A DNA stretch of 64,000 bases from Thermoplasmata archaeon. GTDB lineage: Archaea > Thermoplasmatota > Thermoplasmata > Thermoplasmatales > Thermoplasmataceae. The stretch lies in assembly GCA_021846395.1 (NCBI GenBank), contig JAJZXB010000001.1, positions 62,001 to 126,000 on the forward strand. The letters run 5' to 3'. Shown here piece after piece: positions 1 to 64,000 of this stretch (position 1 is the stretch's first letter; every line of letters begins with the position of its first letter). The notes under the pieces are model-generated. The model did not search any database. It worked only from the letters and a program-made list of their open reading frames with translations, and had not been told where the DNA came from. Position numbers and translations under genes: made by a program.

Positions 1-282
1 TGGATAATATACAATATTCCATCAAGCGTAAACCTGCTTCATGAAAATATTGAAAAATTGCCCATTACGGATGAAAATTTCTACCAGGGAAAAAACGACT
101 TCGGAAAAATAGGTTATGGGGGGCCATGCCCTCCCAGGGGAAATGGAATTCACCGATATTTTTTCAATTTATATATGCAGGATAAAAAAATAGAAAATGA
201 AAAAATTAATGCAAACGATGCATATATCATTGTGAGAAATAAGGATAAGGCGGTTTATATGGGTACATACATAAGGCCTTAA
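1..282 (+). CDS. PEBP / Raf-kinase-inhibitor-like protein (YbhB/YbcL family), C-terminal part
   Basis: The gene enters from the left edge and reads in frame from base 1, ending with TAA at 280-282. The visible 93 residues contain the family signatures: an Asn-Ile-Pro stretch near the start, the GPCPP-x-G-x-G-x-HRYFF ligand-pocket motif, and the terminal YxGTYxRP motif typical of YbhB/YbcL proteins. Members are small cytosolic proteins of about 150-170 residues with a conserved anion-binding pocket; their physiological role in archaea is unknown. Roughly half the protein is missing. It overlaps the convergent aminotransferase by four bases. Family assignment is firm, function is not. Confidence 0.88.
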   Translation, partial: WIIYNIPSSVNLLHENIEKLPITDENFYQGKNDFGKIGYGGPCPPRGNGIHRYFFNLYMQDKKIENEKINANDAYIIVRNKDKAVYMGTYIRP

Positions 283-1223
283 TTTTCCATGTTTTTCAAT
301 GCCTCAATCAATTTTGAATATGATTCTTCAAAATTCAATTTTGTCGTACATATCCTTAAATATGGGCCATCAACACCAAATAGTTTTGCCGGTACGGCAA
401 TAATACCTATGGAGGATAATTTTTCACTAACCTGGTCGGCAGGTAGTCTGGTATAGTCAGAATAATCCACAAATGATACCGGAACGTTGAGGGGAATAAT
501 GTTTTTATAAAATTTCAATCTTTCTCTCTTCTTAATGAGAATGTCATGGTTTTTATTTATAATCTCCCTCACATATTTTACGATGTTATCATTGTCCTTC
601 AATATGTTAACTCCTATTGATATATTATATATGGACACACTCTCAGTTAAGAGTCCCTTGTATTTTTCAATTTTTTGTGCATCCTCTCTTTCCGGTGTAA
701 TTATATAGCCCAGTTTCAATTCATCGCCTGCATATATCTTGGTGAATGTGTTTATTATAAACGAATTGTCATATTTTATTCTGTCAAGGTTTTTATAGAA
801 TTCCATGAATGTTTCATCTATTACACGAACCTTAAAATTTTTCTGGTCACCAATTAAGTTTCCAATTGGGTTATTTGGGCTGCTACCGAAAAAAACATCA
901 TTTTTTCCCTTTTTATATTCCAGCATCTCGGGAACCTTGTAGATAAGTTCGTATTCAGGCAGATTTACTTCATAATAATTATGGTTATTGTGCCTTAAAT
1001 AATATGCTACAAGAAAAAAGCCCTCAGTTGCTCCGTGCGTGATAACAATGTTATTTTTATCCACATCATGAAGGTTAGCTATCATCTGTTTAAGATCATC
1101 TTCACCATATTCTGGATTCAAGCCTGCATATTTTTTAATTGATAATACACCACCCATACCACTGCTGCTCATATTGTATTTTCCGGTATGCGTTGAAATC
1201 CATGTTCCAATTTCAAATTCCAT
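279..1223 (-). CDS. Short PLP-dependent class I/II aminotransferase
   Basis: A 314-residue fold-type I aminotransferase, shorter than the usual 360-400 because the N-terminal arm is reduced. It shows the SSPNNPIG motif (family NPxNPTG, around residue 110), an Asp-Glu pair (VIDETF) for the pyridine nitrogen, and a TFTKIYAGDELKLGY segment whose Lys fits the Schiff-base lysine. A late Arg in the YLRIC segment fits the substrate-carboxylate position. The overall look is closest to histidinol-phosphate or aspartate-type aminotransferases, but no biosynthetic gene neighbours are present, so the substrate is unknown. It is a single gene, divergent from the COG1709 regulator. Confidence 0.82.
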   Translation of the reverse strand: MEFEIGTWISTHTGKYNMSSSGMGGVLSIKKYAGLNPEYGEDDLKQMIANLHDVDKNNIVITHGATEGFFLVAYYLRHNNHNYYEVNLPEYELIYKVPEMLEYKKGKNDVFFGSSPNNPIGNLIGDQKNFKVRVIDETFMEFYKNLDRIKYDNSFIINTFTKIYAGDELKLGYIITPEREDAQKIEKYKGLLTESVSIYNISIGVNILKDNDNIVKYVREIINKNHDILIKKRERLKFYKNIIPLNVPVSFVDYSDYTRLPADQVSEKLSSIGIIAVPAKLFGVDGPYLRICTTKLNFEESYSKLIEALKNMEN

Positions 1224-1347
1224 ATTCTACCATTATAACAATATATATTATTTTTTTTTAAACTATATTTTAAAAATTTCATAATATTGTATAAAAAAGT
1301 GAAGTGTATTTTAATTATAATCGAATAGATATATTTTTATTTGAGCA

Positions 1348-2037
1348 ATGCATCATGCCATAATGGATATTGTGGAAAAAATAGCAGGAGAGATAACTAT
1401 TTCAGCAAACCCGGGAATTACAATAAAAAAATGGAGAGAGGAGTTCAACATTTCACAGATGGAACTTTCAAAATTTATGCAAGTTTCACCTTCGGTAATA
1501 AGCGATTATGAATCAGGACGGAGAAAATCTCCGGGAGCATCTTCAATTAAAAAGATTGTAAATTCTCTTATAAACATTGATGAAAAAAGGGGCGGGCATA
1601 TTGTCCGGAGATACAATAGTGGAATACCATCAGATGCCCTTCTTGATATCAAGGATTATAATCACGATATAAGCCTTGAATATATTCTGCCAAAAATACG
1701 TGGCAAGGCATGTTCGCAGGCAGATATAAAGAGAAATATACGCGGTTATACAATGATAGATGGAATCAAGGCAATCCTGAAATTTTCCTACGCAGATTAC
1801 ACTAAATTATATGGGTGGTCAAGTCAGAGAATTATATTTATAACAGATGTATCTTATGGAAGAAGCCCAATGATCGCGGTCAGAGCACACCCGTTAAAAC
1901 CTGCGGCTGTTGTATACATAAAGCCAGAAAACGTGGATGAGCTTGCAATAAAACTTTCTGAAATAGAAAACATCCCGTTAATAAAAACTGATATGGATTA
2001 CAAATCAATTATAAATATTATGAATTTATTTAGATGA
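1348..2037 (+). CDS. HTH transcriptional regulator, COG1709 type
   Basis: A 229-residue DNA-binding protein. Residues about 25-70 form a Cro/XRE helix-turn-helix: IKKWREEFNIS, MELSKFMQVS, then the recognition segment PSVISDYESGRRKSPG. The remaining 150 residues match the archaeal COG1709 layout, an XRE domain fused to a conserved alpha/beta domain of unknown role. A second ATG at 1360 is a possible start. A T/A-rich stretch sits about 20 bases upstream with no clear ribosome-binding site, which suggests a leaderless transcript. The 3' end overlaps convergent ftsY by 12 bases. Target genes are unknown. Confidence 0.85.
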   Translation: MHHAIMDIVEKIAGEITISANPGITIKKWREEFNISQMELSKFMQVSPSVISDYESGRRKSPGASSIKKIVNSLINIDEKRGGHIVRRYNSGIPSDALLDIKDYNHDISLEYILPKIRGKACSQADIKRNIRGYTMIDGIKAILKFSYADYTKLYGWSSQRIIFITDVSYGRSPMIAVRAHPLKPAAVVYIKPENVDELAIKLSEIENIPLIKTDMDYKSIINIMNLFR

Positions 2038-2958
2038 AAATATTTTATTTAAGTACCAGTCTGGATCAAATGGCATGAGATCTTCCATCTTCTGCCCAAC
2101 CCCAATAAACAGAATGGGTTTTTTAATTTCCGCTGATATGCTTATTATTGATCCACCTCTTGCATCCGTATCAAGTTTTGTCAGTATTATTCCATCGAAG
2201 TTTATTTCCTTTAAAAAAGTGTTTGCCTGTTCTATTACATCGTGCCCTATCATTGCATCCAGCACAAGTACTGTGAGATCTGGTTTTGCCACTTTTTTTA
2301 TCTTCTTCATTTCATCAAGAAGATTTTTGTTTGTCTGCATTCTACCGGCCGAATCTACCAGAACATAATCAATAGACCTTGCTCTGGCATGGTCTATGGC
2401 ATCATATGCTACAGAAGCTGGATCACTTTTAAAATCATGCTTTATAACTTCCACATTTATTTCCTTTCCAAGAATTGAAATCTGGTCTATTGCCCCAGCC
2501 CTAAATGTATCGGAAGCTGCTATAACAACACTTTTTCCACGCTCCTTCAAAAAATATGCCATTTTAGCGATGGTTGTTGTTTTTCCTGTACCATTAATTC
2601 CAAGAAACAATATAACATAAGGTTTTTTATTCGCATTTAAAATATTTATTGAGCCACCATTATTCTTTGTTATTTCACCCTTTATGGTTTTTTTCAGCTC
2701 GTTTTCAATAAATTTATAATCTACCCTCTTTTTTAGTTTACCCATGCTATTCTTAAGAGATTCAATAATCATCTGGGTTGAATCAAATGAAACATCGGAT
2801 TCAAGAAGTGTTTCTTCTATCTGCTGATCGATATGGTCTCTCCTTATTATTTTCTGTTCATCTGATTCATTATTCAGATTTGCCCTGTCATTTATGTTTT
2901 CATTATTCTCCGAAGTGAAAATATCGGTGAATTTCTTTCTCAATTTATCAAACATCAA
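2026..2958 (-). CDS. ftsY: Signal recognition particle receptor FtsY
   Basis: SRP-GTPase that docks the SRP54-ribosome complex at the membrane. After an acidic N-terminal region (about 1-45) comes the helical N domain and the G domain with P-loop GINGTGKT (residues 120-127), DTFRAGA (150-156), DSAGR (202-206) and TKLD (260-263), in the order expected for SRP GTPases. FtsY rather than SRP54 because the methionine-rich M domain is absent and the length, 310 residues, fits archaeal FtsY. It is last in the pgk-prefoldin-ftsY run; its start overlaps the prefoldin stop by four bases (ATGA), so the genes are very probably co-transcribed and translationally coupled. Confidence 0.97.
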   Translation of the reverse strand: MMFDKLRKKFTDIFTSENNENINDRANLNNESDEQKIIRRDHIDQQIEETLLESDVSFDSTQMIIESLKNSMGKLKKRVDYKFIENELKKTIKGEITKNNGGSINILNANKKPYVILFLGINGTGKTTTIAKMAYFLKERGKSVVIAASDTFRAGAIDQISILGKEINVEVIKHDFKSDPASVAYDAIDHARARSIDYVLVDSAGRMQTNKNLLDEMKKIKKVAKPDLTVLVLDAMIGHDVIEQANTFLKEINFDGIILTKLDTDARGGSIISISAEIKKPILFIGVGQKMEDLMPFDPDWYLNKIFSSK

Positions 2959-3356
2959 TTACCTCTTTGCCTTGAATTCTGAATTGCATATACAAGGGCA
3001 TCATAATTATTTTTTGCCTTCTCCTTCTGGGATATGAGATTATTGTAGGTGACATTGAAATCCTTTATGTTATTATTAAGATCATTTATTATTTCCTCTT
3101 TCTTTTTTTCAATGTAAATATTTGAACCAATGGGTGTCAGAACTTTATCTGAGCTGATTGATGCTCTTGCAAACATTCCAGACCCTATGGATATTTTCAC
3201 ATCTTCCGATTTTATATATTCTTCATTCTTCAAAAATGAAAGCGTTTCATTCGATTCCTCAACAGTTTTTAACAGTAAATTTAATCTCTTGTCTATATTT
3301 TCTATTAAATTCTTCAAATAATCTATCTGTTCCATTATATTATTTTCATCTGCCAT
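2955..3356 (-). CDS. pfdA: Prefoldin alpha subunit
   Basis: Subunit of the hexameric prefoldin chaperone that hands unfolded proteins to the archaeal thermosome. The 133-residue product has the expected shape: N-terminal coiled coil ([18 protein letters not shown]), a central beta-hairpin region with [13 protein letters not shown] and [13 protein letters not shown], and a C-terminal coiled coil. I chose ATG at 3356 rather than 3371 because a GGTGGTG ribosome-binding site lies about eight bases before it. The start sits inside the last codons of pgk, and the end overlaps ftsY, an arrangement that implies coupled translation. Confidence 0.93.
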
Positions 3357-4599
3357 TTTTAACACCACCAAATATTTTTTTATTTTCTATAAGCGTATCT
3401 ATTACTGGGATAGAATCACCGGATAAATAATTTATTAATGCGCCACCCCCAGTTGAGATATAATCCATGTATTTTGAAAGTTCAAATTTATTCAAAGCAC
3501 TCAATGTATGCCCCCCTCCTATTAATTTCACCCCTCTGTTCATGGCAACAGCGTTGAGTATTTCCCTCGTTCCAAGGGAATAGGCGCTGATCTCATACAT
3601 CCCCAGGGGGCCATTTATAAAAATGTTCTTTGCACTTTTTATATATTCCTCAAATTTGAGTATACTGTCCATACCGATGTCTGCCAACAATTCTGTATCA
3701 GGTATATTTCCATTGATGTTTATGTGCTTTTCAGAAGGGTTCAGAATAAAATCATCAGGAAGGATTATTTTATCGCCAAATTTATTGAGAATATATCGGG
3801 CAATTTCCATAATATTTTCATAATTTTTATTATTGTTCATAATAAAATCTCTATTCTTTTTTCCAATATCGTGCCCCTTTACCCATATGAAGACATTCGC
3901 AATAACACCACCATATAGAATATAATCAACCACGTTGTTTTCTAATAAAGATTTTGAAACCTTTATTGCATCCGAAATTTTAGAACCACCAAGAATTGCT
4001 ATTTTAGGCCGCAAATCGGAATACTTAAATTTATTTATCATTTTAATTTCCCTTTCCATCAGCCTTCCAGCGATCATGGGGCCGGATTTTTTGAAGCCCA
4101 TAAGGCTTGTTTGTGGTCTGTGTATCGTTCCAAATGCGTCTATTATATAATAGTTAAATAACCCTGAAAGATTCCTGATAATGTTTGTGTTTTCCATTAT
4201 CTCAAATTTATCCGGGCTTATTGCAATTTCTTCGCTGTAGAATCTTGTATTTTCAAGCATAATTATATCTCCCGATTTCATTTTATTTATTGCATCCCTT
4301 GCGTTATGCCCGAATAATGAATCAATAAATTCTATTTCTTTATTTAAAATATTTGACAGATATTTTGCATGCCTGTCCAGTGATATAAAATCACTTTCCC
4401 CAGGCCTGCCCTGATGCGCAGTAATTACCAATCTGGAGTTAGAAAGTTCTTCAATTGTTTTTGTATATGACTTCAGTCGGGAATTATCCATAATTTCGCC
4501 CGTAATGGGATTTATAGGAGAATTAATATCAATTCGTAAATAAACATAGCTATTGTTAAAGTCGAAATCATCCATGGTAAAGAAAGGGAGACCATCCAT
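3346..4599 (-). CDS. pgk: Phosphoglycerate kinase
   Basis: Glycolytic/gluconeogenic kinase interconverting 1,3-bisphosphoglycerate and 3-phosphoglycerate. The N-terminal domain has [10 protein letters not shown] (substrate-binding RxDxN), the HQGRPGE loop and [10 protein letters not shown]; the nucleotide domain has [12 protein letters not shown] near residue 205, the INGPLGMYE segment, and a C-terminal GGGHTLSAL glycine loop. At 417 residues it is full length for archaeal PGK. An in-frame ATG at 4575 starts right at the conserved core and may be the true start; neither start has a clear ribosome-binding site. First gene of the operon with prefoldin and ftsY. Confidence 0.97.
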
Positions 4600-4866
4600 A
4601 TTTGATAATGCTTACGTAATAATAAAATTTTTTTATTTTGCATATTTTACCGCATTTTTGGAATGAATGTTATTATTTTTGTAATAATAAGCAACAGCAT
4701 CAATAAAGATTGGTTTCTGAACAAAATTTGGCCAGTTACAATCTTTAAGCGCTCATTTTGTGGATTATTATATTTTCTACCTAAAATACGGAATCAAGCC
4801 CATCTTTAAAAAGTAAGATTGGTTATTCAGTAATAAGGCTAAATATCATTTTATCATCACGTTAAT

Positions 4867-5538
4867 ATGGTCGAAGATCCCTTTATAAAATTGGATAGTG
4901 GAACCATAGTTAAGAGGTTTGATAATCTTCTCAAATCCACATTTATAAACAGGCCAAACCGTTTTATGGTCAATGTTCTATACGAAGGAAATATTTTAAA
5001 TGTGCATCTTCACGATCCGGGACGACTGGAGGAATTATTGATTCCCGGAAATGAAATACTTATCAGAAAAGTGAAGGGAGTTAAAACCGATTACTCCGTT
5101 ACGTTAATAAAAAATAATAATGTTTATACCCTGAACGATGCAAGATTTCACAGCAAAATTGCATCGCTTTTTTTAAAAGCAGGATACAGGTCTGAAGTTC
5201 CAGTTAATGATTCTAGAATCGATTTTTTATATAACAATTCATATATTGAAGTCAAATCATGCACATTTGTAAGGGATGGTATTGCCATGTTTCCAGATGC
5301 AGTCAGTAAAAGGGCCACCCACCATCTGGAAACATTGATGAACCTGGTTAATGCAGGCTATAATGCGTATGTGCTTTTTCTTATCTTCAACGAAAACGCA
5401 AAATCATTTGAACCAAATATTGAGAGAGACCCAGTTTTTTCACACAAATTTCAAGAAGCAATGAATTCTGGTGTCAAAATGAAATACATAGTTTTTGGGG
5501 TTAAAAATAATAATATTTTTTACAGGAACAGTTTATAA
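4867..5538 (+). CDS. sfsA: SfsA family protein (sugar fermentation stimulation homologue)
   Basis: A 223-residue protein with the SfsA layout: an N-terminal OB-like part with FINRPNRFMV and HLHDPGRLEELL, then a nuclease-like core with RIDFLYNNSYIEVKSCTFVRDGIAMFPDAVSKRA cut here to its key residues (the E-x-K and the PDAxxxRxxxHL signature), and a C-terminal domain. The E-x-K plus upstream Asp resembles a PD-(D/E)XK fold. SfsA was named from Escherichia coli maltose metabolism, but its biochemical function is unproven. It stands alone between convergent operons with about 270 bases of upstream DNA in which nothing was recognised. Confidence 0.92.
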   Translation: MVEDPFIKLDSGTIVKRFDNLLKSTFINRPNRFMVNVLYEGNILNVHLHDPGRLEELLIPGNEILIRKVKGVKTDYSVTLIKNNNVYTLNDARFHSKIASLFLKAGYRSEVPVNDSRIDFLYNNSYIEVKSCTFVRDGIAMFPDAVSKRATHHLETLMNLVNAGYNAYVLFLIFNENAKSFEPNIERDPVFSHKFQEAMNSGVKMKYIVFGVKNNNIFYRNSL

Positions 5539-5574
5539 GTTTTTCATAGAAGAAAGTTTAAGGCAAGCAGCAAA

Positions 5575-5606
5575 ACTTCAATCCTTCAGGATGGAGATTA
5601 CAGTGG
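5575..5606. repeat. Imperfect hairpin, possible IS200/IS605 end or terminator
   Basis: Between sfsA and rfcL lies CTTCAATCCTTCAGGATGGAG. It can fold into a six-base stem with one mismatch and a four-base loop. Such hairpins followed by an AT-rich flank resemble the subterminal hairpins of IS200/IS605 elements, but no transposase is adjacent. As the two flanking genes converge here it could equally be a terminator. Confidence 0.25.
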
Positions 5607-5620
5607 ACCTTCCAATCATA

Positions 5621-6880
5621 TTAGCCTAGGAGGGATTTCTCTTTGTCGGTTAATGATAACCCCTTTGTCAATTCTGCCATTAAGGACCTGTCATTTCTTT
5701 TGATGATTTTATAAAACCATAAATTTCTGGCATTTTCATTATTTGATGTATGTGTTATTATTGAAACCTTATCAAGAAAACTTTTCATATTGTATTTTTC
5801 TGAATTGTTTTTCCGGTTGCTCATTTTCTGTATGATTTCTGGAAAGTTGTATTTTATATAATGTTTAACATCATGATTCACGGCAACAAATGATATTCCA
5901 CCGGCAATTTCGCCAGCATATGAGGAAAGGGAAAAATCAGTAAATCTCCTGTTAAAGTATATATCTGCCGTTGAAAGAATTTCATAGGAATTCATTAAAT
6001 CAGCAGGATGGTTGAATTCAGGATACATGTTCTGGTCAAGCCATTCCATTAGAAATCTCGGATCATCATCCATTGAACTAAGAGATTTTAAAATTTCATC
6101 ATAATTTCCTGATCTGAATATTTTGGAGACTATATAGTAAATCGATTCATGAGTATCTCGTATATTTCCGGAGTAAGGGCTGTTGTTTCTAAGGAGCTCA
6201 AGATCATTCAATATTGCCCTTATATCAGGTTCATTTTTTTTGATAATGCCATTCAGTTTTTTGCTGTCAACATTTATGTGTTCAATCTCTGCTATCTTTT
6301 TCAGGCTTTCCTGCAATCTATCCAAAAATAAATGGTAATTCTTTTCTGTCCTTTTCTTGTAAGGTGCAACTTCTATTGAAATTGATGAGGAAATAATCTC
6401 CCTTGCATAATTTTTCCGTCTAAATTCATAATAATCATTCATGGTAATTATTATGGGGTTCTTTGCCCTTTTTATTATATCAAGCAATTCGGCAAGCCCA
6501 CCTGTATCACCTCCCTTTGAAGGGTTCTTTGATTCTAGAATATTATCCGCTTCATCTATGAGTATCACCCTGTCTGGAGATTTTGCATTTAACTGTAAAA
6601 TATCATGATACTCTGATGCCATCAACGCTATTTTTTTCATGCTTTCCCGGTTTCTCTGGTCAGATGCATTCATTTCAATTAATGGCAAATCGAAGTGCTT
6701 TGCAATTGCCATCGCCAGAGAGGTTTTACCAACACCCTGATTACCAAAAAGAATAATTGCCTTTTTTGTTTCCTCATGATTTTTCCACGAATTCATCCAG
6801 GACATTATTTGATTTATAATTTCAGGAGGCAGAATTAAATTCTCTATTGATTCTGGTCTGTATTTATCCGGCAGAGGCAT
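5621..6880 (-). CDS. rfcL: Replication factor C large subunit
   Basis: AAA+ subunit of the archaeal clamp loader that places PCNA on primed DNA. Residues 4-9 (PDKYRP) match the conserved RFC box, P-loop FGNQGVGKT lies at 45-53, Walker B VILIDEADN at 105-113, and sensor region IIITMND follows. The C-terminal half is helical, as in RFC-L. At 419 residues it is shorter than many RFC-L proteins (470-500), mainly because the charged tail is reduced; I see no obvious PIP box at the C-terminus. Its start abuts the tRNA-binding gene, so the two are probably one transcript. The small subunit gene is not in the window. Confidence 0.95.
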   Translation of the reverse strand: MPLPDKYRPESIENLILPPEIINQIMSWMNSWKNHEETKKAIILFGNQGVGKTSLAMAIAKHFDLPLIEMNASDQRNRESMKKIALMASEYHDILQLNAKSPDRVILIDEADNILESKNPSKGGDTGGLAELLDIIKRAKNPIIITMNDYYEFRRKNYAREIISSSISIEVAPYKKRTEKNYHLFLDRLQESLKKIAEIEHINVDSKKLNGIIKKNEPDIRAILNDLELLRNNSPYSGNIRDTHESIYYIVSKIFRSGNYDEILKSLSSMDDDPRFLMEWLDQNMYPEFNHPADLMNSYEILSTADIYFNRRFTDFSLSSYAGEIAGGISFVAVNHDVKHYIKYNFPEIIQKMSNRKNNSEKYNMKSFLDKVSIITHTSNNENARNLWFYKIIKRNDRSLMAELTKGLSLTDKEKSLLG

Positions 6881-7206
6881 CAGTGCACCTTGCTCCCAGG
6901 TTCCATTTCCCTGTCTGGGCTCAAAAGAGAGACTGTGTTTTCATCCTCAATGGCAAGAAGCATTCCCTGACTTTCAAGGCCCATAAATTTTGCAGGTTCA
7001 AGATTGTTGACAATAATGAGATTTTTACCTACCATCTCTTCCGGTTTATAATATTCATATATGCTTGAAATAATCTGCTTTTTTTCATCTCCAACATCAA
7101 TTATAATTTTCAATAAACTTCTTGATTTTTCAACTTTTTCACATTCTATTACCTTGCCAACCCTTATGTCTATTTTATGGAAATAGTCTATTGATATTTT
7201 GTCCAT
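6880..7206 (-). CDS. Stand-alone tRNA-binding (EMAP-like) protein, MetRS beta type
   Basis: A 108-residue OB-fold tRNA-binding domain of the Trbp111/EMAPII family. It starts with IDYFHKIDIRVGKVIECEKV and contains the signature NLEPAKFMGLESQGMLLA, the hallmark of this family. In many archaea and bacteria this domain is the C-terminus of methionyl-tRNA synthetase or a separate subunit, increasing tRNA affinity. Here it is free-standing and shares one base with rfcL. The methionyl-tRNA synthetase catalytic gene is not in the window, so pairing with it is inferred from the family. Confidence 0.93.
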   Translation of the reverse strand: MDKISIDYFHKIDIRVGKVIECEKVEKSRSLLKIIIDVGDEKKQIISSIYEYYKPEEMVGKNLIIVNNLEPAKFMGLESQGMLLAIEDENTVSLLSPDREMEPGSKVH

Positions 7207-7235
7207 ATCCCGTATTTTTCATATTAAATATAAAC

Positions 7236-8765
7236 TTATTCATTTTTTATATCTTCTCTAATTTTGAATGGGTTTATTGAGTATATGAATTCAATCAATT
7301 GCCTAAACGTTATTTCTTTTATCAAAATTGCAATAATAAAAAATAGTACAACAGAGGAAACGGCAACAGGAACAAATGATACTATATCGTAAATTTTAAT
7401 GTAAGAAGTTATTCCGTATAAATATATAAACTGTATTGCTGCAGGTATTATCTGAATAAATATCCTGTAATTTATAGACGACCCATGGGTTCGAATAATG
7501 TCTATGCGATAAAGTGCGGTTTCCACTGCAAATGCTATGAATGTGCTTATGGCGGCTCCAACCACCCCAAGTGAGAAGACCCTTATGCCGAAAATATTTG
7601 AGGGTATCAACAATAAATCAAAAAATATATTGATGCATATTGATATTACTGTGATTTTTCCAATATTTCTAGTTAAACCCCTTGCAACAAGGCCTGATGA
7701 ATAGGGTGTATTTATTACAATAAGATAATCTGCCATTGCAAGAAAGATCAATATTTCAGAATAGGGTATTAAATAACTGCTCCAAAAGTTTGCTATATAT
7801 ACTCTTAATGCAATAAAAATGATAACAAAGGGCAAAATAAAAAGGGATATTATTCTTTCATATTTAGAAATATCATGATTAACCTCATCCTTTGATGCCT
7901 GCCTCATAAGAAGTGGAATGAAAAGGGCACTAATGGCTGTTGAAAATGTAATAATTGGCGAGGTGATTTTTTGGAGAGACGCAAAGGCCCCAGTTGCAGT
8001 TGCAGCCCAGAAAAATTGAATTAAAACCTTATCTATATTTCCACTCACAGTTCCAAGAACCGTAACCAGAGCCAAAGGGTATGCTATTTTGGTATAACTT
8101 TTAAATGTTTTTTTGAATGTATTTTTATCAATTTTTTGAATATTCCATGGTCTACCAAGAAGATACAGGGAAACAAAAAATAGAGCGTATGAAATGCTAT
8201 AAATTACTGCGAAAAGTAATGTTGCACTAACTAAATTATACCCTGGAATCTTAAATAAGTACATAATTCCTATAAATATAAGTGCTGAATTTCTTATAAC
8301 CGCCTCAATGATCTGTGGCAAAACCATTTTGCCCGTTTGCATCCTTGAATTGAAGTATATATATGGGAATATTCTCATCTGTGAAAAAAAGAAATAAGGC
8401 AGCAATAGAAAAATTGTATAGAGTTCTAAAATACTTTGAAATCCATGATGTAGGATGTCGACCCACAAAAATAGGGCAATAAGGATAAGAGATATTGTTA
8501 TAAATGTCTGTACAAGCTTTATTATCAGAAATGCTTTATTGTATATCCCCTCATTTCCGTCATTTGAAGACAGAGATCTCAGATGCGCCGTACCATATCC
8601 AAGATCAGAAAATATGCTTACAATGCCGATAAACGCAAGGGAAAAACTAAGAAATCCCCATTCCTGGAGTCCCACAAATCGTATTATAAAGAACAATCCT
8701 ATATAACCGGACAGGGAATTAATAATCTGACCCAGTAGCAGTAAAGGTGATTTTTTGGATATCAA
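7236..8765 (-). CDS. Polysaccharide / lipid-linked oligosaccharide flippase (Wzx/MATE-like)
   Basis: A 509-residue integral membrane protein with about 12-14 hydrophobic helices spread over its whole length, and the N-terminal pattern of MOP-superfamily flippases (SLSGYIGLFFIIRFVG, then EWGFLSFSLAFIGI). Such proteins move polyprenyl-linked sugars across the cytoplasmic membrane for glycoprotein or envelope glycan assembly. No glycosyltransferases are nearby, so the substrate is unknown. It lies 29 bases upstream of the tRNA-binding gene in the same direction and may be the first gene of that operon. Confidence 0.88.
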   Translation of the reverse strand: MISKKSPLLLLGQIINSLSGYIGLFFIIRFVGLQEWGFLSFSLAFIGIVSIFSDLGYGTAHLRSLSSNDGNEGIYNKAFLIIKLVQTFITISLILIALFLWVDILHHGFQSILELYTIFLLLPYFFFSQMRIFPYIYFNSRMQTGKMVLPQIIEAVIRNSALIFIGIMYLFKIPGYNLVSATLLFAVIYSISYALFFVSLYLLGRPWNIQKIDKNTFKKTFKSYTKIAYPLALVTVLGTVSGNIDKVLIQFFWAATATGAFASLQKITSPIITFSTAISALFIPLLMRQASKDEVNHDISKYERIISLFILPFVIIFIALRVYIANFWSSYLIPYSEILIFLAMADYLIVINTPYSSGLVARGLTRNIGKITVISICINIFFDLLLIPSNIFGIRVFSLGVVGAAISTFIAFAVETALYRIDIIRTHGSSINYRIFIQIIPAAIQFIYLYGITSYIKIYDIVSFVPVAVSSVVLFFIIAILIKEITFRQLIEFIYSINPFKIREDIKNE

Positions 8766-8895
8766 CGGAGGTTAATGTCTAAACGCAATTATAAAGTTTG
8801 TTATGCATTTGTATCTTAATTTTTCGGTTAATAAAAATTAGAGGTGTGTGTGAAACTGACACAAAACTTTACATAATAATATACAATTAGAGAAT

Positions 8896-10701
8896 GTGGA
8901 CTACGTACCTGATACCTCTGTTATAATAGACGGGAGATTTACCTCATATATATCAATGCATGAAGGTTCTAGAGTCATTTTGGCCGAAGCCATGCTGGCA
9001 GAAGTGGAACATCAGGCAAATGAAGGCAGATCAATTGGTTTTGCCGCCCTTGGTGAATTAAAAAAATTGAGGGAACTTGAAAGAGAGGATAAAATTTATA
9101 TTGAAATTTATGGCAGGCGCCCCCAGGATTGGCAGATAAGAAGAGCGCATAGTGGAGAAATTGACAATATTATCAGGGACGTTGCAATTGAACACAATGC
9201 AACTCTAGTTACAGGGGACAATATACAGAGAGATATTGCGTTAATCAAGGGCCTGAATGTTGAATATTTAAAATCCTTTGAAAGGGAATTTAAATCCATA
9301 GAGGAATTTTTTGATGAAAATACAACATCTGTGCATTTAAAATCAAATATGAAACCGCTTCTGAAAAAAGGTTTTCCTGGAAGTTCACAGCTGCAGGAAC
9401 TTGATTATATTGTTTTAAACGATGAACTTGAAAGCATTGCCAGCGACATAGTTAAGAGAGGCAAGTTTGAGGATGAATCATTTATAGAAATGGATATGTT
9501 CGGTGCCACAGTTATTCAGCTTAAAAATATAAGAATAGTCATTACAAGGCCACCATTTTCAGATGCTCTTGAAATTACTGCAGTGAGGCCAGTTAAAAAA
9601 ACATCCATTGAAGATTACAATATTGATAAAAAATTATTTGAAAGACTGGAAAGCAAAGCCAGTGGGATACTGGTTGCAGGATCCCCTGGAGCTGGCAAGA
9701 GTACATTTGTCACAGCACTGGCAGAGTTTTACGCGTCAAAAAACAAGATTGTAAAAACTATGGAAAAGCCAAGAGATCTACAGGTATCTGACAGTATAAC
9801 CCAGTATACGGGTCTGGAAGGCGACATGGAAAAAACTGGAGATATTTTATTGCTGGTCAGGGAAGATTACACTGTGTTTGATGAGATGCGAATCACTTCG
9901 GATTTTAAGGTCTTTTCAGATCTCAGGCTTGCCGGTGTTGGAATGATCGGTGTCGTTCATGCCACCCAGGCAGATGATGCAATTCAGAGATTTATTGGAA
10001 GAATCGAACTGGGTTTAATACCCCAGGTTGTTGATACTATTTTATTCATAGAAGCTGGAAAGGTATCGCAGGTTCTTACAACGGAGTATGTTGTTAAAAT
10101 ACCATATGGATTAAATCAAGAGGACCTCGCAAGGCCTGTTATAGTTGTAAAGGACTTCATAAAAAACAGGGAAGTCAGTGAAATTTATACATTTGGAAAT
10201 CAAGTTGTTGTTGTTCCTGTTGGCTCTGCAAGCAGTTCAAATCCCCTTCTGAAACTGGCTGAGGGAAAAATAAGAGACGATCTAGTGAAATTCCTGAATA
10301 CAGAAAAAATTTCAGTTGAAATGGTTTCGGATAATCGGGCTCTTGTAAAGGTTCCTGATAGTCTGGTTCCAAGACTTATTGGAAAAAAAGGAGAAACAGT
10401 AACGAACTTTGAAAATGTATTCGGAGTTAAAATTGATGTTGACACTCTTGATGAGGATATAAATGTAATGCAGGATGCTGTATTTGAAATTAAAAACAAA
10501 ACGATTTTTATAGATATCGGCTATAGAAATAGGACTGTTAAAATCTATGTTGATGCCCTCCTCATATTACAGGCAAGGACATCCGCCAAGGGAATGATAA
10601 AATTGAGAATGAACAGTGATACTGGTTCTTCACTTTATAAACAAATAAAACAGGGTAAAAAAATACAATATATGGTTGTTGATGAAGCCAATAAAAATTA
10701 A
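8896..10701 (+). CDS. PIN domain - ATPase - KH domain protein (COG1855)
   Basis: A 601-residue archaeal protein with three parts. The N-terminal PIN domain starts YVPDTSVIIDGRF and carries acidic residues including GEIDN and TGDN. The central PilT/VirB11-like ATPase has P-loop AGSPGAGKST near residues 260-269 and the FDEMR Walker B. A KH domain (VPRLIGKKGETVTNFE, near residue 490) precedes the tail. The combination implies an RNA-directed ATPase or ribonuclease; its job in archaea is not established. The start is GTG at 8896; the overlapping ATG at 8894 is out of frame. It is monocistronic by spacing. Confidence 0.95.
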   Translation: MDYVPDTSVIIDGRFTSYISMHEGSRVILAEAMLAEVEHQANEGRSIGFAALGELKKLRELEREDKIYIEIYGRRPQDWQIRRAHSGEIDNIIRDVAIEHNATLVTGDNIQRDIALIKGLNVEYLKSFEREFKSIEEFFDENTTSVHLKSNMKPLLKKGFPGSSQLQELDYIVLNDELESIASDIVKRGKFEDESFIEMDMFGATVIQLKNIRIVITRPPFSDALEITAVRPVKKTSIEDYNIDKKLFERLESKASGILVAGSPGAGKSTFVTALAEFYASKNKIVKTMEKPRDLQVSDSITQYTGLEGDMEKTGDILLLVREDYTVFDEMRITSDFKVFSDLRLAGVGMIGVVHATQADDAIQRFIGRIELGLIPQVVDTILFIEAGKVSQVLTTEYVVKIPYGLNQEDLARPVIVVKDFIKNREVSEIYTFGNQVVVVPVGSASSSNPLLKLAEGKIRDDLVKFLNTEKISVEMVSDNRALVKVPDSLVPRLIGKKGETVTNFENVFGVKIDVDTLDEDINVMQDAVFEIKNKTIFIDIGYRNRTVKIYVDALLILQARTSAKGMIKLRMNSDTGSSLYKQIKQGKKIQYMVVDEANKN

Positions 10702-10758
10702 AAACATAATTTAATGTTTTAAGGTAATCATTTAAATATTGTCAATGAATGTCATATT

Positions 10759-11133
10759 ATGTACTCGTTTGAAAAGACATACAACAAAGGTGCAGAGGCG
10801 ATATTTGGCGAATTGCATAGAAAATTAAAAGAAAAGGACATGGTTATACTGTCATATATCGATGTAAAAGAAATATTTTCAAAAATGAAAGAGGATATTG
10901 AGCCTTACTATATACTTGATGTATGCTATCCTCCTGCTGCTGTTGAACTCATTCATGAAAATGTCGACATTGGTGCCTTTATACCATGTAAAATCGTGAT
11001 TATACAGAAAGGAGATAAAACAAAAGTCCTTATGCCAAAACCATCAGTACAGTCAAGGGAATACCTCGGTACAGATGGTAAAATAGCAGAGAAATATGAG
11101 AATATTATAATTGGAGTTCTGGAAGAACTTTAA
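10759..11133 (+). CDS. DUF302 family protein
   Basis: A 124-residue protein of the DUF302 family (COG3439), with the typical sequence order: an initial strand and helix (AIFGELHRKLKEK), the central YYILDVCYPPAA motif with Cys-Tyr-Pro, then ENVDIGAFIPCKIVI. These are compact alpha/beta proteins of unknown biochemical role, often near oxidative or metal-stress genes. It lies 57 bases after the PIN-KH gene and 45 before acetoacetyl-CoA ligase, on the same strand, so partial co-transcription is possible. Confidence 0.9.
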   Translation: MYSFEKTYNKGAEAIFGELHRKLKEKDMVILSYIDVKEIFSKMKEDIEPYYILDVCYPPAAVELIHENVDIGAFIPCKIVIIQKGDKTKVLMPKPSVQSREYLGTDGKIAEKYENIIIGVLEEL

Positions 11134-11178
11134 TTCTCCTTTCAATTAAATATATATTTTAAAATATAATATTCATTT

Positions 11179-13131
11179 ATGACTGATGAAGGGATTTTAT
11201 TATGGAAACCGAATATAACTTATCTTGAAAATTCAAATATGTATACATTTATGAATTTTGTCAATAATGAAATAAAAAAGAATTTTTCAAACTATTCCAA
11301 ACTCTGGGAATGGTCCTCAAATAATTTTCAGGAATTCTGGCCATTGTTATGTAAATTTTACAATATTGATGTTAAACCATTCAACGTTGTTTCCGGGAAA
11401 ACTGTAAACACTGAATGGTTCAGGGGATCAGGCATTAACTATGCCGATTATGTTTACAGAAATGCCACTCAAGAGGGCTATGCTGTTGTTACATATTCAG
11501 AGGCATATGGTCTTAAAAGCAAAACATGGAAAGAATTATGGAAGGATGTATCCTCACTGATATTTAAAATAAAATCTCTGGGAATATCAAAGGGAGATAC
11601 AGTGGCAGCATATATGAACAATATTTATGAAACAATTGTATGCTTTCTTGCCACTGTTTCTATCGGTGCAATATGGTCTGTTATTTCTCCGGATTTTGGC
11701 TCGAAAGCTGCCATTGAAAGGTTTAAACAGATAAATCCAAAGCTTCTTTTTGCTGTTAATGGGTACAGATATGCTGGAAAAATATTTGATAAAACCGAAT
11801 CAATAAAGGATATACTGAACAGTTTGAATTCCATAAAACAAATCATTGTGATAAATACTTTGGGCAATGATAATTTTATAGATAATTCCATTGATTTTAA
11901 TGAGATACCACAGTCCATAGAATCATATATTCCGGACAAACTCGCATTTTCCGATCCATTATGGATTTTATTCTCATCAGGAACTACAGGAACCCCAAAA
12001 GCAATAGTCCATGGTCACGGAAACATTTTGCTGGAGCACTATAAAATGCTCGGACTTCATATGAATATAAAAATAAAGGACAAATTCATGTGGCTGTCCT
12101 CAACCTCCTGGATGATGTGGAACATTCAAGTTAGTGGCTTGATACATGGTGCAACAATATATCTATATGATTCATCATTCACCTATCCGGATTATGATTC
12201 CCTGTGGAATTTTATTGATAGGAATAAAATAACACATTTTGGGACGGGAGCTGCGTTAATAGATGCATATATGAAAAATAATTATGAATGCCCATATGAG
12301 TTAAAGAATTTAGAATTTATAGGTTCAACCGGAAGCCCATTATCACCAGACAATTTTGTTTATATATATAATAATATTAAGAGGGATGTGTGGCTAAGTT
12401 CATTAAGTGGGGGTACCGATGTATGTTCTGCATTTCTTGCTGGAACCCCCACAGAGCCAGTAATATCGGGTGAAATACAGTGCAGGGCTCTTGGGGCACT
12501 AATTAAAGCATACGATCCTTCCGGAAATTCTGTTATAAACAATGTCGGTGAACTTGTGATAGAAAAACCACTGCCATCAATGCCCCTTTATTTTTGGAAT
12601 GACCGTACCGGTGAAAGATATTATGATACGTATTACAGTTATTATAAAGATTTATGGTGGCATGGTGATTGGGTAAAAATTACCGACAGAGGAACTGCAA
12701 TAATCTACGGGCGATCAGACGCAACATTAAACAAAAATGGCATTCGTATGGGTTCAGGAGAAATTTATAGAGTTCTTGACCGTATTGAAGAGATATATGA
12801 CAGTCTCATAGTTGGAATAGAGAAGGATTACAAATATTATATGCCATTATTTGTTGTTATGAAAAATGGTAAAAAACTGAACGATGAATTGAAGGATAGG
12901 ATAAAAAATTCAATTAAGGAAAATTTAAATCCAAGATATGCGCCTGATGACATATTTAAAATAGTGGAGGTTCCTCGAACATTCAGTGGCAAGAAACTGG
13001 AAATTCCTGTAAAAAAAATTTTAAGTGGTTTTAAAACCGAGGAAGCTGTCAATATAAATTCCGTTGCAAATCCCGAATCACTGAAGTTTTTTGAAAATTT
13101 TTACGCCACAAAAATAAAGAATATAAACTGA
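11179..13131 (+). CDS. Acetoacetyl-CoA synthetase / ligase
   Basis: A 650-residue ANL-superfamily enzyme. It matches acetoacetyl-CoA synthetase in length and in its N-terminal part (YSKLWEWSSNNFQEFW, then the WFRGSGINYADY block). Catalytic motifs are the P-loop FSSGTTGTPKAIVHGHG (about 264-280), the HGDWVKITDRG hinge, and GIRMGSGEIY with the C-terminal catalytic Lys in FSGKKLEIPVKKI. It would activate acetoacetate (or a related short acid) with ATP to acetoacetyl-CoA in the cytosol, feeding thiolysis or mevalonate synthesis. An amino-acid permease follows 183 bases later. Acetate or propionate as substrate is not excluded. Confidence 0.9.
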   Translation: MTDEGILLWKPNITYLENSNMYTFMNFVNNEIKKNFSNYSKLWEWSSNNFQEFWPLLCKFYNIDVKPFNVVSGKTVNTEWFRGSGINYADYVYRNATQEGYAVVTYSEAYGLKSKTWKELWKDVSSLIFKIKSLGISKGDTVAAYMNNIYETIVCFLATVSIGAIWSVISPDFGSKAAIERFKQINPKLLFAVNGYRYAGKIFDKTESIKDILNSLNSIKQIIVINTLGNDNFIDNSIDFNEIPQSIESYIPDKLAFSDPLWILFSSGTTGTPKAIVHGHGNILLEHYKMLGLHMNIKIKDKFMWLSSTSWMMWNIQVSGLIHGATIYLYDSSFTYPDYDSLWNFIDRNKITHFGTGAALIDAYMKNNYECPYELKNLEFIGSTGSPLSPDNFVYIYNNIKRDVWLSSLSGGTDVCSAFLAGTPTEPVISGEIQCRALGALIKAYDPSGNSVINNVGELVIEKPLPSMPLYFWNDRTGERYYDTYYSYYKDLWWHGDWVKITDRGTAIIYGRSDATLNKNGIRMGSGEIYRVLDRIEEIYDSLIVGIEKDYKYYMPLFVVMKNGKKLNDELKDRIKNSIKENLNPRYAPDDIFKIVEVPRTFSGKKLEIPVKKILSGFKTEEAVNINSVANPESLKFFENFYATKIKNIN

Positions 13132-13314
13132 TATTATTATACTTATTCGATTTTAAAATATATTTATATTTTTTAATAAACAATAAACATATGTTTAAAT
13201 ACCACTATTATTTTTTTTAATTTTTTGTCATTTAGCAACTAATTTTTATGATATATCTTACAATATATTTTAATAATATAAACGTATGATTATATGTTTA
13301 TTGGTGTTTGAATC

Positions 13315-14751
13315 ATGGTTAAAAAAGCCGAATTGAAAAAAAACTCAATCGGCCTTTTCCAGGGTACTTTCCAGTCTCTGGGGCAGGTCGCGCCAGCCGC
13401 TGATATTGCAATATTGCTTGTTGCTTCATTTTCAATATCAGGGGCTCAAACGGTAATGTCTGTTATTATTGGATGGGTAATATATGCGTTGTGGATGGTT
13501 ACCCCGTATCAGCTGTCAAAATACAAGTCAAATGCAGGAAGCTATTATGCTTATGCGGCCGGTGCAACGGATAAGGGTGGAATGGGCCCAGTAACTGCCC
13601 TAAGCTTTATGTATTATGATATCACAGGTGCAGCATTTGGAATACTTGGGTTGTCAAGTTTCATATTTCTTATGGCTCCTGCAATTACAAAAATTCCCTA
13701 TCTATGGATTTTATTTGGTGGTTTATTCACAGCCTTTATAATTATTATTACATATCTGGGAATAAGGCCCTCACTTAATTACACTGCCATAACAGGTTTG
13801 CTGGAGGTTATGTTCCTTTTGATAGGATCAATAATTATTATTGTCAGGGTGGGATCTGGAAACTCAATAATACCATTTGAAGTTACTGGAAAATACAGCT
13901 TGGGCTTTGGATCAATTATGTTTGCCTCCGTTTTCTCAATTCTGGATTTTACCGGTTCCGGTGTGGTTACAACGGTTTCTGAGGAAATTGATAAGCCCAA
14001 GATAAATGTTGGCAAATCCATTCTCATAGCAATGGTTCTCACTGCTGTTGCCCTTATACCCTCTGCATATGCACTGACTGTTGGTTGGGGTGTATCAAAC
14101 ATAGGAAGCTTTGCAACGCATCCTGATGCCGGGCTTACTGTATTTTACAGATATCTTGGCCCAGTAGGCCTTGTATTGCTGATAATATTTACTGTTAATA
14201 GTTATTTTTCCAATGGCGTTTCCAAGGCCACTGCTGTAAGCAGATGGTGGTATTCAGCGGCAAGGGACGGTGTTGTATTTCCTGAAAAAATTGGGGAGAT
14301 AAACAAAAAGCATCATTCGCCCGCAAATGCTATTATTGTTTGGGCAATATTTTCATTTGTGCTTGATGTCATAGTTGGCCTTATTTTTGGCCCATTGAAA
14401 GCTGCATTTGTTCTTGAAGCAGGTACTGGCATATCAATTATAATAGTACATGTGCTTGCAAACACTTCGCTTACAATTTACTCCAGAAGAATAAACGAGT
14501 TCAGTTTATTAAAACACGGGCTGGCTCCGACACTTGCAACAATTGTTGGGTTAGTAGTTATATATTTCTCAGCAAGCGATATTATTAAAAAATGGCTGGC
14601 TTCACCAACTGGAATTAATAATGCATACTTTGCATCATTTATATTCACAATTCTATGGATTCTTGTTGGAGGTACTGCAATAACATTATATTACTGGAAA
14701 AAGAAGCCGTACATTCTTAAGAATGCAGGAGAGTTTGATCTTCCTAAATAA
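13315..14751 (+). CDS. APC superfamily amino-acid permease
   Basis: A 478-residue membrane protein with about 12 hydrophobic helices. The N-terminus follows APC permeases: [26 protein letters not shown] (first helix with the glycine-rich unwound region, shown here only as context), then [15 protein letters not shown]. The acidic SEEIDKPK segment in the central loop is also typical. It probably imports amino acids or amines with protons, an easy fit to an acidophile's gradient; the substrate is unknown. A GGTG about eight bases upstream supports the ATG. The 3' end overlaps the convergent Hsp70 gene by eight bases. Confidence 0.9.
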
Positions 14752-16492
14752 TATTGTAACTATTTTTTAATTTTTTTATCATTTTTAACAATATGTCAAC
14801 ATTCTTTTCTTTGATATTTTTTGCAAGCTCAATTATATCCTGGCTTATATTATAATACTGATTAGTTCCAGAAATTGATTGATAATTTGCTATGTTTTTA
14901 AGCCTATATAAAATTTCATTGGATTCCTTTATAGTTTCAACAAACTTCTTAATCTCCATATCAGATAAATAAAACTCATTTACCTCATTTTTTATCTTGT
15001 TAAGTTTATTGGAGTCTATGTTTACAGGGCTCTTGATTATTATCTGATTTTCCGATCCGGTATCTGCATCCTTTGCAGTAACCTTCAGTATGCCATTTCT
15101 GTCAATATGATAAGTAACATTTATTTTTACTGAACCTCTAGTTCCGGGTTTTAGATTGGTAAGCCTGAATTCACCAATAAGCTCATTGAAGCTTCCTATG
15201 GGCCTCTCACCCTGAACAATTTTTATAACAATCTCCCTTTGGTAGTCCTTTACCGTTGTAAAGGGTTTTGTAATTGTATACGGTATCTTAGTATTCGCGG
15301 GTATCATGGGGACAACAAGGTCATTTACAATGACATTTCCAAGAGTCAGGGGAGTAACATCCTTGAATTTAATCTGTGAATTGATTATTTCCTTTATATC
15401 ATTTGGAGAGGCAGCAATAATTGATGCACCAAGAGCTACAGCTTCCATCGGATCAATTCCTTTCATTGAAACCAATCCTGTGTAATCTTCCACCGATTTT
15501 CTCAGGAAGGGTATTTTTGTCGGCCCTCCTATTAAAATCAACTGGTCTATATTTTTTCTGGAAAGTTTTGCCTTATCCATAGCCTCATCTACTGAATAAA
15601 AGGATTTTTTGATAATGGGCAAAATTAAATTATTCAGTTCTTCCTGTGTTATTTTTATTGTAAAATCATCAGAAACATCATTGTTTTTAATTAAATCATT
15701 CAATTTTATTTTAAATTCATGGTTATATGATAGCCATATCTTGGCATATTCTGAAACCTTTCTTATTTGAAATTCGTTATTTGAGTTTTTTTTATAATTT
15801 ATTCCCCGATCCTTCAAAATTTTTATAAAATAGTTTTCAATGATTTTATCCATATCCATACCTCCTAGAGATATGTTTCCAGCCGTTGAAAGAACATTGA
15901 ATACTCTTTTATTTATGTTTAATACCGTGACATCCAGTGTGCCTGCACCAAGGTCGTATACCATTACATTCTCATTTACGTTTTCATTTTTAAGAAATTT
16001 ATCAAAACCATATGCTATTGCCGCTGCTGTTGGCTCATTAATAAGCCTTTTAACTTTTATTCCTGCGATTTCCGAGGCCATTTTTGTTGCATTTCTTTGG
16101 TTATCATTGAAATATGCAGGAACAGTTATAACTGCATCTTTTATTTTATCATTCAAATATTTCTCAGCCTCAATCCTGACTCTCTCTATTAATAATGCTG
16201 TGAGTTCCTGTGGCGAATGAAATTCTTCGTCAATTTTGTAAAGGTAATCAGTGCCAATTTTTCTCTTAAAATGAGAGACAATTTTGTCTGGATATATGTT
16301 TTCAAGTTTTTTAGCCTGAGAGCCAACATATATTTTATTATTTCCAACAAAGGCAATATAGCTTGGAATTGATTTCTCATCCATATTTTTTTTATCTGAA
16401 CCTATGATACGATGTTCTGTTTTTCCATTTATTATTCTTGTAATTGCTGACGCTGAATTTTCTGTTCCAATATCGATCCCAATAGAGAACAT
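14744..16492 (-). CDS. Divergent Hsp70 (DnaK-like) chaperone, orphan
   Basis: A 582-residue Hsp70 with the full actin-like ATPase: [13 protein letters not shown] at the N-terminus (DnaK has GIDLGTTNS), [26 protein letters not shown] and the adenosine motif [14 protein letters not shown] substrate-binding domain follows, beginning DVTPLTLG, and a shortened helical lid ends in a Lys-rich tail. Canonical DnaK is 600-640 residues and is usually encoded near grpE and dnaJ; neither is here. The Thr-Thr to Thr-Glu change in the first phosphate loop and the shortened lid suggest a second, specialised Hsp70 rather than the main DnaK. Confidence 0.9.
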
Positions 16493-16813
16493 TTAAAACA
16501 TTAATTCTTACTTTATTATAACGTTTTTTATGAAAATATTAATGGTTATAGGAATGGGTTAAACCTTCCGTCAGGGATGAAAATGCATCAAGCCTTTTAA
16601 AACCAAACTTTAAAAAGTGATCTATATAACCTGCCAATAATTGAATTTTATATAATTTGTCTGCCATCATATAGAAGCATTCCGGGGAAATCTGACCGTG
16701 GGAGATATGGATAAATTCAACAAATTCGAATTATAGTGGCAGCAATAATTTACAGTAAGACCCAGTATGACAAAATTTAAGTACCCCTTTGGATTATAAT
16801 ATAGAGGGTTTTG
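16493..16813. other. Intergenic region between divergent Hsp70 and unknown gene
   Basis: About 320 bases carrying the promoters of the two divergent genes. It contains a weak hairpin at about 16,565-16,582 (CCTTCCGTCAGGGATG) resembling the one after sfsA. No tRNA or small-protein frame was found. A GAGGG ribosome-binding site precedes the downstream gene. Confidence 0.4.
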
Positions 16814-18172
16814 ATGAAAACTTCTGGAAAATGGTTTGAGGTTGTAAATGGCGTCAGGGATGTTGATTATGATCAGAGAATGATGAGCACCCTCGGCAGG
16901 TCATTCGGTGTGTTCTATTACAGGAAGAACGGTACAATGCATGTTTATCTAAATACAAATAGCAGGCCTTCCTTTATTAAGGAAGCAGTGGATATAGATC
17001 CAATTGATTCTCTGCCAAAAATAAACAATTCATATATATCTAAAAAAATACTGGATCCTTATTATTATGAAGACCACGACGAATCCGGACTGGATCTCAA
17101 GGGGCTCGGAAGATTTATTTCAAATTTGGACAATAACCAGGGAATAATAATATGGCTATCAAATTACCGGGCCAAATCAGATAATTCCGAATATTCAATA
17201 AAGGAGGACAAATTCAAGATAAAAATAATTTTGATAGAAAAGAAATATCAGAAAAAAGCGACAAGGGCAAAAAATATCAATGATTTTGTTGGGCCAGGAA
17301 ATTCTGAAAACAATATATTACAGCAGTTCCATGATTGCATAAATGTTGAATTTAAATGGAAATACGTTAAAAAACCTACATACAGAGTGTTTAATCCAGA
17401 AAGTGCATTTTCATTCAGTGAAATTTTAATTAAAAAGGAAAAAAGAATATACACATACCGTGCAAATATACCAAAATTGATGGTTATGGAATACAGTAAA
17501 AAGGTTGAATTGAGGCTTGATAACAATGGAAGGGGTGCAAATAACCCTGAAATAGTACAGAAATATCTGGAATCCAAAACATTTGAAACAGGAGACAACG
17601 ACATCAATTATGATACAAAAGCTGAAGTTTTAATGGAAACTTCAAAATCCGATAATGTGATTCTTTTCTCCGGCAAAAAAAACGATGGAAAAATTGATAT
17701 CTCTAAGAAATTATTAACAAATATTATTAACAATGATAGAAAGTTATTCATGCTTGAAACAACAATTTATGACCCGTATAAAAAAATAATCACTGATGGA
17801 GATACAGGAGTTTCAAGAATAAATTTAACCAGTGACTATATGAACAGAATTATTGTAAAAAATGTGGATGATGTAACTCTTCTGGCTGAAAAGCTATGGG
17901 CAGAAATTATGGGAGAAATATCCAATGAGAAGGACCCTGCCATACTCATATACAACGTAGGCGATATAGTTCCAAAATCTGAATCAGGCTACCCGGTTTA
18001 TGAAAGTGAGTTCTGGAGTTCATTTTTTAATCTGGCAGAAAGAAAACAGGCACTAATATTACTCTTGTACGATGATGATACATCAGGAAAGTTGAATTTA
18101 TATGTGGATAAGGTATTCAAGGCATATAAAGAGGGGAATGACGTTTCCTTTTCAATAGAAAATGTTAAATGA
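16814..18172 (+). CDS. Unrecognised 452-residue protein, possible degenerate NTPase
   Basis: I do not recognise this soluble protein. The first 250 residues are rich in beta-strand-like, charged sequence. From about residue 275 the pattern changes to VILFSGKKNDGKIDISKKL, where a hydrophobic strand, a Gly-x-Lys-rich loop and a helix imitate a P-loop without the exact GxxxxGK[ST]; later AILIYNVGDI and ALILLLYDDD could be further strands of the same fold. This suggests a HerA/FtsK-like or other NTPase fold that lost nucleotide binding, but that is inference. ATG at 16814 follows a GAGGG ribosome-binding site and is preferred to the TTG three bases earlier. It stands alone. Confidence 0.7.
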   Translation: MKTSGKWFEVVNGVRDVDYDQRMMSTLGRSFGVFYYRKNGTMHVYLNTNSRPSFIKEAVDIDPIDSLPKINNSYISKKILDPYYYEDHDESGLDLKGLGRFISNLDNNQGIIIWLSNYRAKSDNSEYSIKEDKFKIKIILIEKKYQKKATRAKNINDFVGPGNSENNILQQFHDCINVEFKWKYVKKPTYRVFNPESAFSFSEILIKKEKRIYTYRANIPKLMVMEYSKKVELRLDNNGRGANNPEIVQKYLESKTFETGDNDINYDTKAEVLMETSKSDNVILFSGKKNDGKIDISKKLLTNIINNDRKLFMLETTIYDPYKKIITDGDTGVSRINLTSDYMNRIIVKNVDDVTLLAEKLWAEIMGEISNEKDPAILIYNVGDIVPKSESGYPVYESEFWSSFFNLAERKQALILLLYDDDTSGKLNLYVDKVFKAYKEGNDVSFSIENVK

Positions 18173-18376
18173 ATTTCCTTAAATTCCCTATTTGTAGTTA
18201 AATATTTATGGTTTTTTTATTTCAATTGATCACATTTGATCATACGTGGCAAAATCGAAAAATTGTAATTTAGCAAAGGTCGGCCACTTAAAATATAACT
18301 TTACCGATTAGGAGATGAAAGAATAAATTGTGGAATAGATAAAAAGGGAATGTGAATATGCGGTAAAGTTGCCAAA

Positions 18377-19042
18377 TCACGTGTCCTGGTCATTTAAAAT
18401 TGAGAATATTTTGTTTTCCGAGCTCCTCAATATTGTTGACACTCTGGATTTTGAAATTCCTGCAATGTCAGCAATTTGCTGCATGTTCGTTTTTCTTGGC
18501 TTTTCAAAAAAACCATATTGCATGGATATCCTCAATATTTTTAATTCATTAAATGTTAATTTATTGAGTAAAAATCGTGATGGTAAATAACTGAACATAT
18601 ATTTGTTATCAATTTCCTTTAATGCAGTAATATGTATTGTATGGTCATTTTTTATTATTTCATTCAAGGATTTAACTGAATTAATTGTTCCAGCTATATA
18701 GTAAAATTCTTTCCCTTCTGATACTTCAGCATCAATCAAAGTAAGGCCGCTCATGGCTATATTCTTTATTGATGAATCCTGATAGGGGACTTTCATTGAC
18801 AGCAAATAATTATTCTTAATGTTTGAAGTGGAAAATTTTATACGATCGAAATTATAACTGCTTTTAATGTATTTTAAAAGATTTTTAATATTGCCATTAT
18901 AGAAAACATATCTTAAGGCTGATAAATTTCCCCCCGTATTGTCCTTCCAGATAAGGGAATCGTGATAATTTTTATCTGTATATGAGGTCCAGCATTTGTC
19001 ATGTTTTATCACGATATTATATATTTTGATTTCATCTTCCAT
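18377..19042 (-). CDS. HTH_10 (bacterio-opsin activator-like) regulator
   Basis: A 221-residue regulator. The first 150 residues form a variable sensor region, and the C-terminus is the HTH_10 domain: LTFNELKILRISMQYGFFEKPRKTNMQ, abbreviated here to LKILR-x4-YGFFE-x-PR, then IADIAGISKSRVSTILR as helix-turn-helix. The FGYFexPR-type pattern followed by a weak HTH is diagnostic for this archaeal family. It faces the nucleoside deoxyribosyltransferase region and may control nearby transport or catabolic genes. The ligand is unknown. Confidence 0.88.
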   Translation of the reverse strand: MEDEIKIYNIVIKHDKCWTSYTDKNYHDSLIWKDNTGGNLSALRYVFYNGNIKNLLKYIKSSYNFDRIKFSTSNIKNNYLLSMKVPYQDSSIKNIAMSGLTLIDAEVSEGKEFYYIAGTINSVKSLNEIIKNDHTIHITALKEIDNKYMFSYLPSRFLLNKLTFNELKILRISMQYGFFEKPRKTNMQQIADIAGISKSRVSTILRSSENKIFSILNDQDT

Positions 19043-19175
19043 ATTGTGATTTAGAATACTATCGTATATAAATATTGCTAATTAGTACAAATTAGAATGT
19101 GTTGATTTATTAAAAAATTTACGATATAGTGATATACGTTTAAATGTCACTTTTATACAAAAAACAGTATTCTTG

Positions 19176-19187
19176 TTAACCTGTAAA
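19176..19187. promoter_or_regulatory. Imperfect copy of the TTWACATGTTAA palindrome
   Basis: TTAACCTGTAAA differs by two bases from the palindrome seen twice at 19,796-19,908. It lies between the HTH_10 gene and the end of the deoxyribosyltransferase gene. On its own it is weak evidence for an operator. Confidence 0.25.
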
Positions 19188-19317
19188 CAACAGTATTAAA
19201 ATATGGAACGCTATCTTACATCAAATGCCATATTAAATTTATGGTAAAGAAATTGCTGATAAGGCTTTGATAGTGTAGGGGTGAATCCAACTGGATATCT
19301 GCCAAATATACCTTAAT

Positions 19318-19749
19318 TCATTTTTTAATTTCCTGTAATTTTTTCAATGCTTCATTAAGTGATGTATAAAGGCCCAGATTTAGAGTTCCATCTATCATGG
19401 GATTATTGTAATTCTCGGAAAATTTCCTGGTATCTGTCTGCAATCCTATACATTTTTTGCCTATAGCGTATGCTATTCCAGTTTCCACACAGGCACCTTC
19501 ATCTGGAACTCTTCCATCAAGTACCATGAACAGTATATCACATTTTTTAATCTCTGAAACATCCTTTTCAAAGATTTTATTCTTTACCAAATTCCATTCA
19601 TAACCCGATTTTATAAGTTCTGAGCCCTCATAACCATCTCTCTGTGGAAGATATGTTTCAAACCCAACTGCACGAAGTTCTGAATCAACTCTCAAATTAA
19701 ATTCCTTTTCCATTTGATTAAATAACGGTGCTGAAATATACACTCTCAT
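19318..19749 (-). CDS. Nucleoside 2-deoxyribosyltransferase family protein
   Basis: A 143-residue enzyme that would exchange the base of 2'-deoxynucleosides or cleave deoxynucleotide glycosidic bonds (family includes DNPH1/RCL). The signature is YISAPLFNQMEKEFN at the N-terminus, a central CDILFMVLDGRVPDEG with the Asp that contacts sugar, and GACVETGIAYA carrying the catalytic Glu. Length and order fit the family. It faces away from the acyl-CoA operon; the 311 bases between them hold two palindromes. Role: salvage or sanitation of deoxynucleotides. Confidence 0.93.
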   Translation of the reverse strand: MRVYISAPLFNQMEKEFNLRVDSELRAVGFETYLPQRDGYEGSELIKSGYEWNLVKNKIFEKDVSEIKKCDILFMVLDGRVPDEGACVETGIAYAIGKKCIGLQTDTRKFSENYNNPMIDGTLNLGLYTSLNEALKKLQEIKK

Positions 19750-19795
19750 TTTATACCCAAAACTTTTATTTGTTATAGAGATAATAATACAGATG

Positions 19796-19807
19796 TTTAC
19801 ATGTTAA
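19796..19807. promoter_or_regulatory. TTTACATGTTAA operator candidate, site 1
   Basis: A 12-base near-palindrome (one mismatch from TTAACATGTTAA) in the region between the divergent deoxyribosyltransferase and the acyl-CoA operon. A perfect copy lies 101 bases downstream. Spacing, symmetry and location suggest a dimeric regulator's binding site; no regulator is identified. Confidence 0.5.
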
Positions 19808-19896
19808 CTAAAAATGCAGTAGGAATTATACTGTGTTGTTAAATAAAGGGCAATATTCAGTATTTAAGGTTTAAAAATGGTAATTTCACCAAACTG

Positions 19897-19908
19897 TTAA
19901 CATGTTAA
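19897..19908. promoter_or_regulatory. TTAACATGTTAA operator candidate, site 2
   Basis: A perfect 12-base palindrome, about 150 bases before the start of the SDR gene. It is the second of two copies in the same intergenic region and could control the four-gene acyl-CoA operon, the deoxyribosyltransferase gene, or both. Confidence 0.5.
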
Positions 19909-20060
19909 TATATAGATTAATATTGATTGAAATAATCAAATGCTAAATATGAAATTTATCAGCCAAATAACTTCAGAGTTTTCTAAAATAAACGGTAACT
20001 TTAAAACGTTTTTTCCCATTATGAAACTTTTATATTCAAAACCTGATTTACTTTCATATT

Positions 20061-20792
20061 GTGGTGATTTCATTGTCTAAAAAAATAGTTGTTACAGGCT
20101 CAAATAGAGGTATAGGCTATGCTATTTGTAAAAGGTTGGCGGAAGACGGTTTTGATATAGTAATGATTGATTATGATTCTGAGGTCATCAATACTGCAAA
20201 AACAATTAAAACAGAAAACAACAGTGCAGAAGGCATAGTGTGTGATGTTTCCGATTACAGCTCATGTCAGAAGGCATTTGAATATTATAATAAGGATGAT
20301 ATTTATGGTGTAGTGAACAATGCAGGAATAAATAGGGATACATTATTTATAAATATGAATTATGATCAATGGGATAAAGTTATAAAAACAGATTTATACA
20401 GCGTATTCAACATAACAAAAACTTTCATTGACAGCATGATAAAAAACAACTGCGGAAGAATTGTAAATGTTTCTTCTGCAAGCTGGCAGGGGAATATAGG
20501 GCAGGCAAATTATGCTTCTGCCAAAGCAGGAATTATAGGTTTTACAAAAACCCTTGCGAGAGAACTTGGAAAATACAATATTAAAACAAACGCAATTGTT
20601 CCTGGCTTTATTAAAACGCCAATGACTGATAATGTTCCAGACAATATAAAGGATAAATTCATAGAAAAAATACCTTTAAAAAAAATAGGTTTACCTGAGG
20701 ATGTAGCAAATACAGTATCATTTTTAATGAATGAAAAAAGTGGATACATAAACGGAACACTGATTGAAGTGGGAGGTGGTTTGGTTCTATGA
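20061..20792 (+). CDS. Short-chain dehydrogenase, FabG/acetoacetyl-CoA reductase-like
   Basis: A 243-residue classical SDR. The cofactor loop VTGSNRGIG lies at residues 10-18, NNAGI near 88, the catalytic Ser in VSSASWQGN and the YASAK pair (Tyr-x-x-x-Lys) near 152-156, with the PGFIKTPM segment after it. An NADPH-dependent 3-oxoacyl reductase or 3-hydroxyacyl-CoA dehydrogenase is most likely. The start is GTG. It opens a four-gene operon: its stop overlaps the acyl-CoA ligase start by four bases, so it probably acts on acyl-CoA intermediates of the same pathway. Confidence 0.92.
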   Translation: MVISLSKKIVVTGSNRGIGYAICKRLAEDGFDIVMIDYDSEVINTAKTIKTENNSAEGIVCDVSDYSSCQKAFEYYNKDDIYGVVNNAGINRDTLFINMNYDQWDKVIKTDLYSVFNITKTFIDSMIKNNCGRIVNVSSASWQGNIGQANYASAKAGIIGFTKTLARELGKYNIKTNAIVPGFIKTPMTDNVPDNIKDKFIEKIPLKKIGLPEDVANTVSFLMNEKSGYINGTLIEVGGGLVL

Positions 20793-22333
20793 TGACAATG
20801 CTTGATATGATAAATAAAAATGACAAATCAAAAGTGTTTATAAGATATTTTGATGCAGATATAACATATAATGATTTTTTAATGTATACCAATGGCCTGG
20901 CATCTCAATTTTCCATGTATGTTGACCCGCATGATATTATAGCTATGATATCAGAAAATATTCCACAGTTTATTATGGTACAGTATGCATCATGGAAAAA
21001 TAAATGCATTTTTGTTCCACTGAGCCCCCTGGATTCTCTCAATGAAATAAGGGATAAGATCCTATTTTTAAATCCAAAAATACTCATTATAAGTTCTGAA
21101 TTCAAAAATAGTTTCTCTGAACTGGAAAAAATTGCCAAATTGAAAGTCCTGTATACCGACCCAGAAACATTTTCAAAATTGCCTGAAAATATGAAAAATA
21201 AATTTCTGAACAATGAACATATAGAAGAACTTAATTTGAGGAAAAAACCGGAATTTATTTCCTATAACTTAGATATTGAAGATACAGCAATGATGGTATT
21301 TACTTCTGGCACATCGGGAAGGCAAAAAGCTGCCGTTATAAAACACAAAAACATATATGCAGCCTCATATATTTATAAGGAATGGTTCAATGTTAATGAG
21401 AGGGATATTAATCTTGCAATTGCTCCATTTTTCCATATTACTGGCTTAATATTTGGCATATCACTATCAGTGATTTCCGGGTCTACCATTGTAATAAATT
21501 ATAGATTTTTGCCGGAAAATACATTAAATGACATTACAGGTAAAAAAACAACAATGACCATGTTTGTTGCCACTGCTTACCGAGCAATGGTGAATTCATG
21601 GAAAAATATAGATGATATAGGAGAAAAACTCTCTTCAATGAGAATATGGTCAGCAGGAGGCATGCCAATGCCAGAAAAAACTGAGCATGATTGGAAAGAT
21701 ATGACTGGGCAGTGGATATATATGGCATACGGGCTAACAGAAAGCACATCTCCTGTAACTTTATGGGAATACCCTTATACTGGAGATTTGAAACTGTATA
21801 AAAATATTGTTAGTTGCGGAAAAACTGCACTTTATACAACAATTAAAAGGGGAAAATATGGTGAACTTATGGTAAAAGGCCCTCAGATTGTTGAATCGTA
21901 TTATCATAATAAGGAAGATACGAAGAACACTTTCAAAAAGAACGGAATGAAAACGGGTGACATATTTACTACTGATAATTTGGGATATCTATATATTATT
22001 GATAGAAAAAAGGACCTTATTGATATATCGGGGTACAAGGTCTGGCCTACAGAGATAGAGAATGTAATAAGAAAGAATTTAAAGGTTGAGGATGTTATCG
22101 TTGTGCCAGTAAAGGATGAATATAAGGGCGAAGTTCCCATGGCATATGTAAAGCTTTTAAATGAAAATGATGAAAACGATGAAACAAAAAATGAAATAAT
22201 TGAACTTTGCAGAAATAATATGGCAAAATATAAAATCCCAAAAGATATATTATTTATTGACAGGATACCTATGAACGCATCAGGTAAAATAAAAAGGTCA
22301 GATATATTTAAAATTGTGGGTGAAAAAATATGA
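20789..22333 (+). CDS. AMP-forming acyl-CoA synthetase
   Basis: A 514-residue ANL-superfamily ligase with FTSGTSGRQKAAVIKHKN (P-loop, about residue 170), YMAYGLTEST, TGDIFTTDNLGYLYIIDRKKDLI and the C-terminal ASGKIKR with catalytic Lys. It would activate a carboxylic acid with ATP and CoA for the downstream thiolase-like step. Chain-length preference cannot be read from sequence. It overlaps its neighbours on both sides by four bases (ATGA), which indicates tight coupling. Confidence 0.93.
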   Translation: MMTMLDMINKNDKSKVFIRYFDADITYNDFLMYTNGLASQFSMYVDPHDIIAMISENIPQFIMVQYASWKNKCIFVPLSPLDSLNEIRDKILFLNPKILIISSEFKNSFSELEKIAKLKVLYTDPETFSKLPENMKNKFLNNEHIEELNLRKKPEFISYNLDIEDTAMMVFTSGTSGRQKAAVIKHKNIYAASYIYKEWFNVNERDINLAIAPFFHITGLIFGISLSVISGSTIVINYRFLPENTLNDITGKKTTMTMFVATAYRAMVNSWKNIDDIGEKLSSMRIWSAGGMPMPEKTEHDWKDMTGQWIYMAYGLTESTSPVTLWEYPYTGDLKLYKNIVSCGKTALYTTIKRGKYGELMVKGPQIVESYYHNKEDTKNTFKKNGMKTGDIFTTDNLGYLYIIDRKKDLIDISGYKVWPTEIENVIRKNLKVEDVIVVPVKDEYKGEVPMAYVKLLNENDENDETKNEIIELCRNNMAKYKIPKDILFIDRIPMNASGKIKRSDIFKIVGEKI

Positions 22334-23478
22334 TAAGGGGCTTTGCTGAATCAGTATATAAGAAATATGATAGGTCCGTATATGAACTGATGGAAGAATC
22401 TTTTTCCAAGGCACTTGATATGGCTGGCCTCCAGAGGTCCGACATTCAGGGCTTCATTACAACTTTTATGCCAGGTATTTTTGATGATAATGTGTATATG
22501 CATTTTTTCCCGGATCAGGTATGCAATTATCTTGGCATACATCCGAAATACATAGATTCACTTGATTATGGCGGGCCGTCTGTACTGTCCGCTCTGTATA
22601 GGACTGAAAGGCTTATAAAAAATGATGATATAGATAATATTTTATTGTTATTCGGTGGAAAAGGTTCTCTTGTAAGAGAAAAAAAGGTTACAGTAGATTC
22701 ATTCGAATTGTTATATGATAATGTAACAAATACTCCATATAAATCTCTATTTAGGGAATATAATTCTATGAACCCACTGAGCGATTATGCGCTTGTAGCC
22801 CAGAGGCACAAATCCATGTACAAATCAACAGATGAGGAGAGGGCAGTTTTGGCAGTAAAGCAAAGGGAAAATGCAATAGCCTCAAAATATTCAATGTTTT
22901 CAGAAAAAATCACGATTGAGGATGTTTTGAATTCCCCTGTGATATCATCTCCCCTGCATCTTCTTGAAATCGTGTACCCCGTTGATGGCTTTCATGCTTT
23001 TATTGTTTCAAAATCCGCCGGAAAACTGAGGGAACTTAAAATTCTAAATTATGGTGAGGCCCACTGGACTGATCTGCCGCCTGAACAAAATGATATTACC
23101 CAGATATCGGCTTCTGAAAGTTCAAATAAATTCAGGAATGAAATAAAGAAATGCGATTTCTATGAGCTTTATGATTCTTTTACAATTACAGTTATGCTGC
23201 AACTCGAAAATACCGGTATAGTTCCAAAGGGTGAATCGGGAAAATTCATTGAAAAAACATCAATATCATCAGATGGGGAATTTCCTTTAAACACTGGCGG
23301 TGGAAGTTTAAATAGGGGACAGCCTGCATATATGAGTGGCAGTGTCCTTCTATACGAAAGCTTATTGCAGTTAAATAATATGGCAAAAAATCAGGTTAAA
23401 TCGGCCAATAGGGTATTTATCAATGGTATTGGGGGATGGTCTAGAAATCATTCTGTATCAATGATTTTAGGTGAGTGA
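22330..23478 (+). CDS. Thiolase-like (SCP2/lipid-transfer type) protein without canonical catalytic residues
   Basis: A 382-residue thiolase-superfamily protein. N-terminal SFSKALDMAGLQRSDIQGF and LDYGGPSVLSALYRTERLI follow the SCP2-thiolase fold, as do DGFHAFIVS and GGGSLNRGQPAYMSG further on. The nucleophilic Cys position is occupied by the DYGG segment, and the usual GHP His is Gln here (RGQP). It therefore cannot be an ordinary thiolase. Cys-less thiolase-like proteins that pair with DUF35 proteins, such as actinobacterial Ltp2, act as aldolases on CoA esters; the DUF35 gene next door makes that a good analogy. The reaction is inference. Confidence 0.8.
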   Translation: MIRGFAESVYKKYDRSVYELMEESFSKALDMAGLQRSDIQGFITTFMPGIFDDNVYMHFFPDQVCNYLGIHPKYIDSLDYGGPSVLSALYRTERLIKNDDIDNILLLFGGKGSLVREKKVTVDSFELLYDNVTNTPYKSLFREYNSMNPLSDYALVAQRHKSMYKSTDEERAVLAVKQRENAIASKYSMFSEKITIEDVLNSPVISSPLHLLEIVYPVDGFHAFIVSKSAGKLRELKILNYGEAHWTDLPPEQNDITQISASESSNKFRNEIKKCDFYELYDSFTITVMLQLENTGIVPKGESGKFIEKTSISSDGEFPLNTGGGSLNRGQPAYMSGSVLLYESLLQLNNMAKNQVKSANRVFINGIGGWSRNHSVSMILGE

Positions 23479-23479
23479 A

Positions 23480-23809
23480 ATGGATTTAAAAGAGATTTAT
23501 CAAGTTTATAACGAAAAATTTAATGATAAAAAATTACCGTATATAGAGTGCAATAATTGTAAGTATAATTTTTATTATCCAAGAAATGTCTGTCCAAAAT
23601 GTGGATCGTACAACATAAAAATAAATGAATCCAATGGCAATGGTACCATATATTCGTATACAGTTATGAATAAATCCACATGGGCAATAGTATCACTAAA
23701 TGAGGGATTTAAAATGTACATGAATATATATGGAAATAATCCTGAAATAAATAAAAAAATAAAAATAATTTTTGAAGATTCAAAATTACCCTGCGGAGAA
23801 ATAATATGA
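23480..23809 (+). CDS. DUF35 OB-fold protein with rubredoxin-like zinc ribbon
   Basis: A 109-residue partner protein. An N-terminal zinc ribbon has CNNCKYNFYYPRNVCPKCG (two CxxC pairs), and an OB fold follows, with YSYTVMN as first strand. DUF35 proteins bind thiolase-like enzymes and hold the CoA part of the substrate, as known for archaeal thiolase/HMG-CoA synthase and for Ltp2 aldolases. I chose ATG at 23480 because AGGTGA sits in front of it; GTG at 23471 is the alternative. Last gene of the acyl-CoA operon and surely a partner of the preceding thiolase-like protein. Confidence 0.88.
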   Translation: MDLKEIYQVYNEKFNDKKLPYIECNNCKYNFYYPRNVCPKCGSYNIKINESNGNGTIYSYTVMNKSTWAIVSLNEGFKMYMNIYGNNPEINKKIKIIFEDSKLPCGEII

Positions 23810-23843
23810 GCAAAAAAATCATCCTTTAGGTTAATAGAAAGTG

Positions 23844-24250
23844 TCATTTGATTAGCGTTTTGCAGATTTCTATAATTTTTTTCACTTTTGGTAGATAATA
23901 TACGACAAGATCCTTAAAATCTTCTTCTTTTTTGTTGTATTCAAACATATACCCTGCTGAATTCCTGTACATCAATAAATCTGTAAAAACATCTCTGATT
24001 GGTTTTTCATTTTCTTTTATGATTTTTAATTTTCTGTTTTCACTGGAATATTTAATTACAAATGACGAAATGTCATGCGTTTTTGGAACATTTATATTAT
24101 ATACAGCAGAATTGCTTTCAACGCTATTTCCACAGACATTTCCAAACTTTATAAAGAAGCACTGTAATTGCCATCTCTGTAATTGCTATTGGCGGAACTA
24201 AACCACGATTCGACATTTTTGATAGCCGCATTGGCTTTTTCTATTTCCAT
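23844..24250 (-). pseudogene. HEPN-domain toxin, decayed
   Basis: Reading from ATG at 24250, overlapping the nucleotidyltransferase stop, gives MEIEKANAAIKNVESW, then a stop codon (TAA) after YSASL. The frame stays readable as EMSVEIALKAILL, then shifts by an extra TA in a TATATA run and continues to TGA at 23844-23846 with VPKTHDISSFVIKYSS and LLMYRNSAGYMFEY. This is the shape of a HEPN domain protein partnered with MNT. One in-frame stop and one frameshift make it a broken gene, if the sequence is correct. The usual RNase His of the Rx4-6H motif is not visible. Confidence 0.75.
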
Positions 24251-24672
24251 TCCAACACCTCCACACATTCAATGTTTTTCCTTGTATGTATTATTCCACT
24301 CAAGGTGTCTATGAAATTTTTTGCAGTATGGTCTCTATCATACAAAACTATTCCATAATCCAGTATATCAAGAAAGATGGGGCTGAATTCTTTTGTCCTT
24401 GAAAGTGGTACTATCATGGGAATTATACTTAGGTATATCTCTCTTTTGATAAGTTTTTCATGCTTTTTCTCTATCTTATTCATGGCATTTTTCACAGTTC
24501 CATTATAAAAGTTAAATTCATTTCCATCTATTATCACAAAAAGGTCAATATCACTATACATGGTATAAGTTCCTTTTGCAACTGACCCAAATAATATCAC
24601 GGCCTTCAATGCATTTTCCCGTGAAATTTCATTTACAAAACTGTAAATGTAATCCTTGATTTGTTCATCCAT
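24241..24672 (-). CDS. Minimal nucleotidyltransferase (MNT) antitoxin-type protein
   Basis: A 143-residue nucleotidyltransferase of the DNA polymerase beta fold. The signature is VILFGSVAKGTYTMYSDIDLFVI: Gly-Ser, then two Asp separated by one residue (DID), all in place near residues 27-45. In MNT-HEPN systems the enzyme AMPylates its HEPN toxin and neutralises it. Here the HEPN gene begins at the stop codon of this one, as in normal operons, but is broken. The MNT reading frame itself is intact, so it has either outlived its toxin or gained another target. Confidence 0.88.
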   Translation of the reverse strand: MDEQIKDYIYSFVNEISRENALKAVILFGSVAKGTYTMYSDIDLFVIIDGNEFNFYNGTVKNAMNKIEKKHEKLIKREIYLSIIPMIVPLSRTKEFSPIFLDILDYGIVLYDRDHTAKNFIDTLSGIIHTRKNIECVEVLEWK

Positions 24673-24683
24673 AGTCTCAAGAA

Positions 24684-24827
24684 TCAGCTTTTTTTTATAA
24701 ATTCATTTATTACATTACTGAAAGTTATTCGTGAAGTGGAATGTGTTTGCATGAGCTCTTTTGCGCTATTAAGGACATTATATGATTCCTGTGTTAGCAT
24801 AATAGACCGGTACTCCTTCCCTTTCAT
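24684..24827 (-). CDS. Small ribbon-helix-helix-like protein
   Basis: A 47-residue protein, too short for many gene callers, starting with ATG at 24827 and ending 11 bases before the MNT start. Sequence: MKGKEYRSIMLTQESYNVLN, a basic strand, then two predicted helices (SAKELMQTHS and SRITFSNVINEFI). This is the layout of VapB/ribbon-helix-helix antitoxins (strand-helix-helix, dimeric DNA binders). It probably autoregulates the MNT-HEPN operon. A run of TATATA lies just upstream. Confidence 0.6.
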   Translation of the reverse strand: MKGKEYRSIMLTQESYNVLNSAKELMQTHSTSRITFSNVINEFIKKS

Positions 24828-24994
24828 ATATTTATATATATATCATGTATAAATAATATTGTGAAAATTCTTTTCCAGAAATTAAGCCTATGGAATCCTA
24901 TCTTGCATGTTCCCGTGCTTGAAAAACACGATTGCATTAGCTATATTTGTTATTTTGCCATAAAGCCAATAATTTTAAAGTTTTATAACAGTAA

Positions 24995-26488
24995 CTATTT
25001 TCCGGCAATTATATTTTTATTAAATATCTCTTTGAATAGGTCAATTGCATATCCTGTGTCCTCTGGCTCCCCCTTTATAATTTTGTATGTTCTTTCTCCA
25101 GTATTGGTTCTTTCAGCCTTTAAAAAAACGGCATCCGTCTTTCTTTTAATGTATATATATGGCAATTCGTAAAAATGGGTGACAAATATGATATCTATAT
25201 TTTTTTCCTTCAATGCGTCAATGATTTCTGAAGCCACGTTGGATCCTTCGAATGCATCCGTGGATGAAAATGATTCATTGAATAAAATTATTGATCCTAT
25301 TTTTACATGGTCAATAATACCATTCAATCTTTTAAGTTCTTCACCAAATTTTCCCATCTTTAATTCTGTATCCTCCTCCCTTTTGAAATGGGTGAATATT
25401 TTTTCATAAATCTTTGCATTGAATTTTGATGCAGGAACATACAAACCGGATCCCATCAATAAAATACACTGCCCCATGCTCCTTAAAAATGTTGATTTTC
25501 CACCCCTATTTGCGCCAGTAATAAATATCAATTTTGAATTTACATTTTCAATTGAATTATTCACAATATTTTTTCCTATCCTCAATGCCAATGAAAGGTC
25601 GTACATTGATTCATATGAAATTTTATCATATTTGTTAAATTCTGGAAAACATACATTAAGATTCAGTTCTGTAATTTTATTGTAAAGATTTATACATCCT
25701 ATTAGCATCCCCAGTTCTCTATTTAAAGATTTCATGAAACTCAAAATATTTTTTGCTGAATCCTTTAAAATTTCAGAAAATGTATACAAAATTTTCTTTT
25801 TCAAATCAGCAATAGCTTCAGCACCTGCTATATCCCTTGGTGGAAGTGTATATGTATAATGTTTATTTTTTAATGAAACAATGTTTGGTAAATGTACCCT
25901 TCTCTTTTTATATGTCAAAAGTTTGAAATCCGAAAGCATACTATAATCTCCAATTTTTCCGGAAGCATAAATAATATCAGTATTAATCTGATTTAATGAA
26001 TTTTTAATTTTATCAAGATATTCTTCATTGAATTCATCAAGAATAAGGTTAAAAAGATGAAAAAATCCTTTGGAATTAAAGTGGGCTTTTTCAGAAATTG
26101 CAATATCACGAAGTTTTTTAAATGAATCAATATAGATATTTATTATATCTTTTGACGTCATTATAGAGAATGATGGATTATTTTCCGACATCCAGATAAA
26201 ATTCTTTTTCGCTTCGTTTATGGCATTTAAAATAATTTTATACATATTTATAACCGTTTTCTGGTTATTTAACGCATCCTTTATTGTGCTTTGGCGATAA
26301 TACATTTCATTTTCATTATTAACTGGGTTAAACAATAGTTCAATTGATAAATCCCGGATATTATTGTCCTCATTGCCCATTATATCAAATATTTTTTCCA
26401 GTTCCAGGTCTTTTGTAAGAATGTCATATTCCCATGGCAATTTATATTCTTTTATATTATCATTTTCATTAAAAAGAGATGTAATCAT
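24995..26488 (-). CDS. MutS-like ATPase, second of tandem pair
   Basis: A 497-residue protein with the core and clamp helices and ATPase of MutS but no mismatch-recognition domain. P-loop GANRGGKST (about 322-330), then ILFNESFSSTD (about 400-410, the Walker B with Asn-Glu in place of Asp-Glu) and IIFVTHFYELPY. Mut S-like proteins with FNESF and VTHxYE are a distinct group, separate from MutS1 repair proteins and MutS2. The start overlaps the stop of its paralogue by four bases, so the pair is made together and probably forms a heterodimer. Function is unknown; no MutL is adjacent. Confidence 0.85.
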   Translation of the reverse strand: MITSLFNENDNIKEYKLPWEYDILTKDLELEKIFDIMGNEDNNIRDLSIELLFNPVNNENEMYYRQSTIKDALNNQKTVINMYKIILNAINEAKKNFIWMSENNPSFSIMTSKDIINIYIDSFKKLRDIAISEKAHFNSKGFFHLFNLILDEFNEEYLDKIKNSLNQINTDIIYASGKIGDYSMLSDFKLLTYKKRRVHLPNIVSLKNKHYTYTLPPRDIAGAEAIADLKKKILYTFSEILKDSAKNILSFMKSLNRELGMLIGCINLYNKITELNLNVCFPEFNKYDKISYESMYDLSLALRIGKNIVNNSIENVNSKLIFITGANRGGKSTFLRSMGQCILLMGSGLYVPASKFNAKIYEKIFTHFKREEDTELKMGKFGEELKRLNGIIDHVKIGSIILFNESFSSTDAFEGSNVASEIIDALKEKNIDIIFVTHFYELPYIYIKRKTDAVFLKAERTNTGERTYKIIKGEPEDTGYAIDLFKEIFNKNIIAGK

Positions 26489-27963
26489 TTTATCCTCTCC
26501 ATCAATTTACCCTTTGTAAGGTTATATTTATCGGCAAGACTTTTTGCATAAGCGCTTCTATTTTTATAATCTTTTATTATTTTATATGTTCTTTCAAAAT
26601 TTTCATTTACCTGTGCAGACATTCTTACTGAATCATCAATATCTGAAAGTGAATCAATAAATGTTACATAAAAGGCCCTTGACCTTTTATCTTTCATCAT
26701 TTTTATTATTTCCTCCCCTAAAAGTGACGCATCAGAAAGCATGGCGGAACTCAGCATCTCATTTATGATTATTATGCTATTTTTAGTGCTTTTTTCAATT
26801 ATAATTTTTATTCTCTGTAAATCATCTTCAAGTTTTCCCCTTAAGTTGTCAAGATTTTCGGATTTTTCAAAATGTGTATATATATTGTCATAAAAGTTTA
26901 ATTTTGCATGTTTACCTGGAACTGGCAATCCTAAATTACCCAAAAAAAGCATTTGACCTATCATTCTTACAAATGTAGTTTTACCTCCATTATTCGGGCC
27001 CGTGATAATTATAATATTTTCATTTTTTACAAAGTTAAAATTATTTTCAACTATATTATTGTAATTTTTATGTGCAAGTGAAAGGTCAAAGCAATCCTTT
27101 CCAGAAATACTATCATCACAGGATATATCAGGTAAACAGAAATTCAGGCCAGTTTTCTTGAGTTTGCCTATATAATTCTCATACGCCATATAGCATTTTA
27201 TTTCATTGTAAAAGTTATCTATGCCATTATCGATAAAATTTTCATATTTTTTGCAAAATTTTTTCAAATCCAGAAATGTAGTATTGTAAAATTTATATAT
27301 AAAATTCAGGAGATGAGCACCAACATGCGACATATACGTTTCATTCTTAATTTCCTCCTCCTTTTCTGTAAATTTTTCAAAAAGTGATTTTATATATACA
27401 GTATAGTCGTCCATATTATCGTTATCAAGGAATACAGTTATTTTATCTGATGAAATTTCCATATTATACTTTATTTCGGAAATTTTTTTTCTCATTATGC
27501 TGGTATCTTTTTCCATTTCTTTAAAATCATTATTTTCCATGTAAACTTTAAGGTATTCACGAAAGTTAGAAAGCCCCCTTGATAAATTATTAAATGATAA
27601 AAAATAATTATAAAAATTAATTAATGTGGAAATGTAATTTTCAATTGCAGATAAAATTACTCCATACCTCTGTTTATCATAATATTCATCTATATTTTTT
27701 ATTGCATTTTTTAAGGAAAAAAAATTGAATATGAAATTATCAATTAATTTATAAGTTTCAGGTGTTTCAATGTCATAGAATATTTCCTGCCTATATTTTA
27801 CATCATCAATTGTTTTCGGCCTTGCAAGAAAAATATTTTTGTCAATATCATATTTATTCGTTAAAACGCCTTCAATTATATCATCAATTGAAAGATCATG
27901 AAAAAATTCAGATTTATTTGAAATATAATTTACGTTATTTAATAATATGCTTTTATATTCCAT
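26485..27963 (-). CDS. MutS-like ATPase, first of tandem pair
   Basis: A 492-residue paralogue of the next gene with the same layout: helical N-terminal two thirds and a C-terminal ATPase with P-loop GPNNGGKTTFVRMIGQ (about 319-327) and IIIINEMLSSAM as Walker B, again Asn-Glu. It lacks the later VTHFYE of its partner (it has YVTFIDSL), so the two subunits have diverged, perhaps with one less active site. No mismatch-recognition or endonuclease domain is seen. It is Lys/Asn-rich like its neighbours, so there is no sign of recent transfer by composition. Confidence 0.82.
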   Translation of the reverse strand: MEYKSILLNNVNYISNKSEFFHDLSIDDIIEGVLTNKYDIDKNIFLARPKTIDDVKYRQEIFYDIETPETYKLIDNFIFNFFSLKNAIKNIDEYYDKQRYGVILSAIENYISTLINFYNYFLSFNNLSRGLSNFREYLKVYMENNDFKEMEKDTSIMRKKISEIKYNMEISSDKITVFLDNDNMDDYTVYIKSLFEKFTEKEEEIKNETYMSHVGAHLLNFIYKFYNTTFLDLKKFCKKYENFIDNGIDNFYNEIKCYMAYENYIGKLKKTGLNFCLPDISCDDSISGKDCFDLSLAHKNYNNIVENNFNFVKNENIIIITGPNNGGKTTFVRMIGQMLFLGNLGLPVPGKHAKLNFYDNIYTHFEKSENLDNLRGKLEDDLQRIKIIIEKSTKNSIIIINEMLSSAMLSDASLLGEEIIKMMKDKRSRAFYVTFIDSLSDIDDSVRMSAQVNENFERTYKIIKDYKNRSAYAKSLADKYNLTKGKLMERIK

Positions 27964-28007
27964 TATAATAAATCATTAATTATTATTAAAGGCTTTTTAA
28001 TAAGTGC

Positions 28008-28343
28008 ATGGTGGACAGCCCATTTTTTTTAAAACTTTTAATGTCTTTTGAAGGAAACTTTATTAATAAATTAAAATCGGCAATGGACATTTCCATGGAT
28101 AAAAAATTTATAAAAACCGTTGCATATTTCATTATACTGGTTCGGGGCAAGATCAATAACAAACCAGAAATATATTATTATGGCAATGGAGATTAAATGG
28201 AATACAGTAGATATTCAACCATGCATATCATGAATTTTGGTACATGGAATGGTGTTTTTTCTTCAAGTATACTTTACTCTGAATATTTTCCTGGAAAAGA
28301 AAAAGCGGTAAAGGTGGAAAGAAATAAATTATTCAAACTGTAA
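28008..28343 (+). pseudogene. Unrecognised reading frame interrupted by one in-frame stop
   Basis: Two small frames, 28008-28196 (62 residues) and 28197-28343 (48 residues), lie in the same frame, separated only by the TAA at 28194-28196, after which ATG follows directly. Together they would encode about 112 residues with no recognised motif. Either it is one broken gene, or two chance frames, or two tiny genes that abut. Confidence that it was once coding is low. Confidence 0.3.
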
Positions 28344-28358
28344 TTTTAAAATCTAATA

Positions 28359-29027
28359 TTAAATACTTTCAATTTTTTCAGGTTCAGGTACCTTTCGAAG
28401 TTTTATATATCCAAGAAGAAACATGAAAATTGAAATGGTCATGACAATAGACCAGAACACTTCCATTGTTTTAATATACATATTGGGATTGGTTAATATA
28501 AAGATATCAGCATAAACAAGACCACCATCTATCACAGCATGCATGAATACGCTTATTAAAAGGCTCAATCTATTATTTTCTGTGATCCATCCCCATTTCA
28601 TAAATGTTGCTGTACCTGGATGGAATAAAAGGGATGAAATTGCATTCAAAATTATCAGTATTATTCCGATTTCATAAGGATTTCTAAAAATGCTTATGGA
28701 ACTAATCAATAAAATAACTATATCTACAATTGAGAACCCAAGCCCTATAAATAAGGCATAGGCTTTTTTCCTTGTATCCACTGCAACATATGTTGCGGTT
28801 TCCTGCATAATTCCAGCAAGAAAACCGATATATATGCTGAATAAAATTGCATGGTTTATTTCAAGAGATAAAATAAATGTTTTAAAGGATGAGAAATTTA
28901 AACCGTGGATAAAAATATAATAAAAAACAGGTATATCTTCAAACAATTGCTGCACTATAAGTGCAATAATCATGTAGACAATGCCCAAACCTATTGCTTC
29001 TATATAATATCTAATTTTATTTTTCAT
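28359..29027 (-). CDS. YhfC-family intramembrane glutamic-type protease homologue
   Basis: A 222-residue membrane protein with about seven hydrophobic helices. Candidate active-site parts are spread over the helices: GIMQETATY (Gln-Glu), SLLFHPGTATFMKWG (His) and VFMHAVIDGG (His and Asp). This pattern fits the YhfC branch of the CAAX/CPBP-like membrane protease group, whose members are poorly characterised. Proteases of the related CPBP group are often linked to peptide toxin processing and self-immunity, which is interesting as a small-protein operon lies upstream on the same strand. It is nine bases after the YbjQ gene. Confidence 0.72.
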   Translation of the reverse strand: MKNKIRYYIEAIGLGIVYMIIALIVQQLFEDIPVFYYIFIHGLNFSSFKTFILSLEINHAILFSIYIGFLAGIMQETATYVAVDTRKKAYALFIGLGFSIVDIVILLISSISIFRNPYEIGIILIILNAISSLLFHPGTATFMKWGWITENNRLSLLISVFMHAVIDGGLVYADIFILTNPNMYIKTMEVFWSIVMTISIFMFLLGYIKLRKVPEPEKIESI

Positions 29028-29036
29028 TTAGGTACA

Positions 29037-29396
29037 TCATGAAAGAGATACGTTTTCAACATCTCCTGATACATTTTCCACTACAACCGCAGTGCCATAT
29101 GCAACTATTTCCGTCATAATCTGACCTATGTCGGAAGAATCAAACCTCATCTCTATTACTGCATTCGCTCCCAGTTGTGTTGCAGAATCACTGAGTCTAG
29201 CCATTGCAGTGGCTCTTGCATCCGATAACATTTTTGAATATTCCTTTATTTCTCCACCGCCAAGAGATCTAAGGCTAGCCATTATATTTCCCCCAAGACC
29301 CCTGCTCCTGACTGTTATTCCCCAAACTGTACCTAAAACCTTTGTTATTTTCTTTCCAGAAACATAGTTTGTTGTTACCATTAATATTTCATCCAT
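29037..29396 (-). CDS. YbjQ family protein (UPF0145)
   Basis: A 119-residue YbjQ-family protein; the sequence follows the family closely: TTNYVSGKKITKVLGTVWG, RSRGLGGNIMASLRSLGGGE, ARATAMARL, and GANAVIEMRFDSS. The family forms pentameric, possibly metal-binding cytosolic assemblies whose role is unknown. It lies nine bases upstream of the YhfC-like gene and probably shares its transcript. A copy of the TTTCCGAAAT motif sits about 95 bases upstream. Confidence 0.93.
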   Translation of the reverse strand: MDEILMVTTNYVSGKKITKVLGTVWGITVRSRGLGGNIMASLRSLGGGEIKEYSKMLSDARATAMARLSDSATQLGANAVIEMRFDSSDIGQIMTEIVAYGTAVVVENVSGDVENVSLS

Positions 29397-29520
29397 CTTT
29401 TCACCTGTTCTATATCAAATAGAATATAATTGTATAATGGGTATGTTAATAAATTTTTCCAACATTACTATTCCTGACGCTTCCTTTTGAAATTTCCGAA
29501 ATGAGTACCTGATTGAAATC

Positions 29521-29748
29521 TTACGCTCTGTCTGCACTTTCCCACATATCATCATAGGGTTTATCCAGTATGCTGTTGTTAAGGATCGTTTCTATCACCG
29601 CATCTACTGCTTTCATATTCTCTTTTCTTGAAAGGTATCCTGTAATCTTGGATATCAGGCCTATGGATTCTTCTTGTCTTCCATGGCCTCGCTGCACACA
29701 TTTTAAAAATTCAATGTAAAGTCGGGCTATATGGTTTTTTATTCCCAC
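29521..29748 (-). CDS. Small helical protein, third gene of mini-operon
   Basis: A 75-residue soluble protein, predicted all helical, with amphipathic stretches (IARLYIEFLKCVQ, SIGLISKITGYLS, VDAVIETILNNSIL). Size, helix count and the position after a secreted small protein and a two-helix membrane protein recall bacteriocin immunity proteins (four-helix bundles of 80-100 residues), but I see no conclusive signature. Its start overlaps the stop of the preceding membrane protein gene by one base (TAATG). Function is not known. Confidence 0.55.
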   Translation of the reverse strand: MGIKNHIARLYIEFLKCVQRGHGRQEESIGLISKITGYLSRKENMKAVDAVIETILNNSILDKPYDDMWESADRA

Positions 29749-29969
29749 TATTTTTTATTTCTGCTTATATGTTCTAGGTGTATTCTCATTATACCTAAGA
29801 AAAAATATATCCCGGGTAAGCTGACCAGTATGGTGTACAGATCACCTATATGGAACATTTGTCTAAGCAAGGACAAATATATTGCCAAGAATCCATAGTA
29901 ACAAAGAGCTACAAATAAAAAATTTTTAGAATAAGTTTTTTTAATTTTTTCCAAATTAATTACAACCAT
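29748..29969 (-). CDS. Small two-helix membrane protein, second gene of mini-operon
   Basis: A 73-residue protein with two strong hydrophobic helices (FLFVALCYYGFLAIYLSLL and ILVSLPGIYFFLGIM) joined by a short loop, and basic residues at both ends. No family was recognised. It overlaps both neighbours by one base in TAATG arrangements, so the three products are made together. It may anchor or protect against the secreted protein encoded upstream. Confidence 0.6.
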   Translation of the reverse strand: MVVINLEKIKKTYSKNFLFVALCYYGFLAIYLSLLRQMFHIGDLYTILVSLPGIYFFLGIMRIHLEHISRNKK

Positions 29970-30223
29970 TATAATGCCCCTCCAACATAACTCCAGTCAT
30001 ATACTTTCATTGAGGCATCATTCAAGGGTATACCTTTAGCTTTAAATTCTGTTTGTAATTTGACGAGCTTTGAATTTGTAACAGGATGAGTTGTGGAAAC
30101 CGGATTTTGATGTGCTGATGTGGTATTTCTGGGTGCAAAAGACATAGTGGAAAATGCAATTGCAATAGATATTATTGCCACAAATATAGCTAAAATCTTT
30201 TTTGGTATAAATATGGTGGACAC
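29969..30223 (-). CDS. Small secreted protein, first gene of mini-operon
   Basis: An 84-residue precursor: a short basic start (IPKK), a hydrophobic signal or anchor helix (ILAIFVAIISIAIAF, residues 10-24), then a Thr/Ser/Asn-rich linker (RNTTSAHQNPVSTTHPVTNS) and a C-terminal part ending DWSYVGGAL. No Cys and no enzymatic domain. The likely fate is export with or without cleavage after the hydrophobic segment. With two tiny downstream partners it could be a secreted peptide antibiotic or signal with its immunity genes; this is inference only. Confidence 0.6.
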   Translation of the reverse strand: MSTIFIPKKILAIFVAIISIAIAFSTMSFAPRNTTSAHQNPVSTTHPVTNSKLVKLQTEFKAKGIPLNDASMKVYDWSYVGGAL

Positions 30224-30616
30224 TCCCTGTTAAAAATTTTAGATAATTTCTATTCTGGATATCTTGGAATTATAAGTGATAACTCAATTTCTATGTATAT
30301 ACTAATTATCAGATACACCTATAATAGATTTGCGATTTATTGTTTGTTTTTTGTAATTTATTTCTCAGGTATTAATTTCCGGCAATAGCGAATTACAGTA
30401 AAGAAAATATTTCCGAAATTGTATATTTTGATGTTTTCAGCAAATATAGCAAGTTTTATGATTTATATATAAATATCCATACAATTTTGTTATTTTCATG
30501 CCTGACTATTAATATTTATGATAATCGTAATTCATAAATTATGAACGTTTATTCTTAAAAATTATGTCATAAAAAGAATAAATATAGGTTTTTAAATGAT
30601 ATTTCCATAATGATGA
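30224..30616. other. AT-rich divergent promoter region
   Basis: About 390 bases between the divergent small-protein operon and the FkbM-like gene. No gene is seen. It has two copies of a TTTCCG motif: AATTTCCGGCAAT around 30,374-30,386 and ATATTTCCGAAATT around 30,407-30,420, the same motif found before the dehydratase operon and an MFS gene. The rest is A/T-rich promoter-like sequence. Confidence 0.45.
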
Positions 30617-31399
30617 ATGCAACTATTTTCAGACATAAAAAAATATAAATCGGCATATAAAAATTATATTGCTGCTTCAATAGATGTTAGCAGAAAAAAG
30701 AACCGAATTATATTATCACTTAAAAATGGAAAGAGAGCAATATGGAATTATGAAAAAACGTATTTATACACTTTATCAACATTTTATCCAGACAGTAGCA
30801 AAAATATAGAGTTCTATACATTTGAAGATACAAAATTACCGCATTGCATAAATTTTAAGTTTAAAACAGGTCCTTTAATGATGTGCGGATTGGATAATGA
30901 TAATGATTTTGCAGATGTATTTATCTTTGACAGATTATCATTTCTTACAACTAAGGATAAGGACATTCTATGTATATCGGAGGATAATGGCGAATCCTTT
31001 ATGTATTTCTCTATAAATGATTATTCAAAGAGCAATAAAAATAAAATTATCGGTATAAATCCCAGAAAAGAAATAGTGGGTAAAAATTTAAAGGTAAACG
31101 ACATTGAAAAAAGAATAAAATTATTGGATTATGAATATAAGGATGGATCGGATATTAAATTGAAAACTATAATGAATGAAAACAATATCGATTCTGGATA
31201 TCTATTTATTGATTCAAAGAGTTCAGAAAATAAAATACTTGAAGAGGAAAATGAAACACTCAAGAAATTCAGTAAAATTGAGATAAAGGTTTATAATAAT
31301 AACTATTTATTGAAAGTTAAACTTGAAAATGCAGGATTCAAAGTCGATACTGTAAAAAATCCCCATAACGATATATTATATTTAAATGCTGAAATATAA
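30617..31399 (+). CDS. Degenerate FkbM-like methyltransferase
   Basis: A 260-residue protein. The middle part, ADVFIFDRLSFLTTKDKDILCISEDNGESFMYFS, aligns by eye with FkbM-type proteins, whose SAM loop reads DIGANIGD; here it is CISEDNGE. Later KIIGINPRKEIVGKNLKVN matches the EPxP-x-NL region, and GYLFIDSKSSENKIL the LKIDVEGxE-x-xL motif. Loss of the Gly-rich SAM loop suggests it no longer binds SAM in the usual way, or has been repurposed. The family assignment is inference from pattern; no glycan genes are adjacent. Monocistronic, convergent with an MFS gene. Confidence 0.55.
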   Translation: MQLFSDIKKYKSAYKNYIAASIDVSRKKNRIILSLKNGKRAIWNYEKTYLYTLSTFYPDSSKNIEFYTFEDTKLPHCINFKFKTGPLMMCGLDNDNDFADVFIFDRLSFLTTKDKDILCISEDNGESFMYFSINDYSKSNKNKIIGINPRKEIVGKNLKVNDIEKRIKLLDYEYKDGSDIKLKTIMNENNIDSGYLFIDSKSSENKILEEENETLKKFSKIEIKVYNNNYLLKVKLENAGFKVDTVKNPHNDILYLNAEI

Positions 31400-31424
31400 A
31401 AAATTTATAAAAAAAAATTTATTT
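31400..31424. terminator. A/T-rich bidirectional termination region
   Basis: Twenty-five bases separate the convergent FkbM-like and MFS genes and consist of an A-run followed by a T-run. On each strand the transcript would end in a U-rich tract, the usual archaeal terminator. Confidence 0.45.
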
Positions 31425-32786
31425 TTATTCCATTATAGTTTCTACCTGTTCCTTTGTTGATTTTGGTCCAAGTACTGCAAGATCTATTACAACAATTGCT
31501 ATGAATACCCATATTATTGCAAAGCTTGCAAGAACACCATGGGGCAATATAACAGCTGCTATGAAAAGAACAAGTATAGACGTTGATACCCTGCTTATAG
31601 AATAAACTGTTCCAGCTGCAGTTGGCCTAACTCTTGTTGGGAATATTTCTGCCTGATATGCGTGGAAGAAATTGGAGAAGTTCCATAGTATGAATGTTGT
31701 TATGAATCCAAATATAATTACCATGTAAACGTTTATCGAAACTCCGAATAGTGTACCAAATATTCCTGCCAGAATAGCAGTCCCTATTATTCCCCACTTT
31801 CTTTCAACCTTATCTATAATGAACAGGTTGAATATGGAACCAAAGAAGAATCCTGCGAATATTAAGAATGTGAATTCAAGTGTTTTGGTTATTGTAAAAT
31901 TTTTTGCAAGTAAAAATGAGGGGGCCAATGCTACAAATCCATAGAATATTCCTGACTGGAAAAACTGAAAAATCATCATCATTACTGTTCTTCGCCTTAA
32001 ATCAGGTTCAAATATATCCTTGAATTTGCTTTTATTCTCTTTAACAGTTGTTTTTGTTGTAACAGGTGGCAATTCCTTAAGGTTAAGATCGGCTTTCGTT
32101 TTATCCTCCCATTCTGTTGTAATTTCATCAGCTTCCTTGTATTTTCCATGAACTTCAAGCCACCTGGGTGACTCCTTAAGCTTTGTTCTTATTGCCCATA
32201 TGGCAATTCCCACTATGCCCATAAACCAGAATAATATACGCCATGAGTATGCAGGAGTAGCAAGTTTAAGCAGAAATGCAAGAAAAATCAAAAATGGTCC
32301 TGCTGTAACAGCAATGGTATAAACCAATGCAAGCCTGTTGCCTCTTACTTTGCTTGGCATCATTTCAGTGGTAAATGAATCAACAAGAGGGAATTCGCCT
32401 CCTACGCCTATACCACCTATGTATATGAATAAGGCTATTAAAATATAATTTGACATCGATCCAGCCAGTATCATTCCAACCGAGAATACAAGTAAATTAT
32501 AAAGGAAAACGAACTTTCTTCCCTTCCTATCGGCAAGCCATCCAAAGAACACGCTTCCTGTAAACTCTCCAAGGAAGAATGAGGTTGGTATTATCAGGGT
32601 ACCCACCGTGGTACTAAACTTTAAAATTGAAACCATTAAAGCAAGGATTGCTCCATTGCCCAGAAGCATTAAAGTTTCAGCCCATTCTCCGCCAGACACC
32701 ATCAATAAAAATGAAAGATGCACCTTGCTCCATGGCAATCTTTCAAGTCTATCAGACACACTACCTTCATAAGGTTTATTTTGCAT
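31425..32786 (-). CDS. MFS transporter, sugar/organic-acid porter type
   Basis: A 453-residue transporter with 12 helices. The cytoplasmic loop motif DRKGRKF after helix 2 and ESPRWLEVHGK in the middle loop are those of the sugar porter/aromatic-acid:proton symporter branch. PTRVRPTAAG in the second half repeats the motif. It lies 63 bases downstream of the CoA-transferase gene, same strand, and may import the substrate of the lyase/CoA-transferase pathway. The start at 32786 follows an AT-rich region with no clear ribosome-binding site. Confidence 0.92.
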   Translation of the reverse strand: MQNKPYEGSVSDRLERLPWSKVHLSFLLMVSGGEWAETLMLLGNGAILALMVSILKFSTTVGTLIIPTSFFLGEFTGSVFFGWLADRKGRKFVFLYNLLVFSVGMILAGSMSNYILIALFIYIGGIGVGGEFPLVDSFTTEMMPSKVRGNRLALVYTIAVTAGPFLIFLAFLLKLATPAYSWRILFWFMGIVGIAIWAIRTKLKESPRWLEVHGKYKEADEITTEWEDKTKADLNLKELPPVTTKTTVKENKSKFKDIFEPDLRRRTVMMMIFQFFQSGIFYGFVALAPSFLLAKNFTITKTLEFTFLIFAGFFFGSIFNLFIIDKVERKWGIIGTAILAGIFGTLFGVSINVYMVIIFGFITTFILWNFSNFFHAYQAEIFPTRVRPTAAGTVYSISRVSTSILVLFIAAVILPHGVLASFAIIWVFIAIVVIDLAVLGPKSTKEQVETIME

Positions 32787-32848
32787 AAATAAATAAACGA
32801 TAAGTAGTATAAAAAGAAATATTCTAATATGTTAGATAAATTAAATAA

Positions 32849-33958
32849 TTATATTATATTTTTAGCTTTTAGATCACTTATATCGCAATCATTATATCCT
32901 ACGGATTTTAAAATATTAACATTATCATCTCCCAGTTCTGGCACATAATTATTTTTACCATTGTAAAATGGCATTGCAGGAATGGTAATTTTTTTATTTT
33001 TGTATATCTCTGGAACCATATATTTCATTGCATGTTCATTTTTCAATAAATCCCATGGTCTGTTTGAAATACCATAACTTATGTTGTAATCATTCAACTT
33101 CTTTATAATGCAATTGGAATCTATATTTATGAGATTTCTCTGTATTTCTGGAATCAATATATTTCTGTTATTATACCTATCATTGTTTGTTTCATATTCT
33201 TTTTTATAATTGAAATCAAAGGCACTGCAGAAGCTTTTCCACTGGGAGTCAGTTGAAATTGCTATAAATATTTTTTTGTTATCTGAAGAAAGGAATAAAT
33301 CATAAACTCCCCATGCAAAATTTTCCTCATTTATAGGTCCCAAATCCCTGTTCTCTATCTGATATGTAGCTATATGCTGTCCTATCAAAAACATTGCCGT
33401 TTCAAAAAGGCCAATTTTAATATATCCACCGGTATTTTCCATGCTTTTTTCCATTATTTCAATAATACCTATTAATGCTGCAGTCATATCTATTATTGAT
33501 GCGCCAAGTCTCATTGGCTTTCCATTTAGCCCAGTCATGTAGGCTATGCCCGATTCAATTTCAACGGGATAATCTAGAGATTTTCTATTTTCATATGGGC
33601 CATCCATATATCCCTTAATGGACAAATAAATTATTTTATCATTTATTTTTTTAACATCTTCATATGAAAACCCAATTTTTTCCATGGATCCCGGACCAAG
33701 ATTCTCCAATATTATGTCTGCAGTTTCAATTAATTTTTTTAATATCACCTTTCCCTCTTCCTTTGTAAAGTCTAGCGTTAAACTCTTTTTATTTCTATTA
33801 TAGTATGGAAATGTTCCGGAACTGCTTCCACTTAATTTCCTAGAAATATCGCCTATTATTGGCTTTTCAATTTTTATGACCTCATATCCAAGATCGGAAA
33901 GTATTAATCCTGCTGTAGGTCCAGCCACGACCTGACCTATTTCCAAAACTCTTTTCAA
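32849..33958 (-). CDS. Class III CoA transferase (CaiB/BaiF family)
   Basis: A 369-residue enzyme that transfers CoA between carboxylates. N-terminal RVLEIGQVVAGPTAGLILSDLG is a typical opener, followed by KIEKP, a RNKKSLTLDF segment, and the GASIIDMTAAL segment carrying the catalytic Asp. It overlaps the lyase-like gene by four bases. Together they suggest a pathway in which a hydroxy or branched dicarboxylate is activated as CoA ester, then cleaved. The family has many substrates (formyl, crotonobetaine, succinyl, itaconyl), so specificity is not known. Confidence 0.93.
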   Translation of the reverse strand: MKRVLEIGQVVAGPTAGLILSDLGYEVIKIEKPIIGDISRKLSGSSSGTFPYYNRNKKSLTLDFTKEEGKVILKKLIETADIILENLGPGSMEKIGFSYEDVKKINDKIIYLSIKGYMDGPYENRKSLDYPVEIESGIAYMTGLNGKPMRLGASIIDMTAALIGIIEIMEKSMENTGGYIKIGLFETAMFLIGQHIATYQIENRDLGPINEENFAWGVYDLFLSSDNKKIFIAISTDSQWKSFCSAFDFNYKKEYETNNDRYNNRNILIPEIQRNLINIDSNCIIKKLNDYNISYGISNRPWDLLKNEHAMKYMVPEIYKNKKITIPAMPFYNGKNNYVPELGDDNVNILKSVGYNDCDISDLKAKNII

Positions 33959-34989
33959 TTCATCTCACCACTGATTTTTATTATGTCGTTTAATTCTAGA
34001 GCCCTTCCTGTTTCACATGAATAGTCTTTAATTTTATTAACGATAATATTGAGTTTTGATGGATCAAAATTTATATTGTTTTCATTAAGTATATTTTTAA
34101 TCATTGACCTGCCAGTATACACATTCACTGAATAATTGTTGCCCCTGAATATATTACCAAAGGAAGCATGTGTCCCTGCCGTATGTATTGAGGTATTTTT
34201 CCCATATAATGGATAATTATTCAAGAAAAATTCGCTTCCTATCTTATTTAAAATCAAGCCAAGCATATAATCGTATGCCGTTTTTAATTTGTTTATGTTT
34301 ATCTTCTCTATTTCATAATCATTTAGCATTTTTGAAATGATCATCGAATCTGATATCCCGTTTCTTTCACCGGTTCCAAATAATGTTGTATCAATGTAAT
34401 CTGCTCCGGATTTGATCCCTTCATATGCATTCATTATGGCATAACCAGCATCATTGTGACAGTGTATTTCTATTTCAGTTTTAACAGATTTTCTCAATGC
34501 TGTTATTATTTTTCCATATTTTTCCGGAGGTGTTATCCCCTTGGTGTCAGGTATCTGTAAAATATTGGCACCAGATTCTTCCATGGCACTGCAGATCTTT
34601 ATAAGCTCAGAAATATTGTACTGGTCAATATCTACAATGCCTATCTCAAGTTTTCCCCCTTTTTTTGAAGCATATCTTACATTTTCCCTTATAATATTCA
34701 TATCATCTATTTTAAAGGGCAGATGCAGTGATATATTTGCGCCTGTACTGTATATTCTATCTATATCTTCCTTAAGAGTTCTTCCAAGCCCAAATGTTTC
34801 GTCAAAATAATGATTTTTTATTATTTTTTCTGTAACTTCATATTCTGAAATATGTGCAACTGGATATGATACAAGGGCTCTTTTAATTCCAGCTTCAGAG
34901 ATCAATCTGGCCAGAGTTAGTTTTTCCCCCATTGTAAAAGCTATTCCTGGAGTTTGCATGCCCTCTCTTAAAGTGTCATCAGTGATCAT
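33955..34989 (-). CDS. DRE-TIM metallolyase (HMGL-like; isopropylmalate/homocitrate synthase family)
   Basis: A 344-residue TIM-barrel enzyme. DDTLREGMQTPG at residues 4-15 is the DRE motif with metal-binding Asp; EIHCHNDAGYAIMNA gives the metal His-x-His; FGTGERNG is the ring-closing motif of isopropylmalate and homocitrate synthases. A final TAGTHASFGN segment recalls homocitrate synthase. The C-terminal regulatory domain is missing. It could make or cleave an acyl-CoA-derived hydroxyacid. Overlap with a CoA transferase gene favours cleavage of a CoA ester (like HMG-CoA or citramalyl-CoA lyase), but HMG-CoA lyase's C-terminal Cys signature is absent. Confidence 0.88.
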   Translation of the reverse strand: MITDDTLREGMQTPGIAFTMGEKLTLARLISEAGIKRALVSYPVAHISEYEVTEKIIKNHYFDETFGLGRTLKEDIDRIYSTGANISLHLPFKIDDMNIIRENVRYASKKGGKLEIGIVDIDQYNISELIKICSAMEESGANILQIPDTKGITPPEKYGKIITALRKSVKTEIEIHCHNDAGYAIMNAYEGIKSGADYIDTTLFGTGERNGISDSMIISKMLNDYEIEKININKLKTAYDYMLGLILNKIGSEFFLNNYPLYGKNTSIHTAGTHASFGNIFRGNNYSVNVYTGRSMIKNILNENNINFDPSKLNIIVNKIKDYSCETGRALELNDIIKISGEMN

Positions 34990-35236
34990 AACTAAAAATA
35001 ATAAATATGTTGTATATTAATACACTGTATAATATATTAGATATTTTTTGTGAAATGTATTTGTATTATTATTTATTTAGCAATATCTGAATATTTTAAC
35101 CCATTATGTTACTTCAATTCTTTGAAACTTTCAATCAACAATATTGAATTTTATTTTTTTATATAATTAACGAAAATATTTAATGATATAAGTTCTTATA
35201 AATAATATTTAAATATAATATGATATATGGTTAAAG

Positions 35237-35881
35237 ATGCATATTATGAACATGAAGGTAAAAGGGAAATGTAGCCTCTCATTATCAACAGATAACAATG
35301 ATTCAACAATACTTGTGCCATATGTGGGTCCATCAAAAGATGGTTATAATTCAATTTTTGGATATTTTAATAAGGAAAATGATATTAAAGATCTGTATAG
35401 CAATGATTTTATAAATATAAATTTCATAAATGGAAAAAATTATAATCTGTTCAATGGTGTAAAAAAGGGCCATAATATAATGAATTCAATTTTTTCAAAT
35501 AATGGGATACCCCTGTTTCCTTTCTATTCATATAATGGTTATGAGAATTATTTCATTCTGATACCGAACAAAGCATCCTATGAAAATATATTGAGTTCCG
35601 CTGGAAAGGAAAATAAAATAATTTCGAGTGAGTATATTAATGTAAATTCTGAAGACAATATTTTCGACCTTTCAAAAAGACTGACCCCCCTTTTACAACT
35701 TTCAAATATTACGGAAATTGAAAAGAAAATACTGAAAGATGCACTGAATAACGGTTACTTTTCATGGCCAAGAAATTACAGTTTAACAAATATTTCAAAC
35801 GAATTCAATTTATCAAAACCAACAATATTATTTCATCTAAGAAATGCTGAAAAAAAGATACTTTCGGCTTTGATTAAATAA
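35237..35881 (+). CDS. HTH_10 (bacterio-opsin activator-like) regulator
   Basis: A 214-residue regulator. The C-terminal HTH_10 signature is ILKDALNNGYFSWPRNYSLT, followed by ISNEFNLSKPTILFHLRNAEKKIL as helix-turn-helix. The N-terminal 140 residues are a variable sensor. It is transcribed away from the lyase/CoA-transferase/MFS run across a 247-base AT-rich gap and is the natural candidate for its control. The start is taken as ATG at 35237; AATATGATATATGG upstream is promoter-like. Confidence 0.88.
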   Translation: MHIMNMKVKGKCSLSLSTDNNDSTILVPYVGPSKDGYNSIFGYFNKENDIKDLYSNDFININFINGKNYNLFNGVKKGHNIMNSIFSNNGIPLFPFYSYNGYENYFILIPNKASYENILSSAGKENKIISSEYINVNSEDNIFDLSKRLTPLLQLSNITEIEKKILKDALNNGYFSWPRNYSLTNISNEFNLSKPTILFHLRNAEKKILSALIK

Positions 35882-36038
35882 CACAGGCATTATTTAAAGC
35901 TGATGAAAGACAGGTACGTATACTGGTGATGGAATGGTGATAAATTATGGTATAAAGGTTTGGTATTTTACGAGGTTCCAATAAAACATTTTATGATTCT
36001 AAAAATGATGTGCTTTTCCATCACACATATAAATAATT

Positions 36039-36227
36039 TTATTTTTTCTTCATTAAAAATGAGGACATTTCAGCATATCCTTTATTCGTGTAAAATACTC
36101 TTCCGCATGAAGGGCAAATATACGCCTCAAAATCTCCAAGGTATTCACCATTTTGTTTATAAGGAGCATTTTTCAAATCCATCTTTTTATCACAATGAGG
36201 GCATACCTCTATGTTGTTCATTGACAT
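36039..36227 (-). CDS. Small zinc-ribbon protein
   Basis: A 62-residue protein with two CxxC pairs: CPHCDKKMDLKN and CPSCGRVFYTN, separated by about 27 residues, the arrangement of a single zinc ribbon. Such proteins often act as RNA or protein-binding modules; YgiT-like antitoxins have similar ribbons but also a HTH not present here. It follows another tiny gene on the same strand by 48 bases. Function unknown. Confidence 0.7.
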   Translation of the reverse strand: MSMNNIEVCPHCDKKMDLKNAPYKQNGEYLGDFEAYICPSCGRVFYTNKGYAEMSSFLMKKK

Positions 36228-36275
36228 ATTCCATTCATTAAAATAAAATATTTAATGTATTTGTTGTAAAATCAT

Positions 36276-36473
36276 TCACTTTCTGAATTTAATAATTTTA
36301 AGGTCCTTTGTAATATATTTCCTTATTATATCTGGCAATGGAAGCATTTCCTCATTAGATTTTTCACACAATTCCAAAGTTTTTTCATGGTCCAACGTTA
36401 TATAATGTCCAGTTCTATCATATATTTCAAGATAACCAAGTCCTTCGCAGTCCATTATTCCAGATCGATTCAT
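36276..36473 (-). CDS. Small hypothetical protein
   Basis: A 65-residue soluble protein of alpha/beta type (YLEIYDRTGHYITLDHEKTLELCEK, then IIRKYITKDLKIIKFRK). No family recognised. Its start is preceded by ATATATTTAATATAT with no ribosome-binding site, suggesting a leaderless transcript. Neighbour of the zinc-ribbon gene; may be co-transcribed. Confidence 0.5.
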   Translation of the reverse strand: MNRSGIMDCEGLGYLEIYDRTGHYITLDHEKTLELCEKSNEEMLPLPDIIRKYITKDLKIIKFRK

Positions 36474-36523
36474 ATATTTAATATATTTTTAAATTGAAGA
36501 GTATCATATATCTTAATAAAAAA

Positions 36524-37303
36524 CTATAGAATTAAATCATCTATTTCCGGGTCATATAGTGGCAAAATGGTACCATACCCCTTCAATTTTGAATAGGCAG
36601 AATGGCATTCAAATATATTTTCAGCAATACCTATTGGGAGGTCCTCTTCAATATTCCTTTTTTTAAATGCGGAATCTGTAAATATCATATTTCCCTTTTC
36701 AGTGTTCACTATGAATGCAGTGGATGATCGATGATGGCAGCCTGTCCATAAAGAATGTATTCCCGGTATAAGCTCTGTTATATCATCTGAATCGAATAAG
36801 TTTACGTTTTCCCATGATGTAAATAATATAAATTTCATTATTTTGTCAGGAATAAAGAGATTTCTCGATGAATGTTTTGGGATTTCTGGTGCAATTATAT
36901 CTTGAATCCACCCCTTTCTGTTTATAAACAATCTTGCATTTTTGAATATATCCAGTTGCCCAGTCGTATAATCCTGCATTGGTGTGAAAGATACATTATG
37001 AATATCTTCTGATTTGAAACCATAATCAGATAATAAAAGATCTATGTTTTTTTCTTTTTTGAATTCTGCCTTTTTGCCATAAAATTTTCTCATTTGCTCA
37101 TTTCTTTCGACTAAATCTTCTGGAAGGCCCGTGTTAATCAAAAAATTTGTTTTATCATTGTAGGCTAAGATGGCATGAAACGATATTTTCAGTGACTCAT
37201 TAAAATTGCTCATCCAGTATGCTTCTGGGGCAGGAATTAAAGCTTCACCGGTTTTAAATATTTTGATTTTATATATCTCTGATGTTCCCATTGTATTCAA
37301 CAC
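36524..37303 (-). CDS. Metallo-beta-lactamase-fold protein with degenerate metal site
   Basis: A 259-residue protein of the MBL fold: FLINTGLPEDL after the second strand, then a region where HxHxDH would be (here TPMQDYTTGQ), GCHHRSSTAFIV and GNMIFTDSAF, resembling lactonase-like GHTPGHxxxxV and DA segments. The first metal motif is lost and only scattered His remain, so zinc binding is doubtful. It overlaps the dehydratase gene by 35 bases, or 23 if the ATG at 37291 is used. Sugar-acid pathways use lactonases of related folds, so an ancestral lactonase is possible; catalytic activity is uncertain. Confidence 0.68.
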   Translation of the reverse strand: MLNTMGTSEIYKIKIFKTGEALIPAPEAYWMSNFNESLKISFHAILAYNDKTNFLINTGLPEDLVERNEQMRKFYGKKAEFKKEKNIDLLLSDYGFKSEDIHNVSFTPMQDYTTGQLDIFKNARLFINRKGWIQDIIAPEIPKHSSRNLFIPDKIMKFILFTSWENVNLFDSDDITELIPGIHSLWTGCHHRSSTAFIVNTEKGNMIFTDSAFKKRNIEEDLPIGIAENIFECHSAYSKLKGYGTILPLYDPEIDDLIL

Positions 37304-38390
37304 CGAATCCCGGTTTATTATTTAAATTGAAGTAACCATGCTCAGGATATATTATGCCATCCATATTCTGTTCCATCCATTCCCTGTATTTTGTTAAAAA
37401 CTCTCCCATGGGTGTAATTGATTCAGGCTCTGATGCAATAAAATGAATATTGTATATGTTTCCTGTATGAGGTATAACTATAGCTCCATATGTTTCTGAT
37501 AGGGCAGCTATTTTTTTCATTGCCGTAATTCCGCCAGCCCATACCGCATCACACTGTATAATTCTTATTCCAGAATCGAGTAATCTTTTGACATCATATA
37601 AATAATAATGATGCTCTCCCTCAGCTATTGGAATATCAGTTTTTCTGCTGAGTAATTTCATTGAATCAAAATCATCTGGCAATAAGGGTTCCTCCATCCA
37701 TGCAATATCGTATTTTTCCATTTTTTTGAGCATTTTTAAGGCGAAGTTGTAATTCCACGACATCCAGGAATCACATGCAAGTTCCACATTATATCCAACT
37801 GTATCCCTTATTTCTTTGATGAATTCAATATTTTTGTCCACGCCATCTATTTCAGAGGGCCCGTATAAAAATCTCATTTTCATTGTTTTGTATCCTTCCT
37901 TTTCATATCCAAGGGCTTCATCCTGTAGGGATTTTTTGTCGTTAGGGTGTAAATGGCTTGCATATGCCCTTATTTTGTTTCTTGTTTTTCCACCTATAAT
38001 ATTATATACCGGGACATTTAATAATCTGGAGTATGCATCGTACATCATAATATTTATTGCACTGAGTGCATGCATAGCTATGCCACCACGCCCTATAGGC
38101 AATGTGTAACGATAAATCATATCCCACATCAGTGATATATCCTCAAGTTCCATTCCCTGAATTTTTTTTGATATCAAAATTACGAAGTTCGCAACCTCCT
38201 CTGTTGCATTGTAATATACTCTTATATTTTCTGTTTTTAATTCAAGCGTATGAACCCGATTTATCATCGCTGCTTCTGTAGGTGATGATTCACCAAGATG
38301 GTTTTTATAGTAATCAGTTGGCTTTACATATGGAAAAGCTGGTTGTCTCACATCAACTTTGTTAACAATTTTTATACTTTCAATTTTCAT
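37269..38390 (-). CDS. Enolase-superfamily sugar-acid dehydratase, L-rhamnonate-dehydratase-like
   Basis: A 373-residue mandelate-racemase-group enzyme. TMKMRFLYGPSEIDG resembles the rhamnonate dehydratase KMRxxYGP segment; CDSWMSW provides the first metal Asp, then MEEPLLPDD and AEGEHH the two metal Glu, QCDAVWAGG the next strand, and IPHTGN the catalytic His. The N-terminal capping domain contains QPAFPYVKP. It probably dehydrates a six-carbon aldonate to a 2-keto-3-deoxy acid, using Mg2+. Exact sugar unknown. First gene of an operon with the MBL-fold protein, and preceded by two TTTCCGGA palindromes. Confidence 0.88.
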   Translation of the reverse strand: MKIESIKIVNKVDVRQPAFPYVKPTDYYKNHLGESSPTEAAMINRVHTLELKTENIRVYYNATEEVANFVILISKKIQGMELEDISLMWDMIYRYTLPIGRGGIAMHALSAINIMMYDAYSRLLNVPVYNIIGGKTRNKIRAYASHLHPNDKKSLQDEALGYEKEGYKTMKMRFLYGPSEIDGVDKNIEFIKEIRDTVGYNVELACDSWMSWNYNFALKMLKKMEKYDIAWMEEPLLPDDFDSMKLLSRKTDIPIAEGEHHYYLYDVKRLLDSGIRIIQCDAVWAGGITAMKKIAALSETYGAIVIPHTGNIYNIHFIASEPESITPMGEFLTKYREWMEQNMDGIIYPEHGYFNLNNKPGFGVEYNGNIRDI

Positions 38391-38428
38391 AGAACTCCTT
38401 TAATTATGAATAGTGTGCTTATAAAAAT

Positions 38429-38440
38429 ATTTCCGGAAAT
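38429..38440. promoter_or_regulatory. ATTTCCGGAAAT palindromic operator candidate
   Basis: A perfect 12-base palindrome about 40 bases upstream of the dehydratase start, thus where a repressor would cover an archaeal promoter. A related site lies 90 bases further upstream. Confidence 0.5.
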
Positions 38441-38520
38441 GTCCAAAATAGTTTTTTATGTTATCTATCTTTGATATATAGCACATAAATAAAACGGAAG
38501 GTCTTATTTCATAAATGGTA

Positions 38521-38538
38521 TACATTTCCGGAGATGTA
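38521..38538. promoter_or_regulatory. TACATTTCCGGAGATGTA operator candidate
   Basis: An 18-base near-palindrome with the same TTTCCGGA core as the 38,429 site. The pair, in the promoter region of the dehydratase operon, supports a dimeric regulator. Confidence 0.5.
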
Positions 38539-38762
38539 CAATACCGGCAACTGTCTGTTGGAATTTCCAATAATAATTGCAATTAATCAAGTACAATATT
38601 GGATCTACGAATCAAAATATTGTATGAGCATATTGTTCCATACAAAAAATCTGCGTTCCAACCTGTGCTACACTATGAAATGTATGAAAGTGACCTAACA
38701 ATTCTTTGCTACCATAGATTGCTTGAAAACATTTATAATTAATAAGATACTAATCGTATTAT

Positions 38763-39815
38763 ATGAAAATTTCCCTCAATTCAGGAATTGAAAACGATGA
38801 AAATGTATTTTCCCTAACATTTGCCAATAGAGAAAATATCATTAATAATTCACCTTCAAGAGCATTTAAAAAATATGGTTCAAACTCCAATAAATTGTTT
38901 ACTGAAGTTTTTTTATCAATAAAGAATGAAGAAATCAATGGTTCAAAATATGATTCTTTTAATAACAACATAGAACGAAAATTAAAACGCAGTGAGAGCA
39001 ATGATAATATAAATATAATTACATTTTTTGGTGATAAATATGTAGATTCTAACAAATTAAGCAATTTCGAAGATATACAGTTATTATCTAATTTTGAATC
39101 TTTATTCAATGACAATTTAATATGTATGCCATATACGCAAAAATTTTATTTTGACAGTTTTGATACAATTTTTGATAAAACAAAAGAGATATACAATACC
39201 TTTTCCGGCGTTTTAACAAAAACCAGTTTGGTGGGCTATTTGCCTGCATATTTGCATTACAGGGATGCAGATAAATTCCTCAAATTTTATTCTGGAAAAG
39301 CCACTGGTGATGTATATAACAATGGTTCTACATTGAATGCCATTCCTTTAATGATTGATTTTAAGAGATCAAATCCGGATAATTTCAAAAGGTTTGTAGC
39401 ATATTTATTAAAATTAAAACAGAAATACATAAAGGAGGGATATTATCCTATCTATTATGCATTTAATGTTAACAGGCCAAGACTGAGCAAAAAAAGAGAT
39501 ACTGAAGTTGCTAAAGAATTTTTACTTTCATTTCTTGGATTCGATATAATTGGTGCATCAAATGCAATAATTGCAGGTTATGGAACCAACTATTCAAATG
39601 AAGTCAATTTTGATATTTCATCTTTTTCCTATAAATTTACCGGATCTAAAATAAATACTGGTGATGCATATGATAATAAAAATATGATGTATAACTCCCA
39701 GACTGCTTATTTAACAAATATACACACTAATAGTCTTAATGATAAGGATTATGTAAAAAAGGAGCTGGGAAGCAGAAAAATGGCAATGGATTATATAAAA
39801 ACTATGAATGCTTAA
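38763..39815 (+). CDS. Unknown 350-residue protein convergent to a PIN/Panacea-like pair
   Basis: I do not recognise this soluble, Asn/Lys/Ser-rich protein. Notable stretches are NIITFFGDKYVDSNKL, VGYLPAYLHYRDADKFL, AIPLMIDFKRSNPDNFKRF and YYPIYYAFNVNRPRLSKK, alternating strand and helix in the middle 200 residues in a way that could be a barrel. Its 3' end overlaps the convergent PIN gene by 14 bases. Its position next to a toxin-antitoxin-like pair and IS relics suggests an accessory or defence role; that is inference. Confidence 0.72.
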   Translation: MKISLNSGIENDENVFSLTFANRENIINNSPSRAFKKYGSNSNKLFTEVFLSIKNEEINGSKYDSFNNNIERKLKRSESNDNINIITFFGDKYVDSNKLSNFEDIQLLSNFESLFNDNLICMPYTQKFYFDSFDTIFDKTKEIYNTFSGVLTKTSLVGYLPAYLHYRDADKFLKFYSGKATGDVYNNGSTLNAIPLMIDFKRSNPDNFKRFVAYLLKLKQKYIKEGYYPIYYAFNVNRPRLSKKRDTEVAKEFLLSFLGFDIIGASNAIIAGYGTNYSNEVNFDISSFSYKFTGSKINTGDAYDNKNMMYNSQTAYLTNIHTNSLNDKDYVKKELGSRKMAMDYIKTMNA

Positions 39816-40362
39816 TATTACCGTATTTCCTCAATATATTTCCGATATATTTTACATCATAAATTCTGAAATCGTGATTTGCAAGTATTAAAAATTTTAT
39901 CATGTCAGTATTGTTGTCGAACCAGCCATTTAGGCATTCTTCATAAAATACAAACGGAGTTTGAAAAAACTTTTTATCTATTTTATTTTTTTTCATTAAT
40001 TTTAAAACATCCATATCATTTGAAACAATTTTTTTATTGTCTATTCTGTCTTTTATAAATCCCTGTACAATGGAATTTTCTCCCAGGCCTCTTGCTTTAT
40101 CTATGGGCATTTGTATATGTTCACATGTAATTATTTTTTTCATTTCTGACCATAATTTATTTATCTGGTCCGTAAATTTGCAGTCAATATTATTATTTAT
40201 ATTTTTTATAAAAATATTGACCTCCATTTCCACTGCATCAGTTATTATCAATCTTATATGGTCATTGCTTTTCATGTGAATGTGAATATTTGATTTAGGT
40301 AGTGTTTTTATTATATTAGTTATGACATTGGTATCAATCCATCTTGTTTTAATTGTTCCCAT
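39802..40362 (-). CDS. PIN-domain nuclease-like protein
   Basis: A 186-residue protein with the PIN fold: WIDTNVITNII (first Asp, residue 10), ITDAVEMEVNIF (Glu), LGENSIVQGF (Glu of the GExS-type motif) and IVSNDMDVLKLMKK (last Asp), all in order. PIN proteins are Mg2+-dependent RNases, mostly toxins. It overlaps the upstream Panacea-like gene by 14 bases, as toxin genes follow antitoxin genes. The extra 50 C-terminal residues after the last motif are unlike small VapC toxins. Confidence 0.75.
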   Translation of the reverse strand: MGTIKTRWIDTNVITNIIKTLPKSNIHIHMKSNDHIRLIITDAVEMEVNIFIKNINNNIDCKFTDQINKLWSEMKKIITCEHIQMPIDKARGLGENSIVQGFIKDRIDNKKIVSNDMDVLKLMKKNKIDKKFFQTPFVFYEECLNGWFDNNTDMIKFLILANHDFRIYDVKYIGNILRKYGNIKHS

Positions 40363-40918
40363 AAATTATCATGTCTTTAGCTTCTTCATCAATAATCCCT
40401 TTTCTTTCCATACTTTTTAAATAGTGTTTTTGACTTTTTTCTAATTGATCTTTTAAAATTGAAGATGAGGTAAAATAAGATCTCACATTTTTATCCACAA
40501 CCGGGTGGAAATAAACATAAAAAGTCAACTCCATTGGTGACAATTTCCTCAATAACATATCAACGTTGTTTAATACTTCTTTTTCAATACTGTCAAAGGT
40601 ATAATCTTTAGTGAAATTCTTTTTACTTTTGTATACTGTATTGTCACCAGTTTTGTATATCACTAGTCTATCATAGCCTTTTAAAGTATCACATTCACCG
40701 TCAACCTCCTCACTGAAAGGTCCAAGTTTATAAGGCTCAAATCCGGCCAATTTTAATATTTCATTATAATCATGGTTATTTTTTACAGCATAAGAATATA
40801 AAAAAAGGAATATTGCCTTTTGTAAACTTAATATTGGGACTTCTTTATCTCTGGTAAAATAAATTATTGCCTTTTCAATCAAATCACCAACATAAAATAC
40901 ATCTATGTCTTTTTCCAT
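40349..40918 (-). CDS. Panacea/SocA-like (DUF4065-type) antitoxin candidate
   Basis: A 189-residue helical protein. LQKAIFLFLYSYAV, followed by GFEPYKLGPFSEEVDGE, follows the Panacea/DUF4065 pattern (LQKLLY-like helix, then YKxGPxS), and ends in a charged helical tail. Panacea domains are promiscuous antitoxins that neutralise different toxins. Here the next gene is a PIN nuclease, overlapping by 14 bases. Family match is by eye and moderate, and the pairing with PIN is from position. Confidence 0.55.
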   Translation of the reverse strand: MEKDIDVFYVGDLIEKAIIYFTRDKEVPILSLQKAIFLFLYSYAVKNNHDYNEILKLAGFEPYKLGPFSEEVDGECDTLKGYDRLVIYKTGDNTVYKSKKNFTKDYTFDSIEKEVLNNVDMLLRKLSPMELTFYVYFHPVVDKNVRSYFTSSSILKDQLEKSQKHYLKSMERKGIIDEEAKDMIIYGNN

Positions 40919-41050
40919 ATTACTGCATTTAAATTATAGATATAGACATTTCCCATATACTTTCACTTTCAAGCAATAATACATTTTATATTGACGACCA
41001 CTTGACTACAAATATTGATTATATTATAATAGCCCAATAGCATGCCTTAA

Positions 41051-41494
41051 TTTAGATTTAATGCACAGTTTTGTCAATACTATGAATCACTTATGAAAAA
41101 AGGGGATTGGGGAATAGAAGCTGAATATAATGGAATCGTCTTGCTTGCAAAAGGTTACACGGGTAAGCCATTGATATATAGTGCAGAAAACAAATATTTC
41201 CTGGGACCAATCTTTCTGTTTTGCCAGAGAATTCATTCAGTAAAAGCAAAGTAATATGTAAGGGAGAATGCAAGTACACTTTCAAGAGGTTCACCTGCAA
41301 GGTCTAAAATATCGAGGTTCATAAAGAAATATTCTCATAAAATATGGAAGGAATATTTCCATTATGGTATGAGATGGATTGTTGAAATACATTGTTCGGG
41401 AACTTAAAATGAAGGTTTATTTTTACAATATGTTGAACCAGTTAAGGGAGGTAAATTAATTATGCAACAAACTAAAGGCAAATTAAAATATTAA
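41051..41494 (+). pseudogene. Transposase C-terminal remnant (IS4/IS5-like DDE type)
   Basis: One frame, with internal stops, reads MKKGDWGIEAEYNGIVLLAKG, then ENASTLSRGSPARSK, then WKEYFHYGMRWIVEI and QYVEPVKGGKLIMQQT. The NAST-x-SRGS and YGxRWxVE...FGxYVxxVK patterns are the C-terminal region of DDE transposases common in the Thermoplasmatales. There are TAA codons after VKAK and SGT, and no start region. It is a dead insertion-sequence fragment. Confidence 0.65.
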
Positions 41495-41507
41495 TTAAAA
41501 AGGATGT

Positions 41508-42143
41508 TCACTCAAGAATTTTAGGCAATTCATTTATATTTTTAAATTTATTTTCTAATGTTTTCATAAACGTATCCCTGTTTTTATTCCTATAAATTAT
41601 TTTTAAATTAGCAAAATTATCATCTAATACGTCTGGGTCTATTTTAATTTCTATAAAATTTTCAGAATCTGGATTATTGCCGCTCCAAAATGTTATTCCT
41701 GAAACATTTAAATCATTATCAAATTTTAACATCTTGGAAATTAAATCGCCATTTATGTTAATTTTACGCATTGTTTTATTTTTAAATTTTATATTTGCAT
41801 GAAACTCATAAAACCATATTTTATTTTTACTTGATGCCATATTAAGTATTATTTTAAAAAATGGGTCTAAATCATTTATTAGGGAATCGATAGAATTATT
41901 TTGAAGTCCAATAGAATTCATATCAGTATTAACATCAATTATTGAAATTCCTTTTCTTAATATGGGTGAAGTAATCCTCAAGTTAGTTGGTTCCATTAAA
42001 GTTTGAACCATAGGAGGTGGTATAAGAGGTTTGTAACCTACTTCCTGGAATTTATCAAATAAAACAGGTATATTTATTACATGAAATATGCTTTTTAAAC
42101 GTATAGCAACCCTACATGATTGTGATTCAACATTCATAATCAT
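41508..42143 (-). CDS. Unknown protein encoded with an HTH regulator
   Basis: A 211-residue soluble protein of unknown family. It has an N-terminal Pro-rich stretch (YKPLIPPPMVQTL) and then beta-rich sequence (GISIIDVNTDM, IWFYEFHANIKF, GITFWSGNNP). I chose ATG at 42143 because it forms an ATGA overlap with the stop of the HTH gene; a longer frame begins at 42158. Its only clue is co-expression with the HTH protein, so it may be its effector or sensor. Confidence 0.6.
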   Translation of the reverse strand: MIMNVESQSCRVAIRLKSIFHVINIPVLFDKFQEVGYKPLIPPPMVQTLMEPTNLRITSPILRKGISIIDVNTDMNSIGLQNNSIDSLINDLDPFFKIILNMASSKNKIWFYEFHANIKFKNKTMRKININGDLISKMLKFDNDLNVSGITFWSGNNPDSENFIEIKIDPDVLDDNFANLKIIYRNKNRDTFMKTLENKFKNINELPKILE

Positions 42144-42571
42144 GCACCCACTGGACACGGGAGCACTTCATTTTTTCCTATTGGATAACTTTTCAGTGTT
42201 TCATCCTGTATATGCTCATCATCGTATAACTTTATTGAATTATTATCCATATAAGGATCGGTTAATGGAATATTATCATCTATCTTTAGTTCATATTCAA
42301 GTTTCCCCTGAATTAATAACGGTTCAGCGTTAATGAGCGTTAGTGCTCTTAAATCATTTTTATTTAATGTATATCTTTTTGGTCTCGTTCCATTTTCAAT
42401 TACCAAACCTTCCTTTACAAGTTTTTCTATTATTAAATATGTTCCGCGTTTAGAAACATTAGTTTCATCTATTATTTCTCTAATGGTTAATTCATCATCT
42501 GAATTTTCGGTCAACGTTTCCAAAATTAAAACCTTAGGAACTTTACCAAATATTTCACTAAATGCTCCCAT
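42140..42571 (-). CDS. Winged helix-turn-helix regulator
   Basis: A 143-residue protein. Residues 14-72 form a winged HTH: VLILETLTEN, LTIREIIDETNVSKRGTYLIIEKLVKEGLV (helix-turn-helix), then a wing with RPKRYTLNKND. The remainder is acidic. It resembles MarR/ArsR-type repressors and heads a two-gene operon with the unknown 211-residue protein; the ATGA overlap suggests coupling. Targets unknown. Confidence 0.78.
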   Translation of the reverse strand: MGAFSEIFGKVPKVLILETLTENSDDELTIREIIDETNVSKRGTYLIIEKLVKEGLVIENGTRPKRYTLNKNDLRALTLINAEPLLIQGKLEYELKIDDNIPLTDPYMDNNSIKLYDDEHIQDETLKSYPIGKNEVLPCPVGA

Positions 42572-42830
42572 AATATTTGTATGTAAATAAAGTATAAAAA
42601 GTATACTATTTAACCTTAAAGAATAGAATTATATACGTATTGTTCTTATTTTACAGATGATTTACAGCGCGAAAGACGTTGAGTTTGAGATGTGGATGAA
42701 GTTCTAAGGTTTATATTGTTATATTGCATATTTTTTTTGTATATGGAGATAACGTAACCGATAAAGGAATGCAATTATTAAATCCATCCGTGAATGAAGA
42801 GAACACAGAAAGTTACAGACATGTCTAATA

Positions 42831-42941
42831 TGCAGTCAAAGACAAAAAATGGATCTTAATGCATCTATAAATATTTTAGAAAATAATGCGCCTGTTGAAT
42901 GCAGCGAATACACACCTATGAAAACAAAGTCTCTACTTTGA
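42831..42941 (+). pseudogene. TnpB (IS200/IS605, IS1341) C-terminal remnant
   Basis: A 36-codon frame ending in TGA contains CSQRQKMDLNASINILENN, the remains of the last zinc-ribbon Cys and the DRDLNASINIL motif that closes TnpB, followed by APVECSEYTPMKTKSLL, a tail typical of archaeal IS1341-like TnpB. The preceding RuvC and zinc-ribbon parts are gone. Confidence 0.65.
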
Positions 42942-42949
42942 TATATAAA

Positions 42950-42978
42950 GTTTCACGTCTTTAGAACGGGGTAGTTCA
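42950..42978. repeat. IS200/IS605 right-end relic
   Basis: Nine bases after the TnpB remnant stop comes TTTCACGTCTTTAGAACGGGGTAGTTCAC. The CGTCTTTAGA-ACGGGG-TAGTTCA arrangement is like right ends of IS605-family elements, which carry a short hairpin followed by a conserved terminal tetranucleotide region. It agrees with the TnpB remnant just upstream. Confidence 0.55.
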
Positions 42979-43141
42979 CAATTATACCGGCATTAAAATT
43001 AAAGACTTTGTAAACAAAATATGGGATAAATGTGCAACAGATCAATAATATTATACATTTAGATGACCAGTTTACCATTCAATTATTTAGATAATTTACA
43101 TTGGATAAGTTTTTAAATACTCATAATATTTCAGTAAAATA

Positions 43142-43453
43142 TTGGATAAAAAAGATATTATTTCAAAATTGAATGATAACGAAAAAATAGTTATGAGGGA
43201 AATTTCAAGAATAGAAAAATCTCCTAAAGGATGTTTTAACACTCATGAATTAGCGAAAAAACACAAAATTAAAAAAAATAATATCAATATTAAAAATATT
43301 TTATCCACTCTAATAAATAAAGGTTTAATAATTAAAGGAAATAAAAAGGATACTTACTGCACAACTCATGAGGGTAAATTAATAGAACACAAATTAGAAG
43401 AATATTTTAATAAAAATAATCCTTATCGTATTGTTAGAAATAAATATTCATAA
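43142..43453 (+). CDS. Small winged-HTH protein
   Basis: A 103-residue basic protein, starting at TTG, with a winged-HTH look: NEKIVMREISRIEKS, then THELAKKHKIKKNNINIKNILSTLINKGLIIKGN, where a recognition helix precedes a turn into the wing (KKDTYCTTHEGK). It resembles archaeal transcription factors of the MarR or viral type. It lies between IS relics and an MFS gene, to which it is convergent. No partner. Confidence 0.62.
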   Translation: MDKKDIISKLNDNEKIVMREISRIEKSPKGCFNTHELAKKHKIKKNNINIKNILSTLINKGLIIKGNKKDTYCTTHEGKLIEHKLEEYFNKNNPYRIVRNKYS

Positions 43454-43484
43454 TAAAAAATTTAAATAACTCTATTTTAAAATA

Positions 43485-44867
43485 TCACATTTCAACCGGA
43501 TTATCCATCGATGTTTCATCAAGCGATTTCCTTTCAGTTTTGACATATAGTGGTTTATATTTTGATAATGCCAAAACAACTATGAAAGCTAGCGCAAAAA
43601 ATATTCCACCAATCCATCCAATATATCCAACATGTATCCCTTTATCAACAATCAATGGTGTAAATAGTCCAAAAATACCTGCTTCAAATCTCATTGTAAA
43701 CCATACAAATCCCTGCCCCGAATCCCTTAAACTTGTTGGAAAATGTTCAAGTGATAATAGTCTGGTTATAGGCCATATGCCAAGACCTTGACCAATTCCA
43801 AATAGAAGAAACGATACTAATAGTATTGGAATACTCTTTAAAAATGGTGGATATACCAGTAAAAAGAAAGATAGAGCGCACATCAACGCACTTGTTAGAT
43901 ATAATGGTACTCTGCCTATTTTGTCGGAAAGATAATAAAATATTAACAATCCAGGCACTATAGCACTTGCAAAGTAGATTGCCTCAAAGGCGTATGTCAC
44001 CCTTGTACTTACAAGATGCAGAGAACTGAATATATACGGGAAGAACTCACCATATGTTGATGCAGGAATACCCCACATTAGATATAAAAACCATGCAAAA
44101 AGCATAAAGTAACCGTATTTTCTAAATAATTCAACATATTTTCTAATCGAATATTTCTCTTTTTTACTCTCAGAATGTTTGATATTTAATTTCTTTTCGG
44201 ATTTATCAATATCTGAATTTTTTCCAGTCATCATATCAAATCTTGGGGACTCTGCCAGGTCCCTTCTTAAAAACCATGTAACAAATGCAACTATTCCTAA
44301 CATAAGCCATATGGTTCTAAATAAAACCATTCCAGAGTTAACCAGCACAATTGCAAATGCAAGTTCTATAAGTACGCCAACATACCACATTGTGGTTGTT
44401 ATACTCATTAATCTTCCACGATAATTTTTTGGTGATATTTCCGATATAAGGCTCCATGACGTCGGAACATCTGCCCCAACTGCTATTCCTATCAAGCCAT
44501 AAAACATCATTGCCCACGCTATGTTAAATGTTTTTCCAAATGGAAATATTCCAGTTAGAGCCAGTAATATTGATGCAATTCCATATATTATCATATCAAT
44601 TTGATAAATATATTTTCTCCCAAATTTATCTCCAAGCCTTCCAAATATTAGGGCCCCAAAAGCTGTACCTATTAATGTTATCAATGCAGGTAAACCATAT
44701 TCAAGGGTTGTAAATTTTAAAAATGTGCCAATGGCAGCCAGTGTAATTCCAGTTCCCGCAAACATTCCTGCATCAAGAAAATCTCCAAGAGAAGCTATTA
44801 ATGTCCATTGTTTATGTGTTCTGGTTAACTGAGCATCATCAAAATTTTTAATATCAGTCATAATCAC
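43485..44867 (-). CDS. MFS transporter
   Basis: A 460-residue, 12-helix transporter with GDKFGRKYIYQ after helix 2, AESPRFDMMTGK in the central region and FPTSLRDSGQG in the second half, a pattern shared with the aromatic-acid/sugar proton symporters. Substrate unknown. It has a TTTCCGAAAT operator-like motif 44-60 bases upstream, like the dehydratase operon, which suggests common regulation. Its neighbours downstream are an SDR gene and an HTH_10 regulator. Confidence 0.92.
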   Translation of the reverse strand: MIMTDIKNFDDAQLTRTHKQWTLIASLGDFLDAGMFAGTGITLAAIGTFLKFTTLEYGLPALITLIGTAFGALIFGRLGDKFGRKYIYQIDMIIYGIASILLALTGIFPFGKTFNIAWAMMFYGLIGIAVGADVPTSWSLISEISPKNYRGRLMSITTTMWYVGVLIELAFAIVLVNSGMVLFRTIWLMLGIVAFVTWFLRRDLAESPRFDMMTGKNSDIDKSEKKLNIKHSESKKEKYSIRKYVELFRKYGYFMLFAWFLYLMWGIPASTYGEFFPYIFSSLHLVSTRVTYAFEAIYFASAIVPGLLIFYYLSDKIGRVPLYLTSALMCALSFFLLVYPPFLKSIPILLVSFLLFGIGQGLGIWPITRLLSLEHFPTSLRDSGQGFVWFTMRFEAGIFGLFTPLIVDKGIHVGYIGWIGGIFFALAFIVVLALSKYKPLYVKTERKSLDETSMDNPVEM

Positions 44868-44910
44868 TCACTAAAAAGTAATAAGCATTATATATAAATA
44901 GTCCTATCTG

Positions 44911-44926
44911 GACATTTCCGAAATAC
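44911..44926. promoter_or_regulatory. GACATTTCCGAAATAC operator candidate
   Basis: Located about 45-60 bases upstream of the MFS gene ending at 43485 on the minus strand. It shares ACATTTCCGxAAT with the palindromes before the dehydratase operon at 38,429 and 38,521. Confidence 0.4.
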
Positions 44927-44992
44927 TTATTTAAATAGTGATATTTGTGAATAAAACATAGATAATTTTTAGATAAACATTTGCTAATAAAT

Positions 44993-45136
44993 ATGTGGAC
45001 AGCAATAATAAATAGGGATTATCAAACAGCAACTTTATGCACGCATTCACAGGGCTGCGGTGAAGTATGCCCGATGAAAATAGACATTCCAAAAATACTG
45101 GAACATGTAAAATACCTCAATTCAAAAAATTTATGA
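44993..45136 (+). CDS. Ferredoxin-like fragment, LutB/heterodisulfide-reductase type
   Basis: A 47-residue frame, too short for many gene finders. It has CTHSQGCGEVCPMKIDIPKILEH: three Cys with a CP motif followed by IDIPKIL, the second 4Fe-4S half of LutB-like or glycolate-oxidase iron-sulfur subunits. A full cluster needs a fourth Cys, not present here. It is probably the remains of a larger gene, but the frame is intact and it starts at ATG. Convergent with the SDR gene. Confidence 0.55.
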   Translation: MWTAIINRDYQTATLCTHSQGCGEVCPMKIDIPKILEHVKYLNSKNL

Positions 45137-45146
45137 TTTTTTAATA

Positions 45147-45912
45147 TCATTGTAGATTTACCAGCATTCCACCATCTGCAAGCAATTCAGAACCATTAAC
45201 ATATGTATTTTCGTCGGAAATAAGAAATAAAGCTGGTCCTGCCATGTCCTCTGGTATACCAAGTCTAGCAAGAGGTATTCTTGATTCCATGTACTTTCTT
45301 TTTTCATCATTTGCAAGGTCATCCTTATTTATATCTGTAAGAATTGTTCCGGGTTCAAGTGAATTTACAATTATTCCATGTTTTCCAAGAATTATAGCAA
45401 GGGAATGCATCATACCATTTATGCCGGATTTTGTTGTTGTATAATGTGCCTGATATTCTCCTCCAACTATGGCGCTTATTGAACTGATAAAAAGAATTTT
45501 ACCTTTTACATTATTATCAATCATTATTTTTGATATTTCCTGCGTTATAAAGAAATGGCTTTCCACGTTGGTCATCCATACCTTTTCAAATAAATTTCTA
45601 TCGATATCAAAAAAACCTTTGAATGGGCATATACCGGCATTGTTTACCAGTATATCAACAGTTTTAAATTTTATCTTAACAAAATCCACGAATCCCTCAA
45701 TTTCATTAAAATTTGACTGGTCAATTTTGTATGAATAAGCATTAACACCAAATTTTTTAATTTCATCCAATGTGTTTTCAGCACTTTTATCATCGTGGCC
45801 ATATGAAAATATAATGTTACATCCATTTTTTGCCAGAGCCAACGCTATTGCTTCTCCTATGCCTTTAGAACCGCCTGTTATAACTGCATTTTTATCTTTA
45901 AAATTCGTCCAT
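45147..45912 (-). pseudogene. Short-chain dehydrogenase with a one-base frameshift near the start
   Basis: From 45842 to 45147 the frame is open and gives an SDR core: NNAGI, VSSIS-like ISSISAIVG, HYTTTKSGING with the Tyr-x-x-x-Lys pair, and EPGTILTDI. The cofactor loop lies just upstream in the same frame (AVITGGSKGIGEA), but no start codon precedes it. An ATG at 45912, directly after the stop of the HTH_10 gene, is out of frame by one base because of four T (on the minus strand) at 45,900-45,903. Deleting one T yields MDEFKDKNAVITGGSKGIG. So the gene is broken near its start, a sequencing error, or read by slippage. Confidence 0.82.
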
Positions 45913-46641
45913 TCACCTCTTTTTTATCTTTTTCTCAATAAAAAACATGTTTCTTTCACCCCAGTTAAAAACAATTTTATTCATGCCCTTTCTTAAATAT
46001 TCAGCCAATGATGATTTTGATAATCCAGTAATTCTTGCCAGATCCTTCAGATAAATTTCTCTGGGGACATTGTAATACCCATTTTTCAAAGCAGTATAAA
46101 TAGCACATGCTTCCTGATCTGTTAAATCAAATAATTCATTTATATTTCCATTTTTTTTAAGTTCTATTGACCTGAAATTTTTCAGACTTCCGAGTTCATC
46201 CAGTTCGGACTTAAGACCATTTATCTCATCTTCCGGCACTATGGCACTTACTGATTCAAGATTGTGCTGTATCGAATCCTTCTGGTCCATTGCCTTATGT
46301 TCAAACAGGGAAGAGCTTATCATTCTTTCATACTTTTCCTTGAATATTACCTTGAAGAGCTTTTTCTGTTTATCTATTATTTCAATATTTTCTATGTTCA
46401 AAACTGAACTGGATTTTTTTAATTTTTTTATAAATTCCTTGAATGTTTCTGTTTTAGGGGATTTGGTTTCTATTGATGCAAGGATATAATGCCTTTCTGG
46501 GTAAACGTTATGCATTAAGGTATGTATAGAAATGTCCATATCCTCTGTGATATTGGTCCAGCAATCTTCATGATTCATTTCAAAATAAACAGTCGCTGGT
46601 GAATTTAAACTTTCATACATTTTCATGATTGTTTTAGGCAT
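45913..46641 (-). CDS. HTH_10 (bacterio-opsin activator-like) regulator
   Basis: A 242-residue regulator with C-terminal HTH_10: LTDQEACAIYTALKNGYYNVPREIYLK, abbreviated here to NGYYNVPR, then LARITGLSKSSLAEYLRKGMNKI. The N-terminal 150 residues are a sensor region. It is directly followed (TGAATG) by the frameshifted SDR gene, so the two were an operon. It lies between two MFS genes, which are plausible targets. The intergenic region upstream is long and AT-rich. Confidence 0.88.
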   Translation of the reverse strand: MPKTIMKMYESLNSPATVYFEMNHEDCWTNITEDMDISIHTLMHNVYPERHYILASIETKSPKTETFKEFIKKLKKSSSVLNIENIEIIDKQKKLFKVIFKEKYERMISSSLFEHKAMDQKDSIQHNLESVSAIVPEDEINGLKSELDELGSLKNFRSIELKKNGNINELFDLTDQEACAIYTALKNGYYNVPREIYLKDLARITGLSKSSLAEYLRKGMNKIVFNWGERNMFFIEKKIKKR

Positions 46642-47176
46642 ATACTTTATTTAAAGATTGTTATAATAATATATCATTCCTTAAGAATATATGTAAATAG
46701 TTTACTAAAAGGTGTACATTTAAGATTTATGGAATATTCTGGTATAACCTTTAAATTATATTAAATTATAACATACAATTTTATGAAATCCTAAATAAAA
46801 TTTAACTTATATAAATAGTCAATGTGGGGATGATGTAATGTACGATTATTTTATTATAAATCATAAATCTGGTGTGAGGATTTCCAGTTTAAATTTATTC
46901 ATTATGTATAATAAAATATATTAATATAAATATATTATTAGCCCATGGGAAAAATTTTTATTGTAATATGTGTGAATTTGATGTTTATTTTCTGGCTGAA
47001 TTATATAAATATTTGAAATAATTTATTTTCTTTTTTGAACTTTTCGGTAAAATAAGCACAAATTTTAAAATAATATTGATAAGTTCTCCTTAAAATATAC
47101 TAATAAAAAATATATTTATAAAATATATTATTTTTTTTATAAAAAGATTAATATACAAGTATATCTTATATTAATT
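46642..47176. other. AT-rich intergenic region between divergent genes
   Basis: About 535 bases. It contains promoter-like AT-rich tracts for the divergent HTH_10 and MFS genes and a 28-codon frame (46838-46924) with a ribosome-binding-like GGGGATGA before it, but no recognised product. I see no tRNA or repeat here. Confidence 0.35.
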
Positions 47177-48559
47177 ATGAAGAATGAGTCATATACAGAA
47201 ACAGATTTATTACCCAGACTTGATAGATTACCATGGAGCAGATGGCACTGGAAAGTATGGGTAATATTAGCGGGGGGAATGTTTTTGGAGGGGCTGGTAT
47301 TATCACTTGGAGGAAGTACACTTGGAACAGTTATAAAATTATTCAATCTAACAAAAACGGAAGCCGTTGCCCTGACACCTGCGTTCCTTGTTGGTGAGAT
47401 GGTAGGTGGAATTGTTCTGGGATCACTTGCAGATATGCATGGTAGAAAACTTCTGTTTATAGTTACCATGGCAATTATTGCATTTGGGTCACTTTTATCG
47501 GCTGCTTCAGTTGATTATGGTATGCTTCTGGCATCAAGAATTATAGCGGGATTTGGTATCGGAGGAGAGCTTGGATCAGCAATAGCGGCTATGGAAGAAT
47601 TTTCACCTGTTAAGGTAAGGGGAGTCTCAGTTGGTACTGGAAATGGAGTTATGTTTGATTTTGGTACATTCGTTGCAGGGTTCATAGGGTATTTTGCTAT
47701 AAGTTACCTTCCAGTGAGTTATGGATGGAGAATTGCTTTTGTTTCAGCAGTAGTTCTTGCGGCTTTAATATTCATAGCTAGGCTTGATTTACCAGAATCA
47801 ATAAGATATCTTTTAAGGAGAGGAAAAACAAAAGAGGCCGCAAAAATCGTGGACGGTATAGAAGATGAGATAAGAAAATCAGGTAAAACAATAGCACCAG
47901 AAACAAAAAAAATCCGAATTGAAACTAATACAGGTAAAATAAAAGCTGTTCAGGGATTTTCAATAATGTTTAAAAAATATAAAAAAAGGATTGTACTTTC
48001 ATGGATTTTAAACATTACAGAGACATGGCCATATTATGCGGCCTTTTCAGTATTTCCATTGATATTTGTGGATATTTACCATATTAAATCTGCATATATT
48101 GGATTGATACTTGCGTATGTGCTTGGTGCAGGTGTTCTTGGAGTTCTTTTCTGGTCATACATGCTTGATAAGATCGGGAGGAAACCAGTTATTACCTTAA
48201 CATATATAATTGCAGGTATAATTTCCGTGATACTTGGAGTGTATGTACACATTTTCACATTTGCCATTTTTATCGTTGTTCTTGCAATAATGTACTTTTT
48301 CACATATGCAGCTGCAGCCCTGCTATATCCTCAGATAGGTGAGATGTTTCCAACTGAAGCCAGAGGATCAGGTCTTGGTGCGGCAATAGGTTTTGGTAGA
48401 ATAGGTGGAATTATAGGGCCCTTCATTTTGTTAGCATTGTTACCCTCTTTATACCTTGTATTTGCAGTGACAGGAATAGTTCTGATGATTGGTGGCATTT
48501 CTGAAATTGTACTTGGACCTGAGCTGAAAGGAAAAAGTCTGGAAATTGCGTCAGAATAA
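47177..48559 (+). CDS. MFS transporter, sugar/organic-acid type
   Basis: A 460-residue, 12-helix transporter. The signatures are DMHGRKLLF after helix 2, RDLPESIRYL-like LDLPESIRYLLRRGK in the central loop and FPTEARGSGLG in the second half. Like the other porters here it starts with a conserved N-terminal LDRLPWSRWH segment shared with the 31425 gene. A proton symporter for sugars or aromatic/organic acids is likely; the substrate is unknown. Adjacent to an HTH_10 regulator, and convergent with a HAD phosphatase four bases away. Confidence 0.92.
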   Translation: MKNESYTETDLLPRLDRLPWSRWHWKVWVILAGGMFLEGLVLSLGGSTLGTVIKLFNLTKTEAVALTPAFLVGEMVGGIVLGSLADMHGRKLLFIVTMAIIAFGSLLSAASVDYGMLLASRIIAGFGIGGELGSAIAAMEEFSPVKVRGVSVGTGNGVMFDFGTFVAGFIGYFAISYLPVSYGWRIAFVSAVVLAALIFIARLDLPESIRYLLRRGKTKEAAKIVDGIEDEIRKSGKTIAPETKKIRIETNTGKIKAVQGFSIMFKKYKKRIVLSWILNITETWPYYAAFSVFPLIFVDIYHIKSAYIGLILAYVLGAGVLGVLFWSYMLDKIGRKPVITLTYIIAGIISVILGVYVHIFTFAIFIVVLAIMYFFTYAAAALLYPQIGEMFPTEARGSGLGAAIGFGRIGGIIGPFILLALLPSLYLVFAVTGIVLMIGGISEIVLGPELKGKSLEIASE

Positions 48560-48563
48560 AAAT

Positions 48564-49238
48564 TTATTTTTTTATAAATTCAATTAATTTTTTATATTCA
48601 TTTAAATTTTTCAATGAAAAATCTGCAGACAGCAGTTGTTCAATTCCATAAACTCCCGTTGCAATCCCGACGGTTTTTGTTCCTGCATCTTTGCCAGCCA
48701 TTATGTCTTTTGGGGTATCTCCAATAACAAAAACATTTTTAGGATCAGAATTCATTTTACTTCTTTCTATTGCCCTCTGTACCAGATCGCTTCTTTCAGT
48801 GCTATCTTCACCATATCCCCCAAAGGAAAAATAATTTCCTATACCTGCTCTGGATACCCTTTCAAGAGCTATTTTACTGAAATTGCCTGTAATAAGCCCA
48901 AGAATGAAATTATTATTTTTCATTTCTTCAAGGGTTTCTTTTACAAATGGTAAAAGCTCGTAATCATATTTCTTCATATTTTGTATTGTATAATCTCCAA
49001 GTTCATTCAAAAGTTCGTTTATTCTGGATTTTATGGCATCGTTATCTATTCCGGAATTATGCAGAATGCCATAAAGTATTCCCTGATCGGTCATGCCATG
49101 TCTTGGAAATGATTCAATATTGGTTTTTACATGGAAGAATTTGTCACACACATAATCAAAAGCCCGGGTATGTGTCGGAGATTCCTCCATCAGCGTACCA
49201 TCAACATCAAATAAAACCACATATTTCATTTTGTTCAC
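48564..49238 (-). CDS. HAD-family phosphatase, phosphoglycolate-phosphatase-like
   Basis: A 224-residue HAD hydrolase with DVDGTLMEESPTH (nucleophile Asp plus acid/base Asp, residues 11-13), GLITGNFSKIA (motif II Thr), and VIGDTPKDIMAGKDAG (motif IV Asp). The helical cap is of class C1, so it acts on small phosphates such as phosphoglycolate or beta-phosphoglucomutase-like substrates. Substrate unclear. It lies 50 bases downstream of the 3-hydroxyacyl-CoA dehydrogenase gene on the same strand. Confidence 0.9.
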   Translation of the reverse strand: MNKMKYVVLFDVDGTLMEESPTHTRAFDYVCDKFFHVKTNIESFPRHGMTDQGILYGILHNSGIDNDAIKSRINELLNELGDYTIQNMKKYDYELLPFVKETLEEMKNNNFILGLITGNFSKIALERVSRAGIGNYFSFGGYGEDSTERSDLVQRAIERSKMNSDPKNVFVIGDTPKDIMAGKDAGTKTVGIATGVYGIEQLLSADFSLKNLNEYKKLIEFIKK

Positions 49239-49288
49239 CCAATTATAATACTTAAATATATATAAATTTATGAAAAATATAAAAATAT

Positions 49289-50242
49289 CTAGCGTTCAGC
49301 ATAATTGTAGAATCCCTTCCCGGATTTTTTCCCATTATATCCTGCAAGAACAAGATTTTTCAGTGTTTCCGATACATTGAACCTATCACCGTACACATTA
49401 TTGAATGTTTTTAATACATCGTATACAATATCAACGCCAACATAATCAACCAATTCAAAGGGACCCATTGGAAAGCCCGCACCCTTTTTCATTGCAATAT
49501 CTATATCTTCCTTACTTGCTATATTTTCATCGTATACCTTAACGGCTTCATTGATTACCTGCAAAAGTATTCTGTTGACAATAAATCCTGCCCGGTCCTT
49601 TGTCATTACCGGGTACATTTTATCTCTGTGATTTTTCATTCCTGAAAGTAAATTGTATACTTCTCTTGCAGCTTCATCAGATCCCTGTGTTGAAGGTGCG
49701 ATCTCAATCAACGGCAATGTGTATGGCGGGTTGAAGAAATGCATTAATATGGCCTTATTGGGATATTTATAGTGGGATGCCATTTCTGTAATGCTTAAAG
49801 ATGAAGTATTTGTCGCAACTATGGTATTTTCACCAGTATACTTTGATAATTCTTCGAATATTTTGTTTTTTACATTCTGATCTTCAAAGGCGGCTTCAAT
49901 TATTATGTCACAATTATTTAATGAGTCATAGCTATCGGATGGCGTAATTCTTTTTAAAATACTTTCAATGTTAACAGGCTTATAGAGATTCTCCAGTATT
50001 TTATCTTTCTGTGATTTCAACAATTCTATGCCATTTTTTTCCATTCTCAATATTTCTTTTTCCGGCAATTTCTTGTTATACGCTTCAAAATCATTAAGAA
50101 TCCTCTTGATGTTATTAAATCCCTTATTTGAATAGTCCATACTCACATCTTTCAGTATTACTTCATATCCATTGTATGCAAAAACCTCTGCTATTGAGGA
50201 ACCCATTGCTCCTGCACCTATAACTCCAATTTTATTAACCAT
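49289..50242 (-). CDS. 3-Hydroxyacyl-CoA dehydrogenase
   Basis: A 317-residue NAD-dependent oxidoreductase of beta-oxidation. The Rossmann loop is GVIGAGAMGSSIAE, followed by ASTSSLS-like ATNTSSLSI, the catalytic-His segment MHFFNPPYTLPLIEI, and a C-terminal domain with GFIVNRIL and GAGFPMGPFELVDYVG. I chose ATG at 50242 because the Rossmann strand begins right after it; an in-frame extension to 50296 adds 18 basic residues that look untranslated. It may act with the acyl-CoA operon at 20,061 or the acetoacetyl-CoA ligase. Confidence 0.93.
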   Translation of the reverse strand: MVNKIGVIGAGAMGSSIAEVFAYNGYEVILKDVSMDYSNKGFNNIKRILNDFEAYNKKLPEKEILRMEKNGIELLKSQKDKILENLYKPVNIESILKRITPSDSYDSLNNCDIIIEAAFEDQNVKNKIFEELSKYTGENTIVATNTSSLSITEMASHYKYPNKAILMHFFNPPYTLPLIEIAPSTQGSDEAAREVYNLLSGMKNHRDKMYPVMTKDRAGFIVNRILLQVINEAVKVYDENIASKEDIDIAMKKGAGFPMGPFELVDYVGVDIVYDVLKTFNNVYGDRFNVSETLKNLVLAGYNGKKSGKGFYNYAER

Positions 50243-50382
50243 ATCAATACCTAACTTGATTATAAAGAATTTATCCTTAAACTTTTTCATTGCCACCCAA
50301 TATAGATTTTATTATGCATTTTTATATTGACATAGCAAACCAATGGCATATCTTTTTAATATTATAATTTATTAACATAATT

Positions 50383-51468
50383 ATGGAATTTAAATACCCG
50401 GAATACAATGGCAACAGCATTTATAATCTTGCATGTAAAATTTCTGAGTCCCTTGGAGTTGAACAGGATGGAAAATCCATTGATTTAAATTTTGAAAAGG
50501 AGAAAACAATATTAATTTTAATGGACGGTTTTGGCATTAATTATGTTAAAAAATTGAACATAAAAAATGATTATAAAAAAATTACAACTGTCTTCCCATC
50601 AACAACTGCAAGTGTTTTAACAACACTATTCACTGCAAAAACACCTGGAGAACACGGCGTTATAGGGTATACAAATTTTTCCGCAGAAATAGGGATAATA
50701 AATACGATGAGATACACATTCAGCGGCTATGATGTAAACGATACCCTGTCAGCATTAAAAAATTTTAATGATATATACAACGTAACACCATTTTTAAAAA
50801 AATCAAGGAAAAAAAGCGTAAGCATACTTCCAGGAGGACTGGATAAATCTGTATTTACAAAGTCAACCATGGGTGATAATTATATGACATACAGATACAT
50901 ATGGGATTCAGCTTATCAACTGGATAGGTGTGTTTCAATGAACTATGATTTCATATATCTGTATATCCCGACGATTGATTCACTGGCACATGCATATGGA
51001 ACATATGAAGATTCAGTCCTTGAGGCTGCGGAATATATATTTAATTATGTTATAAATAAAGTTGAGAAATATAAGGATAAATATAATATACTGTTAACTG
51101 CGGATCACGGTCATTTTCCCACATCAGAAAATATAATAATGAATGAAAGAAGAGATATTCTAAAAAATCTGGATATAATGCCATATGGCGATTCAAGGGC
51201 TTTATTTTTAAGAACAAGAAAGGATATTGATGATTTATTGGATTTTAAAGGTACAGAGGTATTTAAAAAAGATGAAATATTGAAATCGGGCATGCTGGGT
51301 ATTGTGAATGAGGACTTTATTGGCAGAATAGGTGATTATTTGCTCGTCCCACATGACGGTAGATGCTTTATTTATCAATCGAAAATCAATGATGAATATC
51401 ATTTATTGAAAAGCCATCATGGCGGTTTAACGGAGGATGAGCAGTATATACCATTATTTTATGTTTAA
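50383..51468 (+). CDS. Alkaline-phosphatase-superfamily phosphodiesterase / nucleotide pyrophosphatase
   Basis: A 361-residue cytosolic enzyme of the type I phosphodiesterase/nucleotide pyrophosphatase family. ILILMDGFGI (metal Asp), PSTTASVLTTLFTAKTPGEHGVIGY (nucleophile Thr), then DSLAHAYGTYE (metal Asp and His), TADHGH (Asp-His) and SHHGG (His) give the complete metal site in order. No signal peptide, so it acts on intracellular nucleotide or phospholipid-like substrates, which cannot be named. Monocistronic, divergent from the dehydrogenase. Confidence 0.92.
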   Translation: MEFKYPEYNGNSIYNLACKISESLGVEQDGKSIDLNFEKEKTILILMDGFGINYVKKLNIKNDYKKITTVFPSTTASVLTTLFTAKTPGEHGVIGYTNFSAEIGIINTMRYTFSGYDVNDTLSALKNFNDIYNVTPFLKKSRKKSVSILPGGLDKSVFTKSTMGDNYMTYRYIWDSAYQLDRCVSMNYDFIYLYIPTIDSLAHAYGTYEDSVLEAAEYIFNYVINKVEKYKDKYNILLTADHGHFPTSENIIMNERRDILKNLDIMPYGDSRALFLRTRKDIDDLLDFKGTEVFKKDEILKSGMLGIVNEDFIGRIGDYLLVPHDGRCFIYQSKINDEYHLLKSHHGGLTEDEQYIPLFYV

Positions 51469-51490
51469 AATTCCTTATAAAATACACATT

Positions 51491-52690
51491 TTATAATTTC
51501 ACAGGTATCCCCTTTTTTTTGACATCCATTCTTTTATGGAAAAATGTCTCATCATTGCCGTATTTCTTAAATAACCATATTGTTGTTATCACAACAGGTA
51601 TAGCCAGAATCATGAATGAAATAGAATATCCTATGAATCTAATTACATATCCAAATGCAAGTGGAATTATCATAAATAGAAGGTTATTGTATGCCATAAA
51701 ATAAGAATTTACATCAGTTCTTTCTTCCAGTGTGGTTCCCCTTGAAATCATTATTGTTGATACAGGGAATATGGATCCGTGCGGTATTCCAAGCAACATC
51801 ATTACTATAATAAATGATGTGAAGTTTGGAAGAAACGGGAATGAAATAAGCACAAATAATGTTATAATTATGGACACGATCAATGGTCTTTTAATATATT
51901 TAAAAGGTTTCCACGTCATGAACAATCTGGTAGCAAATGAAATTGAGAAGAAATATATGTAAGGTGAATAGGCCAACGAACCGGACACATGAAATCTGGA
52001 AATTGCAAACAGTGTTAAAAATATGCTCAGAGCTGCAAATGGTACATTGTACGTAGTCACAGTCAAAATTGAGACTTTCAATGCCCTATTTTTCATTGCA
52101 TGCTTTCTATTTTCTTTTCCGTCCCCAGGAAATTTTATCCATAGGGATGCCAATAGCCCCATTATTGCAATTGGTATAAAATAAAGAAATACCTCACGAT
52201 AATTATCACCCGTGACTGCAAGTATATAATATTCAAGGGCAGGCCCAACAATAAGGCTCAGGCTTAAACCAACAGAATAAAATGAAATGAGCCTTTCTCT
52301 TGCTTTTTGATCATTTACAAGGGATGCGGATGTGATCAGGTTTGGAATAAGCATTCCATACGATAGTCCTGCAATAGCAGAAACTGGCCATATAATAATT
52401 GCATCTGAAAAGAAATAAAGCAACAGCATTATGATTATTACTGCATTTGAAATTACAAAAATACGGCGCCTTGTGGATGAGTTCAGTCTTGGATTAAGAT
52501 AAAATGTGGATATAAATGTGAATAAATAAGACAGGGCGGAAATAAAGCCAACAAGAAATTTTGAAAAGCCAAGATTTATTTCCGATAACATTGGGACTGT
52601 TGTTATGACCATATTATTTGATGATCTCATGGTTATGGTCATTACCAGGATTACAACAACAAGATACAGGTAATTACGTCTATCGGTCAA
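51491..52690 (-). CDS. MFS transporter
   Basis: A 399-residue transporter of 12 helices, from a different MFS branch than the three sugar-porter-like genes of the window. It has NPRLNSSTRRRIF after helix 2 and GIPHGSIFPV in the second half, resembling drug/efflux or small-solute MFS proteins. Substrate unknown. Its promoter region contains two inverted repeats with TATAGTTT halves. Confidence 0.88.
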   Translation of the reverse strand: MTDRRNYLYLVVVILVMTITMRSSNNMVITTVPMLSEINLGFSKFLVGFISALSYLFTFISTFYLNPRLNSSTRRRIFVISNAVIIIMLLLYFFSDAIIIWPVSAIAGLSYGMLIPNLITSASLVNDQKARERLISFYSVGLSLSLIVGPALEYYILAVTGDNYREVFLYFIPIAIMGLLASLWIKFPGDGKENRKHAMKNRALKVSILTVTTYNVPFAALSIFLTLFAISRFHVSGSLAYSPYIYFFSISFATRLFMTWKPFKYIKRPLIVSIIITLFVLISFPFLPNFTSFIIVMMLLGIPHGSIFPVSTIMISRGTTLEERTDVNSYFMAYNNLLFMIIPLAFGYVIRFIGYSISFMILAIPVVITTIWLFKKYGNDETFFHKRMDVKKKGIPVKL

Positions 52691-53056
52691 TGCTAATACA
52701 CCAGATAATACATAATTACAGCATATTACTTATAGTTTAATATCTATAATATTGATTTATAAACTATATATAACAAAACTATAATTTCAATACTAATTGC
52801 AATAGTTTTAAAAAATAATGTTTATAGTTAGGTATAGATTGATACCCATGGTTTATGGAGAATAACTATTTAACAACTTTTATTAAAAATTTCCATTCAG
52901 AAGGATGATAAAGTTAAATTCATATTCAATTAAAATTATGGAAAATATATAGAATATAAAATTATAAATTGCTGCGGTGTAAATCAAAAAACAACTTAAA
53001 TTCTGACAGCACATTAACGAAACCGGGTCTGACCTGCATGGAAAAAATTGAGAAAG
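52691..53056. other. Intergenic region with paired inverted repeats
   Basis: About 370 bases upstream of the 51491 MFS gene and downstream of the FAD oxidase gene. Two inverted repeats lie at 52,731-52,768 and 52,775-52,809; otherwise nothing recognised. Confidence 0.4.
52731..52809. promoter_or_regulatory. Paired TATAGTTTA / AAACTATA operator candidates
   Basis: TATAGTTTA (52,731-52,739) and its exact reverse complement TAAACTATA (52,760-52,768) form one pair; AAAACTAT (52,775-52,782) and ATAGTTTT (52,802-52,809) a second, with similar spacing. They begin about 40 bases upstream of the MFS start, where a regulator would act. Confidence 0.45.
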
Positions 53057-54295
53057 TCACAGGACCATATCCTCAATTACCGTTGCCCTGTACTTTCCAT
53101 TATATGTGTTATATATTTTCTCTCCGTTGTAAAGGTCTGTTGTTTTCTCACGATTGTACCTTGCTGCAACAATTCTTCCTATGGAATCCCCTTTCATAAT
53201 TCCTCCGCCGGTTGTTCCTGAAACGACAATCATATTCAGTGCATTGAATATATAAGGCATATAGTCAAGGGTATTGTATGAGTAATATCCCGCCCATGAT
53301 GAAGTTATTTTTGAATTTTCAAATGCAGGAAAGTAATTGTCAAATATAGGTTTTATGTTGTATGTATAGAATTCTGGCTCCGGTTCAGGATTCTCCATAA
53401 GTGAAAAATCCCTGTTGACCTCATCTGCCAGGCTTGTCCAGAAGGCAGAAGCCTGGGGGTATGGTCTGGCATAGACTCCGGATGGAAAAATCGTGAATGG
53501 AAAGACCCCTGAATCATTGAACTCATTTTTATTAATTATTTCCCTTATGCCTGGACTGGTAACTTGAAATATCTGCCTTTTCTTGGGCCTTAAATGCGAA
53601 TCTATTCCCACAGGGTCAAGCAGGGCTGTTGTCCACACATCTGTGCACAGCACAAAAAAATCTCCGTATATCTTTTCCCGCGGTGTTTCAATATATTTTA
53701 TTGATGATTTCTGCCAGTTGAATGGTTCGCCCGGATAATCCATGGAATTCTCCGGCTCAAGGCCAAGTTTTTTAACTTCCGTATTAAATTTGACCTCAAC
53801 TCCCATCTGTATTATTTCATTGTAATAATACTGAGACATTAAATCGGGTTCTATTATGCCTGCATTGGAATCAATAATTGCAGTTTTTATGGAATCAATA
53901 TCCATAATTTTTTTTGTTTCATTATTTATTTCTGTGTGGAATATTTTTGATAGATCTTCATAGACGATCCTTGAGTTTGGATATTTGGAAACAAAATCTT
54001 TATCTTTCTCACTATCAAACAGGAAAAGATATCCGCAGAATTTCATTCCCAGATCAATGTTCAAATCATTTTGAAGATGCTTGTAGAAATCTATTGAGGC
54101 CTGTGCCATTATTTGATTCTCCCTGAGTGAGAAAAAATCTCTGAACGCAGCAGCGCTTTTAGCGGTGTTTCCCTGGGAAAACGTACCAGCCTTGTCAACA
54201 ACCAGCATTTTTAGGTCTGGGTACCTTTTTTTCATATAATATGCCGATGTCAAACCGGTAATACCAGCTCCAATAACTATCACATCATATTTCAT
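53057..54295 (-). CDS. FAD-dependent oxidoreductase, DAO (D-amino-acid / sarcosine oxidase) family
   Basis: A 412-residue flavoenzyme with an N-terminal GAGITGLTSAYYMKK dinucleotide-binding fold and a C-terminal SGTTGGGIMKGDSIGRIVAARY segment closing the FAD site, as in the DadA/glycine-oxidase family. TAKSAAAFRDFFS follows the first strand region. It would oxidise an amine or amino acid (for example a D-amino acid or N-methyl compound) with FAD. Substrate not readable. Monocistronic; the 5' region shows AT-rich promoter sequence. Confidence 0.9.
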   Translation of the reverse strand: MKYDVIVIGAGITGLTSAYYMKKRYPDLKMLVVDKAGTFSQGNTAKSAAAFRDFFSLRENQIMAQASIDFYKHLQNDLNIDLGMKFCGYLFLFDSEKDKDFVSKYPNSRIVYEDLSKIFHTEINNETKKIMDIDSIKTAIIDSNAGIIEPDLMSQYYYNEIIQMGVEVKFNTEVKKLGLEPENSMDYPGEPFNWQKSSIKYIETPREKIYGDFFVLCTDVWTTALLDPVGIDSHLRPKKRQIFQVTSPGIREIINKNEFNDSGVFPFTIFPSGVYARPYPQASAFWTSLADEVNRDFSLMENPEPEPEFYTYNIKPIFDNYFPAFENSKITSSWAGYYSYNTLDYMPYIFNALNMIVVSGTTGGGIMKGDSIGRIVAARYNREKTTDLYNGEKIYNTYNGKYRATVIEDMVL

Positions 54296-54544
54296 AATAT
54301 GTGAAATTAAACGATTATTTAAATCTATCTTAAAAAAATTCGGATATATAAAGTCTTTTGAAAATATTGACAGGATTTTACATAATTATGTTAATAATTC
54401 CATATTTAGCTTTAATTCTGACAATCATTCAGAATTGCAGGTTTCAAACTACCTAATGACAATAAAAATTATTTCAAGCATGTAAAAGCTCAGTATATTT
54501 AAAGAAAAATAGGTATTTATGCCTACAATCCTTCCAGTTTTAAC

Positions 54545-54868
54545 TCATTCAATTAGAAAATCTGATAGTGAGCTTATTATTTTATAGAATTCCCTCCCCC
54601 TGTAAGTGAATGAATATCTAACCTTTACTGGTTTTGTGTTCAGTATTTCCCGTTTAACCAGATCATGTTTTTCAAATATAGAAAGCATTTTTGACAGGGT
54701 GTTTGAATTGATCCCATTTATTTCATTTTTAATCTGGTTAAAGCCAGAATGTTCCCTATTTCCCAGAGAAATGATTATTGGTATTGTCCACTGTCTCATC
54801 ATCTCATCATAATTTTTTCTTAATTTTTTATTATTTATTAAATCATAAATGCTTATCAGATCGGTCAT
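54545..54868 (-). CDS. HxlR/MarR-like winged-HTH regulator
   Basis: A 107-residue winged-HTH protein of HxlR type: MRQWTIPIIISLGNREHSGFNQIKNEINGINSNTLSKMLSIFEKHDLVKRE contains the helix 2-turn-recognition pattern (key segment INSNTLSKML), and RYSFTYRGREFYKI forms the wing. The usual N-terminal Cys of HxlR sensors is not present. Divergent from the HtrA-type protease, with 73 bases between the starts, so it may regulate that gene and itself. Confidence 0.86.
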   Translation of the reverse strand: MTDLISIYDLINNKKLRKNYDEMMRQWTIPIIISLGNREHSGFNQIKNEINGINSNTLSKMLSIFEKHDLVKREILNTKPVKVRYSFTYRGREFYKIISSLSDFLIE

Positions 54869-54941
54869 TTTGAATTCACCTGATACATTATATAGAACTT
54901 TCTAATATTTAAACCTGTTTAATATTATCTATTTGATAACT

Positions 54942-55880
54942 ATGGAAGGTTTTGAAAGTATACAGAACAGAATAACAGAAACTGCAGAAAAAGCAAGAGA
55001 ATCTGTGGTTAGCATAAATAGCACGCAATTGATAAGAAACGGTTATTCCATTTCACCTGTCAGGGGTGCAGGATCAGGGTTTATCATTGATTCTTCAGGA
55101 TATATAATAACAAATAACCACGTTGTTGAAAATTCAGAGGATATAGAGATAACCCTGTACAATGGAGAAACGTTTTATGGAAAGGTTGTTGGAACAGATA
55201 AACAAACGGATCTGGCTGTATTGAAAATAGAAAGAAGTGATCTGCACCCATTAAAATTTGGAAATTCTGAGGAGGCAAAGGTTGGCCAGATGGTTATTGC
55301 AATAGGCAATGCAATGGGCCTTCCAGGTGGCCATACAATTTCATTTGGTGTTATAGGTGCAAAAAATCGTCCAATGCCATGGGCCAATTTTGTACTGGAG
55401 GGCCTGATACAGACCGATGCTGCCGTAAACCCCGGAAACAGTGGAGGGCCTCTGATGGATCTATATGGAAATGTTCTAGGTGTCAATACTGCAATTATAC
55501 CATATGCCCAGGGAATAGGGTTTTCAATACCATCTAACACGGTGAAGCAAGTTTTCAATGATATTATAAGTTACGGCACTGTCAAGAGAAAATATCTAGG
55601 AATTTCTGGAATAAATGCGGATGAGTATTTCAGCAGAGAAAATAAACACGGAGTACTGGTTGTTGACCTTGATGCTTATGGTCCAGCACATGAAGCAGGA
55701 ATAAGACCAGGGGATATAATTATATCAATTGACAACAGTAAAATAGAAAACATGAAAGACCTTATTTCGGGTTTATCAAAAGCTAACGATACAGCAGAGT
55801 TGATAATACTGAGGGATGGAAATAAATACAAATCAACAGTAAATATGAAGCATGAACCCCACATCATCAAAATAGAATAA
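54942..55880 (+). CDS. HtrA-type serine protease with one PDZ domain
   Basis: A 312-residue protein. Trypsin-like domain with catalytic His (TNNHVV), Asp (QTDLAVLK) and Ser (NPGNSGGP), then one PDZ domain (residues about 215-305, with GIRPGDIIISIDN). Length and order fit archaeal HtrA. No signal peptide or membrane segment is seen at the N-terminus (MEGFESIQNR), so the protein should be cytosolic, unlike most HtrA proteins. I chose ATG at 54942 instead of TTG at 54933. It likely degrades or holds damaged proteins under heat or acid stress. Confidence 0.92.
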   Translation: MEGFESIQNRITETAEKARESVVSINSTQLIRNGYSISPVRGAGSGFIIDSSGYIITNNHVVENSEDIEITLYNGETFYGKVVGTDKQTDLAVLKIERSDLHPLKFGNSEEAKVGQMVIAIGNAMGLPGGHTISFGVIGAKNRPMPWANFVLEGLIQTDAAVNPGNSGGPLMDLYGNVLGVNTAIIPYAQGIGFSIPSNTVKQVFNDIISYGTVKRKYLGISGINADEYFSRENKHGVLVVDLDAYGPAHEAGIRPGDIIISIDNSKIENMKDLISGLSKANDTAELIILRDGNKYKSTVNMKHEPHIIKIE

Positions 55881-56606
55881 TTTTTGAATTTTTAAAATTT
55901 TTTTACTAAATTTTTGTTATGATTTTTTTAAAACACGTTAAATACAGGTTTTGTGGTCAAAAAGATTTATTAATAACGGTATTATAAATGCACATAGATA
56001 TAGTAGATTACGATATAAAGAAAGTTGTTATAGATCCCATTACTCTTATTATAAATGCATATAGATATGGAAGATTACAATACTCCTGAGAAATATAGCC
56101 AATTGTCAATATTTGGATACAAGCTCCATGAAATGGGAAATTGATCTATGCTATATGATAACAAGGAGACAGAATAATTCTGAGGAGAATAGCTGAACAA
56201 TATGGGTTAGCGGGAATACTGTAAAAAAATAAAAAATATATAGATATGGAGAAACCGTCTGTATACAGCAGGAAAAAGAAGGAAATCTATTATGTATTCC
56301 ACAGAGATTCTATAGGGAAATTGATTGACAGGGAGAAAGTCGAATTAAGTATATTCTTACTTCTGGAAATATACAATATTGTTGATGAATATATTTGGAA
56401 CTAACTGTTTGAGAGGATATAGTTCATACATTTCCTTTGTTTCCTTGGGAAATTTTAACATGAAAACTTGCGAAGCTTTGCACAATCGGAAAAAGAACTC
56501 TGAATACAGTTCGAAAGAAATTATGTATAATTTCACTAAAAAATCAACTAACATTTGACAATGCTATATTTCAAAAAATTTAATAGGTCGTTTTATATAT
56601 TATTTT
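55881..56606. other. Gap with degraded frames and a direct repeat
   Basis: More than 700 bases without an intact recognised gene. It holds an imperfect 35-base direct repeat (55,981-56,015 and 56,048-56,082) and two short damaged frames. One, around 56,162-56,404, carries a TAA at about 56,222 and reads IILRRIAEQYGLAGIL, then MEKPSVYSRKKKEIYYVF and on to TAA at 56,402-56,404. I cannot name the original gene. It resembles leftovers of a mobile or toxin-antitoxin gene. Confidence 0.4.
55981..56082 (+). repeat. Imperfect 35-base direct repeat, two copies
   Basis: Copies at 55,981-56,015 and 56,048-56,082 begin ATTATAAATGCAxATAGATAT and share about 30 of 35 bases, with starts 67 bases apart. Each contains a potential ATG. 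Origin unknown. Confidence 0.5.
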
Positions 56607-57311
56607 ATGGAAGTCAATATTAATGGTCAGTTTTTTCCTTATCCATTAAAAGAATTGATGATAAGCTTAAAGGAAAAACATAGCAATTCCTGGATTAATG
56701 TAAATAATCTGATAGATGATTACTTAGATGAAGAGGGCCCATATTATAAGAAACTTAATGATTTTCTTATTAAAAAAATGGAATCCGATATTTCATTCAA
56801 TGATATATCTGAAAAAGAAGAAGATGAATTTAGATTGGAAATTGAGGAATTAGATCAAAGGTTTAAACCAATTATTGACATTATTACAAAATTAAAACCT
56901 AGAGAAAGAAATAAATTATATTTAAAACAACTAGAATCTATTATATCATCGATTGGTAATTTAAGAAAAATAATATTCAATAATACTATGGAAAAAGAGA
57001 TTTGGAACGAAAATGATTCCTTAATTAATTCTTATTTAAACTATTATTCCGGTATATTGCAGATATTTATAAACGATTTAAAAAAACAACAGAAAAATAA
57101 AAGTGAAAAAAATATATTTATTTATAACATAATTATATCCATTTACAGTGCTGTTATTTTGGCATTTTTAAATGATAATTTACCAAACAATGTTCTTACT
57201 TTAAGATTATCAGAACTATCTTTATTAAGTGATGGTACAATAAATAAAATGCATAAAAAATCTAAGAATATAATTAATAAATCACTAGAGGTAGAACCTT
57301 GCCCAAAATAG
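56607..57311 (+). CDS. Unknown helical protein, first gene of PIN cassette
   Basis: A 234-residue protein predicted to be mainly helical, Asn/Lys/Glu-rich, without recognised domain. It has an FNDISEKEEDEFRLEIEEL coiled-coil-like stretch and a hydrophobic helix pair near residues 165-195 (NIFIYNIIISIYSAVILAFL). The TTG start of the PIN-like gene lies within its last codons, an overlap of 13 bases that implies coupling, so it is a candidate antitoxin. An AT-rich stretch (TTTTATATATTATTTT) precedes its start. Confidence 0.65.
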   Translation: MEVNINGQFFPYPLKELMISLKEKHSNSWINVNNLIDDYLDEEGPYYKKLNDFLIKKMESDISFNDISEKEEDEFRLEIEELDQRFKPIIDIITKLKPRERNKLYLKQLESIISSIGNLRKIIFNNTMEKEIWNENDSLINSYLNYYSGILQIFINDLKKQQKNKSEKNIFIYNIIISIYSAVILAFLNDNLPNNVLTLRLSELSLLSDGTINKMHKKSKNIINKSLEVEPCPK

Positions 57312-58084
57312 AAAATATTGGTCAATTTATTGATACAAATATATTATTTGATATAATTTATAAAGAAAGAACTAGGCACAAAAAATCTATTGATTTTTAT
57401 AGGCAATTTAAAAATCTAGAGATAAGTGTGGAAATAAAGGTTAGAGCTGAAGCAAATCAGGTAATTTTAAAGTATATTAATAATTTTACATCTGACCTTA
57501 ATAATTTTTTATTTACAAAAGATAAACACTCTACGAAGTGGGATTTATTAACACCTTTGGAACGTATTAAAAGACTTGACAAATTTTTGGATGATTATAA
57601 AAAAAATAAAAATAAGGAAGAATATTTTCCTTTTTATAATGAGATGATAATGACCCTAAAAAACGAAATTATTGATTCAACTTTATATGAAATCAAAGAA
57701 GCTTTAATTGAATTACCTATTTCCCATCTTCAATTTTTTAAAGTAAAAATAGATAGTTATTTTAATTTTATTTCTCCTGCTTTTGACGTGGAAAACAATA
57801 CGATTGTTTTATTCAACGAGAAATTGAAAACAAAATTTAAGAATAAATATTTTTTGAATAATCAGAGTTTTGATATGGAGATTGTAATTAATATTTTTAA
57901 TCTTATAATTCTTGGAAGTGATTCAGATATAAAATTTGATTTTATCAATTTTTATACAAATGATAATAAATTTATAACAAATTATAAAAATATAAAATTA
58001 AATCCGCCAGATCTTGAAGAAACTGAACTAAATAATCTATTGTCAGATAAAATTAATTTAATTAAGTTTATAAATCCATATTAA
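57299..58084 (+). CDS. PIN-like nuclease, second gene of cassette
   Basis: A 261-residue protein with PIN signatures: QFIDTNILFDIIYKERTRHKK at the N-terminus (first Asp, residue 11), VRAEANQV as a possible Glu, and NFYTNDNKFITNY near residue 220 (Asp of the last motif). The middle 150 residues are a helical insertion larger than in VapC toxins. This fits large PIN-like toxins or defence nucleases. It starts with TTG inside the upstream gene. An intact IS element starts 27 bases after its stop. Confidence 0.68.
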   Translation: MPKIENIGQFIDTNILFDIIYKERTRHKKSIDFYRQFKNLEISVEIKVRAEANQVILKYINNFTSDLNNFLFTKDKHSTKWDLLTPLERIKRLDKFLDDYKKNKNKEEYFPFYNEMIMTLKNEIIDSTLYEIKEALIELPISHLQFFKVKIDSYFNFISPAFDVENNTIVLFNEKLKTKFKNKYFLNNQSFDMEIVINIFNLIILGSDSDIKFDFINFYTNDNKFITNYKNIKLNPPDLEETELNNLLSDKINLIKFINPY

Positions 58085-58110
58085 ATACTAAATTTTAGCT
58101 CTTTATTCAG

Positions 58111-59662
58111 ACTCTCCCATATCTTAAAATATTTTAAAACCTAAACACGGACATACTTACGTAATATGTCATTGTCCACTTTTAATAACTCATACAGTTT
58201 CTCAACCTTCTTTGGAACTTCACCGAATACTTCCTTATTGTTCAGATTGAACACCTTTATCTTAGAAAACAGCAATAAAATATCCTTAACACTGTATTTA
58301 TTGCTTATTCCACGTTCTTTCAGGTCATTCAGTATATTATAATAGATGTACAGTGATATGAAATTCACAAACATATAGCCATTTAAGGTGTCATTGTCCC
58401 TCAAATATGATTTATCCGAATCTATTATATTCTTCAATATGTCAAAACTCTTTTCTATATTGTCCCTGTCCTTGTACATATTGTATATGTTTTCAGGCTT
58501 TTCATTGATATTTGAGTATAAGTATATCTTCCCAAAATGCTTTTCCAGTTTACTGTATTTATTCTTCAATGATTTATTGTTGTCCATTGCCAGCAATCTT
58601 GCCCTATCCTCCTCACTCTTCAACTTTATATCCTCAAATACATAGATGTGCTTCTTATCAACATTTATTACATTCCAGTACTTTATTGGCCTGTTGTGGT
58701 ATAGGAATACATCTGTGAAATCATTATTTATTTTTATGAGTTTATTGTTCCTCTTCAATGGAACTACATATTTTATATGGCTGGTTTCCATCTTGCTTAT
58801 ATTTGTACTGGAATAAAATCCAGAATCTGCTATTATAACAACATTGTTTATGTCTGCAATGTCTATTGTTTTAACAAGTGTTTTGATATCCCTGATAGAT
58901 CCATATACCAATCTCATGTATGCAGGGACTTTATAATCTATGGAGTACATCATTATAAGATTGTACTGTGGCAGTTGCAGATGGTCCTTATTGTAACCCT
59001 TTTCCAAGTATTCTATATTATTAGAATATGATATGAATGCAGTTAAATCCATCAACAGATACCTTTTTCCGGTTGAAAGCCTCTTCATAACATTATATAT
59101 CTTATTTGAAGATCCTGTATTCTTCAATAATAAAGATATCTTCTTTGGATTCAGTGATGTTATTTTATTGAGGTATGTTTTATCCAAATAATAGTTGATA
59201 GACCTTATTGGCAATGGTGACAGCAGCCTTATAATTGACAGTGATAGTATATCATTGTAATCTTTTGTAAATTCATCTTTCAGTATTTTGATCAAATTAC
59301 TGGTCAATGATAATATGTAATTGATATTCCCATATTCATAGTCATACCTTATTATATTGTCATTTGCCCTGACAATGCCATTCTCTGTTACAATCCCCAA
59401 ATACCCTAAGGTTACCTTTCTTGCCCTTTTCTTTTCCCTGTCATAAACACTGGTAATCCTGTATGCATAGTATTTGTCCCTGAACTTCCTTATTTCAACA
59501 CCCTCTGTTTTGTATTTCAGTACATAATCCGGATAATTCATATAACGTACATACGTAATATCTATATTAATATTTCTATGGTATTATTATATTTTAATAA
59601 TATTGAAAATAAAGGTTATTGTAAAAATTGGAGATAATTATATTACGTAAAAATGGGAGTGT
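58111..59662. mobile_element. Insertion sequence, IS4/IS1634-type, with short terminal inverted repeats
   Basis: An element of about 1,550 bases carrying one transposase gene. Terminal repeats are ACTCTCCCAT (58,111-58,120) and ATGGGAGTGT (59,653-59,662), which match in 9 of 10 bases as inverted repeats. No clear target duplication is seen just outside. Size and single gene fit the IS4 superfamily. Boundaries are inferred. Confidence 0.6.
58141..59541 (-). CDS. DDE transposase, IS4/IS1634 family
   Basis: A 466-residue intact transposase. KRYLLMDLTAFISYS (first Asp), NVVIIADSGFYSSTNISKM (second Asp) and NMYKDRDNIEKSFDILKN (YRxRxxIExxF-type motif with catalytic Glu) give the DDE triad in order. 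The N-terminal part (YYAYRITSVYDREKKRARK) is typical of the IS1634 group. The open frame and intact motifs suggest a recently active element. It lies inside the inferred insertion sequence and immediately follows the PIN cassette. Confidence 0.88.
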   Translation of the reverse strand: MNYPDYVLKYKTEGVEIRKFRDKYYAYRITSVYDREKKRARKVTLGYLGIVTENGIVRANDNIIRYDYEYGNINYILSLTSNLIKILKDEFTKDYNDILSLSIIRLLSPLPIRSINYYLDKTYLNKITSLNPKKISLLLKNTGSSNKIYNVMKRLSTGKRYLLMDLTAFISYSNNIEYLEKGYNKDHLQLPQYNLIMMYSIDYKVPAYMRLVYGSIRDIKTLVKTIDIADINNVVIIADSGFYSSTNISKMETSHIKYVVPLKRNNKLIKINNDFTDVFLYHNRPIKYWNVINVDKKHIYVFEDIKLKSEEDRARLLAMDNNKSLKNKYSKLEKHFGKIYLYSNINEKPENIYNMYKDRDNIEKSFDILKNIIDSDKSYLRDNDTLNGYMFVNFISLYIYYNILNDLKERGISNKYSVKDILLLFSKIKVFNLNNKEVFGEVPKKVEKLYELLKVDNDILRKYVRV

Positions 59663-60334
59663 TTATGTTTAAAAGATAAATTAATAATTTCAATAATTTT
59701 ACAATATATTACGAAAATTACTATAATTACCGTAATAATTTGCTATTATTTAGCATTATGAACTACACATAAATGGGAATTTTCAATATATTGTTATGGT
59801 TTAAAGATTTATTTTTCATAGCTATCGCTATAATACATAAATTACCTGAATTTACCCCAATCTCAATCACTACATTTTGAAAATTTTAAATATTTTTTTC
59901 TCTTGTAGAGATACCGGTGAAAACTTTCTTATTTTTGATACAGTTTCTTTATCTGTTATTATAACATGATATAGTAGAGATATGTCCTTCAGGATATTTA
60001 GTTGATAATCCCTTCTTAGCACCTTCTAGGTATTTATCTTTTCATTTATAGAATAATGATGATGCTATACCATGATTCCTGCATATCTCTGCTATTGGTA
60101 TATTATTCTCAAACGACTCTATTACTACATGATATCTCTCTTCAACAGTCCATACTTTACTTATTCTTCATTACCTCTTTTTTATTATTTTCCACTTCTA
60201 GTTTTATGCAATTTTAAACTGGTAATAACCATAAATTGTTTACTTAATCCCGGAATAATCGTGAACCCGTTCTGTGATACTTCCAATAATGTTTTCTGAA
60301 TAACATTTAAATATTACCCAATCGTATAGTAATA
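59663..60334. other. AT-rich gap with a transposase relic
   Basis: About 670 bases between the insertion sequence and the amino-acid permease. Apart from the IS3-like orfA relic described separately, no gene, RNA or repeat was recognised. Promoter-like AATAACATTTAAATATT precedes the permease. Confidence 0.4.
59985..60167 (-). pseudogene. IS3-type orfA transposase relic
   Basis: The minus strand reads KVWTVEERYHVVIESFENN, then IPIAEICRNHGIASSLFYK, a TGA stop (where family members have Trp) and KDKYLEGAKKGLS. This is the HTH region of IS3/IS-like orfA proteins (YxVVxES...IAExCR..GIxxSTFYxWKxKxLxGxKxxLS). No start codon or downstream orfB is seen. A fragment of a dead insertion sequence. Confidence 0.65.
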
Positions 60335-61756
60335 ATGAATAATGACCAAAAATTAGATAAAAATTCTATAGGTTTCTGGGGTGTAGTATTTTATGCCGTT
60401 TCTGTTATATTTCCTGCAGGTGCATTTGCTGTTACAGGCGTCACGGCGATGACTTATGGTGGAGAAACAGCCCCTCTTGCTTTTCTCGTTGGGGGAATTG
60501 TCCTGTTTCTTGCTATAATATCTATCTATGTGTTTAGCCAGCACATAAGCAACGCAGGTGGTTATTATAAATATGTCGAAGGTGGTATTCCAAATAAAGT
60601 GATATCAAAAAGCGTTGGATTGTGGAACGCCTTTTGGGTCGTTGGAGATATGATAGCTGCAAGTCTTGTAGTTGCTTTTTTCACCTATGTTGGATTGGCT
60701 GCTTTGATTAATATAGAACTTCCATTTTTTTCATTGATTTTGCTTTCTTTGATTGTTCCTGTAATATTTTTAATTGTGGGATATTTCGGTATAAAGGTAA
60801 CATCATTAGCAGCAATAATTATTGGTGCACTGCAACTGGCTATATTTGGTGGCCTTGCTATTGCCATTGTTGCAAAAGCCCAATATAACAGTGCAGTTTA
60901 TTTCAATGTATCAAATTCTCTCGACGGTTTTCATGGATTTTTCCTTGCAATGGTTGTAGGGGCTTTCCTTGCATATGGTGGTTATGGCTCTGTTGTCTCT
61001 CTTGGAGAAGAAGCAAAATTGCCTACAAAAACCTTGAAAAAGTCCGTAGTTACAGCCTTATTGATTATGATAGTTTTTGATACATTTGTAGTTTATAGCA
61101 TAGTTGCCGCTGCCGGTCCCAATTTAAGCACAGTTGACTCCGTATATGCTCCGGGTGTTTATATAGCGGATAAGTTCTATGGTTTGGATGTAGCATTTTT
61201 TGCATTTATATTTGTGATTATTGCGCAGATATTTTCACCGATAATATTTGGAAACAGTGGTGCAAGAACAATATTTGCTCTGGCTAGAGATGGTGTCCTT
61301 CCAAAAAGTTTATCAAAGGTTCATAAAAAATATAAGAGCCCATATATGGCTACGATAATGGTTTTTATTATAGTTGTTATTGGTGTGCTTGCTACAATGA
61401 TACCTATGGTGTATTTTTATGGTGATATAAATGGCCTTTTCTATAGCTTTGCATTATGGGGAACTGCTATTACAATTTTTACTTTAATGTACCATGTTGT
61501 AACCAATACAGCACTTCCGTTTTTCATAAAAAGATCAGGCATAAAAATGAAATATATTGCATATATTGTGGCTCCAACAGCGGGCTCCATAATAGTGATT
61601 GTTGCAATATATTATTCATTAATAGGGCTGGTACTTCCATTATCAATGGTATATATTATGGTGCCCATATGGATAGTAATTTCCATTTTTATTATTTATA
61701 TCAGGAGAAAATACATCAAAATTCAAACTCTTGATGAATTAACAGGAGCTAAATAA
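60335..61756 (+). CDS. APC superfamily amino-acid permease
   Basis: A 473-residue, 12-helix permease. LDKNSIGFWGVVFYAVSVIFPAGAFAVTG begins the first helix (key residues N-S-I-G and the P-A-G loop), then ISNAGGYYKYVEGG, as in the other APC permease in the window; SLGEEAKLPTKTL is the central acidic loop. It probably takes up an amino acid for the following aminotransferase, with which it overlaps by one base (TAATG). Substrate unknown. Confidence 0.9.
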   Translation: MNNDQKLDKNSIGFWGVVFYAVSVIFPAGAFAVTGVTAMTYGGETAPLAFLVGGIVLFLAIISIYVFSQHISNAGGYYKYVEGGIPNKVISKSVGLWNAFWVVGDMIAASLVVAFFTYVGLAALINIELPFFSLILLSLIVPVIFLIVGYFGIKVTSLAAIIIGALQLAIFGGLAIAIVAKAQYNSAVYFNVSNSLDGFHGFFLAMVVGAFLAYGGYGSVVSLGEEAKLPTKTLKKSVVTALLIMIVFDTFVVYSIVAAAGPNLSTVDSVYAPGVYIADKFYGLDVAFFAFIFVIIAQIFSPIIFGNSGARTIFALARDGVLPKSLSKVHKKYKSPYMATIMVFIIVVIGVLATMIPMVYFYGDINGLFYSFALWGTAITIFTLMYHVVTNTALPFFIKRSGIKMKYIAYIVAPTAGSIIVIVAIYYSLIGLVLPLSMVYIMVPIWIVISIFIIYIRRKYIKIQTLDELTGAK

Positions 61757-62916
61757 TGGTAAAGCCTGAATTTAAGCCCTTTAATTTTACTGTCGATTCC
61801 GCAAGTAAATTCAGAGTGATATCCAAAAATAAGGAAATTATTGATTTTACCGGATCAGCAATGTCTGTTGGATATAATTTTTTTGAACCAGAGTCAATAA
61901 AACCTGCTGTAAGCAAGCTTGTTTTTAATAATATTTATACTGAGAAATTAACAGAAAAACTATTGAATTTTTCGGGTTTTGAAAATGTTGCATATACAAC
62001 AAGTGGAACAGAAGCCTGTGATACAGCATTATCAAGATTTGGAAAGCCCATTTATGCTCTTGAGGGTTCATATCATGGTTTAACATATCTAACAAGGCTT
62101 GTTTCAAATGGTACAGGTTATGATGCCGAAAACAAAATAATACATTTGAAGGTTCCATCTCGAAATTTTTCTGTTTCCAGAGCCATTGAATATAATGATA
62201 AACTCATATCCGATAGCAATATTCCCAAAGGTGGAACGCTCATTTTTGAACTTATACAATCCGATGGCGGTGTTAATATATTACCCAAGAATTTTATAAA
62301 TTATGTTATTGGAATTGCAGAAAACAAAGGTTTAAAGATAATAGTTGATGAGGTTTACACGGGGTATGGCAGGTCTGGGGAAATGTTGTTATTTAAAAAA
62401 TATGGAATTACTCCTGATATGGTATGCCTTGGGAAGGGAATGGCAGCTGGTTTGCCCCTGGGAGCAGTTTTATACAATGGTAAATGGGAATTGCCGTACA
62501 ATGATGTTTTGAACATGCAGGCTGCAAACATGTTTGTTTCATCAATTGCAAATAGAGTTATTGATGCTATTACTGAACACATCCTTGAAAACGTAAGAAA
62601 AAATGGTGAGTGTATATTATCAAAATTTCAATCTATAAAAGGTGGTTCTATTTATAGTTCAAGAGGAAATGGATATATGATCGGTATTGAAATTACAAAC
62701 AAAAAAGGAGAACCTGATGGAAACACTGCGTTGGAAATAAGAGATGAAATTTTTGGGCAAGGAGTGGCTTTGTCGTTAACAGGTGAATTCAATAACGTGT
62801 TGAAAATAACCCCTCCGGTTTTAATTGATGACTCTACACTAAATGAGGCTGTAAATATTATTGCAAATGTATTATCAAGCAAAGGAATAGGAGGAGAAAA
62901 TGTTGTTAAAAAATAA
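61756..62916 (+). CDS. Class III PLP aminotransferase
   Basis: A 386-residue fold-type I aminotransferase of the class III group (GSA, omega-amino acid, GABA). YTTSGTEACDTALSRF (phosphate binding), LEGSYHGLTYL, then IIVDEVYTGYGRSGEMLL (Asp for the pyridine), MVCLGKGMAAGLPLGAVLY with the Schiff-base Lys, and ITPPVLID near the end are all present. A natural substrate could be an omega-amino acid or an alpha-amino group on a CoA-linked or D-type compound. It lies between a permease and an enolase-superfamily enzyme, so an amino-acid catabolic operon is likely. Confidence 0.9.
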   Translation: MVKPEFKPFNFTVDSASKFRVISKNKEIIDFTGSAMSVGYNFFEPESIKPAVSKLVFNNIYTEKLTEKLLNFSGFENVAYTTSGTEACDTALSRFGKPIYALEGSYHGLTYLTRLVSNGTGYDAENKIIHLKVPSRNFSVSRAIEYNDKLISDSNIPKGGTLIFELIQSDGGVNILPKNFINYVIGIAENKGLKIIVDEVYTGYGRSGEMLLFKKYGITPDMVCLGKGMAAGLPLGAVLYNGKWELPYNDVLNMQAANMFVSSIANRVIDAITEHILENVRKNGECILSKFQSIKGGSIYSSRGNGYMIGIEITNKKGEPDGNTALEIRDEIFGQGVALSLTGEFNNVLKITPPVLIDDSTLNEAVNIIANVLSSKGIGGENVVKK

Positions 62917-64000
62917 ATCGGAAATAGTTTATAAAAAAGAAACTGAAATATCCGGTATAAAAATAGAGAAAATAAACATATACCAGCTGGAGATCCCTCT
63001 CAACATAGAATTCTCAATATCCCTTGGAAGCCAGAATTTTTATGAGGGCATAATAATTGAAATGAAAACCTCAAAGAATACAGGGTATGGAGAAGCCGAA
63101 ACCATCCAACAGATAACAGGGGAAACTCCAAATGTCCTATTTAATATAGCCGAAGATCTAATAAGATCTATGGAGGGCAAAAAATTTGATAGCATTGAAG
63201 ATGCGTCATTATTTATAAATTCCTTTTGTTATGGAAATTCAGCTGCAAAAAGTTCTGTTGAAATGGCAATTTATGAGTTATTAGCAAAGGAATATAATAT
63301 AAGTTTATACAGATTTTTGGGGGGTTCTTTGAATCCAAGATTAACAAGTCTTACAATACCTATAGGTTCTGTTAAACAAAGTTTAGAACTTCTTGAAAAT
63401 TATCAAAAATCAGGAACAAAGATTATAAAAATAAAAATAGGAAAAAATCTTGATGATGATATGGAAAAAATAAATAAAATATCGGAAAATATAGAATCGG
63501 GGGTTAAATTTTTTGCAGATGCAAATCAGGGATATAATTTAAATCAGGCCTTAAAAATGTCAAATTTATTATATAGAAAGGAAGCTTTGTTTATAGAACA
63601 ACCCCTGCCAAGAAATTTTATTTATGAAACATCCGAATTGAGAAAAAAAACGGAGTTACCAGTAATGCTTGATGAAAGTATTTCAACACCATATGACATC
63701 ATAAATGCGATAAGATATAATGCTGCAGATTTAATAAACGTTAAATTATCAAAAAGTGGGGGGATAAGAAATGCAATTAAAATTTTAAATGTCGCAGCCG
63801 CAGCGGGCATCGATGCAATGGTAGGTTGTATGCTTGAATCAAAACTTGGAATTGCGGCTTCACTGGCCATTGCTAATTCCACATCAAACGTAAAATATAC
63901 CGATCTGGATGGTTATACCTATTTATCTGAACAACCATTTGAAGGTTTGGATTTTAAGGATGGAATGAATTACCCTAATAATAAATCTGGCCTTGGTGTT
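62900..64000 (+). CDS. Enolase-superfamily dipeptide epimerase / muconate-cycloisomerase-like enzyme, truncated by window
   Basis: An open frame starts with ATG at 62,900, 17 bases before the stop of the aminotransferase, with GGAGGAGAAA directly before it, and runs to the window end (367 residues). Motifs are those of the MLE subgroup: KIIKIKIGKN (Lys-x-Lys), ADANQGYN (metal Asp), IEQPLP (metal Glu), LDESIST (metal Asp/Glu), KLSKSGGIRN (catalytic Lys on the opposite face) and GCMLESKLG. This fits L-Ala-D/L-Glu epimerases and N-acylamino-acid racemases. In the operon it may racemise or epimerise the amino compound handled by the aminotransferase. Confidence 0.85.
   Translation, partial: MLLKNKSEIVYKKETEISGIKIEKINIYQLEIPLNIEFSISLGSQNFYEGIIIEMKTSKNTGYGEAETIQQITGETPNVLFNIAEDLIRSMEGKKFDSIEDASLFINSFCYGNSAAKSSVEMAIYELLAKEYNISLYRFLGGSLNPRLTSLTIPIGSVKQSLELLENYQKSGTKIIKIKIGKNLDDDMEKINKISENIESGVKFFADANQGYNLNQALKMSNLLYRKEALFIEQPLPRNFIYETSELRKKTELPVMLDESISTPYDIINAIRYNAADLINVKLSKSGGIRNAIKILNVAAAAGIDAMVGCMLESKLGIAASLAIANSTSNVKYTDLDGYTYLSEQPFEGLDFKDGMNYPNNKSGLGV

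Follow-up and report, generated by a model that had tools for sequence, protein, structure and literature searches.

Description of the locus

Three overlapping genes, located in the window, the analysed stretch of 64,000 nucleotides from the genome of a Thermoplasmata archaeon. Plus-strand gene at 38763..39815, encoding a protein of 350 aa, predicted to be TGT-like (TGT, tRNA-guanine transglycosylase) and without TGT catalytic motifs; third component. Minus-strand gene at 39802..40362, encoding a putative PIN-domain RNase of 186 aa with the acidic positions D10, E47, E95 and N115/D116; candidate toxin. Minus-strand gene at 40349..40918, encoding a Panacea/SocA-like protein of 189 aa, the C-terminal segment of which corresponds to UPF0175 in relatives; candidate antitoxin. 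The 350-aa gene and the PIN gene are convergent and overlap by 14 bp (39802–39815); the PIN gene and the antitoxin gene are co-directional and overlap by 14 bp (40349–40362). Rechecking of the coordinates showed the gene positions and both overlaps given in an earlier note on this DNA to be exact. The trio has no match above a meaningful score in Pfam, NCBIfam or PADLOC and is unmatched among the described anti-phage systems that PADLOC covers.

Candidate toxin

The 186-aa protein is likely a PIN domain, as judged from its motifs and from weak profile matches. All four motifs quoted earlier for it (DTN, DAVE, GENS, SND) are present. D10 lies in DTN, E95 in GENS and N115/D116 in SND, as had been claimed, but the key acid E47 is situated two residues past the glutamate of DAVE. 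D10 is common to the ten aligned trio PINs; E47, E95 and, less strictly, the fourth acid are kept in them, except for divergent spots in genome G309. D116 is replaced by N in two relatives. Pfam matches of the PIN clan in orthologues are weak, below cut-off (PF01850, E 0.0085; PF16289, E 0.0018), and begin beside the first aspartate. DUF3368, the tail of PIN toxins, is matched below cut-off in far relatives (E 1.8e-5). The PIN profile score is 31 versus a maximum of 18.2 in shuffles (probability 41%). The suspected toxin-antitoxin-like pair with a PIN partner in an archaeon is supported.

Candidate antitoxin

PF13274, the Pfam Panacea profile, does not match the 189-aa protein, and a genome search with it found a different gene. 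When profiles were compared, the match to this phylum's PF13274 members was 94% (score 51.8, 120 columns), versus a maximum of 20.7 in 200 column shuffles. With a nine-member antitoxin alignment and above-cut-off Panacea members only, the score was 42.7 versus 20.4 in shuffles. Homology to the Panacea domain is thus supported by profile comparison. A profile search, proposed earlier as the check on Panacea identity, finds the similarity between profiles but not with the Pfam profile, so the identity stands as a remote link only. The C-terminus matches UPF0175 above the curated cut-off in the G309 protein and in several more relatives; relatives also show weak DarG and SocA_antitoxin matches. 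UPF0175 is listed as a partner family of PIN toxins (PMC2701414). Since the protein falls below PF13274 while its profile matches and its relatives carry UPF0175, it is, on sequence comparison, a remote Panacea/SocA relative of a family with a UPF0175-like tail, and not Pfam Panacea as defined.

A second, sub-threshold Panacea-like gene is present in the window's genome (G000:C18:121669-123170; L036, L050); a VapC-type PIN gene in opposite orientation is about 0.9 kb away.

Third protein

No meaningful match of the 350-aa protein was obtained in Pfam, NCBIfam, PADLOC or PHROGs. Its description as a gene of no recognised family therefore holds for sequence libraries, none of which knows it, but not for predicted structure, which gives a TGT fold that the earlier note had missed. 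The family model was built from 16 sequences with L133, a relative 16% identical to the window protein, as the target, and has a pLDDT of 90.0 and a pTM of 0.90. All top 50 listed PDB matches of this model are TGTs, with E-values of 1.4e-7 to 4e-6, TM up to 0.60 and identity of about 10–12%. The group of the window protein is linked to the modelled group by profile-profile comparison (96%, 246 columns). On the evidence of the model, the third protein family is of TGT fold. A first model from 4 sequences (pLDDT 60, TIM-barrel-like, no significant match) was superseded by the 16-sequence model.

No match to the third protein is given by PF01702 (Pfam TGT), nor to PDB chains by the A7 profile in sequence comparison; global alignment to TGT is uninformative. 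Local profile comparison with TGT alone gives scores like those of shuffles with few sequences and slightly above them with more; the alignments fall in the C-terminal region of the zinc motif of a second subfamily. The second subfamily is joined weakly to the first (score 40 versus 21.7 in shuffles, 41 columns). The TGT-type zinc motif CxCx2C-H occurs in 7 of its 8 members and is absent from the window subfamily. The motif and the local alignments support the TGT fold independently of the model.

None of the 23 members tested has either catalytic aspartate motif of TGTs (DSGGF; GxDxFDS); among true TGTs, used as controls, 25/28 and 22/28 were positive. This argues for a TGT fold probably without TGT activity. 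The third protein is, to judge from these motifs, probably not a base-exchange enzyme but a binding or sensing subunit. E51, D190 and N225 (L133 numbering) are conserved in the modelled family and may line a ligand pocket. The genome's own TGT, a PF01702 enzyme, is encoded on another contig.

Recurrence of the trio

Separate searches with each of the three proteins covered 117 genomes of the order. Hits to the antitoxin candidate and to the PIN protein came from an identical set of three genomes: that of the window, G062 (other genus) and G028 (other family). The 350-aa protein had hits in this set and in G093. The three genes are adjacent in G028 and in G062. By profile search in 390 genomes of the phylum, a far relative of the 350-aa protein was detected in G309, of another family of the phylum, with an antitoxin gene and a PIN-like gene adjoining; the trio there is far diverged. 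In the window the big gene and the PIN gene converge; in G028, G062 and G309 the big gene diverges from the antitoxin gene. Retention of the trio despite its rearranged layout argues for a functional link. The three genes are a real unit, travelling together. A search for the same trio elsewhere had been suggested, with separation of the genes as the unfavourable outcome; independent single-gene searches found them side by side in G028 and G062, of the same order, and in G309, of another family of the phylum, which is more than chance.

In G093 (L013, G093:C124, 3359–5073) an intact TGT-like gene without antitoxin or PIN gene is located on a 5.3-kb contig, with a transposase-like frame where the antitoxin/PIN pair would be expected.

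Among viral contigs, phages and plasmids, searches with proteins of the window, G028, G309 and related groups found no relative, the exception being one Haloarcula plasmid, found with L133 as the query. This member of the TGT-like family (L176; Haloarcula sp. JP-L23 plasmid CP050016.1, 4998–6212; E 7e-33) lies beside a type IIG-like restriction-modification (R-M) gene; upstream of it are two small uncharacterised genes that overlap each other. The TGT-like family is therefore not confined to this phylum. No description of the trio was found in the literature; subscription journals were largely outside the search, and novelty is thus unproven.

Mobility and genomic surroundings

Genome G042, of the same genus, aligns collinearly with the window, with about 85–90% DNA identity, as far as 38528 on one side and from 41474 onwards on the other. 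The segment 38529..41473 is missing from it (blastn of the window versus G042:C55). At this empty site the trio is absent and both flanks are intact, with about 1 kb of unrelated sequence versus about 2.9 kb in the window. From the patchy distribution and the empty site, the trio is mobile. No tRNA or repeats were convincing as an integration site. Degenerate open frames at 41080–41440, just outside the trio, resemble remnants of an inserted element.

In the window the trio is surrounded mostly by metabolic genes and does not lie within a defence island. In G028 the trio lies next to the two Gabija genes (GajA, E 2e-161; GajB, E 1.2e-204), to transposase-like genes and to the gene of a type IIG-like R-M protein. 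The G062 copy has a McrB-like AAA protein and an Eco57I-type R-M protein as neighbours, and the G309 copy a protein that strongly resembles the R-M protein of G028. The suspected role in defence gains from this adjacency of trio relatives to Gabija, type IIG R-M and McrB-like genes. The Gabija-type pair (GajA, GajB) is complete, at L011 5855–9431, about 0.6 kb from the G028 trio copy.

Retention of the third gene and exchange of the toxin

An antitoxin profile search was positive in 37 of 390 genomes of the phylum; neighbourhoods were then compared and family profiles built. Including the window, 41 antitoxin loci were obtained, 24 of them with an adjacent TGT-like gene: 16 with a relative of the 350-aa protein and 8 with the second subfamily, of similar length, directly downstream. 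The window layout, an antitoxin-PIN operon with the big gene convergent, occurs in 7 further loci. Several families of the phylum keep the TGT-like gene, whether it is convergent, divergent or co-directional. Distances of the antitoxin and of the TGT-like protein are correlated (r 0.835; 0/10000 permutations). The locus could still be an ordinary two-gene PanA-PIN toxin-antitoxin with the TGT-like gene as a hitch-hiking neighbour, since 17/41 antitoxin loci, some at contig ends, are without a TGT-like neighbour and only a small share of the published Panacea loci has an accessory third gene (PMC8832971). Retention in more than half of the loci, in several families and three layouts, with correlated divergence, speaks against it and leaves it a small chance.

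The PIN protein is the usual candidate toxin. In about ten loci other proteins replace it with the third gene kept, a retention across toxin swaps that the earlier note had missed. From their position, these substitutes would be toxins. A protein of 96–126 aa is in the toxin position of seven loci, and of one without the third gene; its family is present in all 7 CxCxxC-type loci. In L165 a classical VapC-type PIN takes the toxin position and the big gene is retained. The idea of the 350-aa gene as a second toxin was dropped, since it is retained with other toxins.

Members of the 96–126-aa family (L145 3516–3806, L146 4672–4962, L136, L139, L143, L154, L158, L159) are encoded immediately upstream of the antitoxin gene; in seven cases a zinc-type TGT-like gene follows downstream. 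Pfam gave no match for the one member searched. Candidate new toxin family, as far as sequence and position indicate. The toxin position of another antitoxin/TGT-like locus (L152 3213–4016) holds a 267-aa protein without a Pfam match, the start of which may be read as a nucleotide-cyclase-type domain. In L148, L150, L162, L163 and L164, from other genomes of the family, the antitoxin family occurs with a different PIN gene, COG1569-like by eye, and without a TGT-like neighbour.

Interpretation

The trio is on balance best read as a mobile tripartite type II-like toxin-antitoxin module with a degenerate TGT as its third part. Function of the module probably anti-virus. The PIN protein would act as an RNase toxin, cutting tRNA or rRNA and so stopping translation. 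The Panacea/UPF0175-like protein would bind and silence it, and probably represses the operon. The degenerate TGT-like protein may bind nucleic acid by its barrel and base pocket, most likely tRNA or one that is modified or viral. It would act through the antitoxin to keep the toxin off until infection alters the ligand; release of the toxin would then lead to dormancy or death (abortive infection). Points that weigh against this reading are the G093 TGT-like gene standing without the pair, the position of the window trio outside a defence island, and the 17 antitoxin loci with no TGT-like neighbour, by which the third gene is not obligatory everywhere. The third gene is common and outlasts exchange of the toxin. 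Most economically, the TGT-like protein would be a regulator or sensor that binds nucleic acid and governs whether the antitoxin lets the toxin go. Its persistence beside the antitoxin, even where the toxin is swapped, points to a sensor or regulator of a novel type for such systems. A bolder form of the same reading, a new archaeal immune class in which a dead TGT senses modified guanine in tRNA or viral DNA (e.g. 7-deazaguanine marks) and fires interchangeable toxins via the Panacea antitoxin, is rather unlikely.

One rival reading is that the TGT-like protein still exchanges bases and thereby labels self nucleic acid, with the PIN protein cutting what is unmarked, in a Dpd-like manner at the RNA or DNA level. 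The fold of the family agrees with this, TGT homologues have a DNA-modifying role in the Dpd system and are present in BREX-related capture systems (PMC12839542), and the conserved E51, D190 and N225 could make an altered active site. Marking is nevertheless improbable, given the loss of both aspartate motifs from every member tested. Further, no Dpd-type DNA-modification genes were noticed in an unsystematic look among the listed neighbours, and toxins that vary widely beside a constant TGT-like protein suit a regulator better than a substrate-matched modifier.

TGTs bind tRNA, and the TGT-like protein could on that account belong to the toxin, as an adaptor that would bring bound tRNA to the PIN nuclease. 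Cleavage of tRNA or rRNA by VapC PIN toxins, as cited in PMC10440598, would fit, but the adaptor is very improbable, since the protein also accompanies non-PIN partners and is transcribed from the opposite strand in PIN-type loci.

The favoured reading, a regulator or sensor, bears on the trigger of Panacea-type toxin-antitoxins; the Panacea domain has been proposed as a sensor of activating cues (PMC10440598). Here a fold that serves nucleic-acid modification, with its catalytic motifs gone, often accompanies the antitoxin while toxins vary. This makes the TGT-like protein a concrete trigger candidate that can be tested, in archaea with poorly known virus defences.

Comparison with known systems

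DarTG: the DarG profile aligns with the G309 antitoxin (E 1.3e-5, profile positions 160–272), but the antitoxin has no macrodomain match and no DarT-like partner is found among the adjacent genes. PIN/UPF0175 pairs (Makarova 2009, PMC2701414): alike in the PIN partner with a DUF3368 tail and in the UPF0175 segment, both seen in relatives; distinguished by the N-terminal Panacea-like domain of the antitoxin and by the third gene.

PanAT (PMC8832971, PMC10440598): alike in the Panacea-like antitoxin, the antitoxin-first overlapping operon, the exchangeable toxins including nucleases, and occurrence in archaea. Panacea antitoxins neutralise diverse toxins (PMC8832971, PMC10440598). In Panacea systems accessory third genes are uncommon within their families and considered of no importance to toxicity or neutralisation (PMC8832971, PMC10440598), whereas the TGT-like third gene is frequent here. 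Further differences are an antitoxin below the Pfam Panacea threshold and the UPF0175-type C-terminus in relatives.

TGT superfamily, including DpdA: alike in the barrel fold by model, the N-terminal TP segment and, in one subfamily, the zinc motif. The present family differs in the low identity of its structural matches (about 10–12%), with no Pfam TGT match, in the absence of both catalytic aspartate motifs and in its linkage to toxin-antitoxin genes. Tripartite toxin-antitoxin systems (TAC chaperone, MazEF-MazG, PaaR): alike in having a toxin, an antitoxin and a conserved third protein, which here is of predicted TGT fold and not a chaperone, an NTP hydrolase or a plain regulator.
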